Of a stretch of 64,000 nucleotides of DNA, positions 1 through 64,000 are shown in pieces; position 1 is the first letter of the stretch, and every line of letters begins with the position of its first letter. The notes under the pieces are model-generated. The model saw nothing but the letters and a program-made list of their open reading frames with translations. It was not told where the DNA came from and did not search any database. Position numbers and translations under genes: made by a program. Source of the stretch: Chloroflexota bacterium (GTDB lineage: Bacteria > Chloroflexota > Anaerolineae > Anaerolineales > Anaerolineaceae); assembly GCA_012522475.1 (NCBI GenBank), contig JAAYKH010000043.1, positions 1 through 64,000 of the forward strand. The letters run 5' to 3'.

Positions 1-658
1 AGTCGATATTGTGGCGCAAAAAAACGGCCAGCATCTCTAAATCAGGGGGGGTGGGAGGGCTTTCCGCGAACGGCAACGCAACCGGAGATTTGTCGGTGGT
101 GAGCAATGCGGTCTGTATAGCTGTGACAGCCTGGTCGATCTGCAGGCTGTAACCGGGTTCACCCAGGGAAAAATTGGTGGTATTGGGGATAGGCAGGGTT
201 TGACTGCCGGGCTGGGCGTAGCGCGGTTCAATTTCGCTTTGAAGGTAGGCACGGATTGAGTTTGCATCCATGCTGGAATTGGGGGACACCGTAACCGGAG
301 GGGCGGTGTGGGAGTGATCCAGCAAGAAGGAGTAAAAACTGCCAGGTTCAACCTGGCTGGTCGCTGCGGTGTCCAGGGCTTCCGGGTCAAAAGAAAAACC
401 CAGGACTTCAGGGTCGACATGGATGGTGCTGCCGTCGATCGTCAGTACCAGCGGGAGTGCAAAAACTTCAGCGAACCTGGCCTGAGCAGAGGGAATATCC
501 AGACCTCCAACCGGAACACCCGCGATCAGACTGCCCGCCGGAAACACAACCGGCTGATTTTTAAACCGTTGATGCTCAACCAGGGTGATGGTCAGGCTGC
601 AGAAGATAAAGAATATCCCCAGTCCGCCCATAACCCACCGAAATGCTTTAGATGTCAT
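1..658 (-). CDS. Partial CDS (runs off left edge): membrane-anchored extracytoplasmic protein, YoaR/VanW-associated (PG_binding_4-like) N-terminal region
   Basis: Reverse-strand reading from ATG at 658 is open to base 1: MTSKAFRWVMGGLGIFFIFCSLTITLVEHQRFKNQPVVFPAGSLIAGVPVGGLDIPSAQARFAEVFALPLVLTIDGSTIHVDPEVLGFSFDPEAL. TM segment, then a 'GV.VGG' repeat style typical of VanW/YoaR-linked domains. Missing from the ORF track because it has no stop in the window. Confidence 0.65.
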   Translation of the reverse strand, partial: MTSKAFRWVMGGLGIFFIFCSLTITLVEHQRFKNQPVVFPAGSLIAGVPVGGLDIPSAQARFAEVFALPLVLTIDGSTIHVDPEVLGFSFDPEALDTAATSQVEPGSFYSFLLDHSHTAPPVTVSPNSSMDANSIRAYLQSEIEPRYAQPGSQTLPIPNTTNFSLGEPGYSLQIDQAVTAIQTALLTTDKSPVALPFAESPPTPPDLEMLAVFLRHNID

Positions 659-939
659 CCATAAACCTGCACTATGATCATGGCCTGATTTTACCACCTT
701 GATAGAGGTGGGAATGCCCGGGCAGGCGCAAAAATCAGCGACGCGGCCCAGCGGCAATGTGGATAGGGCTGGAAGTTTTTAGCGAGTACAGCAGAAAGAC
801 GATTGCCATTCACAGGAAAATTTCCCTGTAATGCATGCAAATACACGCCTGTTAACTGGTAGGGGATGATTCAGCCCGGCTGCAAGTGGCAACTTTTACC
901 ACCGGGTGCTGATGCGTGGGCTATGGTTCAATAACAATT

Positions 940-2205
940 TTATTGCGCCCGCTCTTTTTTTCGCAGGAAGAAAGCATAATACATCCAAATGGCGATGATA
1001 TAGGTGAAAATTGTGCCTAAAAAAGGTGGCCCAAAACCATAGTTCACCTGTGCCCACCCGCTGATCACCGGGCTGAACGCCCGGCCAAAACTGTTGACCA
1101 TACTGTTCAGACTGGCTACCATAGCCCGCGCGTCAGCTTCAACCTGTTCCATGACAAAAGTCTGGTATACGGGCGAGCTCATGTTCATCAGGGTTAAGCG
1201 CACAAAATAGGCAACGGTGCTCAGCCCAAACGAGGACGAGAACCCCAGCATGATGAGGAAAGGGATTGAGATAGCCTGGCTGTAAACCACCACCCGTATC
1301 TTTCCGAAACGGTCTGCAAAAACTGGGGCGAGGATCAGGCCGACCCCCATTGCCAAGGACCCCCAGGCCATCAGGGCGCCGATGACCCGATCGGGTTGTT
1401 GGTGTACGTTGCTGAAGAAGATGTTCATAAAGGGCATGATCAGCCCGGCGCCAATGGAGGTGATGAACATGGGCAGAAGCAATTTGGGCAGCGTGCCCGG
1501 ATTTTGTCGGGCAAAGGCGATGGGGGCAAAAGCGGCGCGATTTTTTGTACCCAGTTGATTGCGCTTGAGCATCAGGCGGGGGATTGCAGTGGCGAGTACC
1601 AGCACACCTGCCACGCCCACCGACCAGGCATAGGCTGTTGCGCTGATTGCCGATACCTGAAAAGCTTTGCCGAACCAGGAGGGCAAATACCCACCCAACC
1701 AATCACCAACTGAATTCGCCGCCATACGCAGCCCCGAATCCATGCTGAACAGGTAGGTGCGCTCCTCTTCGCCGCTGTTTTCCATCATGAATGGGCCGCT
1801 GACCACTGCGCCCAGACTTGAGCCAATGCCCATCAGGATGTTCGTGAAAACCAGGATGATTGGCGTGTGGAAAATCACCATTAAGAAGACGGCCGCACCC
1901 GTCACCAGGACAGCGAGGACCATAGAAAACTTGCGACCCAATCGATCTGCCAAATAGCCCATGGGTAATGCGGAAATCAGTACCGTCATACTGCTGATTG
2001 TGGAGATCAACCCCATAAAAGTTTCATCATAGCCCAAACTGCGCAGGAAAAAATTGAACAGGAAACGGTGAATTCCTAATCCCGCCCCATAGATCATAAT
2101 ACTGATCAGGTAAATACGTGCATTTGGACTGAAAGCACTGACGCGTTTGATGTAAGTCCTGACCACACCGTCGGGATTGTGCGCTGCTCTTTTTTGAGAA
2201 CTCAA
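940..2205 (-). CDS. MFS transporter
   Basis: 421 aa, ~12 hydrophobic segments, GYLADRLGRKFSM MFS loop motif. Confidence 0.85.
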   Translation of the reverse strand: MSSQKRAAHNPDGVVRTYIKRVSAFSPNARIYLISIMIYGAGLGIHRFLFNFFLRSLGYDETFMGLISTISSMTVLISALPMGYLADRLGRKFSMVLAVLVTGAAVFLMVIFHTPIILVFTNILMGIGSSLGAVVSGPFMMENSGEEERTYLFSMDSGLRMAANSVGDWLGGYLPSWFGKAFQVSAISATAYAWSVGVAGVLVLATAIPRLMLKRNQLGTKNRAAFAPIAFARQNPGTLPKLLLPMFITSIGAGLIMPFMNIFFSNVHQQPDRVIGALMAWGSLAMGVGLILAPVFADRFGKIRVVVYSQAISIPFLIMLGFSSSFGLSTVAYFVRLTLMNMSSPVYQTFVMEQVEADARAMVASLNSMVNSFGRAFSPVISGWAQVNYGFGPPFLGTIFTYIIAIWMYYAFFLRKKERAQ

Positions 2206-2210
2206 AGGGT

Positions 2211-3272
2211 TTAATCTCCTGAAAGGAAAGTGCGCAGGAGGTAAATGGTGGAATCCAAACCATTCATACGCAAAGAGTAGCGACGTTCAGCCTTGGGCGA
2301 AACCGTCACACTGACCAACCCGGCCAGGCGCAGGTTTTGTAAGTGGTGAATTACCGTCGGGGGGCGCAGTCGCAAGATCATAGCCAGTTGACTGGGGGTA
2401 GAGGGGCCATTTTCACGTAAATAATACAGAATTCGCAGGCGAGTTGGGTCTGCGATGGCTTTTAATGCATTTAATAGTTCATCGGGGACCAGTTCACCGG
2501 GAATTAATGCGGTGCCTTCCGGACGAGCGCCGAACAGGATGATGCCAGTTTCTTCATCTAATTTGTCGAAAATGACAAAAGGCGCCCCCCAAAAAGACGG
2601 GGCTAAGATCAGGTTGGAAACCTCTTTGACCCAATCCATACGTACGCCGATTGAGAGGGTTTCCAACACGGTCAGCAGGTCATTTTCACGAAAAAGGACC
2701 TGCGCATTTTCCAGGGCTTGGCTTAGTGCCGGGGCAATGCGGACCTCCTCTTCCTGGAAGAAACTGGTGATATAGGCTTCCAGGGCAAGTACCAGGTCGA
2801 CACCAAACTGTTTCCGATTTGCCCAGGCTTCAAAAGTCGATCGGAGAAATTCTTTGGTGATGGTGGTTTGATGAGGGTGAAAGGACTTGATCAGCCGTTC
2901 AATCCGAGCCGTCAGGCGTTGCATCCCGTTCAGCGATAGTAAAAATTCCTTATAGTCTTGTGAGCGTTGATCAACCTTGTCCGCAAATACGAGCTTGGTC
3001 AAACGATCCTCCGGTGGGATGGCTTTGAGTGCTTCCATAACGGCGGCAGCGTCTTTTGGTTCGGGGAGTGTATACAGCCATGGCAATGGGACAGAGAGCA
3101 CCCGTTGTGCGCGCTCCAGCGCATCGCGCAAATGAATCGGCAGGCGTGAACGCACGCCGGCCGCCCAGGAAGGCCTTAATCCATATTCATCCGGGCGGTG
3201 CAGGATATACAGGCTGGTAAACAGGTCGTAAGCACTGCCGTTATCCCATAAGATCTTTAATTCTTCTTTCAT
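2211..3272 (-). CDS. ArsR-family HTH transcriptional regulator with long N-terminal domain
   Basis: C-terminal winged helix ALKAIADPTRLRILYYLRENGPSTPSQLAMILRLRPPTVIHHLQNLRLAGLVSV; directly upstream of the MFS gene on the same strand. Confidence 0.85.
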   Translation of the reverse strand: MKEELKILWDNGSAYDLFTSLYILHRPDEYGLRPSWAAGVRSRLPIHLRDALERAQRVLSVPLPWLYTLPEPKDAAAVMEALKAIPPEDRLTKLVFADKVDQRSQDYKEFLLSLNGMQRLTARIERLIKSFHPHQTTITKEFLRSTFEAWANRKQFGVDLVLALEAYITSFFQEEEVRIAPALSQALENAQVLFRENDLLTVLETLSIGVRMDWVKEVSNLILAPSFWGAPFVIFDKLDEETGIILFGARPEGTALIPGELVPDELLNALKAIADPTRLRILYYLRENGPSTPSQLAMILRLRPPTVIHHLQNLRLAGLVSVTVSPKAERRYSLRMNGLDSTIYLLRTFLSGD

Positions 3273-3323
3273 ACGCTCACCTCACAGATAAAATTTATGT
3301 TTCAACAAATTAACAATCAACAA

Positions 3324-3341
3324 ATTAGATAATAGTCTAAT
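3324..3341. promoter_or_regulatory. Candidate operator: perfect 6-bp inverted repeat ATTAGA-N6-TCTAAT upstream of the ArsR-MFS operon
   Basis: Sequence ATTAGATAATAGTCTAAT, about 50 bp 5' of the ArsR start. Confidence 0.5.
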
Positions 3342-3455
3342 AACATCAAATTGTCAAGGAGCAAGCTGAAGGCGAACAAAAATTCAAGCTAATTCAATGG
3401 GCACGCTCACCTTGATCCTGTTGGCTATTCAGCACTAACTGGCTATAATCCCCTT

Positions 3456-4772
3456 ATGAGCAACCCAAAACTGATCAGGGTTCTGATGGGCTTTTTAGCC
3501 GTCTTTGCTTTACTGGCGTTGATGCTGGCGATCTATTTTCTGCCACCTGTACACGAACGGCTGGCATGGCGGGTGGCCAGTCTGCGTTCGCAGATGTTTT
3601 ATTTCTTTAACCCGCCAGGTGAGGTACTCTTCTCGCCGGCCCAGCAGGAAGAGATGGGCGTTATTGCTACCGGGACGATCACCGCCTCGATGCCGCAGGA
3701 AACCCTCACCCTCGAAGCCTTACTAACACCGACTGCATCGGTTTCTTCCACCCCCACGGTGACCCTCACGCCCACAATCACGCCAACCGCCATCCCTGAT
3801 GCATTCAGCCTGTCGGGAGTGCTGCATGAATATCAAAAAATGAACAACTGTGGACCGGTCACCCTATCTATGGCTCTATCGTACTGGGGCTGGGTTGGCG
3901 ATCAAGATGTGACCCGCCCCTGGTTACGCCCGCATCAGGATGATCGCAACACCATGCCCGAGGAGATGGTCGCGGCTGTGAAAGCCCATACCGATCTGGA
4001 GGCCCTGGTACGCTCGGGCGGCGATACGAACCTCATCAAGCAGTTCATCGCTGCCGGCTTTCCTGTTATTGTTGAAAGAGACATGGGTGATGTGCGCCCC
4101 GATGAGAATTGGACCGGGCATTTTGGTGTTGTCACGGGCTATGATGATGCCCAGGGGCGGCTCATTTTGCAGGATTCGTATATCATGGCAGATTACCCTC
4201 TGAGCTACGCAGAGCACAATCAGTATTGGCGGGCGTTCAATCATGTTTACGTTGTCATCTACCCCCCAGACCGCACGCATGAAGTGCTGTCAATCCTCGG
4301 CCCACAGGCGGACGAAAATAACAATTACCAGCACGCGGCTGACCAGGCGCGAGAAGCCATTAACGAACTCCAGGGTCGTGATCTGTTCTTTGCCTGGTTT
4401 AATCTGGGTACCAGTCTGGTGAACCTGGGTGATTATATAGGCGCTGCCCAGGCCTATGACCATGCATACGATGTGGTTTACCCCACCATTCCTTCGGCTG
4501 CCCGCCCCTGGCGGATGACCTGGTATCAGACCGGCCCTTACGAAGCCTATTACTTCACCGAACGTTACCAGGATGTCATTAACCTCGCCACTTTCACCAT
4601 CGTCAACACTGGCGTGGAGGAAATTGAAGAAACCTGGCTGTGGCGGGGGCGCGCCCGCCTGGCTTTGGGCGACGAGCCTGGGGCAATTGAAGATTTTCGA
4701 ACGGCCTTAAAGTTTCACCCGGGTTGGGATGAAGCACTGTCAGAGCTGCAGCACCTGGGGGTTCATCCCTGA
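3456..4772 (+). CDS. C39-like cysteine peptidase domain (Peptidase_C39_2) + TPR, membrane-anchored
   Basis: N-terminal TM, Thr/Pro linker, NNCGPVTLSMALSYWGW (Cys), GHFGVVTGYDD (His), C-terminal TPR-like repeats. Confidence 0.8.
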   Translation: MSNPKLIRVLMGFLAVFALLALMLAIYFLPPVHERLAWRVASLRSQMFYFFNPPGEVLFSPAQQEEMGVIATGTITASMPQETLTLEALLTPTASVSSTPTVTLTPTITPTAIPDAFSLSGVLHEYQKMNNCGPVTLSMALSYWGWVGDQDVTRPWLRPHQDDRNTMPEEMVAAVKAHTDLEALVRSGGDTNLIKQFIAAGFPVIVERDMGDVRPDENWTGHFGVVTGYDDAQGRLILQDSYIMADYPLSYAEHNQYWRAFNHVYVVIYPPDRTHEVLSILGPQADENNNYQHAADQAREAINELQGRDLFFAWFNLGTSLVNLGDYIGAAQAYDHAYDVVYPTIPSAARPWRMTWYQTGPYEAYYFTERYQDVINLATFTIVNTGVEEIEETWLWRGRARLALGDEPGAIEDFRTALKFHPGWDEALSELQHLGVHP

Positions 4773-4877
4773 AGGGGTTATTTTATCATTTGCGATGAGC
4801 CCTGAAGGTAGATGATACCTACGGAGGCGGCTTTTGTTTGTTTTGCACAACACGCCCTAAAGGATATAATCCCATCT

Positions 4878-6185
4878 ATGCAAAAAACCAGAATGATAAA
4901 AACCCTGATGGTCTTTTTGGTCATCGTTTCTGTTTCGGCGCTGTTGCTGGCAATCTACTTCCTCCCCCCGGTTCACAGCCGGCTTTCCTGGCGGCTCTCG
5001 GTACTGCGGGGGGATATCTATAATTATTTCAACCGGCCTGATGAGCAGGTTTTCATCCCAGGGCAAAAGAAAGACATGAGCGCCATAGAACTGACGCCCA
5101 CAGCCACGATGGCACCTCCGACGGCCACACTCGTGCCTTCAATAACACCCACAAATTATGTCTCTCCTACCCCAACGGAGACGCAGACCCCCACACCGAC
5201 GTCTACGCCAATTCCCTCTGCCATTCAATTGGAAGGCGTGCGGTATGAAAAGCAGGATTTTAATAACTGCGGACCCGCGAACCTCTCCATAGCGTTAAAC
5301 TACTGGGGATGGGAGGGCGATCAAAAGGTGACCGCAGCCAAGTTAAAGCCCTTCTCACGAGACCGCAATGTTATGCCCTACGAGATGGTGGATTTTGTGC
5401 GCACCCAAACTCACCTGGGCGCAGTACTGCGTTGGGGCGGCGACCTGGAGACAATTAAGAAATTCATTGCTGAGGGTTTTCCCGTCTTGATTGAACGCGG
5501 CTACCTGGAAGAGATTGCAGAATATGGCTGGATGGGACATTACAATGTTGTTACCGGCTATGATGATGCCCGAGAAGTTTTTATCGTACAGGATACCTAC
5601 CCTGGTATTCCCAATGCGCCCAATTCTTATGAGCGGATCGAACGACACTGGCGTGCCTTTAATTATGTGTATATCATCATCTACCCGCCGGAACGCGAGA
5701 CGCGGGTCTTTGAGCTTCTTGGACCGCAGGCTGATGAGGCCTACAATTTACAATATGCTGCTGAAAAAGCCCGGGAAGAGGTCAATGTCCTTTCCGGGAA
5801 AGAGCTGTTTTTCGGCTGGTACAACGTCGGCACCAGCCTGGTTAACTTGCAAGATTATTATGGCGCTGCCCAGGCTTATGATCAAGCCTTTGCCGTGTAT
5901 GCCGATATTTACCCGCGCCCATACCGGTTGTTCTGGTACTCCACCGGGGCATACTTTGCCTATTATTACACCGGGCGCTATCAGGATGTGATCGACCTGG
6001 CCGATATGGTTCTGGGTCTATCCGCCGAGCCCGCCATTGAAGAGACCTGGGTGTGGCGTGGGCGTGCCCGCAAGGCGCTGGGCAATATTGACGGCGCTGT
6101 GGAAGATTTCCGCGGAGCTTTAAAGTGGCATCCGGGCTGGTGGGTCGCTGAAAACGAATTGCATAGTTTGGGGATTTGGGATTAG
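4878..6185 (+). CDS. C39-like cysteine peptidase domain + TPR, tandem paralog of the preceding gene
   Basis: NNCGPANLSIALNYWGW, GHYNVVTGYDDA, near-colinear with 3456-4772. ORF track starts at 4812, but MQKTRMIKTLMVFLV at 4878 matches the paralog start. Confidence 0.8.
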   Translation: MQKTRMIKTLMVFLVIVSVSALLLAIYFLPPVHSRLSWRLSVLRGDIYNYFNRPDEQVFIPGQKKDMSAIELTPTATMAPPTATLVPSITPTNYVSPTPTETQTPTPTSTPIPSAIQLEGVRYEKQDFNNCGPANLSIALNYWGWEGDQKVTAAKLKPFSRDRNVMPYEMVDFVRTQTHLGAVLRWGGDLETIKKFIAEGFPVLIERGYLEEIAEYGWMGHYNVVTGYDDAREVFIVQDTYPGIPNAPNSYERIERHWRAFNYVYIIIYPPERETRVFELLGPQADEAYNLQYAAEKAREEVNVLSGKELFFGWYNVGTSLVNLQDYYGAAQAYDQAFAVYADIYPRPYRLFWYSTGAYFAYYYTGRYQDVIDLADMVLGLSAEPAIEETWVWRGRARKALGNIDGAVEDFRGALKWHPGWWVAENELHSLGIWD

Positions 6186-6288
6186 GAATGGCATTGTTTG
6201 AAACCCAGTGAAAAGTGAATGGCGAGTGCTGCGCTTCGATCTCGATTTGGGGTTTTCAAGCGCTCATCATTAACGCTCCTTGTGAGAT

Positions 6289-6318
6289 TTGACAAAGTGA
6301 CGCCCTTATTTTTATAAT
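6289..6318 (+). promoter_or_regulatory. Sigma70-type promoter TTGACA-N18-TATAAT
   Basis: TTGACA 6289-6294, TATAAT 6313-6318, upstream of the gene at 6373. Confidence 0.7.
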
Positions 6319-6372
6319 CAGTATAAGCCTGATGGATTAGGCCGCCCATTTTAAAATCATTTAGTAGGCCTC

Positions 6373-7512
6373 ATGCACTTTAAACCATTCAAAATTATTG
6401 ATAGCCATATTCATTTTCCGCATTATGCCTTCGCTGAGCCTTTGGTGAGCATTCTGGCAGAGGCTGGGGTTGAAAAGCTGGCTGTGGTTTGCACTCCCGA
6501 TGAAAAACGGTTCAGCTTGCTGCCGGATGCCCTGTACCTGAAAGGCTGTTACCCGGGGCGGGTGTACCTTTTCGGCGGTTTGGATATCTCACCCCTGTTG
6601 ATGACGCTAGATAACGCTGGCGAGACCTTTGCCCGTTATGTGGATGTGCTGGCAGGGCTGGGCGCGGACGGCATCAAGATGCTTGAAGGCAAGGCGGAAA
6701 TGCGCAAACGTTTGCCTATTCCCGATTTTGATGGCCCGGTTTACGCGCCGTATTGGGAAAAACTGGCTGAACGTCAAATGCCCCTGATCTTCCACGTCAA
6801 TGACCCGGAGGAATTTTGGGATGAGAAAAAAATCCCCAGCTGGGCACGGGAGATGGGCTGGTATTATGGCGATGGCACCTATATTGATAACGAAGCCCAA
6901 TACCGCCAGGTGTTGAACGTTCTGGACCGCCATCCCGACCTGAAGGTGATTTTTGCGCACTTTTTCTTCCTTAGTGCGCAGCTGGAACGGCTGGCAGATT
7001 ACCTTGACCGCTACCCGAATATGCACGTTGACCTGACCCCGGGCATTGAAATGTATTTCAATTTCGCCGTCCATCCGCAAAAAACGCGCGATTTCTTTAT
7101 TAAATACCAGGACCGAATTGTTTACGGTACCGACATCGGGGCGCAGGCGCTCCTGGCTGACACTGGGGTCGGCATTGAAGCTGAAGAGAGCCTGGCGCGT
7201 ATTGAAGTTGTACGGGGTTTCCTCGAAAAGGAAGGGCCTTTCCAGTTGACCCATGAAGGCTTCCTATTTGGCGGTCCGCAGGCTCGTTTTTTGGGCATCC
7301 ATCTGCCCGACCAGGTCCTGGAGAAGATCTACCATCAAAATTTCGAGCGCTTTGCCGGCGCAGTTCCCAAACTGCTGGACAACGCTGCCATCTTAGAGGA
7401 ATGCCAGCGTTTAGAGGCAGTGATTAACACGATCGGTGCCGTGATGCCCGGCATGACCGGTGACACCAGTTCCATTACCAAAGTTAGAGATTTCTTTAGC
7501 CATTCAATTTAA
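6373..7512 (+). CDS. Amidohydrolase (TIM-barrel metal-dependent hydrolase) family protein
   Basis: IIDSHIHFPHYAF N-terminal HxH; IFAHFFF, VYGTDIGAQ motifs. Confidence 0.8.
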   Translation: MHFKPFKIIDSHIHFPHYAFAEPLVSILAEAGVEKLAVVCTPDEKRFSLLPDALYLKGCYPGRVYLFGGLDISPLLMTLDNAGETFARYVDVLAGLGADGIKMLEGKAEMRKRLPIPDFDGPVYAPYWEKLAERQMPLIFHVNDPEEFWDEKKIPSWAREMGWYYGDGTYIDNEAQYRQVLNVLDRHPDLKVIFAHFFFLSAQLERLADYLDRYPNMHVDLTPGIEMYFNFAVHPQKTRDFFIKYQDRIVYGTDIGAQALLADTGVGIEAEESLARIEVVRGFLEKEGPFQLTHEGFLFGGPQARFLGIHLPDQVLEKIYHQNFERFAGAVPKLLDNAAILEECQRLEAVINTIGAVMPGMTGDTSSITKVRDFFSHSI

Positions 7513-7517
7513 TTGCT

Positions 7518-8438
7518 ATGTCTGAAACCAGGCCTGCTTATTTAAACTTAGTTGAAACGGGCCAGCTCTCGCGGCGGGTTGCCGAAGCTTTTGGGCGTTT
7601 GGAATCCTGCGATATCTGCCCACTGCGCTGCGGTGTGAACCGACTGTCGGGCGAATTGGGCATTTGCCAGACCGGGGTTTTAGCCCAGGTGAGCAGTTTT
7701 GGTCCTCACTTTGGGGAGGAACGTCCGCTCAGTGGCTGGCGCGGTTCGGGGACGATCTTCTTTGCGCGTTGTAACTTGCGCTGTGTCTTCTGCCAGAATG
7801 CCGATATCAGCCAGGGCTCCTTTGGGCGAAAAGCCAGCCCGCAAGAATTGGCAAATATCATGCTTGGCCTGCAAAAACAAGGTGTCCACAATATCAACCT
7901 GGTTTCGCCCAGCCATGTCGTCCCACAAATTTTAGCGGCGATTGAAATTGCTGCCGGGCAGGGGCTGTGCCTTCCGATTGTGTATAACACGGGCGGATAC
8001 GATTCCCTCGAGACGCTGGCACTGCTGGAAGGCGTGATTGACATCTACATGCCGGATATGAAATATGCTGACGCACACCTGGCATTTAAGTACTCCCGGA
8101 TTGAGGACTATCCCCGGAACAACCAGGCTGCGGTTTTGGAGATGCAGCGTCAGGTAAACGATTTACAAATAGACGCGCAGGGTCTGGCCTGGCGGGGTTT
8201 GCTGGTGCGGCACCTGGCGCTGCCAAATGGACTGGCTGGCAGCGAGAGGATCTTTAAATTCCTGGCTGAGAAAGTTTCCAAAAATGTGTACCTCAATATC
8301 ATGGCACAATACCATCCCGCGTTCAAAGTCCGCGGGCTGACAGGGGGCTATCCCGAATTAAACCGGCGTATTTCTGCTGACGAGTATCAATCCGCGCTTA
8401 GTATGGCTAAAATGTTCGGCCTGAGACGGTTGGATTAA
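7518..8438 (+). CDS. Radical SAM protein, PflA/PflX-like
   Basis: CDICPLRCGVNR...FFARCNLRCVFCQNADIS (CxxxCxxC cluster motif). Confidence 0.85.
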   Translation: MSETRPAYLNLVETGQLSRRVAEAFGRLESCDICPLRCGVNRLSGELGICQTGVLAQVSSFGPHFGEERPLSGWRGSGTIFFARCNLRCVFCQNADISQGSFGRKASPQELANIMLGLQKQGVHNINLVSPSHVVPQILAAIEIAAGQGLCLPIVYNTGGYDSLETLALLEGVIDIYMPDMKYADAHLAFKYSRIEDYPRNNQAAVLEMQRQVNDLQIDAQGLAWRGLLVRHLALPNGLAGSERIFKFLAEKVSKNVYLNIMAQYHPAFKVRGLTGGYPELNRRISADEYQSALSMAKMFGLRRLD

Positions 8439-8486
8439 ATAGGGCAGATTTATTCTGCAAATATCTATTCAGTTGATAAGCATTAA

Positions 8487-8531
8487 TTAGGCTGTGTGCC
8501 AAAGGCCTAAGTTTCTATGCCAACCCTTAGG
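8487..8531 (+). other. Candidate structured leader: TTAGGC / GCCTAAG / CTTAGG alternative pairing upstream of the ECF sigma gene
   Basis: TTAGGC 8487-8492 can pair with GCCTAA 8505-8510; the overlapping CCTAAG 8506-8511 can pair with CTTAGG 8526-8531. Confidence 0.3.
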
Positions 8532-8672
8532 GTTTAGCGGGAAACAACCCGGTCTTCACAATTGGTAGGGCTTTTTTGTCCCCTTTGCTCTATTTTCTCG
8601 ACTTACTTATAGAACTCAAAAAAAATTAATGTTCCCTGCAGGCTATTGTTGAAGCGATCAGAGGAGAACTTT

Positions 8673-9248
8673 ATGGCAGGAAGCAGTATTGAATTGATGT
8701 CCAATAAAATTAATTATATGACGGATGAAAAAAGAATCATCAAAGCTGCAAGGCAGGACCCCAAGGCGTTTGGAGAATTGTACAAACTGTATGTTGAACA
8801 GGTTTTTCGATATCTCTTCAGCCGGATCGGGGATGTGCAAGAAGCTGAAGATGTTACGGCTCAGACATTTCTTGCGGCTTTCGAATCCTTTGATAAATTC
8901 CGACAGGATGGGCACTTTGTTTCCTGGTTGTTTGGAATTGCGCGTCATAAAGCAATGGATTATTTCCGCCGACGAGACGATTTATCGCCTATGGATGAGA
9001 CCAGCCAGGTCCCTGTTGAAGACAATACTTTAGCCAGGGTGATAAAAGCAGAACAAGAAGAAGCGTTGTCACAGCTTATCCAGACTTTACCTGAAGAAGA
9101 CCGCGAATTGCTCCGTTTACGTTTCTTGGCCGAAATGAGCTTTCCGGAAATTGCCCGTTTCCTGCATCGTAATGAAGACGCTGTTAAAAAAATGACATAC
9201 CGGTTACTGGCACGGTTGCACAGCCAGTTGGAGGTTTTAAATGAATGA
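8673..9248 (+). CDS. ECF-type RNA polymerase sigma-70 factor
   Basis: Sigma-2 (EAEDVTAQTFLAAFESFDKFRQDGHFVSWLFGIARHKAMDYFRR) and sigma-4 (LPEEDRELLRLRFLAEMSFPEIARFLHRNEDAVKKMTYRLLARL). SD GAGGAG 8661-8666 before ATG 8673; alternative start 8718. Confidence 0.9.
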   Translation: MAGSSIELMSNKINYMTDEKRIIKAARQDPKAFGELYKLYVEQVFRYLFSRIGDVQEAEDVTAQTFLAAFESFDKFRQDGHFVSWLFGIARHKAMDYFRRRDDLSPMDETSQVPVEDNTLARVIKAEQEEALSQLIQTLPEEDRELLRLRFLAEMSFPEIARFLHRNEDAVKKMTYRLLARLHSQLEVLNE

Positions 9249-11493
9249 AAAGTATGCCACCCCTCAGTTTGAAGCGCGTATTCGTAAGTCCTTTGGTGTA
9301 CCTGAGGTTCGCCCCGAATTTGTTGATGAGGTCTATGATCTTTTGATGCTGCAAGCGGTGGAAAAATCTAAAAAACCTCAATTTTTTTTAGGCCTGCGCC
9401 CGGCATGGATTGTTACTTTCGCGATGCTTGTCCTGATGATCCTCGGCACGTTGATGATTGGCCCACAACGCATCTACGCGGCGGTACTGCAGCTTTTTGG
9501 ATATATCCCCGGCGTGGGGATCGTGGATGTGAACGTGCCGATCCGCGTACTGGCGGAGCCGGTCAGCCTCACCCGCGATGGGGTTAAAGTATCTGTAAAC
9601 CAGGTCGTTCTGACTGAGACCGAAACGCGCTTAGATTTTGGCGTCTCTGGTGTTCCACTTTCTGCCTACCCACAGGTGGGAGCCACATCAGGGTGTATCG
9701 AGCGAGAATATCTGCGTTTGCCGGATGGCACGAGAATTGATGTGAACGCCCCCATACCGGCCAATGTGAATGAAGCCACATTTGTTCTGCCCTGTATATT
9801 CAACACTCTTCCAGGCACGGTTCCTGTTGCGTGGGAACTGCCAATACATTTTGTCCCAGCTCCGTCAGACCTCGTAATTCTGCCTGTCTTAGATGTGACT
9901 CCTTCATATGTACCAACAGGCCAAAAACCTGGTCTGGATATTGATACAACTTCAACGACAACCTTGAACGAATCAACGCAGGTTAACATTTCAATTGATA
10001 AAATCATCGAAACTGAGGAAGGCTATATCCTGCTGGGATATGTACGTCCTGACATTCCAGAAGGAAGCTGGCTGCAAATCACCGGTCCTGCAATAATTAA
10101 GGATGCGAACGGTAAAAACGTGAATTACACTTTCCCCAATGATGTTCAGCCACTCGATGACACCAGTCTTGGTCAAGGCGGTTATGCATGGGTAATGCAA
10201 ATCGATGGCGCTGGTGTTAAGTTTCCCATAACGATCAGCTTTTCCGGGGTAATTATTTCGCAGGTCGACTCTGAAGCATTTGCTAGAACCACAGTTAATG
10301 TGGGCTTGAACCCGCAACCTGAACAAATTTGGGAAGTTAATCAGGATGTTCAAATTGCCGGAAATACAATTCAATTGATATCTTTAACAGCCTGGGCAGA
10401 TGGGTATTCCTTCCGCATTGATCCGGGGAAGAATTTGAGTGGTGTTAGCGTTCAAATCGAAGGGTATCAAGCAATTGGCGGTGGAGGCGGCGAAGGTACA
10501 ACTAACGGAAAGGTGTTTACTACAAGCCTCAGTTATAGTAATTTACCAAAAGGTGATTTGACGATTCTATTCTCCAATCCGCGTTTAGCCAGCCCTACTG
10601 CCATCTGGCAGGCGGTATGGCAGCCGGAGACCGTACAACAATTTTCATCAATCGACGTATCTTCAACAGTCTGCTTGAATGCTGAATCATTCCAAAAACT
10701 AAGCCCAATACCAGCGGGGCTGACTGGCAAAGTCGTGTTAACCCAACTGAACCCTCAACTTCAAATCATCTTAGCTGGGATGGGTGGCAGCCCATTAGAA
10801 GTGCTTGTTACAGGTAATGGCCAGGCGGCTCTCACGCAAGATGGCAACCGCCTGGCATATACGACCGATGCAGGCATCAGAATCCAGAATCTATCGAGTG
10901 GAGAGTTCGCTGAGATAGCTGGCGTTTTTGGACGAGACCTTCATTGGTCACCCGATGGAAGCCAGCTCGCTTATGTGAACTCGGGTGATTTGTATGGCGT
11001 GTTCTTGATCAATAGTGATGATAAGCATCCAAGGCAACTTTCCAACCTGGGATATGAATCAATTGCGGGTTGGTCACCCGATGGATTCGTTCTTTATTAT
11101 GCAATTCCTGATTCAACCGGAAATGGCTTCTTGCTGCGATCGGTTGATGTAGATACTGGAAACACTCATGATCTGTTCGTGCTGGAAAACTCTTCCCGCA
11201 AAGCACCGATGTCGGCTGTGTCGCCAGATGGAAAGTGGATTGCTTATCGAGCCAGCGACAATAGCAGTCTGTTTATCAAAGGAATGGATGGAAGCCCGGC
11301 ACAATTGTTGCTGGACAACCCGGCTAATGCAATCAACGGCATTGCTTGGGATAAAAAAAGTCTCTTGCTCGGTGTGAGCTTGATCACCCCTGAATACCCT
11401 GATGGTGAGATCATCTTGATAGCACCTGATAGTTGCGAAACCTATCGTCTTCCCGGTTTGAGCGGCGAATTGGATGGAGTATTCATGCCATAA
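9241..11493 (+). CDS. Single-TM protein with DUF4179-like region and C-terminal WD40-like/TolB-type (PD40) beta-propeller; putative partner of the sigma factor
   Basis: Overlaps the sigma gene by 8 nt; TM PAWIVTFAMLVLMILGTLMIG; repeats WSPDGSQLAYVNSGDLYGVFLIN, WSPDGFVLYYAIPDS, VSPDGKWIAYRASD. Confidence 0.65.
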   Translation: MNEKYATPQFEARIRKSFGVPEVRPEFVDEVYDLLMLQAVEKSKKPQFFLGLRPAWIVTFAMLVLMILGTLMIGPQRIYAAVLQLFGYIPGVGIVDVNVPIRVLAEPVSLTRDGVKVSVNQVVLTETETRLDFGVSGVPLSAYPQVGATSGCIEREYLRLPDGTRIDVNAPIPANVNEATFVLPCIFNTLPGTVPVAWELPIHFVPAPSDLVILPVLDVTPSYVPTGQKPGLDIDTTSTTTLNESTQVNISIDKIIETEEGYILLGYVRPDIPEGSWLQITGPAIIKDANGKNVNYTFPNDVQPLDDTSLGQGGYAWVMQIDGAGVKFPITISFSGVIISQVDSEAFARTTVNVGLNPQPEQIWEVNQDVQIAGNTIQLISLTAWADGYSFRIDPGKNLSGVSVQIEGYQAIGGGGGEGTTNGKVFTTSLSYSNLPKGDLTILFSNPRLASPTAIWQAVWQPETVQQFSSIDVSSTVCLNAESFQKLSPIPAGLTGKVVLTQLNPQLQIILAGMGGSPLEVLVTGNGQAALTQDGNRLAYTTDAGIRIQNLSSGEFAEIAGVFGRDLHWSPDGSQLAYVNSGDLYGVFLINSDDKHPRQLSNLGYESIAGWSPDGFVLYYAIPDSTGNGFLLRSVDVDTGNTHDLFVLENSSRKAPMSAVSPDGKWIAYRASDNSSLFIKGMDGSPAQLLLDNPANAINGIAWDKKSLLLGVSLITPEYPDGEIILIAPDSCETYRLPGLSGELDGVFMP

Positions 11494-11573
11494 ACCGCAA
11501 CAGGCAAGTGGTTAACGTGAAAAAAAGAGGGTGGCTAAGGCAACCCTCCTTTCACCACCCAATGAGGAATATT

Positions 11574-12632
11574 ATGCAATTTCGGTTCCCCAGTTTTTTT
11601 ATGTGGTTAAGTGTCGTAGCTATCCTTTCAGGGTGTATGTCTACAGTTGATATAAAACCCCAAACCACTGCGACGCAAACCACTGCCATACCATTTTCAA
11701 CAGCGACCACGCAACCGACAACGGTGACACCCCTTCCATCACCAACGGTTACATCTGCACCGCTGTTCACGCAAATGCCTCTGGTTCAGAAAAGCGGGTT
11801 CGTTTTTATGGGCGAAACCATCCCGGACGGAACGAATCTTCAACCTGGACATAGCTTTCAAAAGACATGGACCATTAAAAACAATGGTTCGAGCACCTGG
11901 GATAAAAGCCTTGAATTGGTAAAGACGGCCTCCGATCCAGATAACGAATCACTTGGCAGTCCGGAGTATATTCCGCTGGCTCAAGAATTAAAACCTGGGG
12001 AGATAATCGAAATCAAGGTCGACCTGGTTGCTCCCCAACAAGACGGCCACTATACAGTTTTTTATGAACTTCGGGATGGAGTTGGCTTAACCATACTTAA
12101 TAGCCAAATTTGGGTAACAATTACCGTCGGAAACGTTCCAGTATCTGGCGCATATGGAGTAAGCGCACAACTTTTATCTGCCTATATGGATTATTCAGAA
12201 TTTAAAGTAGATTTTTGTATGCAGCTTCCTGATGAACGTCAATGGTACCCCGAGAAGGTGTTACTTCTGGTTAACCACCAACAATACGCGCCTGTTGCCA
12301 GCCGAATTGATCCAGTTGGTGCGACGACTGCAAACAAATGTTTCAGTTTTAGTTTTCCAGTTTCGATTGTTTCAGGAACAACGTATCAATTATCAATTGG
12401 AAAAGTGGAACTACCACCACAGGTCCATCAAGCGGAAAACTGTGCCCTGGCACAAACAATATTACGGACGGCTTACCCCGGATTAGATTTTAACTGCGCT
12501 GGACCTGGTTTTTGGTATACCCACCTGGTTTTACCAGCGGGTATGACAGAAGAACAGGCAGATCAATTGATTCTTGATGCGATGTCTAGCTCGATTTATG
12601 GGCCGTGGATATTAAACGGGGCTGCGCCCTGA
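11574..12632 (+). CDS. Lipoprotein with NBR1-type Ig-like (FW) domain
   Basis: MQFRFPSFFMWLSVVAILSGCMS lipobox; GETIPDGTNLQPGHSFQKTWTIKNNGSSTWDKSLELV...GHYTVFYELRDGVG. SD GAGGA before ATG 11574; the ORF-track start 11433 overlaps the previous gene. Confidence 0.7.
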   Translation: MQFRFPSFFMWLSVVAILSGCMSTVDIKPQTTATQTTAIPFSTATTQPTTVTPLPSPTVTSAPLFTQMPLVQKSGFVFMGETIPDGTNLQPGHSFQKTWTIKNNGSSTWDKSLELVKTASDPDNESLGSPEYIPLAQELKPGEIIEIKVDLVAPQQDGHYTVFYELRDGVGLTILNSQIWVTITVGNVPVSGAYGVSAQLLSAYMDYSEFKVDFCMQLPDERQWYPEKVLLLVNHQQYAPVASRIDPVGATTANKCFSFSFPVSIVSGTTYQLSIGKVELPPQVHQAENCALAQTILRTAYPGLDFNCAGPGFWYTHLVLPAGMTEEQADQLILDAMSSSIYGPWILNGAAP

Positions 12633-12892
12633 TTTAATCTACCTTTATTCTTGAACACTCTGAAAAACGAGAAAACCATCCGGCAAATGCCGAAGGTTTT
12701 CAGTGCCCCCTGAGATCAATGATTTTTTAATATCATGAGGGTTAAACGAAATCTTTATTCTGCGACTGGCGGGCTAAACCAGTTATTCAACCTTTTTAAA
12801 GGTTGATCGTTGGTTCACTTCAAATTCATTTGCACATTGATGCTATTGAATGTTTGCCCAATGCCAATCGGCCTCGTGATACAATTGACGCC

Positions 12893-13726
12893 ATGCAAAT
12901 GGCTGTGATGTCTAATAAGCCTATCGGCATCTTCGATTCAGGGGTGGGTGGATTATCAGTGCTGCGCGCCATGCGCACATTGCTCCCCACTGAGGACATG
13001 CTCTACCTGGCAGACCAGGCGCATATCCCTTATGGCCCACGCCAAAAAGCGGATATCCGCGCCTTTGCCCACGGCATCACCGAGTACTTGTTAGCCCAGG
13101 GTGCTAAGTTGATTGTGGTGGCCTGCAATACCGCCTCCGCTGCGGCACTGCACGACCTGCGGGCACATTTTCCTGAAACACCCTTTGTGGGCATGGAACC
13201 GGCGCTTAAACCCGCTGCCGCGCTGACGAAAACCGGGCGGGTGGGCGTGCTGGCGACACCCACCACCTTTGCCGGTGATATGTATACTTCGCTGGTGGAC
13301 CGCTTTGCACAGGGTATTCAAATCTATCAAAACACCTGCCCCGGGCTGGTAGAGCAGATTGAACGGGGCGAGTTGGATACGCCCGTCACCCGGGCGATTT
13401 TGGAGGCAGCGCTGCACCCCATGCTGGCAGAAGCTGTTGATACTGTCGTGTTGGGTTGTACCCATTACCCCTTTGTGATCCCGCTGATACAAGAGATCAC
13501 CGGACCTGATGTGCACACCATTGACCCTGCACCGGCAATTGCCCGTCAAACCCGGCGCTTGCTGGAAGAACGTGGCTGGCTCAACGCGAAACAACCTTCG
13601 GGGGAAATTACGTTCTTCACCAGCGGCGCGGTAGCGACGCTAGCTGTTATGCTGCCGGCCCTGCTGGGAGAAATTGGAATTGTTCAGCAGTTATGTTGGG
13701 TAAAGTCTAAGCTGCAAACTGGATAA
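12893..13726 (+). CDS. murI: Glutamate racemase
   Basis: IGIFDSGVGGLSVL, VACNTASAAAL, VLGCTHYPF; start at ATG 12893 preceded by TACAAT (12880-12885). Confidence 0.93.
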   Translation: MQMAVMSNKPIGIFDSGVGGLSVLRAMRTLLPTEDMLYLADQAHIPYGPRQKADIRAFAHGITEYLLAQGAKLIVVACNTASAAALHDLRAHFPETPFVGMEPALKPAAALTKTGRVGVLATPTTFAGDMYTSLVDRFAQGIQIYQNTCPGLVEQIERGELDTPVTRAILEAALHPMLAEAVDTVVLGCTHYPFVIPLIQEITGPDVHTIDPAPAIARQTRRLLEERGWLNAKQPSGEITFFTSGAVATLAVMLPALLGEIGIVQQLCWVKSKLQTG

Positions 13727-13862
13727 TGGGTTTAATTGGCCCTGGCAAGGAGTGACCCCATCGCAGCACCCGAACGGGAAGGGGTACGCATCTCAATTAT
13801 TCTCAAGCAAAGCCGCTCTTGAACCATGCTGGCAAAGGTCCCTGATGAATGCCAGGGCAAGC

Positions 13863-16133
13863 TCAATGGAAAAAGAGTGGGAAGATATATTGATAGCTGA
13901 ATGATGGCTTTTGTGCTTCAGTATAATAGATTGCCAGTGCAAAGTCCTGGTCCAGGTCACCCCCAAAATTCGGCACACCATCGCCGCTGATGTTGGCAGC
14001 GGTGACCGTTAAGGTATAGGTGCCCTCTGGAAGCGATTCCAAAAAGAGGCCCTCGGTGTTGTTTTTTGTGTCCGGCGTCCCGCCGGGTATGGAAAGACCC
14101 TCCGCGTTAAAACGATTACCATAGTAAACCTGACCGTCAATTTCAAGCGACAGATCCAGATCGTTAACCCAGGCCTGAGTCGCCCCTCCCAGACCGTGCC
14201 CGGGCGCGTCTGTCCAGGTCAGCATGGCGCGTAAGAATTGAACAGGGGCTTCAAAGGTGAGCTTTGTTGACCACGTCTGCCCTGATGCATTGAAGATGTG
14301 TGCCTGGTCATAATAAAATACCATGCCCGGAGGGTTCAGCACCGCGTCGAGGTTCAGGCGACCCCAGCCCTGTTTCGAATCGAAGGGGTGACTCAATACC
14401 TTGCCATTTGCGTCCAGGTGCCCGGCCAGGCTGTGTGCTACGGGCAGGAAAGCGGCTTTAACCAGCGCGGGGCTGGGATCAACCCCAAATTTCCCTCGGT
14501 ACTGCTCGAAAAATAATGCAATCGCGCCGCTGACGTGGGGGGCAGCCATGCTGGTGCCGCACTTGGTTCCATAATCAGAATTTGGCAGACTCGAATCTAC
14601 ATAGCAACCCGGCGCGACCAACAAAGGCAGGTTGCGCCCATCCAAAGCCGGGCCATGGGCGGTGTTGGCTGAGAGGTTGTTGATATTCAGGTTCTGATTG
14701 CCAGCACCATCCTGCATGATCGTGGAACCCACGCTGAAGACGTTTTTGGCCTCATCCGGTGTTCCCTGGGTGGAGGTCTTGCCATACCCGTTCATGATTG
14801 AAAGTACATAGGTCAGGGGCTGGTTACCCGGTTCATCCGGATCAGCATCGCGCACACCGACATCCACCAGGCGGGTGTCAGCATCGTAGCCGCGGGGCGT
14901 TCCTGCAACACCCCAGCTATTGTTGGAGATAACGGCGCCATTTTGATAGGATTGGGTCATCAGGGTTAACATCCCACCTGAATGGGTGTATGTGGGCGAA
15001 AAGAGTTGTTCCACCAGGCTGGCACCCGGGGCCGTTCCCAGACTGCGTAGAAAGCCAGCGCTGTCAACCTCACCGGAGGAGCCATCACCGCCCATAATGC
15101 CCGCAGTGTGGGTGCCGTGGTCGCTGAAAACATCATTCCCACAGGTGGAACCGCTGCAGCTTATCATGCGATTTAACAGGTCGGGATGACTTTGATCGAT
15201 TCCATTATCCACATTAGCCATCACCACCCCCTGTCCGGAAAGGCCCATCTGCCCCAGCCAGCTGAGGTAGCCCGGGAAGGCCTGGTTGATGTGATTAATA
15301 TTGCCAGCATTGACTTGGTCGCTCAGCTCGCCCCGTTCACCACCATCAGTGGGCACAGGCTGGACAGTATACACGCCCGGCAGCACTGCCACCGCAGGCA
15401 GGCGGTCCGTAGGCAGGGTGCAGGTGATCAGGTCAAAAACCGGGTCCAGCCCGGATTGTGAGCTAATTTGTGTTCCGCCCAAACCTTCAATAGCCTGCAA
15501 GGTTTCATCTAATCCCGCCCGGGGGTAGAGCAGGATGCGCACCTGGATGGGTTCAATCGCCTGGGTGCGAAAAACTGGCGAGAGGGCATAGGCAGGCAAG
15601 AAGTCTCCTGTCCAGCGGACAAAATCCCCACGGGTTTTCCCAGTGAGCATGTCCGGATCGCCCCACACCACGTAAGTGAAAGGGTGGATATATAGAACAA
15701 CCTCCAGCCCGGCTGCCTCGAGTTCCGCCAACCACTCGTCCTTGGTGGGCCCCAGGAATTGCACCAAGTGCAGGCCGGGTTCGTTGGGATGGCTTAGGGC
15801 TTGCCATTCCAGGTTGGACCGGGGTGGGGAGAGCAGTGGGTCAAAGGTCTCGCCGCCCAGGGTCAGCAGATAGGGATTGGGATAAACAAGGGCTGGCACA
15901 CCAGATTGCTGAAGCGCATCCAATTCTTCAGCAGACATCACCACCCAGATGAAGGCACCGTAATCGATCACAATTTCGCCGAGAACTCCCAGCGCGCGCG
16001 ACCCAACACTCTTTGTTTCAATCGGGATGCGCACACCTACTATGGGCACCTGGGCTTCAGCCTGTGGGGGCAGGGGCGCCATAAGGAGGATTAACAGCGC
16101 TGAAACGAACAACTGAAGGATCCTGCGGGCCAT
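13863..16133 (-). CDS. S8 (subtilisin-like) serine peptidase, secreted
   Basis: Catalytic Asp MANVDNGIDQSHPDL, His DHGTHTAGIMGG, Ser CGTSMAAPHVSGA; signal peptide; C-terminal pre-peptidase-like region. Confidence 0.9.
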   Translation of the reverse strand: MARRILQLFVSALLILLMAPLPPQAEAQVPIVGVRIPIETKSVGSRALGVLGEIVIDYGAFIWVVMSAEELDALQQSGVPALVYPNPYLLTLGGETFDPLLSPPRSNLEWQALSHPNEPGLHLVQFLGPTKDEWLAELEAAGLEVVLYIHPFTYVVWGDPDMLTGKTRGDFVRWTGDFLPAYALSPVFRTQAIEPIQVRILLYPRAGLDETLQAIEGLGGTQISSQSGLDPVFDLITCTLPTDRLPAVAVLPGVYTVQPVPTDGGERGELSDQVNAGNINHINQAFPGYLSWLGQMGLSGQGVVMANVDNGIDQSHPDLLNRMISCSGSTCGNDVFSDHGTHTAGIMGGDGSSGEVDSAGFLRSLGTAPGASLVEQLFSPTYTHSGGMLTLMTQSYQNGAVISNNSWGVAGTPRGYDADTRLVDVGVRDADPDEPGNQPLTYVLSIMNGYGKTSTQGTPDEAKNVFSVGSTIMQDGAGNQNLNINNLSANTAHGPALDGRNLPLLVAPGCYVDSSLPNSDYGTKCGTSMAAPHVSGAIALFFEQYRGKFGVDPSPALVKAAFLPVAHSLAGHLDANGKVLSHPFDSKQGWGRLNLDAVLNPPGMVFYYDQAHIFNASGQTWSTKLTFEAPVQFLRAMLTWTDAPGHGLGGATQAWVNDLDLSLEIDGQVYYGNRFNAEGLSIPGGTPDTKNNTEGLFLESLPEGTYTLTVTAANISGDGVPNFGGDLDQDFALAIYYTEAQKPSFSYQYIFPLFFH

Positions 16134-16181
16134 AAAAACTCTGAATACTTATCGGTAATTGGTATGAAACAATAATATAGA

Positions 16182-18104
16182 TTAAATTTTTTCTTCCAGG
16201 GCAGCCCATTCTGCCAGCAGGCTTTCAATCGAGTGCTGAATGCTCACATACTGCTCGCCCAGGTGGTGGACTTCGGTCGGGTCGGTGGGTGGTGTTTCCA
16301 GGGATTTGGCCAGCCGGATTTGTTCGCTCTCCAGTGCGTGAAGCTGGGTTTCAATTTCTGCAATCCGTGTCTGGATTTGCTTACGCTCAAACTTCGAAAG
16401 TGCCCGGGCTTGCTTTGGGTCGGCTGCCGATGAAACTAGGCGTTGGCGTTTGGCTGTTTCAATTGGAACGGCCTGTGTATTGCGCTCCTGCAGTTTTAGC
16501 TTGTAGGCTTTGTACTGTGTGTAGGACCCTTTAAACACATGCAGGGTTTGCTCTTGTGGATCAACCTCCCAAATTTGTGTTGCCAATGAATCGATCAGGT
16601 AGCGGTCATGTGAAACCAGCATGATCGTGCCCGGAAAGTTTGACAACACCGATTCAAGCACCTCTTGCGTCGGTAAATCGAGGTGATTGGTGGGCTCATC
16701 CAGCATTAAAAGGTTGGCATCAGAAAGCGAGAGTTTGGCCAATGCCAGCCGGCCGCGCTCTCCACCAGAAAGGGTACTCACCTTACGGAAGACATCGTCA
16801 CCGGTAAACAGAAAGCGAGCCAGATAATTTCTCGTCTCGGCGGGGAGGAAATTCGGTGCCAGGGCTTCAATTTCCTGCATCAGAGTCTGATGAGGATCCA
16901 GACCTTCATGGGCCTGGGCAAAATAACCGATGACCAGGCTGGCGCCCAGTTGAACCTTGCCAGAATAGGGTGGCGTCTTTTCCAGGATAGTTTTAAGGAA
17001 AGTGGTCTTGCCTGCGCCGTTGGGTCCGAGGATGGCGGCGCACTCCCGGCGCTGAAAGATGAGGTCCGGGCAATCAAACAGGGGTTGACCCTCATTGTGG
17101 TAACCGACCTGCAGATGATAGGTGCGTAGGACCAGGTCGCCGGAACGCCCCTGTGTTTTGAGGTTTATGTGCATACGCCGTGGCTCTTTGGGCGGTGGTG
17201 CCAATCGAGCGTCTTCTAACAAACGCTCCAGACGCCGTAGACGGCCCTTGGCCTGGTTGGTGTTCTGCCCGGCGATATTGCGCCGGATGAATTCCTGCTC
17301 TTTTTCAATGAAGGCCGTTTGTGCTTCGTATTCCGCCAGGCGCCGGGTGTAGCGGTCTTCTCGCTGCGTCAGATAGGCCGAGTAGTTGCCGTTATAAACC
17401 TCCAAAGCGGGTGTCATCTCCCAGATGGTATTGGCCACCTGGTCTAAAAAGTAGCGATCATGAGATACCACCACCAATGCACCTTCCCAATCTTTTAAAA
17501 AGGATTCCAGCCATTCCACTGCCTGGATATCGAGGTGATTGGTGGGCTCATCCAGCAGCATCACATCCGGATTTTTCAATAGAACCGTGGCCAGCAGCGC
17601 TCGCGTGCGCTGACCACCTGAAAGTTGAGCTAAGGGTCGCTGGTAATCGCGTTCGTCAAAGCCCAGCCCGGAGAGGACCTGCTTGATCTGCACTTCGTAG
17701 GTATAGCCGCCGCGCTGTTCGAAGGCTTGTTCCAGGCCCCCATACCGGGCCAGCGCCTCTTCAGCTTGCTCAGGGTCAGACATCGCGGCCATACAGGTTT
17801 CTAATTCGGCTTGCATGGCGAGGATTTCATCAAATACTGTCAGACAATGCGTCCAGAGCGTGCCCTCCTTAACCAGGGTTGGCGCCTGGGGTAGGTAACC
17901 AATTACCAGGTCCTTAGCATACTGAACAGAGCCCGCGTTGGAGAAATCTTCCCCGATCAGGATGCGTAAAAGCGTGGTTTTGCCAACGCCATTCGCGCCC
18001 ACGATGGCAATGCGCGCGCCGTGGGGAATGAAAAGCGAAATCCCATCAAAAATATCATCAGGGCCAAAAGACTTGGCCAGATCAGAGGCGACAATTAATG
18101 ACAT
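16182..18104 (-). CDS. ABC-F family ATP-binding protein
   Basis: Two ATPase domains (GANGVGKTTLLR, GPNGAGKTTFLK; LSGGQRTR, LSGGERGRL), no TM. Start MSLIVASDLAKSFG at 18104 preferred over 18134. Confidence 0.9.
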   Translation of the reverse strand: MSLIVASDLAKSFGPDDIFDGISLFIPHGARIAIVGANGVGKTTLLRILIGEDFSNAGSVQYAKDLVIGYLPQAPTLVKEGTLWTHCLTVFDEILAMQAELETCMAAMSDPEQAEEALARYGGLEQAFEQRGGYTYEVQIKQVLSGLGFDERDYQRPLAQLSGGQRTRALLATVLLKNPDVMLLDEPTNHLDIQAVEWLESFLKDWEGALVVVSHDRYFLDQVANTIWEMTPALEVYNGNYSAYLTQREDRYTRRLAEYEAQTAFIEKEQEFIRRNIAGQNTNQAKGRLRRLERLLEDARLAPPPKEPRRMHINLKTQGRSGDLVLRTYHLQVGYHNEGQPLFDCPDLIFQRRECAAILGPNGAGKTTFLKTILEKTPPYSGKVQLGASLVIGYFAQAHEGLDPHQTLMQEIEALAPNFLPAETRNYLARFLFTGDDVFRKVSTLSGGERGRLALAKLSLSDANLLMLDEPTNHLDLPTQEVLESVLSNFPGTIMLVSHDRYLIDSLATQIWEVDPQEQTLHVFKGSYTQYKAYKLKLQERNTQAVPIETAKRQRLVSSAADPKQARALSKFERKQIQTRIAEIETQLHALESEQIRLAKSLETPPTDPTEVHHLGEQYVSIQHSIESLLAEWAALEEKI

Positions 18105-18196
18105 ATCTGAAAGTATACCATTTTGAACTATCAACCAACCAGAAACCAGGGGCTGGTTATGTACCCCGGCTAGCTTAGCATGGTAGAATTTCTGCT

Positions 18197-19234
18197 ATGA
18201 AACCTAACGTTAAGCGCGGATTGGTGGGGTTGGGGTTGACGATTTCAGCCATATTTTTATTTTTGGCCTTCAGACAAATTAATTATCGTGACCTCTGGCA
18301 CACCCTTCAACAAGTTCAAATCTGGTGGTTGGCCCCGGGCCTGGTGATTTATTTTGGCGGCATGGTCGTGCGCGCCTGGCGCTGGCAGTACCTATTCAAG
18401 CCTCTGAAAGATGTATCTGTTGGGAATCTATTCCAGATTATCATGATCGGCTATATGGGCAATAACGTCTTCCCGTTAAGAATGGGTGAGGTGTTGCGAA
18501 GCGTGGTGCTTAAACGACGTGTTGATGTTTTGATCTCGGGCAGCCTGGCGACGATTGTGGTTGAAAAGATCTTTGACGCGGTGGTGGTGGTCGGGTTTGT
18601 GCTGCTCAACTTAGGCCAGCTGAAACGGTTGCCGGGTGGAGGGCCGCTGACGCAGGTCAGCGGGCTGACGACCTGGGCAGCAGCGGTCTTCCTGGTGGGT
18701 CTGGGGTTATTTGTGGTTATTGCCATGTTTCCTAAACCCGCCCAGCGCCTGCTGCACAGCATCGTCGTTAAAATTGTTCCGGCGCGCTGGCGTGAATCGA
18801 TCATTAACGTGATCAACAAATTCCTGGATGGGTTGATGAGCTTGCGCTCGCCAAAAGATGCCCTGATGATCTTGCTGACATCTATCCTGGTGTGGCTGAT
18901 GGAAACTGGTTTATATTGGAGTGTGAGCCAAGCCTTTAACCTGGACCTCACTTTTAGCCAGCTTTTGCTGCTGAACGGCGTTGTCAACATGGTCTTATTG
19001 ATTCCGGCAGCCCCGGGTGGACTGGGCACTTTTGATGCCGCGGGCCGGGTGATGCTGGAAGCGCTTGCAATCTCATCTGAAACTGCCCTGGCTTACACGC
19101 TTATTTTACGGATGGCGATCTGGCTGCCCATCACCCTGTTGGGCGCCTTGTATTTCATTCGGGAGGGGTTAAAGTGGACCCTGGACATCACGGAGATGCA
19201 AGCCCAGGCTGAAACTGTGGATTCCAGTGATTAG
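18197..19234 (+). CDS. Lysylphosphatidylglycerol synthase TM-region (UPF0104) family flippase-like protein
   Basis: Multi-TM; GNNVFPLRMGEVLRSVVLKRR, PAAPGGLGTFDAAGRVML. Confidence 0.8.
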   Translation: MKPNVKRGLVGLGLTISAIFLFLAFRQINYRDLWHTLQQVQIWWLAPGLVIYFGGMVVRAWRWQYLFKPLKDVSVGNLFQIIMIGYMGNNVFPLRMGEVLRSVVLKRRVDVLISGSLATIVVEKIFDAVVVVGFVLLNLGQLKRLPGGGPLTQVSGLTTWAAAVFLVGLGLFVVIAMFPKPAQRLLHSIVVKIVPARWRESIINVINKFLDGLMSLRSPKDALMILLTSILVWLMETGLYWSVSQAFNLDLTFSQLLLLNGVVNMVLLIPAAPGGLGTFDAAGRVMLEALAISSETALAYTLILRMAIWLPITLLGALYFIREGLKWTLDITEMQAQAETVDSSD

Positions 19235-19247
19235 AAAGGTTGAAACC

Positions 19248-20567
19248 ATGGAAACACACCAAGATAATATCGCAATCATCGGTGGGGGCATTGGCGGACT
19301 GTCTGCCGCCTATGATCTGATCAGGGCTGGCAAACAGGTGACCCTCTTTGAAGCTGACGATCGTGTGGGCGGGCTGGCAGCGGGGTTTAAAGAACCGCAT
19401 TGGGATTGGAGCGTTGAACGTTATTATCACCACTGGTTTCAATCCGACCGACATATCCTGGGTTTGATCAATGAACTGGGTTGGGCTGAGCAGGTGCTTT
19501 TTCCGCGACCGCTGACGGTGATGTATTACCGGGGAAAGTTCTATCCCTTCGATTCGATCCCGGCTGCCCTGTGCTACCCCGGCCTGGGCTGGGGAGTCAA
19601 CAAGGTCCGCTTCGGGCTGGTTGGGCTGTATCTGCGGATGACTGATAACTGGCAAGCGCTTGAAAAGACGACGGTCGATGCGTGGATGCGGAAATGGGCC
19701 GGGGATAAAGTTTATCAATCCATGTGGGAGCCCATGATGATCGGCAAGTTCGGAGAAGAATACGCCAAAGTGGTCAATATGGCCTGGCTGTGGGCGCGCT
19801 TGCATGTGCGCACCACCCGGCTGGGAACCTTTCAAGGTGGGTTTCAGGCCTTCTGTGACCAGCTGGCAGAGCGCCTGCGCGAATTGGGCGTGGCTATCAA
19901 ACTGAACGCTCGCGTGAGTTCCATTAACCCTACGGCTGATGGCCGCCTGGGTATTTCGCTTGAGGATGCCGCCGAACAAATTTACGACCAGGTCTTGGTC
20001 ACTGCTTCGCCGGGGTTGTTGGCACATCTGACGCCCATGCTCCCACAGGACTATCTTGCTGGACTGCTCTCACTGAAAAGCATGGGCGCCGTGGTGATGA
20101 CCCTTTCTTTGAAACATCAGCTTTCCAAAGAAGGGTATTACTGGTACAACATCCCAAAGAATGCAGGCTTTCCTTTCCTCTCTCTGGTGGAACATACCAA
20201 TTATCTCTCACCGGAATATTTTGGCGGCGATCACATCATCTATATTGGTGATTATCTCCCCGTTGAACATGAGAATTTCCAACTTTCGCAGACAGAGCTG
20301 GAAGCCAGGTTCCTACCACACCTAAAACGCATTAACCCGGAATTTTCTCCCGATTGGGTTAACCGGACCTGGCTTTCACGCACTAAGTATGCCCAGCCGG
20401 TACCCTTACTGCACCATTCGAAGAATATTCCCGCAATCCGTACGCCCATCACTGGATTATATTTTGCCAGCATGAGCCAGGTTTATCCCTGGGATCGGGG
20501 TACGAACTTCGCGGTTGAGATCGGTCGACGCGCAGCCAGGATGATGATTTCAGACAAAACGCCCTGA
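19248..20567 (+). CDS. NAD(P)/FAD-dependent amine oxidase-like oxidoreductase
   Basis: IAIIGGGIGGLSAAYDLIRAGKQVTLFEADDRVGG Rossmann motif; C-terminal YPWDRGTNFAVEIGRR. Confidence 0.85.
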   Translation: METHQDNIAIIGGGIGGLSAAYDLIRAGKQVTLFEADDRVGGLAAGFKEPHWDWSVERYYHHWFQSDRHILGLINELGWAEQVLFPRPLTVMYYRGKFYPFDSIPAALCYPGLGWGVNKVRFGLVGLYLRMTDNWQALEKTTVDAWMRKWAGDKVYQSMWEPMMIGKFGEEYAKVVNMAWLWARLHVRTTRLGTFQGGFQAFCDQLAERLRELGVAIKLNARVSSINPTADGRLGISLEDAAEQIYDQVLVTASPGLLAHLTPMLPQDYLAGLLSLKSMGAVVMTLSLKHQLSKEGYYWYNIPKNAGFPFLSLVEHTNYLSPEYFGGDHIIYIGDYLPVEHENFQLSQTELEARFLPHLKRINPEFSPDWVNRTWLSRTKYAQPVPLLHHSKNIPAIRTPITGLYFASMSQVYPWDRGTNFAVEIGRRAARMMISDKTP

Positions 20568-21019
20568 TTCCATTTTTCGCAATTCGTTTTCGAACAAATG
20601 ATCATTTTCCACAAACATCAAGTTTTTTGGTAACCAGATTTACCGAGCAATTCTCACGTTTTTAATGTCTAACCCCTATATCTACGGGTGCGGTTAGCAG
20701 AGCCACTACAAAAGCGGATCGTTGTCTATCGATAATTGCTGGGTGATATCTAATTAAATAGTGTCTATTTTTTAAGATAAGGCTGTCTTAAAATATCCGA
20801 TTTTTTTAGCAAACTCAGAGCAAATTTATTGAGGAACACGCTTTTCTCAGTTAGAATAAAGATGATCCAATACGAGCGGGAGAGGCACCCTCAAACCGCA
20901 GAAAAAAATAGATTGAAGTGGATTTATAGTCACTGAACGCTTGTCGACAGTGGCATTTTTTAACAAAACGCAATTGTAAGATGGGTATTTCGGCTGTTGG
21001 CGTCTGAGAGGAATTATTA

Positions 21020-22366
21020 ATGAATGTAGAATATGCCTGGCAGGCAACGCTTGGTCAACTTCAACTTGATATGTCAAAAGCTGCCTTTGATACCTGGGTT
21101 AGCAGTGCAGAACTAATTGAGTATGATCGAGAGAAGCATTGTGTCGAGATCGGGGTTAAAAATGCTTATGCCCGCGATTGGCTCGAAAATCGCTTAGGCG
21201 CCACCATAACCAGGCATCTGACAGGCATGTTAGGCCACCCGGTGAAACTTCAGTTCAAGGTATGGAACGCCAAGCCAGTTCTTACAGAAGCCGAAGCATC
21301 TGCCCCTGAGGCAACTTCGCAACCCCTCACTCAGGAAAACCCTACCATCAACGGGCGCTATCGTTTCGACAATTTCGTGGTGGGCGCCGACAATCGCTTG
21401 GCACATGCTGCTTGCCTGGCTGTAGCGGAAAGCCCGGCTCGGGCTTACAATCCTCTGTTTCTCTATGGGGGTGTGGGTTTGGGCAAAACTCACCTGTTAC
21501 ACGCCATTGGCAACGCCTGTCAGCCCGTCGGGCTGAACGTGCTGTACGTTTCATCAGAGGAATTCACCAACGACCTGATTAACGCTATTCGCACGCATAC
21601 TACCGCTGCATTCAGAGAAAAATATCGCCAGGTGGACGTACTCCTGATTGATGACATCCAGTTTATCGCGGGCAAAGAATCGACCCAGGAAGAATTTTTT
21701 CACACTTTTAATACCCTGCACGGGCAGAACAAACAATTGGTAATTTCGGCAGATCGCTCTCCTAAATCGCTTTCAACGCTGGAAGAACGTTTGCGCTCTC
21801 GTTTTGAGTGGGGGCTGACGGCGGACATCCAGCCCCCCGATGTTGAGACGCGGTTGGCGATCCTACGCTCTAAGGCAGACCGCGCTAATCGCGAAGTCCA
21901 GCCAGAGGTTTTGGAGATGATCGCTCGCAAGGTGCAATCCAATATTCGTGAGCTGGAAGGCGCACTTAACCGGGTGCTGGCTTATTCAGATCTGAGTGGC
22001 ATTCCATTGACACTTGACCTGGCACAGCAGGCCTTGGCCGATTTCCTGCCCCAGGGTGCTGATTTACAACCCGATGACGTTCTGTCTGCAGTGTCTGCCG
22101 CATTTGGCGTCTCGAATGAGCGATTGCTGGGCCGCGAACGCACGCGCGAGGTAGCCCTGCCGCGCCAGGTGGCAATGTATCTGTTGCGCGAAGAAGGTGG
22201 TGTTTCGCTGCCTCAAATTGGTGAGTATGTGGGCGGACGTGATCACACCACGGTGATGTATGCCTGTGAGAAAGTCTCCGATCTGATGGAAACCGACGAC
22301 CGTTTCCGACGCCAGATATTAACCTTGCGCGAGCAGCTCTATGGTCACGCCAGCGTGATGGTATAA
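21020..22366 (+). CDS. dnaA: Chromosomal replication initiator DnaA
   Basis: NPLFLYGGVGLGKTHLLHAIGN, LLIDDIQFIAGKESTQEEFFHTFN, C-terminal GGRDHTTVMYACEKV. Confidence 0.98.
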   Translation: MNVEYAWQATLGQLQLDMSKAAFDTWVSSAELIEYDREKHCVEIGVKNAYARDWLENRLGATITRHLTGMLGHPVKLQFKVWNAKPVLTEAEASAPEATSQPLTQENPTINGRYRFDNFVVGADNRLAHAACLAVAESPARAYNPLFLYGGVGLGKTHLLHAIGNACQPVGLNVLYVSSEEFTNDLINAIRTHTTAAFREKYRQVDVLLIDDIQFIAGKESTQEEFFHTFNTLHGQNKQLVISADRSPKSLSTLEERLRSRFEWGLTADIQPPDVETRLAILRSKADRANREVQPEVLEMIARKVQSNIRELEGALNRVLAYSDLSGIPLTLDLAQQALADFLPQGADLQPDDVLSAVSAAFGVSNERLLGRERTREVALPRQVAMYLLREEGGVSLPQIGEYVGGRDHTTVMYACEKVSDLMETDDRFRRQILTLREQLYGHASVMV

Positions 22367-22396
22367 GTCCATCTGTATTTTCTAAAACAATAAAAC

Positions 22397-22432
22397 AGAG
22401 GCTGTCATAAAAAGCAGCCTCTTTGCTTTTCT
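22397..22432 (+). terminator. Intrinsic terminator of dnaA
   Basis: AGAGGCTG-N10-CAGCCTCT followed by TTGCTTTTCT. Confidence 0.75.
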
Positions 22433-22456
22433 CTTTGAGCGATTTTCTCTCAGCTG

Positions 22457-22870
22457 TTGTGGTGCGCACTACGTTTTAATAAATTTCTTGAGATTGTAGG
22501 GTGTGCGGTGTATTTCTGCACACCATTATTTTGATACGGTATATGGGTGTGCACAAAAGCCGTGCACACCCTACGGAGATATTCAGTTGTCGCAATATCT
22601 TGGTGCACAAAAAGCTGTGTGCATCCTACGAAGATGTTTAATAGCCGTGGCATCTATTGTGGTGCGTACAAAACCAATTCACATCCTATGTTTTAATAAT
22701 CTTGTTGGATCTGTAGGGTGTGCGGTGTGTTTTCGGACACCATTGTTTTGATACGGTATATGGATGTGCACAAAAAGCCGTGAGCATCCTACAGGAGATG
22801 TTCAATTGTCGCAATATCTTGGTGCGCACAAAAGCTGTGCGCACTCTACAAAGATGTTCAATTGTTCATG
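22457..22870. repeat. Imperfect tandem duplication (~217-220 bp period) made of hairpin-forming GTGCAC/GTGCGCAC subunits
   Basis: 'tgtagggtgtgcggtgt' at 22495 and 22712; 'gatacggtatatgg' at 22533 and 22750; 'gtcgcaatatcttggtgc' at 22589 and 22808. Perfect hairpin GGGTGTGCAC-aaaagcc-GTGCACACCC at 22545-22571 and GTGCGCAC-N7-GTGCGCAC at 22822-22844. Confidence 0.85.
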
Positions 22871-23171
22871 ATCGAAACGTTTCGGGCAGGGGGGTGGCGG
22901 CGGCCAGGGCTGCCTTGCGGGCGTGCGGAAGTCTTTTAATTTCCGCTTCACGCTTCAACGCCGAGATATGATCGGCCACCTCTTCAACATAGACCAGCTC
23001 CACTGGGCCGTGCATGCGGGTGTAGCGTGCGCCCCGTCTGGCGTTGTGCTCGGCTGTCCGGCGTACGGGGTCGGTGGTCCAGCCGGTGTAAAAGGCACCG
23101 TTAACACAACGCACCATATAGCAGTAGTAATGGTTTTTTAGAGTCTCTTCTGCGGGCACGCGGCTCACCAT
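22866..23171 (-). CDS. GIY-YIG nuclease superfamily protein (UPF0213-like)
   Basis: YYCYMVRCVNGAFYTGWTTDPVRRTAEHNARRGARYTRMHGPVELVYVE; start overlaps the upstream M50 stop. Confidence 0.88.
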   Translation of the reverse strand: MVSRVPAEETLKNHYYCYMVRCVNGAFYTGWTTDPVRRTAEHNARRGARYTRMHGPVELVYVEEVADHISALKREAEIKRLPHARKAALAAATPLPETFRS

Positions 23172-23812
23172 TTGATCAGAAAGCGCGCCAGGCTCATCAA
23201 TGGCTGGCGGATGATCAGGTTCACCAAGTCCAGGCCAAACATGGGCAGGACGAAAAGGATTGCCAGCAGGATCATCGGGCTGTAGGGGCGAATGCGATCG
23301 TAAAAGTCCGCCCAGTGACCGGGTAAAAAGAAGGTGATCACTTTTTCGCCATCCAGGGGCGCCAGGGGGAGCAGGTTAAACAGAAACAAAGCCAGGTTGA
23401 CGAACAGGAATTCCAGCAAGAATTCGCCCCCGCTGGGCAAAATCGGCCCGCGGCTCATCGTCAGGGGCACCCAACGCAGGCGCAATGGGATGGCCGCGAT
23501 GAGTGCCAGCAGGAGGTTAGAAGCCGGCCCGGCAATCGAAACCAACATCACCCCCGCGTTGGTTTTACGCCGCAGGGCATGAGGGTTGATCGGCACTGGC
23601 TTGGCCCAGCCGAACCCGGCAAACAAAAGCGTGATCGTGCCCAGCATATCCAGGTGTGCCATCGGGTTGAGAGTCAAGCGACCATGGATGCGGGGGGTAT
23701 CATCGCCCAGCGCGTTTGCAGTGGCGGCGTGGGCGAACTCGTGAACCGTGAAAGCGATTAACAGAGTGATGATACGAGAGATCAGGATCGGCACGGAGAG
23801 GTTAAACAGCAT
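23165..23812 (-). CDS. Site-2 protease family (M50) membrane metalloprotease
   Basis: AFTVHEFAHAATANALGD (HExxH variant HEFAH), NLLPLAPLDGEKV. Confidence 0.88.
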   Translation of the reverse strand: MLFNLSVPILISRIITLLIAFTVHEFAHAATANALGDDTPRIHGRLTLNPMAHLDMLGTITLLFAGFGWAKPVPINPHALRRKTNAGVMLVSIAGPASNLLLALIAAIPLRLRWVPLTMSRGPILPSGGEFLLEFLFVNLALFLFNLLPLAPLDGEKVITFFLPGHWADFYDRIRPYSPMILLAILFVLPMFGLDLVNLIIRQPLMSLARFLIKW

Positions 23813-24155
23813 TTAAAAGTTTCTTTCTTATTCTTTATTCAACAACCCGGTCATTATACCCTCTGGCAGGGACTGAGACTGCCACCTGTCTGTGTGAGCC
23901 CGAATGATGTGGAACAGGGTAGAAAGTAAAATTAATCACAGCTTTGAAAATCTTCCAATTGCTCTGTAAAGGTCAAGGTCGCCTCCGCCGTATCCCCCAG
24001 CGCGAAATTCTGTTGATCAATGGTTAAGCCGAAGAGGCTACGTTGCAGTACAAAGGCATGGACCTGGAAGTGAATTATTTTTCCTCGAAACAGACAAATT
24101 TGGGTCGGGCGCAAACCGCAACCGCCACCAATCGCGACTATAATTACCTGTACAG

Positions 24156-24917
24156 ATGTCAATTTATCATCATTTTGCACCCTTTTACCAGCGTGGACAG
24201 TACCTGCTCTTTTCTCAGAAATTGGCTCAATCCGTGCTGCCGGAATACCTGGCGTTGATCGATTTTCATCCGATCCATCTGCTTGATATCGCCTGTGGTG
24301 AAGGCAGTTTTGCCGTGGCGATGGCAGGAGCAGGGTATCGGGTTACCGGAGTTGACCAATCTGCTGAAATGATCGCCCTGGCTCGGGAACGCGCTCAGGA
24401 TACAGATGTCGAGGTTGTTTTTGCTGTCGAGGACATGCGATCATTGCAGTTTAGCGCAGAATTTGACCTGGCAACCTGTTTTTTTGACAGTTTAAACTAT
24501 CTGTTGACGGTCAAAGATTTGCAGGACGCCTTTCGCTGTGCGTTTGCTGCCCTCAGACCGGGCGGTTACTTCATCTTTGATATGAACACAATACATGGCT
24601 TGGCAGTGAACTGGATGCGTGAAAAAACTTACGTTCAAAACGAAGCTGATGATTTTATTGAATATCATCGGCATGAGTTTGATTATGAAAACCTGGTTGC
24701 CACCATAGAAATTACCATCTTTAAGAAAGAATCGGATGCGCTGTGGGCGCGTATCCAGGAAACTCACCGTGAGCGCGGCTACCCGGTTGCAGATCTGCAG
24801 TTTTTATTGAATGAAACCGGGTTTGAAATTGCCGGGACGTACGGGTCTTTGAGCGCACGCAGTGAATTGCAGACCACCTCTCCCCGGGTATTCTTTGCCG
24901 CTAGGAAACCATCTTGA
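24156..24917 (+). CDS. Class I SAM-dependent methyltransferase
   Basis: LLDIACGEGSFAVAMAGAGYRVTGVDQSAEMIALAR. Confidence 0.88.
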   Translation: MSIYHHFAPFYQRGQYLLFSQKLAQSVLPEYLALIDFHPIHLLDIACGEGSFAVAMAGAGYRVTGVDQSAEMIALARERAQDTDVEVVFAVEDMRSLQFSAEFDLATCFFDSLNYLLTVKDLQDAFRCAFAALRPGGYFIFDMNTIHGLAVNWMREKTYVQNEADDFIEYHRHEFDYENLVATIEITIFKKESDALWARIQETHRERGYPVADLQFLLNETGFEIAGTYGSLSARSELQTTSPRVFFAARKPS

Positions 24918-24918
24918 A

Positions 24919-24950
24919 CCCCGAAGACCTCCGGGGCGGTATCTTTTCTA
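24919..24950 (+). terminator. Possible intrinsic terminator
   Basis: CCCCG-N8-CGGGG, then a short T-rich stretch. Confidence 0.35.
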
Positions 24951-25005
24951 CATTCCCTTGCCCAGCCTGTTACCTGATGTTATGATTTGATGGGTTGGAG
25001 GTGTA

Positions 25006-25374
25006 TTGGAAAACCTGAGTAAAACAAAGCGGATTCGTTATATGTTAATCCTGGTAATCCTGGCGTCTTTGGCCTGTTACTGCCTGGGCGGAATGATTAT
25101 TTGGGTTAATAAGTCGGGGCCGGAGGCCCTCACGCCAACGGTTACGCTGACCCCAACACGAACGGGGACGATCACCCCGACGCCTTACATCACCCTGACG
25201 CCCTCTATCACGCCGGTGGCTTCATCTACCCGAACAACAACCCCGACTTCCACCCCCACGAATACAGCAACGATGACGGAGGTACCCACACAAACGTCGA
25301 CAGAGGTTCCACCGACCCCTACCGACAGCCCTACTGAAGTGCCTTCCTTCACCCCGGCGTTCACTGAGGATTGA
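25006..25374 (+). CDS. Small TM protein with Thr/Pro-rich extracytoplasmic tail
   Basis: TTG start after TTGGAGG; TM followed by [25 protein letters not shown] low-complexity. Confidence 0.6.
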
Positions 25375-25411
25375 GTAATCCATATTTTCACTGATAAAGA
25401 AATGGAGTTTG

Positions 25412-26470
25412 ATGATTGATTTATTAGCACACCTTAAAGATATGTTGTCCGTTGCAGGGCTATCGGGCTTTGAAAAACCCATCCGTGAGATTGTGCAGAA
25501 AGCTTGGGCGCCACTGACCGATGAACTTTCGGTGAGCAAAATAGGCAGCCTGCACGGGTTAAAAATCGGTCGGGGTGAGCAGCCCCGTCACCGTGTAATG
25601 ATTTCAGCACATATGGATGCCATCGGTTTGATGGTGACCGGGATGCAGGATGGCCTGTTGCGCTTTACCGAAGTGGGTGGGATTGATCCCCGCATTTTAC
25701 CCGGTCAACTGGTGATTGTTCATGGACGGGAGGACCTGCCCGGGGTGGTGGTTCAGCCCCCGGCCCATGTCTTGCCCGAAACGGATGGCGACGGCCCGGT
25801 GGCGATGAAATACCTGTTTGTCGATGTGGGCTTACGTCCGGGTGACGTTGCAGAAAAAGTTCGGGTGGGGGATACCATTTCTTTCGCCCAGGAACCTCTG
25901 GAATTAACCGGAGAAGCACTGGCAGGGCACACCCTTGACAACCGGGTGTCCGTGGCAGCCACAACCCTGTGCCTGGAAGAACTGAAAAACCGGGCGCATC
26001 AATGGGATGTATGGGCGGTCGCTTCTGCTCAGGAGGAGGAAACCCTGGGCGGCGCGTTGACTTCGCCCTTTGACATTCGCCCGGATATCGCCATTGTGAT
26101 TGACGTCTGCTTTGCCAAAGGCCCGGGCTCTTCTGATTGGCGCAGCCTACCCTTTGGCGAGGGCGTGGGGTTAGGGTACGGACCGAACATCCATCCGGCC
26201 TTATACCAACGCTTTGAGCAGAAAGCAAAAGCGCTGGAAATCCCCTATCATCAAGATTTGATGCCCAGGATGTCTGGCACGGATGCAATGGCCGTCCAGG
26301 TGGTGGCAGAGGGGATCCCCTGCATGGTGCTGGGCATCCCGCTGCGTTATATGCACACGCCAGTTGAAACCGTTTCGCTCAAGGATATTCGTCGGGCTGG
26401 CCGGTTGATGGCTGCTGTCATCGCTGACTTAATGCCAGAAACCTTAGAGCAAATTCAATGGGAAGAGTGA
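25412..26470 (+). CDS. M42 family metallopeptidase (paralog 1, divergent)
   Basis: SAHMDAIGLMV, LDNRVSVAAT, SAQEEETLGGA, VIDVCFA. Confidence 0.85.
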   Translation: MIDLLAHLKDMLSVAGLSGFEKPIREIVQKAWAPLTDELSVSKIGSLHGLKIGRGEQPRHRVMISAHMDAIGLMVTGMQDGLLRFTEVGGIDPRILPGQLVIVHGREDLPGVVVQPPAHVLPETDGDGPVAMKYLFVDVGLRPGDVAEKVRVGDTISFAQEPLELTGEALAGHTLDNRVSVAATTLCLEELKNRAHQWDVWAVASAQEEETLGGALTSPFDIRPDIAIVIDVCFAKGPGSSDWRSLPFGEGVGLGYGPNIHPALYQRFEQKAKALEIPYHQDLMPRMSGTDAMAVQVVAEGIPCMVLGIPLRYMHTPVETVSLKDIRRAGRLMAAVIADLMPETLEQIQWEE

Positions 26471-26473
26471 CCA

Positions 26474-27574
26474 ATGACAAAGACGAATGAAACACATACA
26501 GAGCTGGCGCTGGAAATCGGCGCGAGCCAGCTTGAGTTATTAGAAAAATTATGTAATGCCACAGCCGTATCGGGTGATGAGCATGAAGTCCGCCAGATCG
26601 TTCTTGAGGAGATCAAGCCGCATGTGGACGAGGTTAAAGTGGACGCGCTGGGAAATGTTTTGGCGACCAGGTTCGGACGTGGAGAAAACCGCCTGCGGGT
26701 GATGCTGGCAGCCCATATGGATGAGATTGGTTTTATGGTTGTTAAAAAACATGATGATGGGCTGTTTGAATTTGAACGCATTGGCGGCATTGATGAACGT
26801 CAGCTGCCCGGTAAACCCGTCCTGGTTGGAAGGGAGCATCTGCCTGGTGTGATTGGCGCCAAACCGATCCATATGACCACGTCCAACGAACGCAAAAATA
26901 AGATTGAAACCTCGGCTCTGCGGATTGACTTGGGGCCGGAGATCGGTGACAAGGTAAAACCCAGCGATCGGGCGGCCTTTGCCACGCGGTTTGAGGTCAT
27001 CGGGCCAAGTCTGCGCGCCAAAGCCCTGGATAACCGGCTGGGTGTGGCGACTTTGATTGAATTGCTCAAGCATGCTCCGGAGCAAATTGATCTGTTGGCG
27101 GCCTTCACGGTTCAGGAGGAAGTTGGCCTGCGGGGTGCAGGTGTGGCTGCGTATGCCTTCCACCCGGATATGGCGGTGGCAGTGGATGCCACCCCGGCGA
27201 ATGATTTTCCGCATTGGGATGATGACGATGAAAATGATCGCTATAATACCCGACTGGATGCAGGCCCGGCTATTTATGTGATGGATTTTTACACGATCCC
27301 TGACCGCAGACTGATCAATTGGCTGGTGGAGACCGGTGAACAAACGGGTACCCCTTACCAATTACGACAGCCAGGCGGCGGCGGAACAGATGCGGGCGCC
27401 ATCCACAAGGTGCGTGAAGGTATTCCCAGTGTTTCTGTTTCGGTGCCGATCCGCTATGCCCATACTGCGGTCAGCTTAGCCCGCCTGGATGATTGGGCAT
27501 ATACCCTCAATTTGCTGCACACTGCGCTGGGCAGGATTACCCCCGACCTGCTGGCAGGTGAGCGACGGGATTGA
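26474..27574 (+). CDS. M42 family metallopeptidase (paralog 2)
   Basis: AAHMDEIGFMV, LDNRLGVAT, TVQEEVGLRGAGVAAY, AVDATPAND. Confidence 0.88.
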   Translation: MTKTNETHTELALEIGASQLELLEKLCNATAVSGDEHEVRQIVLEEIKPHVDEVKVDALGNVLATRFGRGENRLRVMLAAHMDEIGFMVVKKHDDGLFEFERIGGIDERQLPGKPVLVGREHLPGVIGAKPIHMTTSNERKNKIETSALRIDLGPEIGDKVKPSDRAAFATRFEVIGPSLRAKALDNRLGVATLIELLKHAPEQIDLLAAFTVQEEVGLRGAGVAAYAFHPDMAVAVDATPANDFPHWDDDDENDRYNTRLDAGPAIYVMDFYTIPDRRLINWLVETGEQTGTPYQLRQPGGGGTDAGAIHKVREGIPSVSVSVPIRYAHTAVSLARLDDWAYTLNLLHTALGRITPDLLAGERRD

Positions 27575-27632
27575 TGATCTTGTGTGTGATGAGATGTGAT
27601 TATTTAATTTAAATACCCTCAGGAGTTGCTTT

Positions 27633-28631
27633 ATGAAACCTTTAATCAAAAAACTTGTTGAAACACCCGGACCTTCCGGTTTTGAATACGCTATTCGCGA
27701 TGTGATCCGCGAAGAAATCGCAGATTTTGCCGACGAAATTCGTGTGGACGCCCTGGGCAGCCTGATTGCCAAAAAAGGCACCAAAACTGATGCAGGCCTG
27801 CGGGTGATGATCTCGGCGCATATCGATGAGATCGGACTGATGGCCACGCACATTGACGAGCATGGTTTTGTGCGCTTTGTCAATATTGGCGGTGTATCAC
27901 CCCTGACCTGTATTGGCGGGCGCGTCTTGTTTATGGACGGCACCCAGGGCGTCATCGGGATGGATGGGATTGAGCGGGGCAAAATGCCCGCACTATCCGA
28001 TCTATTTATTGATGTGGGCGCGACCAGCAAGGATGATTGCCCGGTGAAGGTTGGCGATGTGTGCGGATTTGAACGCCCGTTTTTGGATTTGGGCAAGCGT
28101 ATGGTGGCCAAATCAATGGATGATCGCATTGCGGCAGTCGTGGCGATCGAAGCGATGAAACGGCTTAAAAACACCCCGCATGAAGTGCACTTTGTGTTCA
28201 GCACACAGGAGGAAGTAGGCTTGCGCGGTGCCATCACCGCGGCTTATGGTGTTGACCCGGAGGTGGGCTTTGCTATCGATGTGACCCGCAGTGGAGACAC
28301 ACCGCGCACCAACCCGAAAATGGCCACAGCTTTAGGCGATGGGCCCGCCATTAAAGTGCGCGATGCCAGCTTTATTGCTGACCCCCGGCTGGTGGAGTGG
28401 ATGGTTAAATCGGCACAGGACGCGGGCATTCCTTACCAGATGGAAGTGCTGGAAGCAGGTGGAACTGACGGACGCGCCATTCAATTAACCCGGGCTGGTG
28501 TGCCGGCCGGGTGTGTTTCGATTGTCTGCCGCTATATTCATTCCCCGTCCGAGATGGTAGACTCTGACGATGTTGAAAATGCAGTGCGCTTATTGGTAAA
28601 ATTGCTGGAAGCACCGATTATTTTAGATTAA
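27633..28631 (+). CDS. M42 family metallopeptidase (paralog 3)
   Basis: SAHIDEIGLMA, MDDRIAAVV, STQEEVGLRGAITAAY, AIDVTRSGD. Confidence 0.9.
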   Translation: MKPLIKKLVETPGPSGFEYAIRDVIREEIADFADEIRVDALGSLIAKKGTKTDAGLRVMISAHIDEIGLMATHIDEHGFVRFVNIGGVSPLTCIGGRVLFMDGTQGVIGMDGIERGKMPALSDLFIDVGATSKDDCPVKVGDVCGFERPFLDLGKRMVAKSMDDRIAAVVAIEAMKRLKNTPHEVHFVFSTQEEVGLRGAITAAYGVDPEVGFAIDVTRSGDTPRTNPKMATALGDGPAIKVRDASFIADPRLVEWMVKSAQDAGIPYQMEVLEAGGTDGRAIQLTRAGVPAGCVSIVCRYIHSPSEMVDSDDVENAVRLLVKLLEAPIILD

Positions 28632-28657
28632 CTGCCAGAAAGGATGGTAGATCGTCG

Positions 28658-29968
28658 TTGAAGCGGGTTAAACTTTTTTTAAGGGTTGGGGTATTACTCA
28701 GCTTGCTGCTTTCTGCTTGTTCGGGCTTACCCTTTGACCTGCCCTGGATTACAGAAGACCTATCGACACCCACTGCGCCCGTTGATGTCGCCGGAGAAGC
28801 CACACCCGCGCCCGACCCGACGCAAGCGGTTGAAGCAACCCCCGCGCCGATTGACAGCTTGACGATTTGGGTGCCGCCCGATATGGACCCTGAACTGAAG
28901 ACCGAAGCCACGATCCTTTTTCAAGACCGTTTGGAAGCTTTTTCTGCCGACCATGACGGCATTGAAGTCCATGTCAGGGTTAAACCAGCCAGTGGCGCCG
29001 GCGGCTTATTGGATGCACTCACCGCCAGCAGTGCAGCAGCACCTGACTCTTTACCAGATTTAATTGCCCTGACGCGAGCCGACCTGGAGACAGCCGCGCT
29101 GAAAGGCTTGATCTCTTCGATGGATGGGATGACGGAAATTCCGGATGATGCCGATTGGTATGGTTTTACCCGCAACATGGCTCTGATCCAAGGCAGCACC
29201 TTTAGTTTGCCCTTTGCAGCGGATGCACTTGTATTGGTCTATCGCCCTGAATATGTTCTCGACCCGCCCCATACCTGGAGCGACCTTTTTGATGAAAAAC
29301 TTGAACTGGTCTTCCCGGCCGAACACGATCAGGCGCTCTTCCCGATGACCATGTATCTGGCGGAAGGCGGTAAATTACAGGATTCACAGCGGCGTCCCCA
29401 GCTTGAACTCGCACCCCTGACGGAGGTTTTCCGGCTGTTTGAACAGGGTGTTCAAACAGGGGCCTTCCCGGATTGGTTAAACCAGTATCAGTCATCTTCG
29501 CAGGTTTGGACAGCCTTTAATGAGGGGCAGATCGATTTAGCTGTTACCTGGGTGTCTTATTACTTGCAGGAGGCACCCCCTGATGCGATGATCGCACCCC
29601 TTTTTCCGGGTTCAGAGGAGACTTTTTCCATGGGCACAGGTCTGAGCTGGTCTCTGGCTTCGCCGTATGAAAACCGACACCCTCTGGCTGTGAAATTGGC
29701 AGAGTATTTGGTGCAATCGGAGTTCCTGGCAGAATGGACTCGTGCTGCAGGTTATCTGCCTCCCCGTCCTTCCGCATTGGAAGGTTGGACCAACCAGAAA
29801 ATTCGGGCAACGCTCAGCCAAATTGCGATGACAGCGGTTTTGCGACCGCCAAATGAGGTCATCCTCGCCCTGGGGCCGTTCCTTCGGGATGGCAGCCGGC
29901 AGGTGCTGCAAGGATTGACCGACCCAGCCCAGGCGGCCCAACTGGTGATTGAAGGTTTGGGAGAATGA
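28658..29968 (+). CDS. Extracellular solute-binding lipoprotein (ABC-type, family 1-like)
   Basis: Lipobox LLLSACSG; SBP-like fold motifs (LPFAADALVLVYRPEYVLDPPHTWSDLFDEKL; AVTWVSYYLQEAP); likely TTG start. Confidence 0.75.
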   Translation: MKRVKLFLRVGVLLSLLLSACSGLPFDLPWITEDLSTPTAPVDVAGEATPAPDPTQAVEATPAPIDSLTIWVPPDMDPELKTEATILFQDRLEAFSADHDGIEVHVRVKPASGAGGLLDALTASSAAAPDSLPDLIALTRADLETAALKGLISSMDGMTEIPDDADWYGFTRNMALIQGSTFSLPFAADALVLVYRPEYVLDPPHTWSDLFDEKLELVFPAEHDQALFPMTMYLAEGGKLQDSQRRPQLELAPLTEVFRLFEQGVQTGAFPDWLNQYQSSSQVWTAFNEGQIDLAVTWVSYYLQEAPPDAMIAPLFPGSEETFSMGTGLSWSLASPYENRHPLAVKLAEYLVQSEFLAEWTRAAGYLPPRPSALEGWTNQKIRATLSQIAMTAVLRPPNEVILALGPFLRDGSRQVLQGLTDPAQAAQLVIEGLGE

Positions 29969-30321
29969 CAATGCCGGATCAATTTGAGGATTTAAACGGA
30001 TCATTTTGGGGGGACCGGTTGCTGTGGGCTTTGATTGCGATGATTGTGCTGATTGTTGCTATTGCTGCGCTGGCTTTGCACAGCCCGATCTCACAACCGA
30101 TTGGGGAACGGACCCCAGGGCCTGAGCTGGAAGAGATGCCGGCGGGGGCCGTTTTGGCAGCATACCCGGAGTCAGGACAGTCTGCACTTCAAGAGGAGAG
30201 CTATTTAGACCCTGAAGAAATTGGCCATACGGGTGGGATTATTTTCTGGAGTACGGTTTTGATCTTGATTGCGGTGGTGGCTACACTACGCGAGACGATC
30301 TTGCGTAAAAAAAAATCTTAA
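29965..30321 (+). CDS. Small two-TM protein of unknown function
   Basis: 118 aa, TM at both ends, overlaps the stop of the upstream gene. Confidence 0.65.
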   Translation: MTMPDQFEDLNGSFWGDRLLWALIAMIVLIVAIAALALHSPISQPIGERTPGPELEEMPAGAVLAAYPESGQSALQEESYLDPEEIGHTGGIIFWSTVLILIAVVATLRETILRKKKS

Positions 30322-30351
30322 TCCAGGCGTTTTTCCCATGAGAGAATGTCA

Positions 30352-30708
30352 ATGACAGATCGCTTAGAAGCATTCCAAACATACCGTCAGCAAATGAACG
30401 CGCGCATTGCCGCGATTAACCATTTGGGCATCAAACGATTTTTTAACCTAGATACCCATGCCTATGAAGATGGTGCATTAAGTAAAAAGGAAAAAGAACT
30501 GCTGGGCCTGGTGGCTTCGCTGGTACTGCGGTGTAACGACTGTATTGACTATCATATCCTGCAGTGCGTGGACACCGGTTGGACGGATGCAGAGATTTAC
30601 GATGCTTTCAATGTGGGCTTGGTTGTGGGCGGAAGTATCGTCATTCCGCATTTACGCCACGCAGTGGAGACCCTGGACCTTTACCGGGCGGAAAATCCTC
30701 TGGAATAA
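30352..30708 (+). CDS. Carboxymuconolactone decarboxylase (AhpD-like) family protein
   Basis: SLVLRCNDCIDYHILQCVDTGWTDAEIYDAFNVGLVVGGSIVIPHLRHAVETLD (CxxC). Confidence 0.85.
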   Translation: MTDRLEAFQTYRQQMNARIAAINHLGIKRFFNLDTHAYEDGALSKKEKELLGLVASLVLRCNDCIDYHILQCVDTGWTDAEIYDAFNVGLVVGGSIVIPHLRHAVETLDLYRAENPLE

Positions 30709-30731
30709 ATTTTCTTTTACGATTACGGCAC

Positions 30732-30760
30732 AGGTCTGTCTGAACAGGACAGCCTTTTTA
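30732..30760 (+). terminator. Intrinsic terminator
   Basis: AGGTCTGTC-tgaacag-GACAGCCT followed by TTTTTA. Confidence 0.6.
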
Positions 30761-30817
30761 TAATCCATACTTCTATCGATTATAATTATCCTCATTGTTA
30801 ACCAAGGAGGCTGGATC

Positions 30818-31936
30818 ATGCAAGAACGCATAAAGAAATTAACAAAACTGATGGGTGAATTTGATTTGCCAGGGATCGCTTTAAACCCGGGCCCTACGCT
30901 GACCTACCTGACGGGCCTGGAATTTCATCTGATGGAGCGCCCGACAGTACTGTTGATCACCGTTGAAGGAAAAACTGCACTGGTCTTGCCGGCCCTGGAA
31001 GTTGGAAAACTGGCGAGCATGCCGATAAAAATAGAGGCTTTTAATTACAGCGATGATCCGGCAACCCGCTCGGAGGCCTTTGTCCGGGCGGCTGAACTCC
31101 TTAACTTTTCCGCCAAGGAACTTGGGGTTGAGGCCACCCGTATGCGCTACCTGGAATTGATGTACCTGGGGGACGCCTTCCCCGAGCTGGGCTTTTTAGA
31201 TGCGAGTGCCTGCCTGGCGGAATTGCGCATTGTGAAGGACGAGGACGAGCAAGGAAAAATGCGGCAGGCCGCTGTCATTGCCCAAAATGCATTGTTAGCG
31301 ACATTGAAGGACATCAAAGCCGGGATGACCGAAGTGGAAGTTGCTAACCAGTTGATGATCCAATTATTGCGCGCCGGGTCTGACCCGAGCCTGCCATTTG
31401 CTCCGATTGTCGCCTTTGGGGAGAATACCGCCGACCCACACAGCGTGCCCTCTGGAAGGCGATTAAAACCGGGCGACTTGCTGCTGGTGGATTGGGGCGC
31501 CAGTTATCAAGGTTATTTCTCCGATATTACCCGCACGTTTACCCTGGGTGAGGTTGACCCAGAACTGCAAAAAATCGGGGAGATTGTCCTACGTGCTAAT
31601 TTGGCTGGCCAAACGGCCGGCTGTGCGGGGATTGAAGCGGGCGCGGTTGACCGGGCGGCCCGGGCAGTAATAACGGACGCGGGCTATGGACATGCCTTTA
31701 TCCACCGTACCGGGCATGGTTTGGGGATGGAAGCGCACGAAGAACCGTATATTTTTGATACGAACCCACGTATCCTGACCTCTGGAATGACCTTTACGGT
31801 TGAGCCTGGAATTTACCTGCCGGGTAAGGGCGGGGTTCGCATTGAGGATGATATGGTGGTAACGGAAACCGGGTTTGAATCCTTGACGGATATGCCGCGC
31901 CAGGTGCTCCCCCTGGAAGCGTTTATGGAAAACTGA
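30818..31936 (+). CDS. M24 family aminopeptidase (Xaa-Pro peptidase-like)
   Basis: LLVDWGASYQGYFSDITRTF, HRTGHGLGMEAHEEP, FTVEPGIYLPGKGGVRIEDD. Confidence 0.92.
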   Translation: MQERIKKLTKLMGEFDLPGIALNPGPTLTYLTGLEFHLMERPTVLLITVEGKTALVLPALEVGKLASMPIKIEAFNYSDDPATRSEAFVRAAELLNFSAKELGVEATRMRYLELMYLGDAFPELGFLDASACLAELRIVKDEDEQGKMRQAAVIAQNALLATLKDIKAGMTEVEVANQLMIQLLRAGSDPSLPFAPIVAFGENTADPHSVPSGRRLKPGDLLLVDWGASYQGYFSDITRTFTLGEVDPELQKIGEIVLRANLAGQTAGCAGIEAGAVDRAARAVITDAGYGHAFIHRTGHGLGMEAHEEPYIFDTNPRILTSGMTFTVEPGIYLPGKGGVRIEDDMVVTETGFESLTDMPRQVLPLEAFMEN

Positions 31937-31946
31937 TCGTGCTGGG

Positions 31947-33071
31947 ATGACACGGGATTTAAAAATCGTTTCAGCATCGATGTTAATCTGGGGGATCGGT
32001 GAGGGAATGTTCTTCATTTTTCAACCTCTGTACATTCAGGAGCTGGGTGCAGACCCGATTCTGATCGGGATGATCTTGGGCGTGAACGGCCTGATGATGA
32101 CCCTGTCACAGATCCCTTCGGGGTACCTGGCGGATAAGCTGGGGCGCAGACCCTTAATGTGGTTTTCCTGGGTTGCCGGGCTGGCGGCGGTCTGGATTAT
32201 GGCCCTGGCCTCTTCGTTGGGCGTTTTTTTGATCGGGTTGATGCTGTATGGTTTAACCTCTTCGGTGGTGGCGCCGTTGAATACCTACGTGCAGGCAGCA
32301 CGGGGTGATTGGTCGGTTGGGCGGGCGGTGAGCTTTGTCTCTGCTGCCCATCATGTCGGCGGAATTTTCGGCCCAATTATTGGTGGGATCGTTGCAGAAA
32401 ACTATCATTTACGTGCCGTCTATTTTGCTGCCGGGGTTTTGTTTGCTATTTCAACCCTGATCGTTTTATTCATCCGCAAACAGTCTGCAGAGAGTCTGGT
32501 TAAGGTGGAAGGCGATGCGCACTTGATGCAGAATCAGCGGTTTATGAGCATGCTGGGTGTGATCGCCCTGGTGATGGTTGCGGTAACGCTCCCGCAGCCG
32601 CTGACGGCGAATTTTTTACAAAATCAGCGGGGGCTTTCCCTCGCACATATTGGGCAATTGGGCGCGCTTGGCGCGCTGGGCAGTGTTCTGATGATGCTGG
32701 GCTTGGGCCACCTGCCGGCGAGCCAGGCCATGCTGATTGGTCAGGGCGGCCTGGTGTTGTTTGCGGGATTAATCTGGGGTGGTGGCAGCTTTTTATGGTA
32801 CGGGTTGGGTTATCTCTTCCTGGGCGGTTACCGCCTGTGCCGGGCGATGGCAGTCACCCTGGTTCAACCTCTGGTGCGTGAATATGAAGTTGGGTTGGCT
32901 TTCGGGATTGTTGAAAGCGCAGCCCTGTTGGCCTTTGTGATTGCGCCTATTTTGGCCGGCTTTTTATACGATTGGCAGCCGGCCTCGGTTTACCCAGTCA
33001 GCCTGCTGGTATTAGCCCTGGCTTTTTTATTAAGTCACCGCTATTTTAAGCGCACCCAGCAAAGACTGTAA
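31947..33071 (+). CDS. MFS transporter
   Basis: Multi-TM; GYLADKLGRRPLMWF. Confidence 0.85.
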   Translation: MTRDLKIVSASMLIWGIGEGMFFIFQPLYIQELGADPILIGMILGVNGLMMTLSQIPSGYLADKLGRRPLMWFSWVAGLAAVWIMALASSLGVFLIGLMLYGLTSSVVAPLNTYVQAARGDWSVGRAVSFVSAAHHVGGIFGPIIGGIVAENYHLRAVYFAAGVLFAISTLIVLFIRKQSAESLVKVEGDAHLMQNQRFMSMLGVIALVMVAVTLPQPLTANFLQNQRGLSLAHIGQLGALGALGSVLMMLGLGHLPASQAMLIGQGGLVLFAGLIWGGGSFLWYGLGYLFLGGYRLCRAMAVTLVQPLVREYEVGLAFGIVESAALLAFVIAPILAGFLYDWQPASVYPVSLLVLALAFLLSHRYFKRTQQRL

Positions 33072-33106
33072 CGGCAGCTTGCGGGAATAAAAAAAGGAGG
33101 TTTGCA

Positions 33107-33748
33107 ATGACACTTGAAATTATCCACCTGATTTTAGGGCCCCTTGGTAATAATGTATACCTTCTGGGTGACCATACTAGCGGTGACGCGGTGGTGATCG
33201 ACCCCAGTTTTGAGTCGCGGGCTGTGCTTGACCAGGCAGAAACCTTGGGTTGGACCCTGCGCGGCATCTGGCTGACACACGGGCATTTTGACCATCTCGC
33301 CGGAGCGGGCGAGATTGCCCGGGCTTTTACGCCGCACCTGCCGGTGGGTTTACATCCAGATGATCTGGCCTGGTACAGACAGGAAGGGGGGGCGGGTCAA
33401 TTTGGGATGTCGATTTCGCCGCTGCCGCAAGAAACTAGCCCCTTGACGCATGGTACGCCATTGGGTTTGCGGGCAGACCTGCCGCCGGTGGCTGAGGTGC
33501 GTCATGCGCCCGGTCATAGCGCCGGGCACGTTATGTTCTATGTGGAGCGTCTGGGCACTTTGTTCTGCGGTGACGTTATCTTTTACCAGGGCATCGGACG
33601 GACAGACCTGGCCGGCGGAGACCTGGAAACCCTGCTGGAGAGCATCCGCGCCCAGGTATTTTCTCTGCCGGATGAAACGCGTTTATTGCCCGGCCACGGC
33701 CCGGAGACCACGGTTGGCTTCGAGCGGGCGAATAACCCATTCTTATAA
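33107..33748 (+). CDS. MBL-fold metallo-hydrolase (glyoxalase II-like)
   Basis: THGHFDHLAGAGE, HAPGHSAGHVMFY, LPGHGPETT. Confidence 0.92.
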   Translation: MTLEIIHLILGPLGNNVYLLGDHTSGDAVVIDPSFESRAVLDQAETLGWTLRGIWLTHGHFDHLAGAGEIARAFTPHLPVGLHPDDLAWYRQEGGAGQFGMSISPLPQETSPLTHGTPLGLRADLPPVAEVRHAPGHSAGHVMFYVERLGTLFCGDVIFYQGIGRTDLAGGDLETLLESIRAQVFSLPDETRLLPGHGPETTVGFERANNPFL

Positions 33749-33813
33749 ACAGAAACTGGAGTTGTTTTCCAACAAAAAAAATTGTGAAAGATCCTGTTAA
33801 ATAAAAAAAGCTG
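33724..33813. repeat. Direct repeat copy 1 (MBL 3' end + terminator region)
   Basis: gcgggcgaataacccattcttataaacagaaact...ctgttaaataaaaaaagctg; matches 35483-35574. Confidence 0.85.
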
Positions 33814-33868
33814 TCTAAATGTGAAACTTTTTTAAAACAGCTTCTCTATGCTAAAATCAAACACGCCG

Positions 33869-33955
33869 GCAGGCATGGCGGAATTAGCAGATGCGCACGG
33901 TTCAGGTCCGTGTGCTCGCAATAGCATGGAGGTTCAAGTCCTCTTGCCTGCACCA
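33869..33955 (+). tRNA. tRNA-Leu(CAG), CCA encoded
   Basis: Acceptor GCAGGCA/TGCCTGC, anticodon arm CACGG-TTCAGGT-CCGTG, long variable arm TGCTCGCAATAGCA, T-arm GAGG-TTCAAGT-CCTC, then ACCA. Confidence 0.95.
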
Positions 33956-33959
33956 TAAG

Positions 33960-34008
33960 ACCACTCTGTTACAATTACAAACATTGTATCAATAACAGGG
34001 TGGTTTTT
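33960..34008 (+). terminator. Intrinsic terminator downstream of tRNA-Leu
   Basis: ACCACTCTGTTA / TAACAGGGTGGT stem followed by TTTTT. Confidence 0.75.
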
Positions 34009-34167
34009 CATATGCGAAAAGCCTGTTAAACAGCCATTTTGCGGGCTTTTATCTTTTGCTTTCGTGTGTTGCACGCGGGATATCATGAACTAAAAAGTTG
34101 ACCCAAAATCTCAAATCACTGCCCAAATATCATTTGTGCGCTAAAGGAAACGCCAACGAGCAAGTAA

Positions 34168-34207
34168 GGTGTTCACTTTTTTGAAGGGGTGTTCATTCCG
34201 GTGTTTG
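34168..34207 (+). mobile_element. Possible IS end remnant (IS21-like multiple GGTGTTCA repeats)
   Basis: GGTGTTCA at 34168-34175 and 34188-34195, GGTGTTTG at 34200-34207; no transposase nearby. Confidence 0.3.
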
Positions 34208-34359
34208 AGGTTCAATAAGAGCATAGAAAACCCCGGCAGAGTCGATTCAGCCCATGTCTAGGTTTTTGATTTATTTTAGAGATCATGTTATCATGGGTAA
34301 AAGTCATCATATTAAGTATTGTTTTAAAAACTCAATCTAAAAATTTATGAGAGGAGGAT

Positions 34360-35445
34360 ATGATGAAAGCTTGTCGTCTAACACTTATTTTACTTTTCGT
34401 ATTTGCGTTTGCCTTGACTACAGGTTGCGCAGGTGAACCTAAACCAGCCCACGAATCGGTTGTAGTCGATACCTCAGAGACGACAGAAGACCCGGTTGAA
34501 ACGAAAGACCCGGAAATAGAAGAGGAGCCCGAATTGGTGTGGAGCCACAAACACGAGGATAAGATCTATAGTGTAGCCACATTCGGCGAAACTCTTGCTG
34601 TAGGGGAGCTTGAAGTAGTTCACATTCACCATCTCTCGGATGGCTCGCTGATGGATGTTTTAACACACCAGCATGCAGTGGAAGATATGGAGTTCTCCGC
34701 TGATGGAACAGTTTTAGGTGCAGGCCAGGGATATTACGGCGTGCAACTCACGGAACTTACGGACAATGCCGAACCGCAGACCGTTGGAAGCGGGTACAAC
34801 AGCCGCCTCGCGTTTTCTCCTGATGGCCTTCATATAGCGACAGGTAATCGCGATGGGGTCGTTTGGATTTGGGAGCTTGACGATTTAACCCAGACGGCCA
34901 CTCTTGAAAATCCTGACCCTGCAAACAAGGCATCTCTTGATGATATGCTGATCACCATCGATTATCACCCATCAGGTAAACTGCTAGCAGCAACACACTG
35001 GGGCGGCACCATCTATATCTGGGATGTTGAGAAAAATGAAGTCATCCAGTCACTGCAATTTGATGCCGACCAAATAGCAAATGGTGCGTTTCGTTTTTCG
35101 CCAAACGGTAGTGAAATGGCTTATGCAGTAAAGGATAGCGGTGAACACTTGATTCGACTGATTACAGTTGATGGCGGTGATGCGATACGCGATATTGTTG
35201 TGCCAGAACGCGTAAAGGACCTAAATTTTTCTCCCGATGGCAGGTTATTAGCAGTTGCATCTCACGAGGCCACAACTATATGGGATGTAACTTCCGGGGA
35301 GTTGAAATACACATTAAATCAGACCATAACTCCGCCTGACAATATGCCGACCGCGTTAACATTCACGCCCGACGGAGGGCATTTAGCCGTCGTACGCTGG
35401 GATGAAACGATCGAGTTGTGGCGGCTTCCCGGGTTGAACCGATAG
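34360..35445 (+). CDS. WD40-repeat lipoprotein
   Basis: Lipobox LTTGCAG; repeated FSPDGLHIATGNRDGVVWIWEL, YHPSGKLLAATHWGGTIYIWDV, FSPDGRLLAVASHEATTIWDV. Confidence 0.88.
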   Translation: MMKACRLTLILLFVFAFALTTGCAGEPKPAHESVVVDTSETTEDPVETKDPEIEEEPELVWSHKHEDKIYSVATFGETLAVGELEVVHIHHLSDGSLMDVLTHQHAVEDMEFSADGTVLGAGQGYYGVQLTELTDNAEPQTVGSGYNSRLAFSPDGLHIATGNRDGVVWIWELDDLTQTATLENPDPANKASLDDMLITIDYHPSGKLLAATHWGGTIYIWDVEKNEVIQSLQFDADQIANGAFRFSPNGSEMAYAVKDSGEHLIRLITVDGGDAIRDIVVPERVKDLNFSPDGRLLAVASHEATTIWDVTSGELKYTLNQTITPPDNMPTALTFTPDGGHLAVVRWDETIELWRLPGLNR

Positions 35446-35482
35446 CTTCTCCACCAGTCGATATGAGCGTGCCCTCGCCGTA

Positions 35483-35574
35483 GCGGGCGAACAACCCATT
35501 CCTATAAACAGAAACCAGGGTTGTTTTTCTAACAAACGGAATTTGAGAAAAACCCTGTTAAATAAAAAAAGCTG
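35483..35574. repeat. Direct repeat copy 2 (remnant of MBL 3' end + terminator region)
   Basis: gcgggcgaacaacccattcctataaacagaaacc...ctgttaaataaaaaaagctg; offset about 1759-1761 bp from copy 1. Confidence 0.85.
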
Positions 35575-35598
35575 CCTGAATTGAATGGCAGCTTTTTT
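35564..35598. terminator. Bidirectional intrinsic terminator between convergent WD40 and rny genes
   Basis: AAAAAAAGCTGCC-N9-GGCAGCTTTTTTT. Confidence 0.85.
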
Positions 35599-35610
35599 TG
35601 TCACTACAGG

Positions 35611-37152
35611 TTATTTGGCGTATTCGGTTGCCCGACTCTCTCGAATGACCGTCACCCGGATCTGACCGGGGTACTGCATGGTCTCTTCAATTTGCTGGGC
35701 GATATTTTTTGCCATGCGGTTGGCTTCAACATCGTCGATCTCGGTGGGCTTGACAATGATGCGAACTTCACGCCCTGCCTGGATGGCATAGCTGCGATCA
35801 ACGCCCTGGTAGCTGTTGGCGATGTTCTCCAGCGCTCGCAGTCTTTTGATGTATTGTTCCAAATCCTCGCGCCGGGCGCCCGGCCGGGCACCGGAAATGG
35901 CATCGGCGGCTTCGGCAATCACGGCTTCGACCGATTCCTGATCAATTTCGTGATGGTGAGAGGCGATGACGTTGACGACCCTGGCGTTGACCCCATGGCG
36001 AGCGGCAAACTCGGCGCCAATTTGTGCGTGGGTGCCCTCCGTATTGTGATCCATGGCCTTGCCCAGGTCGTGCAGCAGGGCGCCGGCTTTGGCCACCTCG
36101 ACATCGGCGCCCAGTTCTGCGGCAATCACGCTGGCGATCTTAGCGGTCTCAACGGCGTGTGCGAGCTGATTTTGGCCGTAGGAAGTGCGAAATTTAAGGC
36201 GTCCCAGCTTCTTGAGGACCTCGTCATGTAAGCCAGCCACACCGGCGTCGTAAGCGGCCTGTTCGCCCGCTTCGGCGATATCTTCGTCCATCTGTTCGTT
36301 TTCTTCTTTGACAATCTTTTCAATATTGGCCGGATGGATGCGCCCATCGAGCACCAAGCGTTGCAGAGAACGCCGAGCGACCTCGCGCCGGACCGAATCG
36401 AAGCAGGAGACGGTGACCGATTCAGGCGTGTCATCAACAATGACGTCAACGCCAGAGATCTGCTCAAAAGCGCGGATATTGCGCCCATTGCGGCCGACGA
36501 TGCGCCCTTTCATTTCCTCGTTGGGTAAGTTGACCAGTGAGGTGGTCACTTCAGCAACCCTTTCGGAGGCGACACGCTGGATCGCATCGGCGATCAATTC
36601 CCGGGCACGGGTATTACCTTTTTCACGCGCTTCACTTTCGATCTGGCGGATGATGCGAGCCATATCTGCCCGGGCTTCTTTCTCGGTTTCAGCCAGGAGG
36701 ACGTCTCGCGCTTCATCACGGGTCATGACAGAGACGCTCTGTAATTCCGCCAGGACATCTTCATAGAGCTTGTCGATTTCATTGGCACGCTTGTCAATAC
36801 TGGACTGGCGCTTGTTCAAGCGAGATTCGCGTTCCTCGTACTTTTCGAGGCGCAGATCCAGTTCCTCGCGACGTTTCTGCAGGCGATCATCCTCTCTGCT
36901 AAGTTCAGACCGACGACGATTGAGTTCATCTTCGGATTTTTGGGTAATTTTCAGGGCATTATCCTTGGCCTCGATCTCAATCTCGCGAGCTTTTTCTTTG
37001 GCTTCGGTGAGGATGTGATCAGCCTTCAGGTTTTGTGCCTTGCGTTGCGAGGTCACCATGGATTGCTTGATGAGATAACCTGCCACGATACCCAGTGCTA
37101 ATGCACCGACGATCAGGATAATCAATTCTAAAGTGTTTATTGTTGTCATCAT
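35611..37152 (-). CDS. rny: Ribonuclease Y
   Basis: N-terminal TM + coiled coil, KH region IVGRNGRNIRAFEQISGVDVIVDDTPE, HD domain GALLHDLGKAMDHNTEGTHAQIG. Confidence 0.96.
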   Translation of the reverse strand: MMTTINTLELIILIVGALALGIVAGYLIKQSMVTSQRKAQNLKADHILTEAKEKAREIEIEAKDNALKITQKSEDELNRRRSELSREDDRLQKRREELDLRLEKYEERESRLNKRQSSIDKRANEIDKLYEDVLAELQSVSVMTRDEARDVLLAETEKEARADMARIIRQIESEAREKGNTRARELIADAIQRVASERVAEVTTSLVNLPNEEMKGRIVGRNGRNIRAFEQISGVDVIVDDTPESVTVSCFDSVRREVARRSLQRLVLDGRIHPANIEKIVKEENEQMDEDIAEAGEQAAYDAGVAGLHDEVLKKLGRLKFRTSYGQNQLAHAVETAKIASVIAAELGADVEVAKAGALLHDLGKAMDHNTEGTHAQIGAEFAARHGVNARVVNVIASHHHEIDQESVEAVIAEAADAISGARPGARREDLEQYIKRLRALENIANSYQGVDRSYAIQAGREVRIIVKPTEIDDVEANRMAKNIAQQIEETMQYPGQIRVTVIRESRATEYAK

Positions 37153-37160
37153 TACTCCAT

Positions 37161-37820
37161 TTATTCTGTATCATCAAAGCACCCCGATTCTGGATGTGAG
37201 ACAAGCGCCCACAGGCGCTCAGCGGCAGGTTTGACGATCTCATACCGGAAACCCCGCCGGCCTAAAAAGCCGCCGACCTTCCGCATGAAATCTGGCCTGG
37301 CTTCGTTACGGCATTGCTGTGCTTTTTTCAAACCAGCCCTGTAAGCCATGGCGTCTTCATCACCCACAAAATCCTCGAGTGCTTGGGTAATTGTGTTATC
37401 TGCGATGCCCTTAAGCTTTAATTCGTAGGCTAAAAGCCGATGGCTGCGCGGTCGGAAAGTGTTTCTGTTCTCAATCCATTGGCGTGAAAAGTCAAGGTCA
37501 TTCAGCCAGTCTTTCTGAACCAGTTTTTCAAGGGTAACCTCAACCACCTCGTCACTGAAACCTTTCTTCAGCAAACGCTGCCGTGTTTCTTCCACTGAGC
37601 GTGGGCGATGATTGATAAACCCCAGGGCCTTCTGGAAGGCAACCTCGTAGGTGTCTTCCTGAAGTAACCGGTCGATTTCGGCTTTGCTAAGCTTTCGGCC
37701 AGGTGTTAACCAGGCGGCAACGAAGCGAGAGAGACCAAAGGCAAACTCACCATCCAGATAGACATTAACCCTCTGCTGGTTGTGCTTTTGCACTTTGATG
37801 GACGTTATCTCTCGGTCCAT
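37161..37820 (-). CDS. recX: RecX family regulatory protein
   Basis: RPRSVEETRQRLLKKGFSDEVVEVTLEKLVQKDWLNDLDFSRQWIENRNTFRPRSHRLLAYELKLKGI. Confidence 0.88.
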   Translation of the reverse strand: MDREITSIKVQKHNQQRVNVYLDGEFAFGLSRFVAAWLTPGRKLSKAEIDRLLQEDTYEVAFQKALGFINHRPRSVEETRQRLLKKGFSDEVVEVTLEKLVQKDWLNDLDFSRQWIENRNTFRPRSHRLLAYELKLKGIADNTITQALEDFVGDEDAMAYRAGLKKAQQCRNEARPDFMRKVGGFLGRRGFRYEIVKPAAERLWALVSHPESGCFDDTE

Positions 37821-37838
37821 TTCACCTTTCTTAAATCA

Positions 37839-37878
37839 AAGACAGCCGTAACTTGCCCATAGTGGCTACGGCTGTCTT
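37839..37878 (-). other. 12-bp inverted repeat just upstream of recX (leader hairpin or terminator)
   Basis: AAGACAGCCGTA-N16-TACGGCTGTCTT, perfect 12-bp arms. Confidence 0.6.
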
Positions 37879-38443
37879 ATCAGTGAGGGTCCCTGATTGG
37901 CTATCGTTGTGTTAAAGATAGACGTTTCTAAAGGGTTTTTCTAACCCGTGTTTGGCATTATATGGTCGTTCTTAATGACCGATATATAATTACAGGCCAC
38001 ATTTATCCTCAACAGTATGCTTGACTCTAATCTTGATGATGGCAGGGTAAAACTTCCCATTGCGCCGCTGCTTCTCATTTCAAAACCGACGTCATCATCA
38101 ACAATATGCCAGGCGGGATGCCGGCGAAAAAATCTCGTACGCTTCTCTTTGATAACTCGATCGTAGCCGCTAATTATTCGGGCGGCAGATGAACATTTGT
38201 AAATTTGTCGATTAAGTCAGAAGACTTAATACCTTAAAATAATTATACAATAAAAACGCGATTAATAAAGGTGTTATGAAATTCTCTAATATTTGCTTTG
38301 TGAAAGTATCAATGGGCTCAACGGATGAGCTTTATTACCGGCTTTGCGCAAGATCATGCCTCAAATGTTTATAAATTTCCTGTGTGTCAGAAAATATCCG
38401 CTTTGTTTTGGTTAATTGCCCAACTCATGTTAAAATAAGGGCT

Positions 38444-38902
38444 ATGACTGCACAAACACCCACACATTCAGAAGAAATTTTGCCGAGCGATAGTTTTTCG
38501 CGTCACCGAAAGCAACGATTCTGGCAAATCCTTTTACCGGTTGGCTTGGGGGGCGTATTCGTCCTGGCAGCGCTTGGGATGGTGATTTACGCCGCCGTGG
38601 GCTCTTCAGCGGGCGGGCCTGTTTCACAATGGGCGGATGTTTCCACCATCTGGTTGCTGTTGCCAGCCCTGCTGGTTGCTGTGATCATAGCGGCGATCTT
38701 GTTTGCCATGGTGTGGCTGTTGGCCAGGCTGCTGAACATTTTGCCAGCTTATACCGCGGTTATTCAGTATCATGCCCGCTCGACTTCAAGTTTGGTCATC
38801 AACGCGGCGGACAAGCTGGCCGCCCCCATCATTTCCGTCAGGGGTTTCAGCGCCAGGCTGCCGGGGTTAATCGCTGCCCTTTTCGGCCAGCGCCGTGATT
38901 GA
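38444..38902 (+). CDS. Two-TM protein of unknown function
   Basis: MTAQTPTHSEEILPSDSFSRHRKQRFWQILLPVGLGGVF...; TAAAAT 7 nt upstream of ATG 38444. Confidence 0.65.
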   Translation: MTAQTPTHSEEILPSDSFSRHRKQRFWQILLPVGLGGVFVLAALGMVIYAAVGSSAGGPVSQWADVSTIWLLLPALLVAVIIAAILFAMVWLLARLLNILPAYTAVIQYHARSTSSLVINAADKLAAPIISVRGFSARLPGLIAALFGQRRD

Positions 38903-38989
38903 GCTGGCTGTCCGGGCACAGAAAAAGCCTGGCAGACCTTTTGATAAGGGAATTCAGGAAACTTTAATTTTTTGGGAAGGAATGTGAGC

Positions 38990-39190
38990 ATGGAAGAAAA
39001 ATGGAAGACAAAAACAATCGTCATGGGCGTTATTATCGGCGCAGCGGCGGGCGCTGTATCCGCCCTTTTGTTGATTAAAAAGGCTGAAACCGAAGAAACA
39101 GCCCCCAAGTTATCAGCGGGTGAAGGCATTCAAGTTGGGCTGGGCTTACTGGGCCTGCTGCGCATGATTGCCGGGTTGGGCACCGAATAA
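38990..39190 (+). CDS. Small membrane-anchored protein (YtxH-like style)
   Basis: MEEKWKTKTIVMGVIIGAAAGAVSALLLIKKAE; SD-like gggaagga upstream. Confidence 0.65.
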   Translation: MEEKWKTKTIVMGVIIGAAAGAVSALLLIKKAETEETAPKLSAGEGIQVGLGLLGLLRMIAGLGTE

Positions 39191-39214
39191 GGCTTCTGTT
39201 GACGGGAACTGCCC

Positions 39215-40138
39215 TTGTTTGAAATTGTTTTTTTAGGAACATCAGCCTCGGCGCCCTCGGTACACCGTGGGCTGTCTTCATTATTGATTCAGCATGAAGA
39301 ATTTCGTTTCCTGGTGGATTGTGGTGAAGGCACCCAACGTCAGATTTTACGGGCTGGTGTTGGTTTTAAACGATTGAATCAAATTTTGCTGACCCATGGC
39401 CATTTGGATCATATTCTGGGGTTGGGCGGTTTGGTGTCTACTTTTTTACGCTGGGACGTGATTGAGGAGATTGAAATTTACGGCACCCGCCATACCCTCG
39501 ATCGCGTGCACGACCTGATCTTCAGCGTGGTCTTACGGGGTTTCCAGGGCAAACCGCCGGTGATTCTGCATGAAATTAAACCGGGCACCTTCTGGGAGAC
39601 GGAGCGGTTTACAATCACGGCCTTCCCTGTAGAGCACCGCGGCTCTCATTCGCTGGGTTATCGCTTTGAAGAGCGTACCCGCCGCCCGTTTCTGCCGGCA
39701 GCAGCTGAAGCCCTGGCTATTCCACCGGGCCCCTGGCGGCGCGACCTGGTAAACGGGCTGGCAGTCACCCTGCCGGACGGACGCGTGATTAATCCAGACC
39801 AGGTGCTGGGAGAACCCCAAAAGGGCACCAGCCTGGCGATTGTGGGCGACACAGGCAACACTGAAAAACTGCACCGTTATGTTCAGGGGGTAGATGCGCT
39901 GGTGATTGAAGCCACTTATGCAGAAAGCGAAGCCGACCTGGCTGTACAGTTTGATCACCTGACGGCTGCCAGGGCGGCTGAACTGGCCCAGCGGGCACAG
40001 GTAAAACAGTTGTTCCTGACACATCTTTCCCGGCGCTACCGAGGAAGTGATATCCTCAGCGAAGCTCAGAAGATCTTTCCGGCTGTACATGTCGCCCGTG
40101 ATTTTGACAGCTTTCAGATCCGCAGGGAAGCTGATTAA
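39215..40138 (+). CDS. rnz: Ribonuclease Z
   Basis: FEIVFLGTSASAPSVHRGLSSLLIQHEEFRFLVDCGEGTQRQIL, LTHGHLDHILGLGG; likely TTG start. Confidence 0.93.
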   Translation: MFEIVFLGTSASAPSVHRGLSSLLIQHEEFRFLVDCGEGTQRQILRAGVGFKRLNQILLTHGHLDHILGLGGLVSTFLRWDVIEEIEIYGTRHTLDRVHDLIFSVVLRGFQGKPPVILHEIKPGTFWETERFTITAFPVEHRGSHSLGYRFEERTRRPFLPAAAEALAIPPGPWRRDLVNGLAVTLPDGRVINPDQVLGEPQKGTSLAIVGDTGNTEKLHRYVQGVDALVIEATYAESEADLAVQFDHLTAARAAELAQRAQVKQLFLTHLSRRYRGSDILSEAQKIFPAVHVARDFDSFQIRREAD

Positions 40139-40192
40139 ACTCGATCAGATCGATTGAGACGTAATTTTTGCTCGTATCAAATGGAGAATGCG

Positions 40193-41086
40193 ATGGCGAA
40201 AACACCTTTTCTCGAGCGTTTAGCTGTTGGTGCGGTCCTGATTTCAGATGGAGCCACCGGCACAAATTTACAGAAGCGGGGTTTGCCGATTGGCGCCGCA
40301 GCAGAGTTGTGGGTGCTTGAAGCACCCGATGAGATCAGGGCGCTCAACCAGGCTTTCATCCAGGCAGGGGCTGAAATCTTGCTGACCTGTACGTTTGGCG
40401 CGTCACGCCATAGACTGGCGGCATCAGGGTTGGCGGAGCACTTCGAGGCGATCAACCGCGCAGCGCTTGCAATCACGCTGGACGCCGCTGCTGAGCACGA
40501 TGTTCTGGTAGCGGGGTCGATCGGCCCCCTGGGGCAGATGCTGGCTCCCTTTGGCGAGGTAACGGTTGAGGAAGCCGAAGCTGATTTCAGGGAACAGGCG
40601 GCGATCCTGTGTCAGGAGGGAGCGGATTTGATCGTGGTTGAGACACAGTACGATATTAATGAAGCCAGCGCTGCGGTCCGTGCGGTGCGGTCTGTTGATA
40701 CCGAGATTCCGCTGGTGTGTTCCTTTAGCTATGATCGCGGGACCCGCACCATGATGGGCGTTAGCCCGGAGCGTATGGCTGAAGAAATCGACGTGTTGGA
40801 CGTGGACTTGCTGGGTATTAATTGTGGCCGTAGCTTGGAAGATAACCTGGCGGCTTTAACCTTGTTGAGAGCTGCCACGGAAAAACCGCTTTGGTTCAAG
40901 CCCAATGCTGGCTTGCCCGAGGTGGGTATGGATGGCGAGGCTGTATATGCTGTGACGCCCGAGGAAATGGCTGACCTTGTTCCGGGTTGGGTGGCGGCTG
41001 GCGCCCGGGTGATTGGCGGCTGTTGTGGCACCAGCCCCGAGCATTTGAGGGCATTGGCCAGAGCCGTTCATGCCAATCGTGAATAA
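40193..41086 (+). CDS. Homocysteine S-methyltransferase family protein
   Basis: ISDGATGTNLQKRGLP, VIGGCCGTSPEHLRAL (Zn-binding GGCCGT). SD ggag before ATG 40193. Confidence 0.9.
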   Translation: MAKTPFLERLAVGAVLISDGATGTNLQKRGLPIGAAAELWVLEAPDEIRALNQAFIQAGAEILLTCTFGASRHRLAASGLAEHFEAINRAALAITLDAAAEHDVLVAGSIGPLGQMLAPFGEVTVEEAEADFREQAAILCQEGADLIVVETQYDINEASAAVRAVRSVDTEIPLVCSFSYDRGTRTMMGVSPERMAEEIDVLDVDLLGINCGRSLEDNLAALTLLRAATEKPLWFKPNAGLPEVGMDGEAVYAVTPEEMADLVPGWVAAGARVIGGCCGTSPEHLRALARAVHANRE

Positions 41087-41107
41087 CGTCTCCTTTATCA
41101 TGGAATC

Positions 41108-41764
41108 GTGATGCGTAGATTGACCCTCGCTTCAAACTCCCCCCGTAGAATCGAGCTGCTGGGTTTGTTAGGGTTGCCCTTTGAAGTTAGCCCCGCCGAT
41201 ATCGATGAGCAGCAGGGCCCCGGGGAGACTCCGCTGGCGTATGTGCGCCGTCTGGCTTGTGAGAAAGCCCGTTTTATCGTGAAGAAGCGGGTCGGGCTGG
41301 TGGTTGCCGCCGACACGATTGTGATGGATGGGGACAGGCTGCTGGGAAAGCCGGCTGACCCGGCGGAAGCACGCCAGATCTTGCGAAAATTGCGCAGCCG
41401 GGAGCACCAGGTGGTTACGGGCCTTGCCATTGTGGCGGCTTCTGACGGACGCTCCTTTGCTGATGTGTGCGGCACCAGTGTGCACATGCGGGACTACACT
41501 GACACTGAAATCGACGCTTATGTTGCTACGGGAGATCCGCTGGATAAGGCTGGCGCGTACGGCATCCAAAACGCGGACTTTCACCCGGTGGCGGGCTTAG
41601 ACGGCTGTTATGCCTCGGTAATGGGTTTGCCGCTGTGTCACCTGGCGGTTGGATTACAGGGTTTTGGCCTTGACCTATCCAGGGGATTGCCCGAGCGCTG
41701 CCAGGCATATTTAGGCCATCATTGCACGGTTTACAACACAATCTTGGGGATGGCACAAAGGTGA
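41108..41764 (+). CDS. maf: Maf-family nucleoside triphosphate pyrophosphatase
   Basis: LTLASNSPRRIELLGLLGLPFEV, VVAADTIV, KAGAYGIQ. Confidence 0.93.
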   Translation: MMRRLTLASNSPRRIELLGLLGLPFEVSPADIDEQQGPGETPLAYVRRLACEKARFIVKKRVGLVVAADTIVMDGDRLLGKPADPAEARQILRKLRSREHQVVTGLAIVAASDGRSFADVCGTSVHMRDYTDTEIDAYVATGDPLDKAGAYGIQNADFHPVAGLDGCYASVMGLPLCHLAVGLQGFGLDLSRGLPERCQAYLGHHCTVYNTILGMAQR

Positions 41765-41768
41765 TGCA

Positions 41769-43973
41769 GTGAAACCACGCGTGCGACGCTTGTTCATCTT
41801 TGCCTGGTTGACCCTCCTTGCGATGACCTTGACGGCAGGTTGCCTGCCTTTGGGCAGCGAACAGGTTGGGTACCCTACCTGGAGCGGGGGAGGTGATATT
41901 GCTGCGGCAGCGGACGCCCAGCAGACGCTGGGCGTGTTTTTAACGGCCTGGACGGCTGAGGATTACCCGGCGATGTATGCCTGCCTGAGCTCATTGAGCC
42001 AGGATGGGGTCTCTCTGGATGAATTTACCCGGGTTTATCAGGATGCAGCTCAGACCATGACGTTGGAAAACCTGCAGACCCAGGTGCTTTCTTCACTGGC
42101 AGAAGCGCACCATGCAGAGGTGGCTTACCGGGTGAACTTTGAAACGCGGCTGTTTGGGAGCCTTGAAACTGACACAACGGCTGTTCTCATCCGCAGTCAG
42201 GACGGCTGGCGAATTCAATGGGAAATTGGCATGCTTCTGCCCGATTTACGCGGTGGCAACCAGCTGGCGTTTGTACATGAGCAACCCTCGCGCGGACGGA
42301 TTTTTGACCGTTCTGGAGCGCCTCTGGCGACCTATGAAACCGCGCTTGCCATTGGGGTGGTACCGGGTGAAATTTTGCCCGAACAGGCGGAAGGACTGTT
42401 GGCTACCCTGGCGGAGATCAGTTTTTACAGCCCTGATTCGCTGGCTCAGCTGGTTAAATCCACCCCGGAGGATTGGTACTTGCCGGTGGTCTCGCTTTCT
42501 TTGGCGTCGGCTGCACCCTATATTGATGCCCTGCGGGCATTTAACGGTGTGCGCATTAGTGAGATCCGTTCGAGGGTCTATGCAGATGGCGGCGTGGCAC
42601 CCCACGTTTTGGGATATATGCTATTCATACCCGAAGAGCATCTGGATGAATACCTTCGCCGCGGATATCGTCAGGATGATCGTATCGGTGCTGCGGGCCT
42701 GGAAGCCGCTTTCGAATCGGAGTTGGCTGGCCAGCACGGTGGGTCTTTGTATGTTGTCAGTCCCAGCGGTGAGATTCGTTCCCTGCTGGCAACTGCGGAG
42801 CCCCTCCCCGGCCAATCAATCACCACGACATTAGACAAAACCCTGCAAATGCGATTGCAAGCCTCGCTGGGCGATTTGAGGGCCGCCGTCGTGGTCATCG
42901 AAGTGGACACCGGCCGGGTGCTGGCGCTGGTCTCTAACCCGCACTTTAACCCCAATGCCTTTGACCTGACCGAAATTGATCGCAGCCTGTTGGAATCTTA
43001 TTTCAGTGCGCCTTCTCAGCCCCTGTTCAACCGCGCTACGCAGGGTCAATACCCTTTAGGATCGATTTTCAAGGTGATCTCGATGTCGGCGGCACTTGAA
43101 TCGGGATTGTACCGCCCCGGGTCGCGGTTTTTTTGTGGTCAATCGTTGTGGGTGTGCAACAGCGTCACCCTTTACGACTGGACTCAAAGTTATGGCATAG
43201 CCAGCGGCGACCTCTCGCTGGTGGAGGGTTTGATGCGCTCCTGTAATCCCTGGTTTTACCGCATTGGGGAAAGCCTGTTCACAGACGATAAGGATGGCTT
43301 TCTCTCGGAAATGGCTTATAGTTTCGGACTGGGCATACCAACGGGAATTGATATCGTTGAAGCGCCCGGCAACATACCACTGGTAGCAGGCTCCTGTGTG
43401 AACAGTGCTCAAATTGCGATCGGACAGGGCGAGGTGCTGGTAACCCCGGTGCAGGTGGCGGCTTTTTTTGCAGCCTTAGCCAACGGCGGCAGCCTTTATC
43501 GACCCACCCTGATTGAAAACCTGCGTACCCTTTCGGGGGAACAGACTTACACTTTCGTGCCAGACCTGCAGAGGACGCTGCCCATCTCGGACGAGACCTT
43601 GGCCGCTGTTACCGAGGGGCTACGCATGGTGGTGGAAGAACCACAGGGCACCGCCTACCGACCGATGGAGGGGCTGTCAACCCCTATTTCGGGCAAGACC
43701 GGCACGGCAGAAACGCCTACCGGCACGTCGCATGCCTGGTTTGCTGGTTATACCCGAGCGCATGACCCCGATCGTCCCGACATTGCCGTGGTGGTGCTAT
43801 TGGAAAACAGCGGTGAAGGCTCGGTGATGGCCGCACCGCTTTTTCGGCGGGCGGTGGCGCTATATTTTTCTGATGGGGGAGACCCGGGCGGCATCTTGCC
43901 CTGGGAAAGCGAGCCTTATGTGCTTTACAAGCCTGAACAGGAACCTGACGATGCTTTCACAACCGGGGAATGA
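41769..43973 (+). CDS. Penicillin-binding protein, class B, lipoprotein with MecA_N/NTF2-like N-terminal domain (paralog 1)
   Basis: Lipobox LTAGCLP; SxxK in GSIFKVISM, SCN in MRSCNPW, KTG in SGKTGTAE. Confidence 0.88.
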   Translation: MKPRVRRLFIFAWLTLLAMTLTAGCLPLGSEQVGYPTWSGGGDIAAAADAQQTLGVFLTAWTAEDYPAMYACLSSLSQDGVSLDEFTRVYQDAAQTMTLENLQTQVLSSLAEAHHAEVAYRVNFETRLFGSLETDTTAVLIRSQDGWRIQWEIGMLLPDLRGGNQLAFVHEQPSRGRIFDRSGAPLATYETALAIGVVPGEILPEQAEGLLATLAEISFYSPDSLAQLVKSTPEDWYLPVVSLSLASAAPYIDALRAFNGVRISEIRSRVYADGGVAPHVLGYMLFIPEEHLDEYLRRGYRQDDRIGAAGLEAAFESELAGQHGGSLYVVSPSGEIRSLLATAEPLPGQSITTTLDKTLQMRLQASLGDLRAAVVVIEVDTGRVLALVSNPHFNPNAFDLTEIDRSLLESYFSAPSQPLFNRATQGQYPLGSIFKVISMSAALESGLYRPGSRFFCGQSLWVCNSVTLYDWTQSYGIASGDLSLVEGLMRSCNPWFYRIGESLFTDDKDGFLSEMAYSFGLGIPTGIDIVEAPGNIPLVAGSCVNSAQIAIGQGEVLVTPVQVAAFFAALANGGSLYRPTLIENLRTLSGEQTYTFVPDLQRTLPISDETLAAVTEGLRMVVEEPQGTAYRPMEGLSTPISGKTGTAETPTGTSHAWFAGYTRAHDPDRPDIAVVVLLENSGEGSVMAAPLFRRAVALYFSDGGDPGGILPWESEPYVLYKPEQEPDDAFTTGE

Positions 43974-44041
43974 CACAGTATAATCAGTGGTCATTAATTG
44001 ATTGAATGAGACGTATGTTTCACATCTATTGGAGACCGTTC

Positions 44042-46345
44042 ATGAAAAGATTTAAATTCGCGATCATTGTGATTGTGCTGGTGGCAATGATTGGCTGTTC
44101 GCCGCGCCTAGGTGACAAAGACATTGAAGAAGTCACCACTGCAACGGCCACCTTGCCAAACCCGCAGGTGTTTATTACCCCTGCCCCAAACCTTGATGAT
44201 GCGATTGAAACCTTCATGGACGCCTGGCGCAGAGATGATTACATCGGTATGTATGGGCTCCTTTCAATCGATAGCCGCGGTGCGCTGGCAGAAGAAGACT
44301 TTATCGCCCGATATAATGATGCTGCCATTGCCCTGACGTTGTTGTTTGATGATGGAATCGCCTATCAGATTCTCTCACAGGAAACCAACCCCAACACGGC
44401 TTTGGTCAGGTTGCAGGTGAATTACAACACAAATTTTTTTGGCACCTTTACACGCGAGCTGGAGATGTCCCTGGTGCGCGAGGACGATGTCTGGCGGATT
44501 GAATGGCACGATGGTTTGATTATGCCTGACCTGGCGGGGGGCAATCTGCTTGAAATTGTGCGCCAACCTACCGTGCGCGGGGCGATTTACGCCAACAATG
44601 GCGCGCCGATTGCAGCCGAAGAGGAGGCTGTAGCGATTGGTTTCACCCCCGGGAACCTCAACCGCGACCTGATGACCTTGTTTTACAACACCATGGCAGA
44701 CCTGACGGTCTATCAGATTGATGAAATTGTTGAAATGGTAGAAAACGCCCTGCCCCTCGATTATGTCGTTTTGGGCGAGACCACCCGCGCCGAAGTGGAC
44801 GCGAATATGCGTGCCCTGACCCTGTTGACCGGTGTGTACCTGAATTACTATTCTTCCCGTTTTTATTTCGATGGCGGGTTGGCGCCCCAAACCATTGGGC
44901 ACCTGTCTTATATCTCTGGTGAGGACGTGGATCGTTATATGCGTTTGGGTTACTCACCCAACGAACGCTTTGGGGCTACCGGCCTGGAATGGGCCTTTGA
45001 AGACGTACTGGCAGGGACGCGCGGCGCGACACTGTATTTAAAAGATCCGGATGGGCAAATTATCACCCGGTTGGCTGAGCGCGGTGCTTCACCGGGACAA
45101 TCGATCACCACCACCATTGAACCGGGCCTGCAATACCGCTTGCAGCAATCGTTGGGTAATTATCGTGGGGCGATCGTGGTGATGGAAGTGGATACCGGCC
45201 GGATTTTGGCTGTAGTTTCTAACCCGCAATTTGACCCCAATTTGTTTGATATTAACAATCAAAACTTTATGTATGCCCAAAACCCCTACGCACTGCCTAA
45301 TGATCCGGTCTTTAACCGGGTCACCAATGGTCAGTATCCCCTGGGTTCAGTGTTTAAAATCATCAGTATGGCGGCTGCACTGGAAACCGGCGTGTTTGGC
45401 CCGAACGACGAGATTTATTGCGGTCATTCCATCATGGCCTGCGGTAATGAGCTGACCGACTGGACTCTCGAAAAAGAACTGCCGCCCAGTGGTGACCTCA
45501 CCTTAACCGAAGGGTTGATGCGCTCATGCAATCCGTGGTTTTACGTGATAGGCGAGGAGCTCATGCTGGCTGGTAAACCCGATGCACTGATTGAAATGTC
45601 ACATGGTTTTGGGTTGGGCGAACTAACAGGCATTGAAGTGGGAGAGCAGCCCGGGAACATCCCAACACAGGTGACCAACTGTGAGCAAAATGTCCAGCTG
45701 GCAATTGGTCAGGGCGAAATGACCACCACGCCTTTGCAGGTAGCGGCTCTGCTCGCGGCGGTGGCCAATGGCGGCACGCTCTATCGGCCTGCGCTGGTTG
45801 ATGCGATTACCCCTGAGAACGGTGTCCCGACCCATACCTTTGAACCCGAAGTGAATGGCAGCCTGCCGGTCTCGGAGGAGAACCTGACCGTCATCCAGGA
45901 TTCGATGCGCGCGGTAATTACCAACGCTCGCGGCACCGCCCACAATCAGCTGGCAACCATGCGTTACCGCGCTTTTGGTAAAACCGGTACCGCCCAAAAC
46001 CCCTTTGGCGTTTCGCATGCCTGGTTTGCGGGCTACACACAGATGAACAACCCCGATCGTCCCGACATTGCCGTGGTGGTGTTACTGGAAAACGCCGGTG
46101 AGGGTTCTGAGATGGCTGCACCGGTCTTCCGGCGGGCTGTTTCGCTGTATTTTTCGGGTTATTCTGATATTGGCCGGGTTCTCCCCTGGGAGGCTTACCC
46201 CTATGTGGTCGCCTCGCCCACGCCAGCCCCCACCAGCACACTGATTCCCACCAATACGCCCTTCCCCACCGAGACACCCATCAGTGAAGAAGGGAGCGAA
46301 GCGGATGAAGTGCCCGAAGAGGATGAGGTTGAATCCGAGTCATGA
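44042..46345 (+). CDS. Penicillin-binding protein, class B, lipoprotein with MecA_N/NTF2-like N-terminal domain (paralog 2)
   Basis: MKRFKFAIIVIVLVAMIGCSP lipobox sets start at 44042; GSVFKIISM, MRSCNPW, FGKTGTAQ; C-terminal Thr/Pro tail. Confidence 0.88.
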   Translation: MKRFKFAIIVIVLVAMIGCSPRLGDKDIEEVTTATATLPNPQVFITPAPNLDDAIETFMDAWRRDDYIGMYGLLSIDSRGALAEEDFIARYNDAAIALTLLFDDGIAYQILSQETNPNTALVRLQVNYNTNFFGTFTRELEMSLVREDDVWRIEWHDGLIMPDLAGGNLLEIVRQPTVRGAIYANNGAPIAAEEEAVAIGFTPGNLNRDLMTLFYNTMADLTVYQIDEIVEMVENALPLDYVVLGETTRAEVDANMRALTLLTGVYLNYYSSRFYFDGGLAPQTIGHLSYISGEDVDRYMRLGYSPNERFGATGLEWAFEDVLAGTRGATLYLKDPDGQIITRLAERGASPGQSITTTIEPGLQYRLQQSLGNYRGAIVVMEVDTGRILAVVSNPQFDPNLFDINNQNFMYAQNPYALPNDPVFNRVTNGQYPLGSVFKIISMAAALETGVFGPNDEIYCGHSIMACGNELTDWTLEKELPPSGDLTLTEGLMRSCNPWFYVIGEELMLAGKPDALIEMSHGFGLGELTGIEVGEQPGNIPTQVTNCEQNVQLAIGQGEMTTTPLQVAALLAAVANGGTLYRPALVDAITPENGVPTHTFEPEVNGSLPVSEENLTVIQDSMRAVITNARGTAHNQLATMRYRAFGKTGTAQNPFGVSHAWFAGYTQMNNPDRPDIAVVVLLENAGEGSEMAAPVFRRAVSLYFSGYSDIGRVLPWEAYPYVVASPTPAPTSTLIPTNTPFPTETPISEEGSEADEVPEEDEVESES

Positions 46346-47325
46346 CCCTTATGACTGAGATGCTGGAAGGACTGGTCATTCGCGCTCAATCCGGCTTCCT
46401 GGTGGTCCGCACGGATGCCGGTGACTTCACCTGCCGCCTACGCGGCCGTCTGAAACAGGGTGCACAGGAAGGCGATCGGGTGGCGATCGGCGACCGTGTG
46501 AGCATCACCCCTCATGAAGAAGGGCGCGGTGTGATCGAAACCGTGCACGACCGAACGGCTGAGCTGGCCCGCGTGCGCTCGGGCCTGAAGCGTGAATTTC
46601 GCCAGATACTGCTGGCTAACCCTGACCAGATTGTCATTGTATTTGCCTGTGCCCAACCTGCGCCCAGCTTGCGCATGTTGGATCGTTTCCTGGTGATCGC
46701 CGAGAAGCAAAGGGTGGACGCGCTGATCGTGGCCAATAAGGTGGACCTGGTAAGCATGGCCGATGCCCAGAATACTTTTGGTTTGTATGCCGACCTGGGC
46801 TATCCGCTAATGTTTATTTCTGCGCTTACCGGACAGGGCGTGGACGCACTGAGAGAAGGTTTGCAAGGCAAGCTTTCAGCCTTCACCGGTCCTTCGGGCG
46901 TGGGGAAATCGAGCCTGCTGAACGCCATCCAGCCCGACCTGGGTTTGCAAGTGCGTTCGGTGAGTGATGTTACCTCGAAAGGGCGCCACACCACCCGCGT
47001 GCGTCAACTTTTCCCGCTGGCGGGAGGCGGTTATGTGGCCGATACGCCAGGGATCCGCTCCCTGGCCCTGTGGGATACCGAACCGGAAGAGCTGGACGCT
47101 TATTTTGTGGAAATGCGGGAGCTGGTGGCTGATTGCCAATTTTCAGACTGCACCCACACGCACGAGCCTGGCTGTGCTGTGCTGGCAGCTGTTGAAGCGG
47201 GGCAGGTGGCACCCCAGCGCTATCATTCCTATTTGCGCTTGCGTTTTGGCGATGAATCGGACGCGTTTGCCGAAGACGAGGAGCAGGATGCGGACCAAAC
47301 CGCCCCTGAAAGGATGGATGGATGA
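46342..47325 (+). CDS. rsgA: Ribosome small subunit-dependent GTPase A
   Basis: Circularly permuted GTPase: VANKVDL (G4) before GPSGVGKSSLLNAI (G1), DTPGIRSL (G3), C-terminal Zn motif CQFSDCTHTHEPGCAV. Confidence 0.95.
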   Translation: MTLMTEMLEGLVIRAQSGFLVVRTDAGDFTCRLRGRLKQGAQEGDRVAIGDRVSITPHEEGRGVIETVHDRTAELARVRSGLKREFRQILLANPDQIVIVFACAQPAPSLRMLDRFLVIAEKQRVDALIVANKVDLVSMADAQNTFGLYADLGYPLMFISALTGQGVDALREGLQGKLSAFTGPSGVGKSSLLNAIQPDLGLQVRSVSDVTSKGRHTTRVRQLFPLAGGGYVADTPGIRSLALWDTEPEELDAYFVEMRELVADCQFSDCTHTHEPGCAVLAAVEAGQVAPQRYHSYLRLRFGDESDAFAEDEEQDADQTAPERMDG

Positions 47326-49139
47326 AAAGAGCCCTCATGCTGGCCGTACTGCTGACCCTGGTTTTAACTGCCTGCAGCGAAGCGACCGTAAACCCAACAC
47401 CAGAAACCGTTGACCCCGCGACCATACCCGACCCCACTGCCACCCCAGCACCCACACCCACGGATAAAACGCCCGTTATCCTGACGATTTGTACCGCCAG
47501 CCTGCCAGAGACAACCTTCCCTTACAGTGGCCCGGCTACCGCTGCCAAACGCCGGCTGACCGATCTGCTGTTTCCTCCGGCATTGAACGAAATTGACGGA
47601 GAACTGATTCCTTTGCTGCTGGAGCGAATCCCGTCCCAGGACAATGGCGACCTGCGCCTGGAGGCGGTGTCGATTCGGCGCGGGCAGATGGTGATCGATA
47701 CCCAGGGCCAGTTGGTGATGGCGGGTGAGGGTGTTCGCCTATGGCCCAGTGGTTGCCGAGAGGAGGCCTGTGTTATCACCTGGAACGGGTTAGACCCGCT
47801 GGAGATGGACCAGATGGTGGTTGACTATACCCTGCGTGACGGCCTGACCTGGAGCGACGGGACCCCTGTCACCCCGGCCGACGCTGTCTTCAGTTACCAT
47901 CTGGCGAGTGATCCTTCTGGGACTGCCTTCGGCTGGGCAGAGACCTATACGCAAACCTTCAGTGCCTGGGACGCTCACACGCTGACCTGGCGTGGTTACC
48001 CGGGGTTTGCCTCGGAGCATATTGAACAATTCTTCTGGGCGCCTCTGCCGGCGCATCGCTTTGCTGAGAATGCGGAGGGCGCGGCCATCGCTGCCGACCC
48101 GCTATGGCGCGCGGACATGCCCGGTTATGGGCCCTTTGCCTTGGCGGAATGGGGTGTAGAGGAGCTGCGATTAACGCGCAACCCGCACACCCCGGCAACA
48201 GAAGCAGCCTTCCCGGGTGTCGACCAGGTGATATTGCGCCGGGTTGAGGGCGGCGCGGGGGCTGCCTGGGACGCGCTGCAAGCGAGGACCTGTGACGTGC
48301 TGGATGCGTCTTTTAACCTGGCGGAACGCCCCGACCTTCTGGATGCCATTCGGAACTCGGACAGCTACGAGTTGTGGATTGAACCTGACAGCACCTCGAC
48401 GCAGCTGGTGTTTGGCATCCGCCCAGCTGAATACGACGCGCTGGCCAACCCCGTGTTTGCGCAGCGAAAAGACTTTTTCGCTGACCCGCGCACACGCCAG
48501 GCCCTGGCGCAGTGTATTGATACCGCCGCACTGGCCGAACAAACCGGGACGCAGCCCGCCATACTGGCCGGGTTGAGCTACGATCCCGTGGCGGGCGTAG
48601 CCCTGCTGGAGCAAACTGGCTGGCACGATCACGATGGTGACCCATCCACACCGCGCCAGGCGCAAGATGCACTGGGTGTGTTTAACCTGACACCACTGAC
48701 GCTGACGCTGCTGGCGGGCCCCACACCCTTTCATCAGGACCTGGCCGCGGGGATCGCCGCGTTATTGACAGCGTGTGGTGTGGGTGTGACGGTGGAAACG
48801 CTGCCGATTGAGGAGCTCTACGCACCTGGGCCGGAGGGGCCATTGTTTGGACGCGGGTTCGATTTGGCGTTGATCGCCTGGCAGCCCTCGCCTGCGCCGG
48901 GTTGTGCGCTGTATACCAGCCCGGTTGTGCCGCATGCGGCCAACAGCTGGATCGGTACGAACATTGCCGGCTTTTCCGATCCCGATTACGACGCGGCTTG
49001 TATAACGGCTTTGTTAGCACCCCCTGCCGAGGCCGCGGCGCGCCAGGCAGCGGCCGATGATGCTTATTTGGAGCACCTGCCCGCACTGCCGTTGGTGCAG
49101 CCAGTACAGGTTGAGGTGTGGTTTGAGGGCGAAAAGTAG
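47322..49139 (+). CDS. Peptide-type ABC transporter substrate-binding lipoprotein (SBP_bac_5)
   Basis: Lipobox VLTACSE; DYTLRDGLTWSDGTPVTPADAVFSYHLASDP; ATGA overlap with rsgA. Confidence 0.85.
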   Translation: MKRALMLAVLLTLVLTACSEATVNPTPETVDPATIPDPTATPAPTPTDKTPVILTICTASLPETTFPYSGPATAAKRRLTDLLFPPALNEIDGELIPLLLERIPSQDNGDLRLEAVSIRRGQMVIDTQGQLVMAGEGVRLWPSGCREEACVITWNGLDPLEMDQMVVDYTLRDGLTWSDGTPVTPADAVFSYHLASDPSGTAFGWAETYTQTFSAWDAHTLTWRGYPGFASEHIEQFFWAPLPAHRFAENAEGAAIAADPLWRADMPGYGPFALAEWGVEELRLTRNPHTPATEAAFPGVDQVILRRVEGGAGAAWDALQARTCDVLDASFNLAERPDLLDAIRNSDSYELWIEPDSTSTQLVFGIRPAEYDALANPVFAQRKDFFADPRTRQALAQCIDTAALAEQTGTQPAILAGLSYDPVAGVALLEQTGWHDHDGDPSTPRQAQDALGVFNLTPLTLTLLAGPTPFHQDLAAGIAALLTACGVGVTVETLPIEELYAPGPEGPLFGRGFDLALIAWQPSPAPGCALYTSPVVPHAANSWIGTNIAGFSDPDYDAACITALLAPPAEAAARQAAADDAYLEHLPALPLVQPVQVEVWFEGEK

Positions 49140-49504
49140 GGTGCGCGCCTAAAAGTAGATCCGGTAGCTGGCAGGTCATAGTCCCGGCGTGGCCGTCACA
49201 TGGATCACTGCAGGGGGAAGGGAAAATAGCGTAAAGCCGTGTTATGAGGGTGACGGTTTGCGTTTTAAGTATTGTGAAACTCCTGCAAAAAATGAAAAAT
49301 TTCGCAAAAGTGCATACGTAATATTTTATTGGGTCTGACAACTACCCCCTTGATGTTCCTGGTGTTCTTATGCAGTTTACGCCACTTAGCTGCGCTGAAT
49401 AATGACACGTAATCTATTAATTTCTAATTCAGGTGTAGTGAGGCCATAGACTGTTTTTGGGCTTTGATGATAGGATTATTGAAACAAAGAACCAAGGAGC
49501 CTTT

Positions 49505-50707
49505 GTGAAACAATCTAATTTATTTTCAAATCTTAATCCACTGGATGCCAGGCGTTTTCTGATTTACGCAGTCGTTTATTTCTCTGTTGGCATTGGCGTT
49601 TCGATGCTCGGCCCGCTGTTGCCTTTCCTGGCTGATCATGCGAATGTTTCTGTGGGGCAGATGGGCTTTGCCTTTACCACACAAAACCTGGGCTACCTGG
49701 TCGGTTCTCTGGGTGGCGGCAGTTTTTTTGACCGGTATAAATCGCACCGCTTGCTGGTACTGTGTTTAGCAGCGGTGATACTGACCGGCTTTTTGATCCC
49801 AATGGTGGGCTGGTTCCCGGGGCTGCTGGTGGTGCTGTTCTTCTTTGGGTTGGGAATCGGGGCCATCGATGTAGGTGAAAATATCAACATGGTTTGGATT
49901 TTTCAATCCGAGGTGGGCCCGTATTTAAATGCCGTACACTTAATCTTTGGCGTAGGTGCATTCTGTACCCCGTTGATTATTACCACTGTCCTCGGCTGGA
50001 CTAACGGCAGCCTGACCTGGGCCATTTGGGCTTTGCTGCTCTTGTTTTTTCCGGGGCTGTTGGGCCTGGCAACGACTCCCTCGCCTGAAAACCCTGAAAC
50101 GAATCAAACCGATAGCACAGAAGAAGTGGGCTACGTTGGAACGATTATTTTGTTGATGTTGACCATCTTTTTTGCGGTGGGCGTCCAGATTGGCTTTAGC
50201 GGATGGATTTTCACCTATGTTTCTGATTTAAAAATTGCAGATACCGCCACAGCTTCAATGATCAACGCTTTGTTCTGGGCGAGTTTGTCCTTGGGTCGCC
50301 TGATCGCCATCCCGGTGTCAAAGAAGGTTGCCCCGGGAACGATGATCCTGTTCAATTTTGCCCTCCTGACGCTGGTCTTAATCTTTTTTCTGATTTGGCC
50401 GACGGACCCGGTCATGGTTTGGATCGGCGCTGCCGGGGTTGGCCTGACCACGGCGACCCTTTTCCCAACGCTATTATCCTTCGCCAAAACCCGGGTGAAC
50501 ATGACTGGCCGAATCACGGGTTTGCTTTTCCTGGGGTCCAGCCTGGGGATGATGCTGCTGCCCTTATTGCTTGGGCAGGTGTTTGATCGCTACGGCGGCT
50601 ACCCAATGCTGCTGGTTGTGTTTATCTCGGCGTTGTTAGGGCTGGGCGTGATGAGTCTGCTGAGCGTTAAACGTGCACCTGAACACGACGCGCCTGTAGC
50701 CTCATAA
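49505..50707 (+). CDS. MFS transporter
   Basis: 12-TM pattern; GTG start at 49505 after SD aaggag preferred over 49457. Confidence 0.82.
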   Translation: MKQSNLFSNLNPLDARRFLIYAVVYFSVGIGVSMLGPLLPFLADHANVSVGQMGFAFTTQNLGYLVGSLGGGSFFDRYKSHRLLVLCLAAVILTGFLIPMVGWFPGLLVVLFFFGLGIGAIDVGENINMVWIFQSEVGPYLNAVHLIFGVGAFCTPLIITTVLGWTNGSLTWAIWALLLLFFPGLLGLATTPSPENPETNQTDSTEEVGYVGTIILLMLTIFFAVGVQIGFSGWIFTYVSDLKIADTATASMINALFWASLSLGRLIAIPVSKKVAPGTMILFNFALLTLVLIFFLIWPTDPVMVWIGAAGVGLTTATLFPTLLSFAKTRVNMTGRITGLLFLGSSLGMMLLPLLLGQVFDRYGGYPMLLVVFISALLGLGVMSLLSVKRAPEHDAPVAS

Positions 50708-50758
50708 AGGCCAACCTGCTACTGTATCCTGGAGGTTGAAAAGGGTGAAAAAATGAAT

Positions 50759-50790
50759 GACCCCCGGACAGTGAATGCCGAGGGTCTTTT
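50759..50790 (+). terminator. Intrinsic terminator
   Basis: GACCCCCGG-N10-CCGAGGGTC-TTTT. Confidence 0.65.
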
Positions 50791-50867
50791 GTGTACCGCA
50801 CAGTTAATGGGCGAGTATTTCAAAAAATGCTGTTTTGTCTTGCTCCTGGTAAAGCCAGCCATAAACC

Positions 50868-51638
50868 TCAGGTGACCAGACCGTTAGCCTCCTGGAGGGT
50901 GTCGCGCAGTTGATGCGTTAGCTGCTGGAAGGTCTTTGAGTAACGCATTTCGGGTGTGCGCGGCCGCGCTAAATCCACCGGCATGTCAAGGATGATGCTG
51001 CCCGGCCTTGCGGAGAGCGCCAGAATCCGGTCTGAAAGATAGACTGCCTCGGGGATGGAATGGGTCACCAACACCACGGTCTTTTGATGAGCATGCCAGA
51101 TATGCAGCAATTCATCCCCCATCCGTTCCCGCGTTAGGGCGTCCAGTGCGCCAAAGGGTTCGTCCAGCAGCAGGATATCCGGGTCCTGCATCAAGGCACG
51201 CGCAATCGCCACGCGCTGTGCCATTCCACCCGAGAGATCGCGCGGATAAGCACGCTCAAAGCCTTCCAGCCCTACCAGTCGGATTAAATCCTGAGCACGG
51301 GCAAGAATTTCACTCCGGGGCAACCTTTTTAATTCCAGGGGCAGGCTGATGTTGTCAATCACCCGACGCCAGGGCATCAGGTTTGCCTTTTGAAACACCA
51401 TACCGATCCTGGGTTGAGCGGTGTTATAGCGCACTGTACCCGCAGTGGGCGACACCAACCCCGCCAGAACCCTCAACAGGGTACTTTTGCCGCAGCCAGA
51501 AGGCCCAATTAACGCGACAAAGCCGTTGGGCGGCAGGCTGAAGGTCAAGTCGTGCAGCGCATGCACCACGCCGCTGGCATCCCGGAAGATCACGCCCAGG
51601 TTGTGGACGTTCAAGGCTGCTTCAGGGGAGGAATTCAT
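50868..51638 (-). CDS. ABC transporter ATP-binding protein of an FMN-riboswitch-controlled importer
   Basis: IGPSGCGKSTLLRVLAG, LSGGMAQRVAIARAL, LLLDEPFGALDALTRE (nitrate/sulfonate/taurine class). Confidence 0.88.
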   Translation of the reverse strand: MNSSPEAALNVHNLGVIFRDASGVVHALHDLTFSLPPNGFVALIGPSGCGKSTLLRVLAGLVSPTAGTVRYNTAQPRIGMVFQKANLMPWRRVIDNISLPLELKRLPRSEILARAQDLIRLVGLEGFERAYPRDLSGGMAQRVAIARALMQDPDILLLDEPFGALDALTRERMGDELLHIWHAHQKTVVLVTHSIPEAVYLSDRILALSARPGSIILDMPVDLARPRTPEMRYSKTFQQLTHQLRDTLQEANGLVT

Positions 51639-52692
51639 TGGTGAAGGCCTTATTTAGGTCCTGAGTTTCGGTCAGCAAACCCATGTCAAGCAGCACCTGC
51701 TGCATATTGATCCAACCCGCCGGTTCGGTATAGCCCAAACGCTCAGTCTGCCATAGCGCAATCGATTCAGCCAAAATCTGGCGTTGCAGGTCGGTGTCCG
51801 CTTCAGACAGATTTTCCACGTATTTTCCGCTGATCTCGTAGGCTTCAATGGGGTTATCAGCCGTATCAGCAATCCCCTGGAGCATTGCGCCAATAAAGGC
51901 CTTGACCATTTCGGGGTTATCTGCCAAGGCAGTTTCATGTGTCACCAGGCCATTGGAAACCAGTTGCATATAATCAGCGACGCGTACCACGTCCACGTCA
52001 TAGCCCTGTGACCGCAATACCACCGGCTCATTGGCCAGGTAAATCACCGCGGAATCTACCTGCCCGGTGACAATGGCTTCCACCTGATTGAAACCAATCG
52101 AAAGCATGTTAACATCATCCTCGGTCAACCCGCCGGCATCCAGCAAGGCCATGAAACCAATATAACTGGCGCCATACAATCCCGGCAGCCCAATGCTAAC
52201 CCCACGCAAATTTTCTGGCACCCTGATTTTTTGATCTGTTAATGAAACCACACCGACGGGATAATCAGCGTACCAGGCCGCGACATAGGTCACGGGCAAA
52301 CCCTGGGCGCGCGCCAGCAGTACTTGCTCTCCGCTGGCAATAGAAAAAGTTTGTTCACCCGCACCAATCAGGGCAATCGCATCCGCTTCGTTGCCATATT
52401 CCAGGTGTACATCAAAGCCCGCCTCCAGGAAATGGCCCTTCTCAATCGCGACGTAAATGGGGGCGAACTGAATATTCGGGATATACCCCAGGGTCAATCG
52501 CGTCGATGTTGGGCCAACGGGTTCATGCACCTGGGGAGCCTGGCAAGCGGACAATGTCAGGCTCAAGAAAACCAACAGGGTTACCAGAGCCAGGGCAGGT
52601 TTATATTTCATCAAAGTATGCTCCTTTTTATTACATCGTAAACTATCAGGCTTCCTGACGCCAGGATTGCCACGACAACAATTGCTTTTCAA
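51622..52692 (-). CDS. ribY: NMT1/SsuA-type substrate-binding lipoprotein, RibY-like (riboflavin/flavin precursor)
   Basis: Lipobox LTLSACQ; LGYIPNIQFAPIYVAIEKGHFLEAGFDVHLEYGNEADAIALIGAGEQTFSIASGEQVLLAR; downstream of FMN riboswitch. N-terminal start probably internal (MKYKPALALVTLL). Confidence 0.7.
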   Translation of the reverse strand: MKSNCCRGNPGVRKPDSLRCNKKEHTLMKYKPALALVTLLVFLSLTLSACQAPQVHEPVGPTSTRLTLGYIPNIQFAPIYVAIEKGHFLEAGFDVHLEYGNEADAIALIGAGEQTFSIASGEQVLLARAQGLPVTYVAAWYADYPVGVVSLTDQKIRVPENLRGVSIGLPGLYGASYIGFMALLDAGGLTEDDVNMLSIGFNQVEAIVTGQVDSAVIYLANEPVVLRSQGYDVDVVRVADYMQLVSNGLVTHETALADNPEMVKAFIGAMLQGIADTADNPIEAYEISGKYVENLSEADTDLQRQILAESIALWQTERLGYTEPAGWINMQQVLLDMGLLTETQDLNKAFTNEFLP

Positions 52693-53452
52693 TCAATAAA
52701 ACCAGGCCGTACAAAACCATAGCCAGAACGACCAGGGTAAAAATTGCCACAAACACCAGGGCCGTATCATACTGCCCGCGTCCGACGTTGATTAAAAAAC
52801 CCAGCCCGCGGTCCGAGCCCACCAGCTCGCCAACGACTGCGCCAATCACCGACAGGGTGGCGCCAACGCGCAAACCGCCCAGGTAAATCGGCAGGGCTGC
52901 GGGGACCTCTAACTTCCAGAAGTTTTGGGGCGAACTGGCCTTTAAAGTACGCATCAGATCGCGTAGGTCTTGGGGGACTTCGCGTAAACCTACGACCGTG
53001 TTAATCAAAATTGGAAAAAAGACTGTTAAGCTGCATACCAGAATTTTTGAAAAGAGCCCCGGGCCGAACCAGATCACCAGCAGCGGCGCGATAGCGACCA
53101 CCGGCAGGGACTGGCTGGCTATCAGGTAAGGCGAAAGCAGCTTTTCTAAGGAGGCGGATTTGGCCAAGAGGTAACCCAAACTGGTCGCCGCAAAACCGCC
53201 GATAAACAATCCGGCCAGGACCTCAAACAGGGTGGTCAGGGTATGCCGTTGCAATTGGCCACTAACCAGGGATTGTAAAAAGCGACGCCAAACCAGCCCT
53301 GGCCCGGGCAGGATGAAGGTCGGCAAACCGAATAGCGAGGTCGCAACCTGCCAGATCAGGAGCCCAATCGCCAGAGACACCATCAAGTACGTCAGGCGGG
53401 AAAGCAAGCCTGTTGTTTGGAAGGAACGCTCTTTTTTTCTGTCTGTCTTCAT
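52646..53452 (-). CDS. ribX: ABC transporter permease, RibX-like
   Basis: Inner-membrane permease motif ASSPQNFWKLEVPAALPIYLGGLRVGATLSVIGAVVGE. Start at ATG 53452 (MKTDRKKERSF); the ORF-track start 53542 lies inside the riboswitch. Confidence 0.75.
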   Translation of the reverse strand: MKTDRKKERSFQTTGLLSRLTYLMVSLAIGLLIWQVATSLFGLPTFILPGPGLVWRRFLQSLVSGQLQRHTLTTLFEVLAGLFIGGFAATSLGYLLAKSASLEKLLSPYLIASQSLPVVAIAPLLVIWFGPGLFSKILVCSLTVFFPILINTVVGLREVPQDLRDLMRTLKASSPQNFWKLEVPAALPIYLGGLRVGATLSVIGAVVGELVGSDRGLGFLINVGRGQYDTALVFVAIFTLVVLAMVLYGLVLLIEKQLLSWQSWRQEA

Positions 53453-53453
53453 T

Positions 53454-53482
53454 AAAAAAGCCCCGGTTTTAAAATAAGGGGC
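53454..53482 (-). terminator. Riboswitch expression-platform intrinsic terminator
   Basis: Minus strand GCCCC-ttattttaaaacc-GGGGC-TTTTTT ending immediately before the permease ATG. Confidence 0.8.
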
Positions 53483-53508
53483 AGGGATCATCATCCAAAG
53501 GACGCACC

Positions 53509-53655
53509 GATCTTCTCTCATTCGGACTATCACCGCCGGCACCGGCTTTTTACCGGTTCATGCGCCCTGGATGGCGCTCGTGGGCTCTCCCTTTTTCGGG
53601 ATTACCACCGATCGGGAATTGGGTCAGCGACCCTCACCCTGCCCCGAAGGTTATC
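53509..53655 (-). promoter_or_regulatory. FMN riboswitch (RFN element)
   Basis: Minus strand: AACCTTCGGGGCAGGGTGAGGGTCGCTGACCCAATTCCCGATCGGTGGTAATCCC...GAGCCCACGAGCG...GCCGGTGCCGGCGGTGATAGTCCGAATGAGAGAAGAT, matching conserved RFN blocks. Confidence 0.95.
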
Positions 53656-53808
53656 GGTTATTAGCTGATTGAAGTATATCCATTGGCTTGAGTGTTGTCA
53701 ATTCTTTCGGTTGGTTTATGGCTGCTAAAATATTTTATGCTTGCCAGCCCCTTAAAGCTATCGTAAAATACGGAAACAAGAGTTCCAATATCCTGGTAGG
53801 ATGAGGCG

Positions 53809-56382
53809 ATGATCCCTGTAAAATTACGCATAGAAGGCTTTCTTTCGTACCGTGAAGCCGTTGAACTGGATTTCACGAACTTCAACCTGGCTTGCATCTC
53901 GGGCCCCAATGGGGCGGGAAAGTCTGCCCTGCTGGACGCCATCACCTGGGCGCTGTTTGGTCAGGCGCGTAAACGCGATGAATCCGTGATCAACAACCAC
54001 CCCTCGGTGAAGACTGCCGCGGTCACCTTCGATTTCGATTTTGAAAATGCTCGCTACCGGGTACAGCGTATCAACCCACGCGGTAAGCCCACCGTGGTGG
54101 ATTTTTTCATCTGGTCAGATGCGGAAGAAACCGGCCGCTGGAAGCTTCTCTCTGAACGCACCCTGCGGGCAACGGAGCATAAAATCGAAACAACGCTGCG
54201 CATGAATTTTGACACCTTCACGAACGCTTCCTTTTTCCTACAGGGCAAAGCAGATCAATTTGCCACCGCCAAACCAGCTGACCGGAAACGGATTCTCAAC
54301 AACGTCTTGGGGCTCGAGATTTTTGAAACTTACCGGGATGCCACCAGCCTGAAACGGCGCGGTTTAGAAAAGGACGTAAAAGCCCTGGAAGACCGCATCA
54401 GCGAGATTCAAAATGAACTTAATGAAGAAACTCAGCGCAAAGAGCGTTTACAAACCCTGGAAATCCAATTGGCGACCACCTCTAAACAGCGTCAGGAACG
54501 GGCGTCTGCCCTGGATCACATCCGTCAAATGCGCGCTGCCCTCGCTGAGCAGGGCAACATGCTGGAGGCTTATCAAAATCAGATGGAAGCCATCTCCCAG
54601 AATCAGCAGCGGATAATAAAGACCCTGACCGATCGACATGCGGAAAAAAAGGCCCACGACCAAACGCTTCAAGCTGCAGAAACGATCGAAAAAGCATACC
54701 AGGATTGGCAGACAGCACACACTGCCCTGGAAGCTATGGAAGAACTTGCCGGGCAATTTCGTCAGCGCGACGCCTTGCGTCACGAGCCTCTGCGCCTTAT
54801 CCAGGCGGAAGAAGCTCGCCTAAGGGAGGCATTGGCGAACCTGACCGAACAACATACCACGCTTCAAAAAAACCTTTCTGAAATGGAAACGCTGAAGCAT
54901 CAAGAAAACGCAGCCCAAGAAAAAATTGCTATGGCCAAACAGAAACTGAAAGCAAGGGAAACGCTCCAGGAAGAGGCGGGACGCCTGCAGGAACAGCAGG
55001 CCGAAGCAAAAGCGGAAAACCCGCGCCTGCTTAATGAGATGAACGCGCTTAAAGCGCGCATCGATCAGTTGCAAGCTGCCGAAGGCGTGCAATGCCCCCT
55101 GTGCGGCGGATCGCTTCATGCCGATGAACGGGAGACCCTGATTCAAGACCTGACACACACCGGGGTTGAGATGGGCGACCGGTTTCGGGCCAATAAGCAG
55201 CTTTTGGAAACTTTTGAAGCGCAGCTTAACCAAATTGGTTCACAACTGGCCGACCTGAATAACGCAGAGGTTGCCCTGCGAGAGGCCACCCGTCAGGCAG
55301 ACCAGATTGAGCTTTTAAAGGCGGAGTTACATGTGCAACAGGAAACTTGGGAAGCCAAGGGCAAGCCACGCCTGCTGCAGATCACCGCTGCACTGGAGAC
55401 GGCGTCCTTTGCCCTGGAGGCACGCGCCCGATTGGCTGAGATTGACGCCGAGCTGACAAAGTTGGGATACGACCTGGAAGCGCATGAGAGCTTGCGCCAG
55501 GTCGAAAGCATGGGTCGAGAAACTCAGGAAAAGTTCCGGCAATTGGAGACAGCCAGGGCTGCCTTGGCACCCATTGAACGTGAAATCGAGGGTTTGGAAG
55601 GCCAGTTGGTCGAGCTGGAAGCAAACCTGGATGCAATGACGTCCACTCGTGACGAGGCTGCAGCCAGGTACGCGGCAGTCGAAGCCACCATCCCCAACCT
55701 GACCCAGGCTGAAACAGACCTGTACGACATCCAGGAGCAGGAAAATCGGTTGCGTGAAGATGTGGGCCGGGCAATGCAGAATGTAGTGATTTTAGAAAAA
55801 TTCAAAGCGCGTAAATCTGCGATGCTGGAAGAGCGGGAGGCGCTGACCCAGCAGATCGCAGATCATAAACAATTGGAACTTGCCTTTGGTAAGGACGGTA
55901 TTCCGGCTTTATTGATCGAACAGGCCCTGCCAGAGATTGAAGAATCCACTAACGCGCTGCTCTCACGCCTCAGTAATGGGCGCATGTCCTTCAACTTTGA
56001 AACCCAACGAGAATACAAAGACACCAAGCGGGAAGACCGTAAAGAAACCCTGGATATGGTTATCAACGACGGTATTGGTGAACGGGACTATGAAATGTTC
56101 TCAGGCGGAGAGGCTTTCCTGGTAGATTTCTCCATTCGGCTGGCACTATCCCAGGTCTTAGCCCGCCGGGCAGGTGCACGCCTGCAAACCCTGGTGATTG
56201 ACGAGGGCTTTGGCAGCCAGGACGCTCAGGGGCGGCAACGACTGGTGGAAGCTATTAACCAGGTACAGGACGATTTTGAGAAAATTCTAATCATCACACA
56301 CCTGGACGAGCTTAAGGAGGTCTTTCCCACACGAATAGAGGTGGAAAAAACCCTGGAGGGATCAAAATTAACGGTGGTGTAG
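53809..56382 (+). CDS. SbcC/Rad50-like SMC-family ATPase
   Basis: ISGPNGAGKSALLDAITWALFGQARK, long coiled coil, zinc hook VQCPLCGGSLH, MFSGGEAFLVDFSIRLALSQ, LVIDEGFGSQD. Confidence 0.92.
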   Translation: MIPVKLRIEGFLSYREAVELDFTNFNLACISGPNGAGKSALLDAITWALFGQARKRDESVINNHPSVKTAAVTFDFDFENARYRVQRINPRGKPTVVDFFIWSDAEETGRWKLLSERTLRATEHKIETTLRMNFDTFTNASFFLQGKADQFATAKPADRKRILNNVLGLEIFETYRDATSLKRRGLEKDVKALEDRISEIQNELNEETQRKERLQTLEIQLATTSKQRQERASALDHIRQMRAALAEQGNMLEAYQNQMEAISQNQQRIIKTLTDRHAEKKAHDQTLQAAETIEKAYQDWQTAHTALEAMEELAGQFRQRDALRHEPLRLIQAEEARLREALANLTEQHTTLQKNLSEMETLKHQENAAQEKIAMAKQKLKARETLQEEAGRLQEQQAEAKAENPRLLNEMNALKARIDQLQAAEGVQCPLCGGSLHADERETLIQDLTHTGVEMGDRFRANKQLLETFEAQLNQIGSQLADLNNAEVALREATRQADQIELLKAELHVQQETWEAKGKPRLLQITAALETASFALEARARLAEIDAELTKLGYDLEAHESLRQVESMGRETQEKFRQLETARAALAPIEREIEGLEGQLVELEANLDAMTSTRDEAAARYAAVEATIPNLTQAETDLYDIQEQENRLREDVGRAMQNVVILEKFKARKSAMLEEREALTQQIADHKQLELAFGKDGIPALLIEQALPEIEESTNALLSRLSNGRMSFNFETQREYKDTKREDRKETLDMVINDGIGERDYEMFSGGEAFLVDFSIRLALSQVLARRAGARLQTLVIDEGFGSQDAQGRQRLVEAINQVQDDFEKILIITHLDELKEVFPTRIEVEKTLEGSKLTVV

Positions 56383-56510
56383 CTTGAACGCTGCCCCGCT
56401 GGCGCCCGTATGACGTCAACGCGCAACCCAAAATATCGTCATGCTTTTAGCGTGACCCACAGGATACATTTTTTCAAGCAACCCCACATGTAACGACCTG
56501 CCCCGAATCC

Positions 56511-56540
56511 ATAACGCCCATGCTGTTGCACGGGCGTTAT
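56511..56540. terminator. Hairpin between convergent sbcC-like and lpd genes
   Basis: ATAACGCCC-N12-GGGCGTTAT perfect 9-bp arms. Confidence 0.55.
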
Positions 56541-56586
56541 TGGGGATTGTGGTCCGCCTGTTATCTTTATTTTAATCCACAAGTGT

Positions 56587-57984
56587 TTACATGTGAATGG
56601 CCTTGCCCTGTGCGCCTTGCGCTGCTTCCATAATCGCCTCACTCAGGGTGGGATGCGCGTGCACATTGTGGGCAATCTCGTGAGTGGTTAGCTCAAAGCG
56701 TTGTGCCAGGGTCAGCTCGGGCAGCAGTTCCGAGACATCCGGGCCGACCATTTGTGCGCCAAGGATTTCGCCATATTTTTTGTCGCTGACAACTTTCACA
56801 AAACCCTGGTAATCGCCCAGCCCGAGCGCTTTGCCGCTGGCCTGGAAGGGGAACTCACCAACAGTAACGTCGTAGCCTTTTTCCTTGGCCTGAGCTTCGG
56901 TATATCCAAAGGAAGCGGTTTGTGGGTAGCTGTAGGTGGCGCGGGGCATCATATCGTAATCAAGAACCGCGGTTTCGACGCCGGCAATATTTTCTGCAGC
57001 GACAACTCCCATCGCTGAAGCAACATGCGCCAGCAGAAGCTTGCCAGTCACATCGCCAATTGCCCAGATGCCTTCAATATTGGTCGCCATGCGCTCATCA
57101 ATCTCAATATGCCCCCGGTCACTCAGTTTGACCCCGATCTCTTCCAAACCTAAGCCCTGACTGTTGGGCTTGAACCCAATCGCCACCAGGGTCAGGTCTG
57201 CTTCGATGGTTTCTTGACCGTCCTTGGTCTCGACGGTGACGACGGTGCCCTTTTTACGGGTTTTTACATCCTGCACCCTGGACCCGGTCATCACCTTAAT
57301 GCCGCGCTTTTTATAGGCTTTTTCAATCTCTGTGCTCACTGCTTCGTCTTCGAGTGGCAGCAGGCTATCCAGCATTTCAACGATGGTCACCTCAACACCA
57401 TAGGCGTTCCAGATCGTAGCAAATTCAACACCGATGGCACCGCCACCGATGATTACAGCGGATTTGGGCAGCGTGTCGCGCAAGATGGCAGCTTCATAAT
57501 CAACGACCTTTTCACCATCCAGTTCTACACCCGGAACGGTGAAAGAATGCGCGCCGGTAGCAATAATGATGTCTTTGGCTTTGAGGGTTTCAACCTCGCC
57601 TTCATCGGGGCGGACTTCCACCGTGTCTTTGGATGTTAGTTTTGCCGCACCCATCAGTACATCGATCTTGTTCTTTTTCATTAAAAAGTTGATGCCGCGC
57701 ACCAATCGCTCGGAGGCCTTGCGACTGCGACCGTGGGCGACACTATAATCCAGCTCAAGGTTCTCCACCTTAAACCCAAATTCCTTTCCCCGCTCACGCA
57801 GGATAAGGGCAATATCGGCGTTCTTAAGCAGGGCTTTCGAGGGGATGCAGCCAACATTTAAACACACACCACCCAGAAAGCGTTTTTCGATGATGGCGGT
57901 TTTCTTTCCAAGCTGTGCACTACGAATGGCAGCAACATACCCGCCAGGGCCAGCGCCAATTACAATTACGTCATATTCTTTCAT
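56587..57984 (-). CDS. lpd: Dihydrolipoyl dehydrogenase
   Basis: [46 protein letters not shown] (redox CxxxxC), C-terminal [14 protein letters not shown]. Confidence 0.96.
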
Positions 57985-58149
57985 CAGATGAATTCTCCTT
58001 AAAACCGAATCATTTTGAAGATAGTTAATTAATTCCTTGAATACAATGGGCTAATTATACCGAATCCACCGAGCTTAAGCAGGTGTGTTAGGTGCCCCGG
58101 AAAAGAACAAGAGCGTGTTTTTTAAAACCAGGCTTACACACCGGACTTG

Positions 58150-58171
58150 AGACGCTTGTACTCAAGCGTCT
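58150..58171. repeat. Hairpin, left flank of Y1-derived gene: AGACGCTTG-TACT-CAAGCGTCT
   Basis: Perfect 9-bp inverted repeat with 4-nt loop, followed by TGGGGGTGC. Confidence 0.7.
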
Positions 58172-58204
58172 TGGGGGTGCTTATCTTCCAGTATAATGAT
58201 GGCA

Positions 58205-58461
58205 TCATTGAAAACGATTAAAAAGCTTTCATCGGCGCCCTGGAAAACGACGCTGCGTGGCTAATCGACCACAGTATAAAACTGCCCTTTTATTAAAGGG
58301 CAAAAAGAACAGGAGCTAAAGCGGCGCTTACAGCGGGTTAACGAACCTGTCGAGAAACTTGGAGATGAGAGGTTGGAACACTCCTTGCAAGGTACCTCTC
58401 ATGCCAACCGGGCGGACTGGCGGGCAGGAGGGCATGCAGTTCTCAGCATAACAAGGATGAT
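58205..58461 (+). other. Candidate structured leader/ncRNA upstream of the Y1-derived gene
   Basis: TATAAT within ccagtataatgat just upstream; hairpins TGCCCTTT-TATT-AAAGGGCA (58283-58302) and ATGAGAGGT...ACCTCTCAT competing with GGTTGG...CCAACC. Confidence 0.35.
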
Positions 58462-59181
58462 GTGGTGACGGAAAAGTCGGACGAGTTTAAAGGAACACAG
58501 GATAATTGGAGTGTTGCACATACAGCACGGTCTGCCCGGACTGACCTTCCTTCAAATCCCTCCTGGCAACCCCTGGAACCGAAAATGACTGGCGAAGATG
58601 ACCTGGCCAGTATTTTCCAGGTGGAGCTGATCGGTAAACGCGCTGAATTAAAAGAAGAACCCCCGCCAGCCCGCCCGGCAGGTTTGGCGCTTACGGGCAT
58701 ACAGGAACACGCCCCCTGCCAACCCGATGAACGACCTGCCTCAATAGATACCTTGGCGGCACTGGCCACCACCGTCTTTGATACAACATTCTATCTGGTC
58801 CCGCGAATGAAGGAACATTATCTTTTAGGAGATCTGGCCCTGGGGTTGCGAACCTGGATGCCAGCTTTGAGTGCGATTTATGGATGGGAATTGGAGCGTC
58901 TTTCAATTCGACCCGATTATCTTAAGTGGACCCTGCTGGATTTTCCCGAATGCCTGACACTGAAAATGCTGGCGATTGTCCGACAGTGGACTTCGCAACA
59001 GATCTTCAAGGCGTTTCCGGCTTTGCGGACTGATCAAAGTTTGAAAGATTTTTGGTCACCTGGCTACCTGGTCGACACGCAAGACCAGGACTTCCCGACC
59101 CAGGTTCTGATTGCGCATGTCTCTCGCGAACGCTCGCCACAAAAGCATGACAATCGGGAAATAAAAAGTCAAATACTCTAA
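58462..59181 (+). CDS. Y1/IS200-like transposase-derived protein, catalytic motifs lost
   Basis: LGLRTWMPALSAIYGWELERLSIRPDYLKWTLLDFPECLTLKMLAIVRQWTSQQIFKAFPALRTDQSLKDFWSPGYLV follows the Y1_Tnp layout, but the HUH position reads PDYLKWT rather than PDHVHLL. Confidence 0.65.
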   Translation: MVTEKSDEFKGTQDNWSVAHTARSARTDLPSNPSWQPLEPKMTGEDDLASIFQVELIGKRAELKEEPPPARPAGLALTGIQEHAPCQPDERPASIDTLAALATTVFDTTFYLVPRMKEHYLLGDLALGLRTWMPALSAIYGWELERLSIRPDYLKWTLLDFPECLTLKMLAIVRQWTSQQIFKAFPALRTDQSLKDFWSPGYLVDTQDQDFPTQVLIAHVSRERSPQKHDNREIKSQIL

Positions 59182-59241
59182 CATACATTTAACCTGGTTA
59201 ATCTTGCAATGCATAGGTTTTTATGCTATATTTACCCACGT

Positions 59242-59282
59242 CAAGCGTCTGGGTGCCCCCCTCACCCAGGCGTTTGGCTTTT
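59242..59282. terminator. Hairpin, right flank of Y1-derived gene / terminator
   Basis: CAAGCGTCTGGGTG-N7-CACCCAGGCGTTTG (two G-U) then GCTTTT. Confidence 0.75.
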
Positions 59283-59402
59283 AACCCCCCGTGAGGGAAA
59301 AATACAGCCAGCCGAGAATGATAAACCCACCAAAATTTGCGATAAAATAACCCTGACGCGGCAGATGTCAACCCAATATTATTCGTGGATTGAAGCAAAA
59401 AT

Positions 59403-60032
59403 ATGTATGAAATTCGACAATGCACAGGCCCTGAGTGCAGCCTGCGCATGCCAATTGACCCCGCAGTGCACAAAGGCACATATTGCCCCCGCTGCGGCGC
59501 GCCAATGACCCGTGCGGCAACGCCCATTCAGCAGCAAGGGCGCGTTACCCGCAGTGTTTATCCCAACCGTTGTTTCAGCGTGTTGCTGGATAACATTCGC
59601 AGCGCACATAACACCGGGGCAATCTTTCGCACAGCGGATGGTGTGGGCGTTCACCACCTCTACCTGTGCGGTATCACACCCAGTCCGGCAGAAAATCCGG
59701 CTGTCCACAAAACTGCCCTGGGTGCAGAAACCACCCTTAACTGGTCGCAGCACCATAACGGGCTTACCCTGGCACAAAACCTGCGTGACCGGGGGTACAG
59801 CCTCCTGGTACTTGAAACCACGCCGGATTCGCAGCCCATCTTTGAAGTCAACCTGGGCGCGCTGAGCGCTGAGCAGTGTTTGTTGGTGGTAGGAAATGAG
59901 CAGGCGGGGGTTGACCCTGGCTTGCTGGCAATCGCCGACCTGGTGGTTTCGGTGCCGATGGTGGGGTTAAAAGCGTCCCTTAATGTGGCGGTGGCCTTTG
60001 GGGTTGCAGCTTACTGGCTGGCTTTTTCCTGA
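59403..60032 (+). CDS. TrmH/SpoU family RNA methyltransferase with N-terminal Zn-ribbon
   Basis: CPRCGAPM; DNIRSAHNTGAIFRTADGVGVHHLYLCGITP; LLVVGNEQAGVDPGLL; VPMVGLKASLNVAVAFGVAAY. Confidence 0.93.
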   Translation: MYEIRQCTGPECSLRMPIDPAVHKGTYCPRCGAPMTRAATPIQQQGRVTRSVYPNRCFSVLLDNIRSAHNTGAIFRTADGVGVHHLYLCGITPSPAENPAVHKTALGAETTLNWSQHHNGLTLAQNLRDRGYSLLVLETTPDSQPIFEVNLGALSAEQCLLVVGNEQAGVDPGLLAIADLVVSVPMVGLKASLNVAVAFGVAAYWLAFS

Positions 60033-60084
60033 GTTATAATTGAGCCGCCAGGGTAAGCAAGACTCAACTTATTTGTGAAAACCT

Positions 60085-61029
60085 ATGATTAAAACTGAAA
60101 ACCTAACGAAAATTTTTAAGATCAAAAAGGGCGCCGATATCCCGGCGGTGGTCGAATTGAATTTGGATATCCAGGAAGGCGAGGTGTTCGGCTTTTTAGG
60201 CCCCAACGGGGCAGGCAAGACCACCACGATTCGCATGCTCACCACCCTGATTGCACCCACAACCGGCACAGCCCGGGTGTGCGGTTATCCACTGGGCGAA
60301 AGTAACCAGGATATCCGCCGTAATGTGGGAATATTGACGGAAAACCCCGGGATGTATGAACGTTTGAGCGCCTTTAAAAACCTCACCATCTATGCGAAGC
60401 TGTACGATGTTGAAGATGTAGAAAGCCAGGTTCGAAAACACCTGCAAATGCTTGGCTTGTGGGAACGCCGCGATGATCCCGTCGGTAGTTTCTCTAAAGG
60501 GATGCGTCAGAAGCTGGCGATCTGCCGGGCTTTGCTGCATGAACCCCGGTTGCTGTTCCTTGATGAGCCTACCAGCGGGTTGGACCCGGAAGCCGCCTTG
60601 CTGGTGCGCAGTTTTATCGAAGAACTGCGCTCTCAGGGGCGGACGATCTTTATGTGTACTCACAACCTCAACGAAGCCGATCGCTTGTGCGACCGGATCG
60701 GTCTCTTTCGAACTCACTTGATCGAGGTCGACACGTCCCAGAACCTGCGTGTAAAATTCTTTGGGCGGAAAGTTGTCATTCACTTACGAAAGGTGGACCC
60801 CGCCTGGCTGCCGCAACTTCAGGCACTGCCCGGTGTTCAAGATATTTCACAGGTTGAAAGCAAACTGGTGATTACTACCGAAGACCCGGAAAACTTAAAT
60901 CCCCGAATTATTCGTACCCTGGTGACCGCAGGGGCTGATGTTCAGTTTGTCGGTGAATTACGGCACTCGTTAGAAGAAATTTACATGCAAACCATGGGAG
61001 AAAATCAACCCGAGGTAACCGAGTCATGA
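60085..61029 (+). CDS. ABC transporter ATP-binding protein (ABC-2/Nat type)
   Basis: GFLGPNGAGKTTTIRMLTTLI, FSKGMRQKLAICRAL, LFLDEPTSGLDPEA. Confidence 0.93.
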   Translation: MIKTENLTKIFKIKKGADIPAVVELNLDIQEGEVFGFLGPNGAGKTTTIRMLTTLIAPTTGTARVCGYPLGESNQDIRRNVGILTENPGMYERLSAFKNLTIYAKLYDVEDVESQVRKHLQMLGLWERRDDPVGSFSKGMRQKLAICRALLHEPRLLFLDEPTSGLDPEAALLVRSFIEELRSQGRTIFMCTHNLNEADRLCDRIGLFRTHLIEVDTSQNLRVKFFGRKVVIHLRKVDPAWLPQLQALPGVQDISQVESKLVITTEDPENLNPRIIRTLVTAGADVQFVGELRHSLEEIYMQTMGENQPEVTES

Positions 61030-61823
61030 AACACATCTGGACAATTATTGACAAAGAATGGGCGGAAGTTTTTCAGCATAAGATGGTCCTGTTCACCATG
61101 ATCTTCATACCCTTGTTTTTAGTGGCTTTGCCGGTGCTCATGTTGTTTTTCACCGGGCAAAGCATGGGGGGTGAAATTGCAGATGATTTTTCTGAACTTC
61201 CACCGGCGCTCCTATCCTTTTGCGCTGCAGATATGACCCCGGGCGATTGCATGCAGGTGTACCTGATCAATATGTTCATGCTCCTGTTTATGATGATACC
61301 GGTGATCATCCCGGTCACCATTGCCGCTTACAGCGTGGTCGGAGAAAAAACCACCCGCAGCCTGGAGCCATTGCTGGCAACGCCTATTTCTACCTTTGAG
61401 CTGCTGGCAGGGAAAAGCCTGGCTGCTGCCATCCCTGCAATCCTGGCTGGATGGGTTTCTTTTGGGCTTTTTTTGATCGCACTGCCGCTGATTGGTGTTT
61501 CTGCTCCGGTTATTCGTTACATCATCAGCCCAACCTGGCTGTTAGCAGTGCTGGTTGCCGGGCCATTGATGGCGATTGCCGCAGTGAATTTTTCCCTGTT
61601 TGTTTCTTCGCGAGTAAACGATCCCCGCGTGGCTGAACAAATATCTGTCTTGTTGATTGTCCCGGTTCTGGCAGCGCTTCTTGCCCAGCTGGCCGGAGTG
61701 ATCGTCATCAACCTGCTGGTGATGTTAAGTTTTATCGGGGGCCTGGTGCTGGTCGATATTGGATTGATTTACCTGGGCGTCAGCATCTTTCAGCGTGAGA
61801 CGATTCTCACTCGCTGGAAGTAA
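61026..61823 (+). CDS. ABC-2 type transporter permease
   Basis: 6-TM pattern, VVGEKTTRSLEPLLATPISTFELLAGKSLAA; ATGA overlap with the ATPase gene. Confidence 0.9.
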   Translation: MKHIWTIIDKEWAEVFQHKMVLFTMIFIPLFLVALPVLMLFFTGQSMGGEIADDFSELPPALLSFCAADMTPGDCMQVYLINMFMLLFMMIPVIIPVTIAAYSVVGEKTTRSLEPLLATPISTFELLAGKSLAAAIPAILAGWVSFGLFLIALPLIGVSAPVIRYIISPTWLLAVLVAGPLMAIAAVNFSLFVSSRVNDPRVAEQISVLLIVPVLAALLAQLAGVIVINLLVMLSFIGGLVLVDIGLIYLGVSIFQRETILTRWK

Positions 61824-61832
61824 GGACTCATC

Positions 61833-62609
61833 ATGCTGAAAAGAACATACTGGCTCAACCTGGCTTTATTGATCGCCGCTGTGGGCCTGGTTTTTGCCCG
61901 GCCCGTTTCCGCTCAAGAAAATGAATTTAAAATCAGCCTACGAAAAAACTTTGGTTATGGCGCGGGAAGCAACATCAGGGGCAATTTCACCATCAGCCTC
62001 AGAGGCGATCTCAACCAGGTTATTTCGGTTGAGTTTTTAATCGACGATGAGCAATTATCTCTGGTTGAGGAAGCGCCTTTCAAATTTCAATTCCACACAG
62101 ATCGCTATGGGTTTGGGCAGCACTGGCTTGGTGCACGGATAACATTGCAGAATGGGCAGGTAGAGACCGTCTCATCTGTGCGTGTGAATTTTGTGACCCC
62201 AACAGAAGAACGGCGCAGCATGGGGTTGATCTTTGGCGGTATGGCAGCAATTTTCGTCCTCGGATTGATGTTCTACGGGTTGGTGAATGTACTGGTGTTG
62301 AAACGTCAACCTAAACGTAAGGGGGCAATCGCTCATACAGCGCATTATGGACTGCTGGGCGCGGCGATCTGCCCAAAGTGTGGACGACCGTTTCCGCGCC
62401 ATCTCTGGGGATTTAATATGATCGTGGGTAAATATGACCGTTGTGAGCATTGCGGAAAGTGGAGCATCACCCGACGCGCTACGCTTGAGGAGATTGAAGC
62501 GGCCCAAGAAGCCTTATTAGCGCCCCAAAACACACATGAGGTGCAGCCACTTGCGCAGCAAAAGGTTAACCATGCACTGGACAATACCCGGTACATCGAT
62601 GGACTTTAA
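61833..62609 (+). CDS. Membrane protein with extracytoplasmic domain and cytoplasmic Zn-ribbon
   Basis: Signal peptide, central TM (FGGMAAIFVLGLMFYGLVNVLVL), C-terminal CPKCGRPFPRHLWGFNMIVGKYDRCEHCGKW. Confidence 0.7.
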   Translation: MLKRTYWLNLALLIAAVGLVFARPVSAQENEFKISLRKNFGYGAGSNIRGNFTISLRGDLNQVISVEFLIDDEQLSLVEEAPFKFQFHTDRYGFGQHWLGARITLQNGQVETVSSVRVNFVTPTEERRSMGLIFGGMAAIFVLGLMFYGLVNVLVLKRQPKRKGAIAHTAHYGLLGAAICPKCGRPFPRHLWGFNMIVGKYDRCEHCGKWSITRRATLEEIEAAQEALLAPQNTHEVQPLAQQKVNHALDNTRYIDGL

Positions 62610-62726
62610 ACGCCCTTAAACGGATTGAACTTAATCGCTCTAATTTGGTCAACTTCATCGTTTATTGTCTGCAACCCCTGCGTGTGGTAAAATTTTGTCA
62701 GGCAATTAATTTTTTTTGGAGGTGTT

Positions 62727-63614
62727 ATGGATCAACAGGTCACAACATTAGAAGCTAAACGAGGCCTGGCCCAGACGTTAAAAGGCGGGGTGATCATGGA
62801 TGTGGTTACACCCGATCATGCTAAAATCGCTGAAGATGCCGGTGCTGTGGCTGTCATGGCGTTGGAGCGTGTCCCGGCGGACATTCGTGCTACGGGTGGT
62901 GTTGCCCGTATGAGCGACCCGGAGTTAATCCTCCAGATCATGGAGGCCGTGTCCATCCCGGTGATGGCTAAGTGTCGTATCGGGCATTTTGTTGAAGCCC
63001 AGATCCTGGAATCCCTCGGCGTGGACTACATCGACGAATCGGAGGTGTTAACCCCCGCTGATGAAGCCTATCATATCAACAAACATGCTTTCAACGTACC
63101 CTTTGTGTGTGGCTGCCGCAACCTGGGTGAGGCCCTGCGCCGAATTGGCGAGGGCGCAGCGATGATGCGCACCAAAGGCGAGCCGGGCACAGGCGACGTG
63201 GTTGAAGCCGTCCGACATGCCCGTACCGTTTTGGGTGAGATGGCTCGTTTGGAGAATATGCCTGAAGAAGAACTCATGACCTATGCCAAGGAAATTGGCG
63301 CGCCTTTTGAACGGGTCAAAGAAGTTCGCCAGCTGAAAAAACTGCCGGTGATCAACTTTGCTGCTGGCGGCATTGCCACCCCAGCTGATGCCGCATTAAT
63401 GATGCAATTGGGTGTGGATGGTATTTTTGTGGGCTCTGGCATCTTTAAATCCGGCGATCCTGCTAAACGTGCAGAGGCTATTGTCAAAGCCACCGCCCAT
63501 TTTGACAACCCGAAAATTCTGGCTGAAATCAGCCGTAACCTGGGTGAGCCGATGGTGGGGCGTCAGGTGACGGACCTTCCCGATTCTGACCTGCTTTCCA
63601 CCCGCGGCTGGTAA
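62727..63614 (+). CDS. pdxS: Pyridoxal 5'-phosphate synthase lyase subunit PdxS
   Basis: [75 protein letters not shown]. Confidence 0.97.
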
Positions 63615-63777
63615 TCAGCGCCGGTAATTAACCTCTTGAACAACGGTGCTCTATTTTCACGAGCAGGTTCAGGTATTGCAAATTCTAAAAGTTAACCCCA
63701 AGCCGGCCAGTCCCAGGAGACTTTTATAGGGCGTTCCGGCCTGATTAATTTTTATCGATTTTAACAAGGACGTGAGT

Positions 63778-64000
63778 GTGCGTTCAATCCGCTGGTCTGA
63801 CTGGCTTTACCTATTTCGCCATCGCCGAGATCTCACCTGTCTGGATAATATTCTATACCTTACCCGGGGCAATCCCCTTTCACTGTCCCATCTCCTTTTC
63901 GCAATTCATCCTGCCGATCATCTCTTTACTGGCGTTTGCGAATCGCCTGCAGCGCAAGACCGTTGCATTGCCCAAATTTTTCAGTCCTCAAAGAGGAGCA
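63778..64000 (+). CDS. Partial CDS at right edge; possible GNAT-like N-acetyltransferase
   Basis: GTG start after aaggacgtgagt, open to the window end: VRSIRWSDWLYLFRHRRDLTCLDNILYLTRGNPLSLSHLLFAIHPADHLFTGVCESPAAQDRCIAQIFQSSKRS. Confidence 0.5.
   Translation, partial: MRSIRWSDWLYLFRHRRDLTCLDNILYLTRGNPLSLSHLLFAIHPADHLFTGVCESPAAQDRCIAQIFQSSKRS

Follow-up and report, generated by a model that had tools for sequence, protein, structure and literature searches.

The locus and its Y1 domain

The window, by which we mean the whole 64-kb stretch of DNA that was analysed, contains a gene for a Y1 transposase-like protein whose catalytic residues have been replaced (Table 1). Its neighbours are a divergently oriented lpdA and an RNA methyltransferase gene, and most members of the window's genus, which is Brevefilum-like, have the gene in this position. 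A Shine-Dalgarno-like element and a predicted sigma-54-type promoter motif are found in front of it, and AAGGATGA, similar to the AAGGA of the window, precedes the start in relatives L003, L004, and L005. A half-site, CAAGCGTCT, of the upstream palindrome recurs in the hairpin downstream of the gene. In the 64-kb window the palindrome has no second full copy and CAAGCGTCT occurs at chance level; an association of the gene with hairpins or REP sequences was rejected on these two grounds.

Table 1. Features of the dead-Y1 locus, in positions of the window
Feature	Position	Strand	Basis and remarks
Palindrome AGACGCTTGTACTCAAGCGTCT	58150-58171		upstream of gene
Sigma-54-type -24/-12 promoter motif TGGAACACTCCTTGCA	58374..58389	+	sequence match; predicted
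Shine-Dalgarno-like AAGGA	58453..58457	+	sequence; 5′ of GTG start
Dead-Y1 gene	58462..59181 (stop included)	+	239 aa; start is GTG 58462 or GTG 58465, both in frame
Residual disordered linker of ancestral protein	58462..58770	+	alignment; low pLDDT
Linker motif SWQPL...EDDLASIFQ	58561-58620	+	alignment; kept across the window's genus
Y1_Tnp-like domain	58795..59109	+	Pfam match, aa 112-216
Former HUH site	58918..58926	+	Y153-L154-K155 where His-x-His is expected
Former nucleophilic Tyr position	59116..59118	+	now His219
Inverted repeat, putative terminator-like hairpin	59242..59276	+	downstream of gene

The Pfam model of the Y1_Tnp domain (PF01797) matches the C-terminal part of the window protein with 26.2 bits at a cut-off of 23; the NCBIfam IS200-like profile scores 32.9 on the same domain, below its cut-off of 55. 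An AlphaFold model, built from 28 sequences, has a confident Y1 domain (pLDDT mostly 80–97) and a disordered N-terminus. When this model was compared with the PDB by Foldseek, the best 30 matches were all Y1 transposases, including ISDra2 (the first match, E 1.6e-8, probability 1.00), IS608, a Sulfolobus IS200, and a REP-associated TnpA. The profile built from the family matched IS200-type transposases in the PDB at 6.8e-16. The C-terminal Y1_Tnp layout described in the first-pass annotation is thus borne out by PF01797, the family profile, and Foldseek, and the window domain has the same fold and element order as IS200/IS605 TnpA. The ~90 N-terminal residues, which the same annotation had treated as an added extension, are instead the remaining linker (~90–110 aa) of a larger ancestral protein. 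Within this otherwise variable linker, SWQPL...EDDLASIFQ is a possible partner-binding motif.

The segments PDYLKWT and VLIAHVSRE had been read correctly as the altered HUH and tyrosine regions: the catalytic positions correspond to Y153 and K155 (HUH) and to H219 (Tyr), so that neither the HUH motif nor the catalytic Tyr with the third metal ligand four residues on is found in the window protein. Among 96 long members of the family, the first His is replaced by Tyr in 92 and the second by Gln in 89, the third metal ligand is Thr in 82, and the nucleophile position holds Tyr in 72 and Phe in 24. Within the window's genus, the first His is Tyr in all members (11/11), the second is Lys, Arg, or Gln, and the nucleophilic Tyr has given way to His in 8 of 11. 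At three columns where active enzymes mostly have aliphatic residues, the dead family has a near-invariant Trp. One member, L018, has an HUH-like string (RPDHLHW) and carries Phe at the Tyr position. The former catalytic sites now carry near-fixed residues (Y-x-Q-W), and the loss is fixed rather than random.

The window protein differs from IS200/IS605 TnpA in lacking HUH and the third metal ligand, and the nucleophilic Tyr is missing throughout most of its genus. Its gene is present in a single copy in its own genome, where the second match (E 0.1) is unrelated; within the window, neither IS ends nor a repeated hairpin were seen. Two other Y1 proteins are encoded in this genome (L141, G000:C33:17287-17652; L142, G000:C61:13674-14036). 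Both carry HIH and the Tyr, are RAYT-like and ordinary by comparison, and are distinct from the window protein. RAYTs (TnpA-REP) are presented in PMC8266576 as the first domesticated prokaryotic transposase of such kind, and they resemble the window gene in being host-retained, usually single-copy Y1 proteins. They differ from it in having kept HUH and Tyr and in their flanking REP sequences, whereas a search within the window revealed no repeat association. No description of an inactive Y1 TnpA was found in the open-access literature searched; in the census of PMC6006769, sequences without core motifs were set aside as probably non-functional.

Relatives, domain architecture, and the polA neighbourhood

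With the window protein as query, matches were obtained in 41 of 61 related genomes. A profile search gave matches in 97 of 150 genomes of the order, a count that includes, among its weakest matches, a few genuine HUH transposases. Scanning of contigs across genomes revealed 186 relatives; of the 80 loci kept, nearly all are labelled as Chloroflexota or Anaerolineae groups. More than 100 dead Y1 domains from Anaerolineae were aligned. In a tree, the dead domains form a single clade, separate from the HUH-containing transposases of that class, with branch support of 99 for the clade minus its most basal member and a weak 79 for the whole dead clade. The window's genus is nested inside the full-length proteins. 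The most divergent class members (L132, L135, and L136) fall with the transposases, on long branches; their shared architecture argues for common descent with the family.

Genomes of family f12 also contain short dead-Y1 paralogs (L165-L176, 144–231 aa) that have neither receiver nor Roadblock. Some of these genomes have several, and G330 has four extra copies. They make up another group of dead Y1 genes, either domesticated or mobile.

Outside the window's genus, Y1 forms the C-terminal end of proteins that are mostly 430–960 aa long and consist, in this order, of a receiver-like domain, an MglB-like Roadblock domain, an acidic proline-rich linker, and dead Y1. The Roadblock domain, as modelled, matches the structures of MglB and LAMTOR/Ragulator (E about 1e-6, probability 1.00); in the sequence profile search the top matches are MglB, at a weak E of 0.05. 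In contrast to MglB and other Roadblock/LC7 proteins, the Roadblock of the orthologs is fused between the receiver-like and Y1 domains, and the window protein itself lacks it. The same three domains are present in four members found elsewhere in the class, with Roadblock profile values of 1e-16 to 1e-28.

On the N-termini, Pfam Response_reg scores 17–29 bits in most members tested, with a cut-off of 30.2; it is unreported for some (L020, L016, and L111) and exceeds the cut-off only in L194 and L195 (37.6 and 40.2 bits). When Anaerolineales members were read by eye, the Asp was kept and Lys-Pro-Phe mostly kept, and the acidic metal-binding pair was missing. Such N-termini, with Asp and Lys but no acidic pair, would be pseudo-receivers in the sense of PMC12632262 and would bring these proteins near response regulators with pseudo-receivers. 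What sets the family apart from those regulators is the Y1 output-like domain, undescribed in the open-access literature searched. More generally, no description of Y1_Tnp together with a response regulator or Roadblock was found in the open-access literature searched.

In 62 of the 80 loci, polA is the next gene downstream, in the same orientation. The distance between the two genes ranges from an overlap to about 1.3 kb and is below 200 bp in 45 of these 62. The 18 loci without adjoining polA include eight from the window's genus and two that stop at a contig edge. From other orders of the class, L192 and L193 also have polA next to the gene, with a gap of about 22 bp in L193. One family dominates the 80 loci, so that the adjacency, though strong, does not come from independent samples. 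The gene was not seen before polA in most other class members or other orders sampled. In a class- and phylum-wide check of the region 5′ of polA it was missing at most loci where polA was placed; polA was unplaced in a number of loci, known carriers included, and the check therefore yields no rate.

Two further observations concern this neighbourhood. At L206 (G067), a Roadblock-containing frame lies five bases before polA and Y1 was not seen, which suggests that the polA-linked core may predate Y1, or have lost it. In 51 loci, which make up most of the full-length ones, the gene behind polA, on the same strand and about 3 kb beyond the Y1 gene, encodes a TPR-like repeat protein.

Reduction and selection in the window's genus

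The window's genome has its polA elsewhere, on contig C29, preceded by a P-type ATPase. Three members of the genus (L033, L035, and L038) have the form Roadblock-linker-Y1 with the receiver absent (Roadblock profile 1e-11 to 1e-7), and in L012 the Roadblock profile matches weakly, at about 1e-3. The window, L003, L004, L005, L008, and L011 have linker and Y1 only. A search by tblastn upstream of the window ORF gave no convincing match to a Roadblock remnant, nor did a query from outside the genus, used without a positive control, reveal a receiver-Roadblock part at any other place in the window's genome. The gene of the window's genus has left polA and lost the receiver, and that of the window's subclade has lost the Roadblock too.

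The upstream motif fits the sigma-54 -24/-12 pattern. Nowhere else in the 64-kb window is TGGMACN5TTGCW matched exactly; the motif also has GG-N10-GC, and the genome contains rpoN. TGGAACNNNNCTTGCA is present in 10 of 12 genus members (absent from L012 and L014); elsewhere it occurs once in 1.9 Mb of loci, with about 0.2 occurrences expected by chance. In L006, L007, L009, and L010 the motif lies in frame within the ORF and is identical over 16 bases, and in the window, L003, L004, L005, L008, and L011 the surrounding frame is broken and the motif kept. We infer that an internal promoter, once within the ORF, may now drive the shortened gene.

Between reduced forms, dN/dS of Y1 is about 0.10–0.12, with dN 0.13 and dS 1.11 for the window and L032, and dN 0.13 and dS 1.31 for L037 and L011; these are simple Nei-Gojobori counts, with dS near saturation. 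For the linker, dN/dS is about 0.43 between the window and L032. These substitution counts indicate that Y1 is under purifying selection. The gene was not found in G013 and G014, genomes that are 97–98% complete, and is truncated in G011; it is therefore dispensable there and not essential genus-wide. The earlier view of a Y1-derived, catalytically dead protein that was retained, not recently decayed, agrees with the order-wide orthologs, the dN/dS of about 0.1, and the near-fixed replacement residues. The orthologs are not confined to one strain, and recent IS decay is ruled out by them and by dN/dS.

Possible function of the remodelled domain

We consider the ORF to be a selected stand-alone remnant of a receiver-Roadblock-Y1 regulator, with Y1 repurposed, likely as a non-catalytic dimerising or ligand module, and give this reading a probability of roughly 0.6. 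Sequence, structure prediction, and phylogeny support an ancient loss of the DNA-cleaving residues, all of them, from Y1 and its retention for a different role. This role would more likely be that of a non-catalytic module that dimerises or binds a ligand.

The ancestor would have been a Chloroflexota regulator composed of receiver, Roadblock/LC7, acidic linker, and Y1, and encoded beside polA. In the full-length protein the receiver-like domain would take the input, in Anaerolineales probably without phosphorylation, since the acidic metal-binding pair is missing there. The Roadblock would dimerise or contact a partner, e.g. a small GTPase, and the remodelled Y1 dimer would bind a target, for which a protein or small ligand is likelier than cleavable hairpin DNA. 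The process served would be tied to polA. With departure from polA and loss of the receiver in the window's genus, and of the Roadblock in the window's subclade, linker and Y1 would be left, with the sigma-54 promoter for transcription and an internal GTG as the start of translation. A broader proposal, which we advance only tentatively, is that Y1 is the output domain of a class-wide receiver-Roadblock-Y1 regulator acting together with DNA polymerase I or controlling it, and that in one genus the module was released as a separate gene behind the internal sigma-54 promoter.

The domain might instead keep the hairpin or single-stranded DNA binding of TnpA and serve as a non-cutting nucleic-acid-binding regulator or single-strand guard, perhaps in autoregulation or in association with PolI. 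The Y1 fold and the C-terminal helix are retained, the polA neighbourhood would suit such a role, and the long family keeps some basic positions; with these few basic residues, and usually Tyr or Phe, it might still bind nucleic acid. However, the long family has lost about half of the basic positions common to active transposases, and the window's genus has lost still more. The net charge of Y1 is 0 in the window, with medians of +2 in the long family and +5 in the transposase set. The charge and the lost basic positions make hairpin binding less likely, and the palindrome tested is single in the window, with CAAGCGTCT at chance level. We regard this alternative as somewhat unlikely, and the retained hairpin-binding role put forward by the first-pass annotation is not supported.

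It is improbable that the window's genus is in the course of losing the gene, the function of the family having needed receiver and Roadblock, so that the window copy would be a slowly decaying leftover. The receiver and then the Roadblock were indeed lost stepwise, the gene is lost or truncated in several genus members, and the polA linkage is gone. Yet the ORF is intact, Y1 dN/dS is about 0.1 between species already without Roadblock, and both the promoter motif and the Shine-Dalgarno-like site are conserved. The idea of a mutated ordinary IS200 insertion copy, suggested by the IS200-like labels of Pfam and NCBIfam, has a negligible probability given the single copy in the genome, the conserved place in the genus, the loss of HUH throughout the dead clade, the NCBIfam score of 32.9 against a cut-off of 55, and the two genuine Y1 proteins of the genome, which differ and carry HIH.

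Domesticated Y1 transposases are already known as RAYTs; of a lineage-wide family in which Y1 is catalytically dead and fused to signalling domains, no report was found in the open-access literature searched. Pfam and NCBIfam profiles assign the domain to the IS200 transposases, so that a probable host gene may be concealed by automatic annotation. In the window's genus the domains were lost one after the other and an internal promoter was apparently reused. For a phylum with few cultured members, the polA adjacency offers a concrete hypothesis that can be tested.
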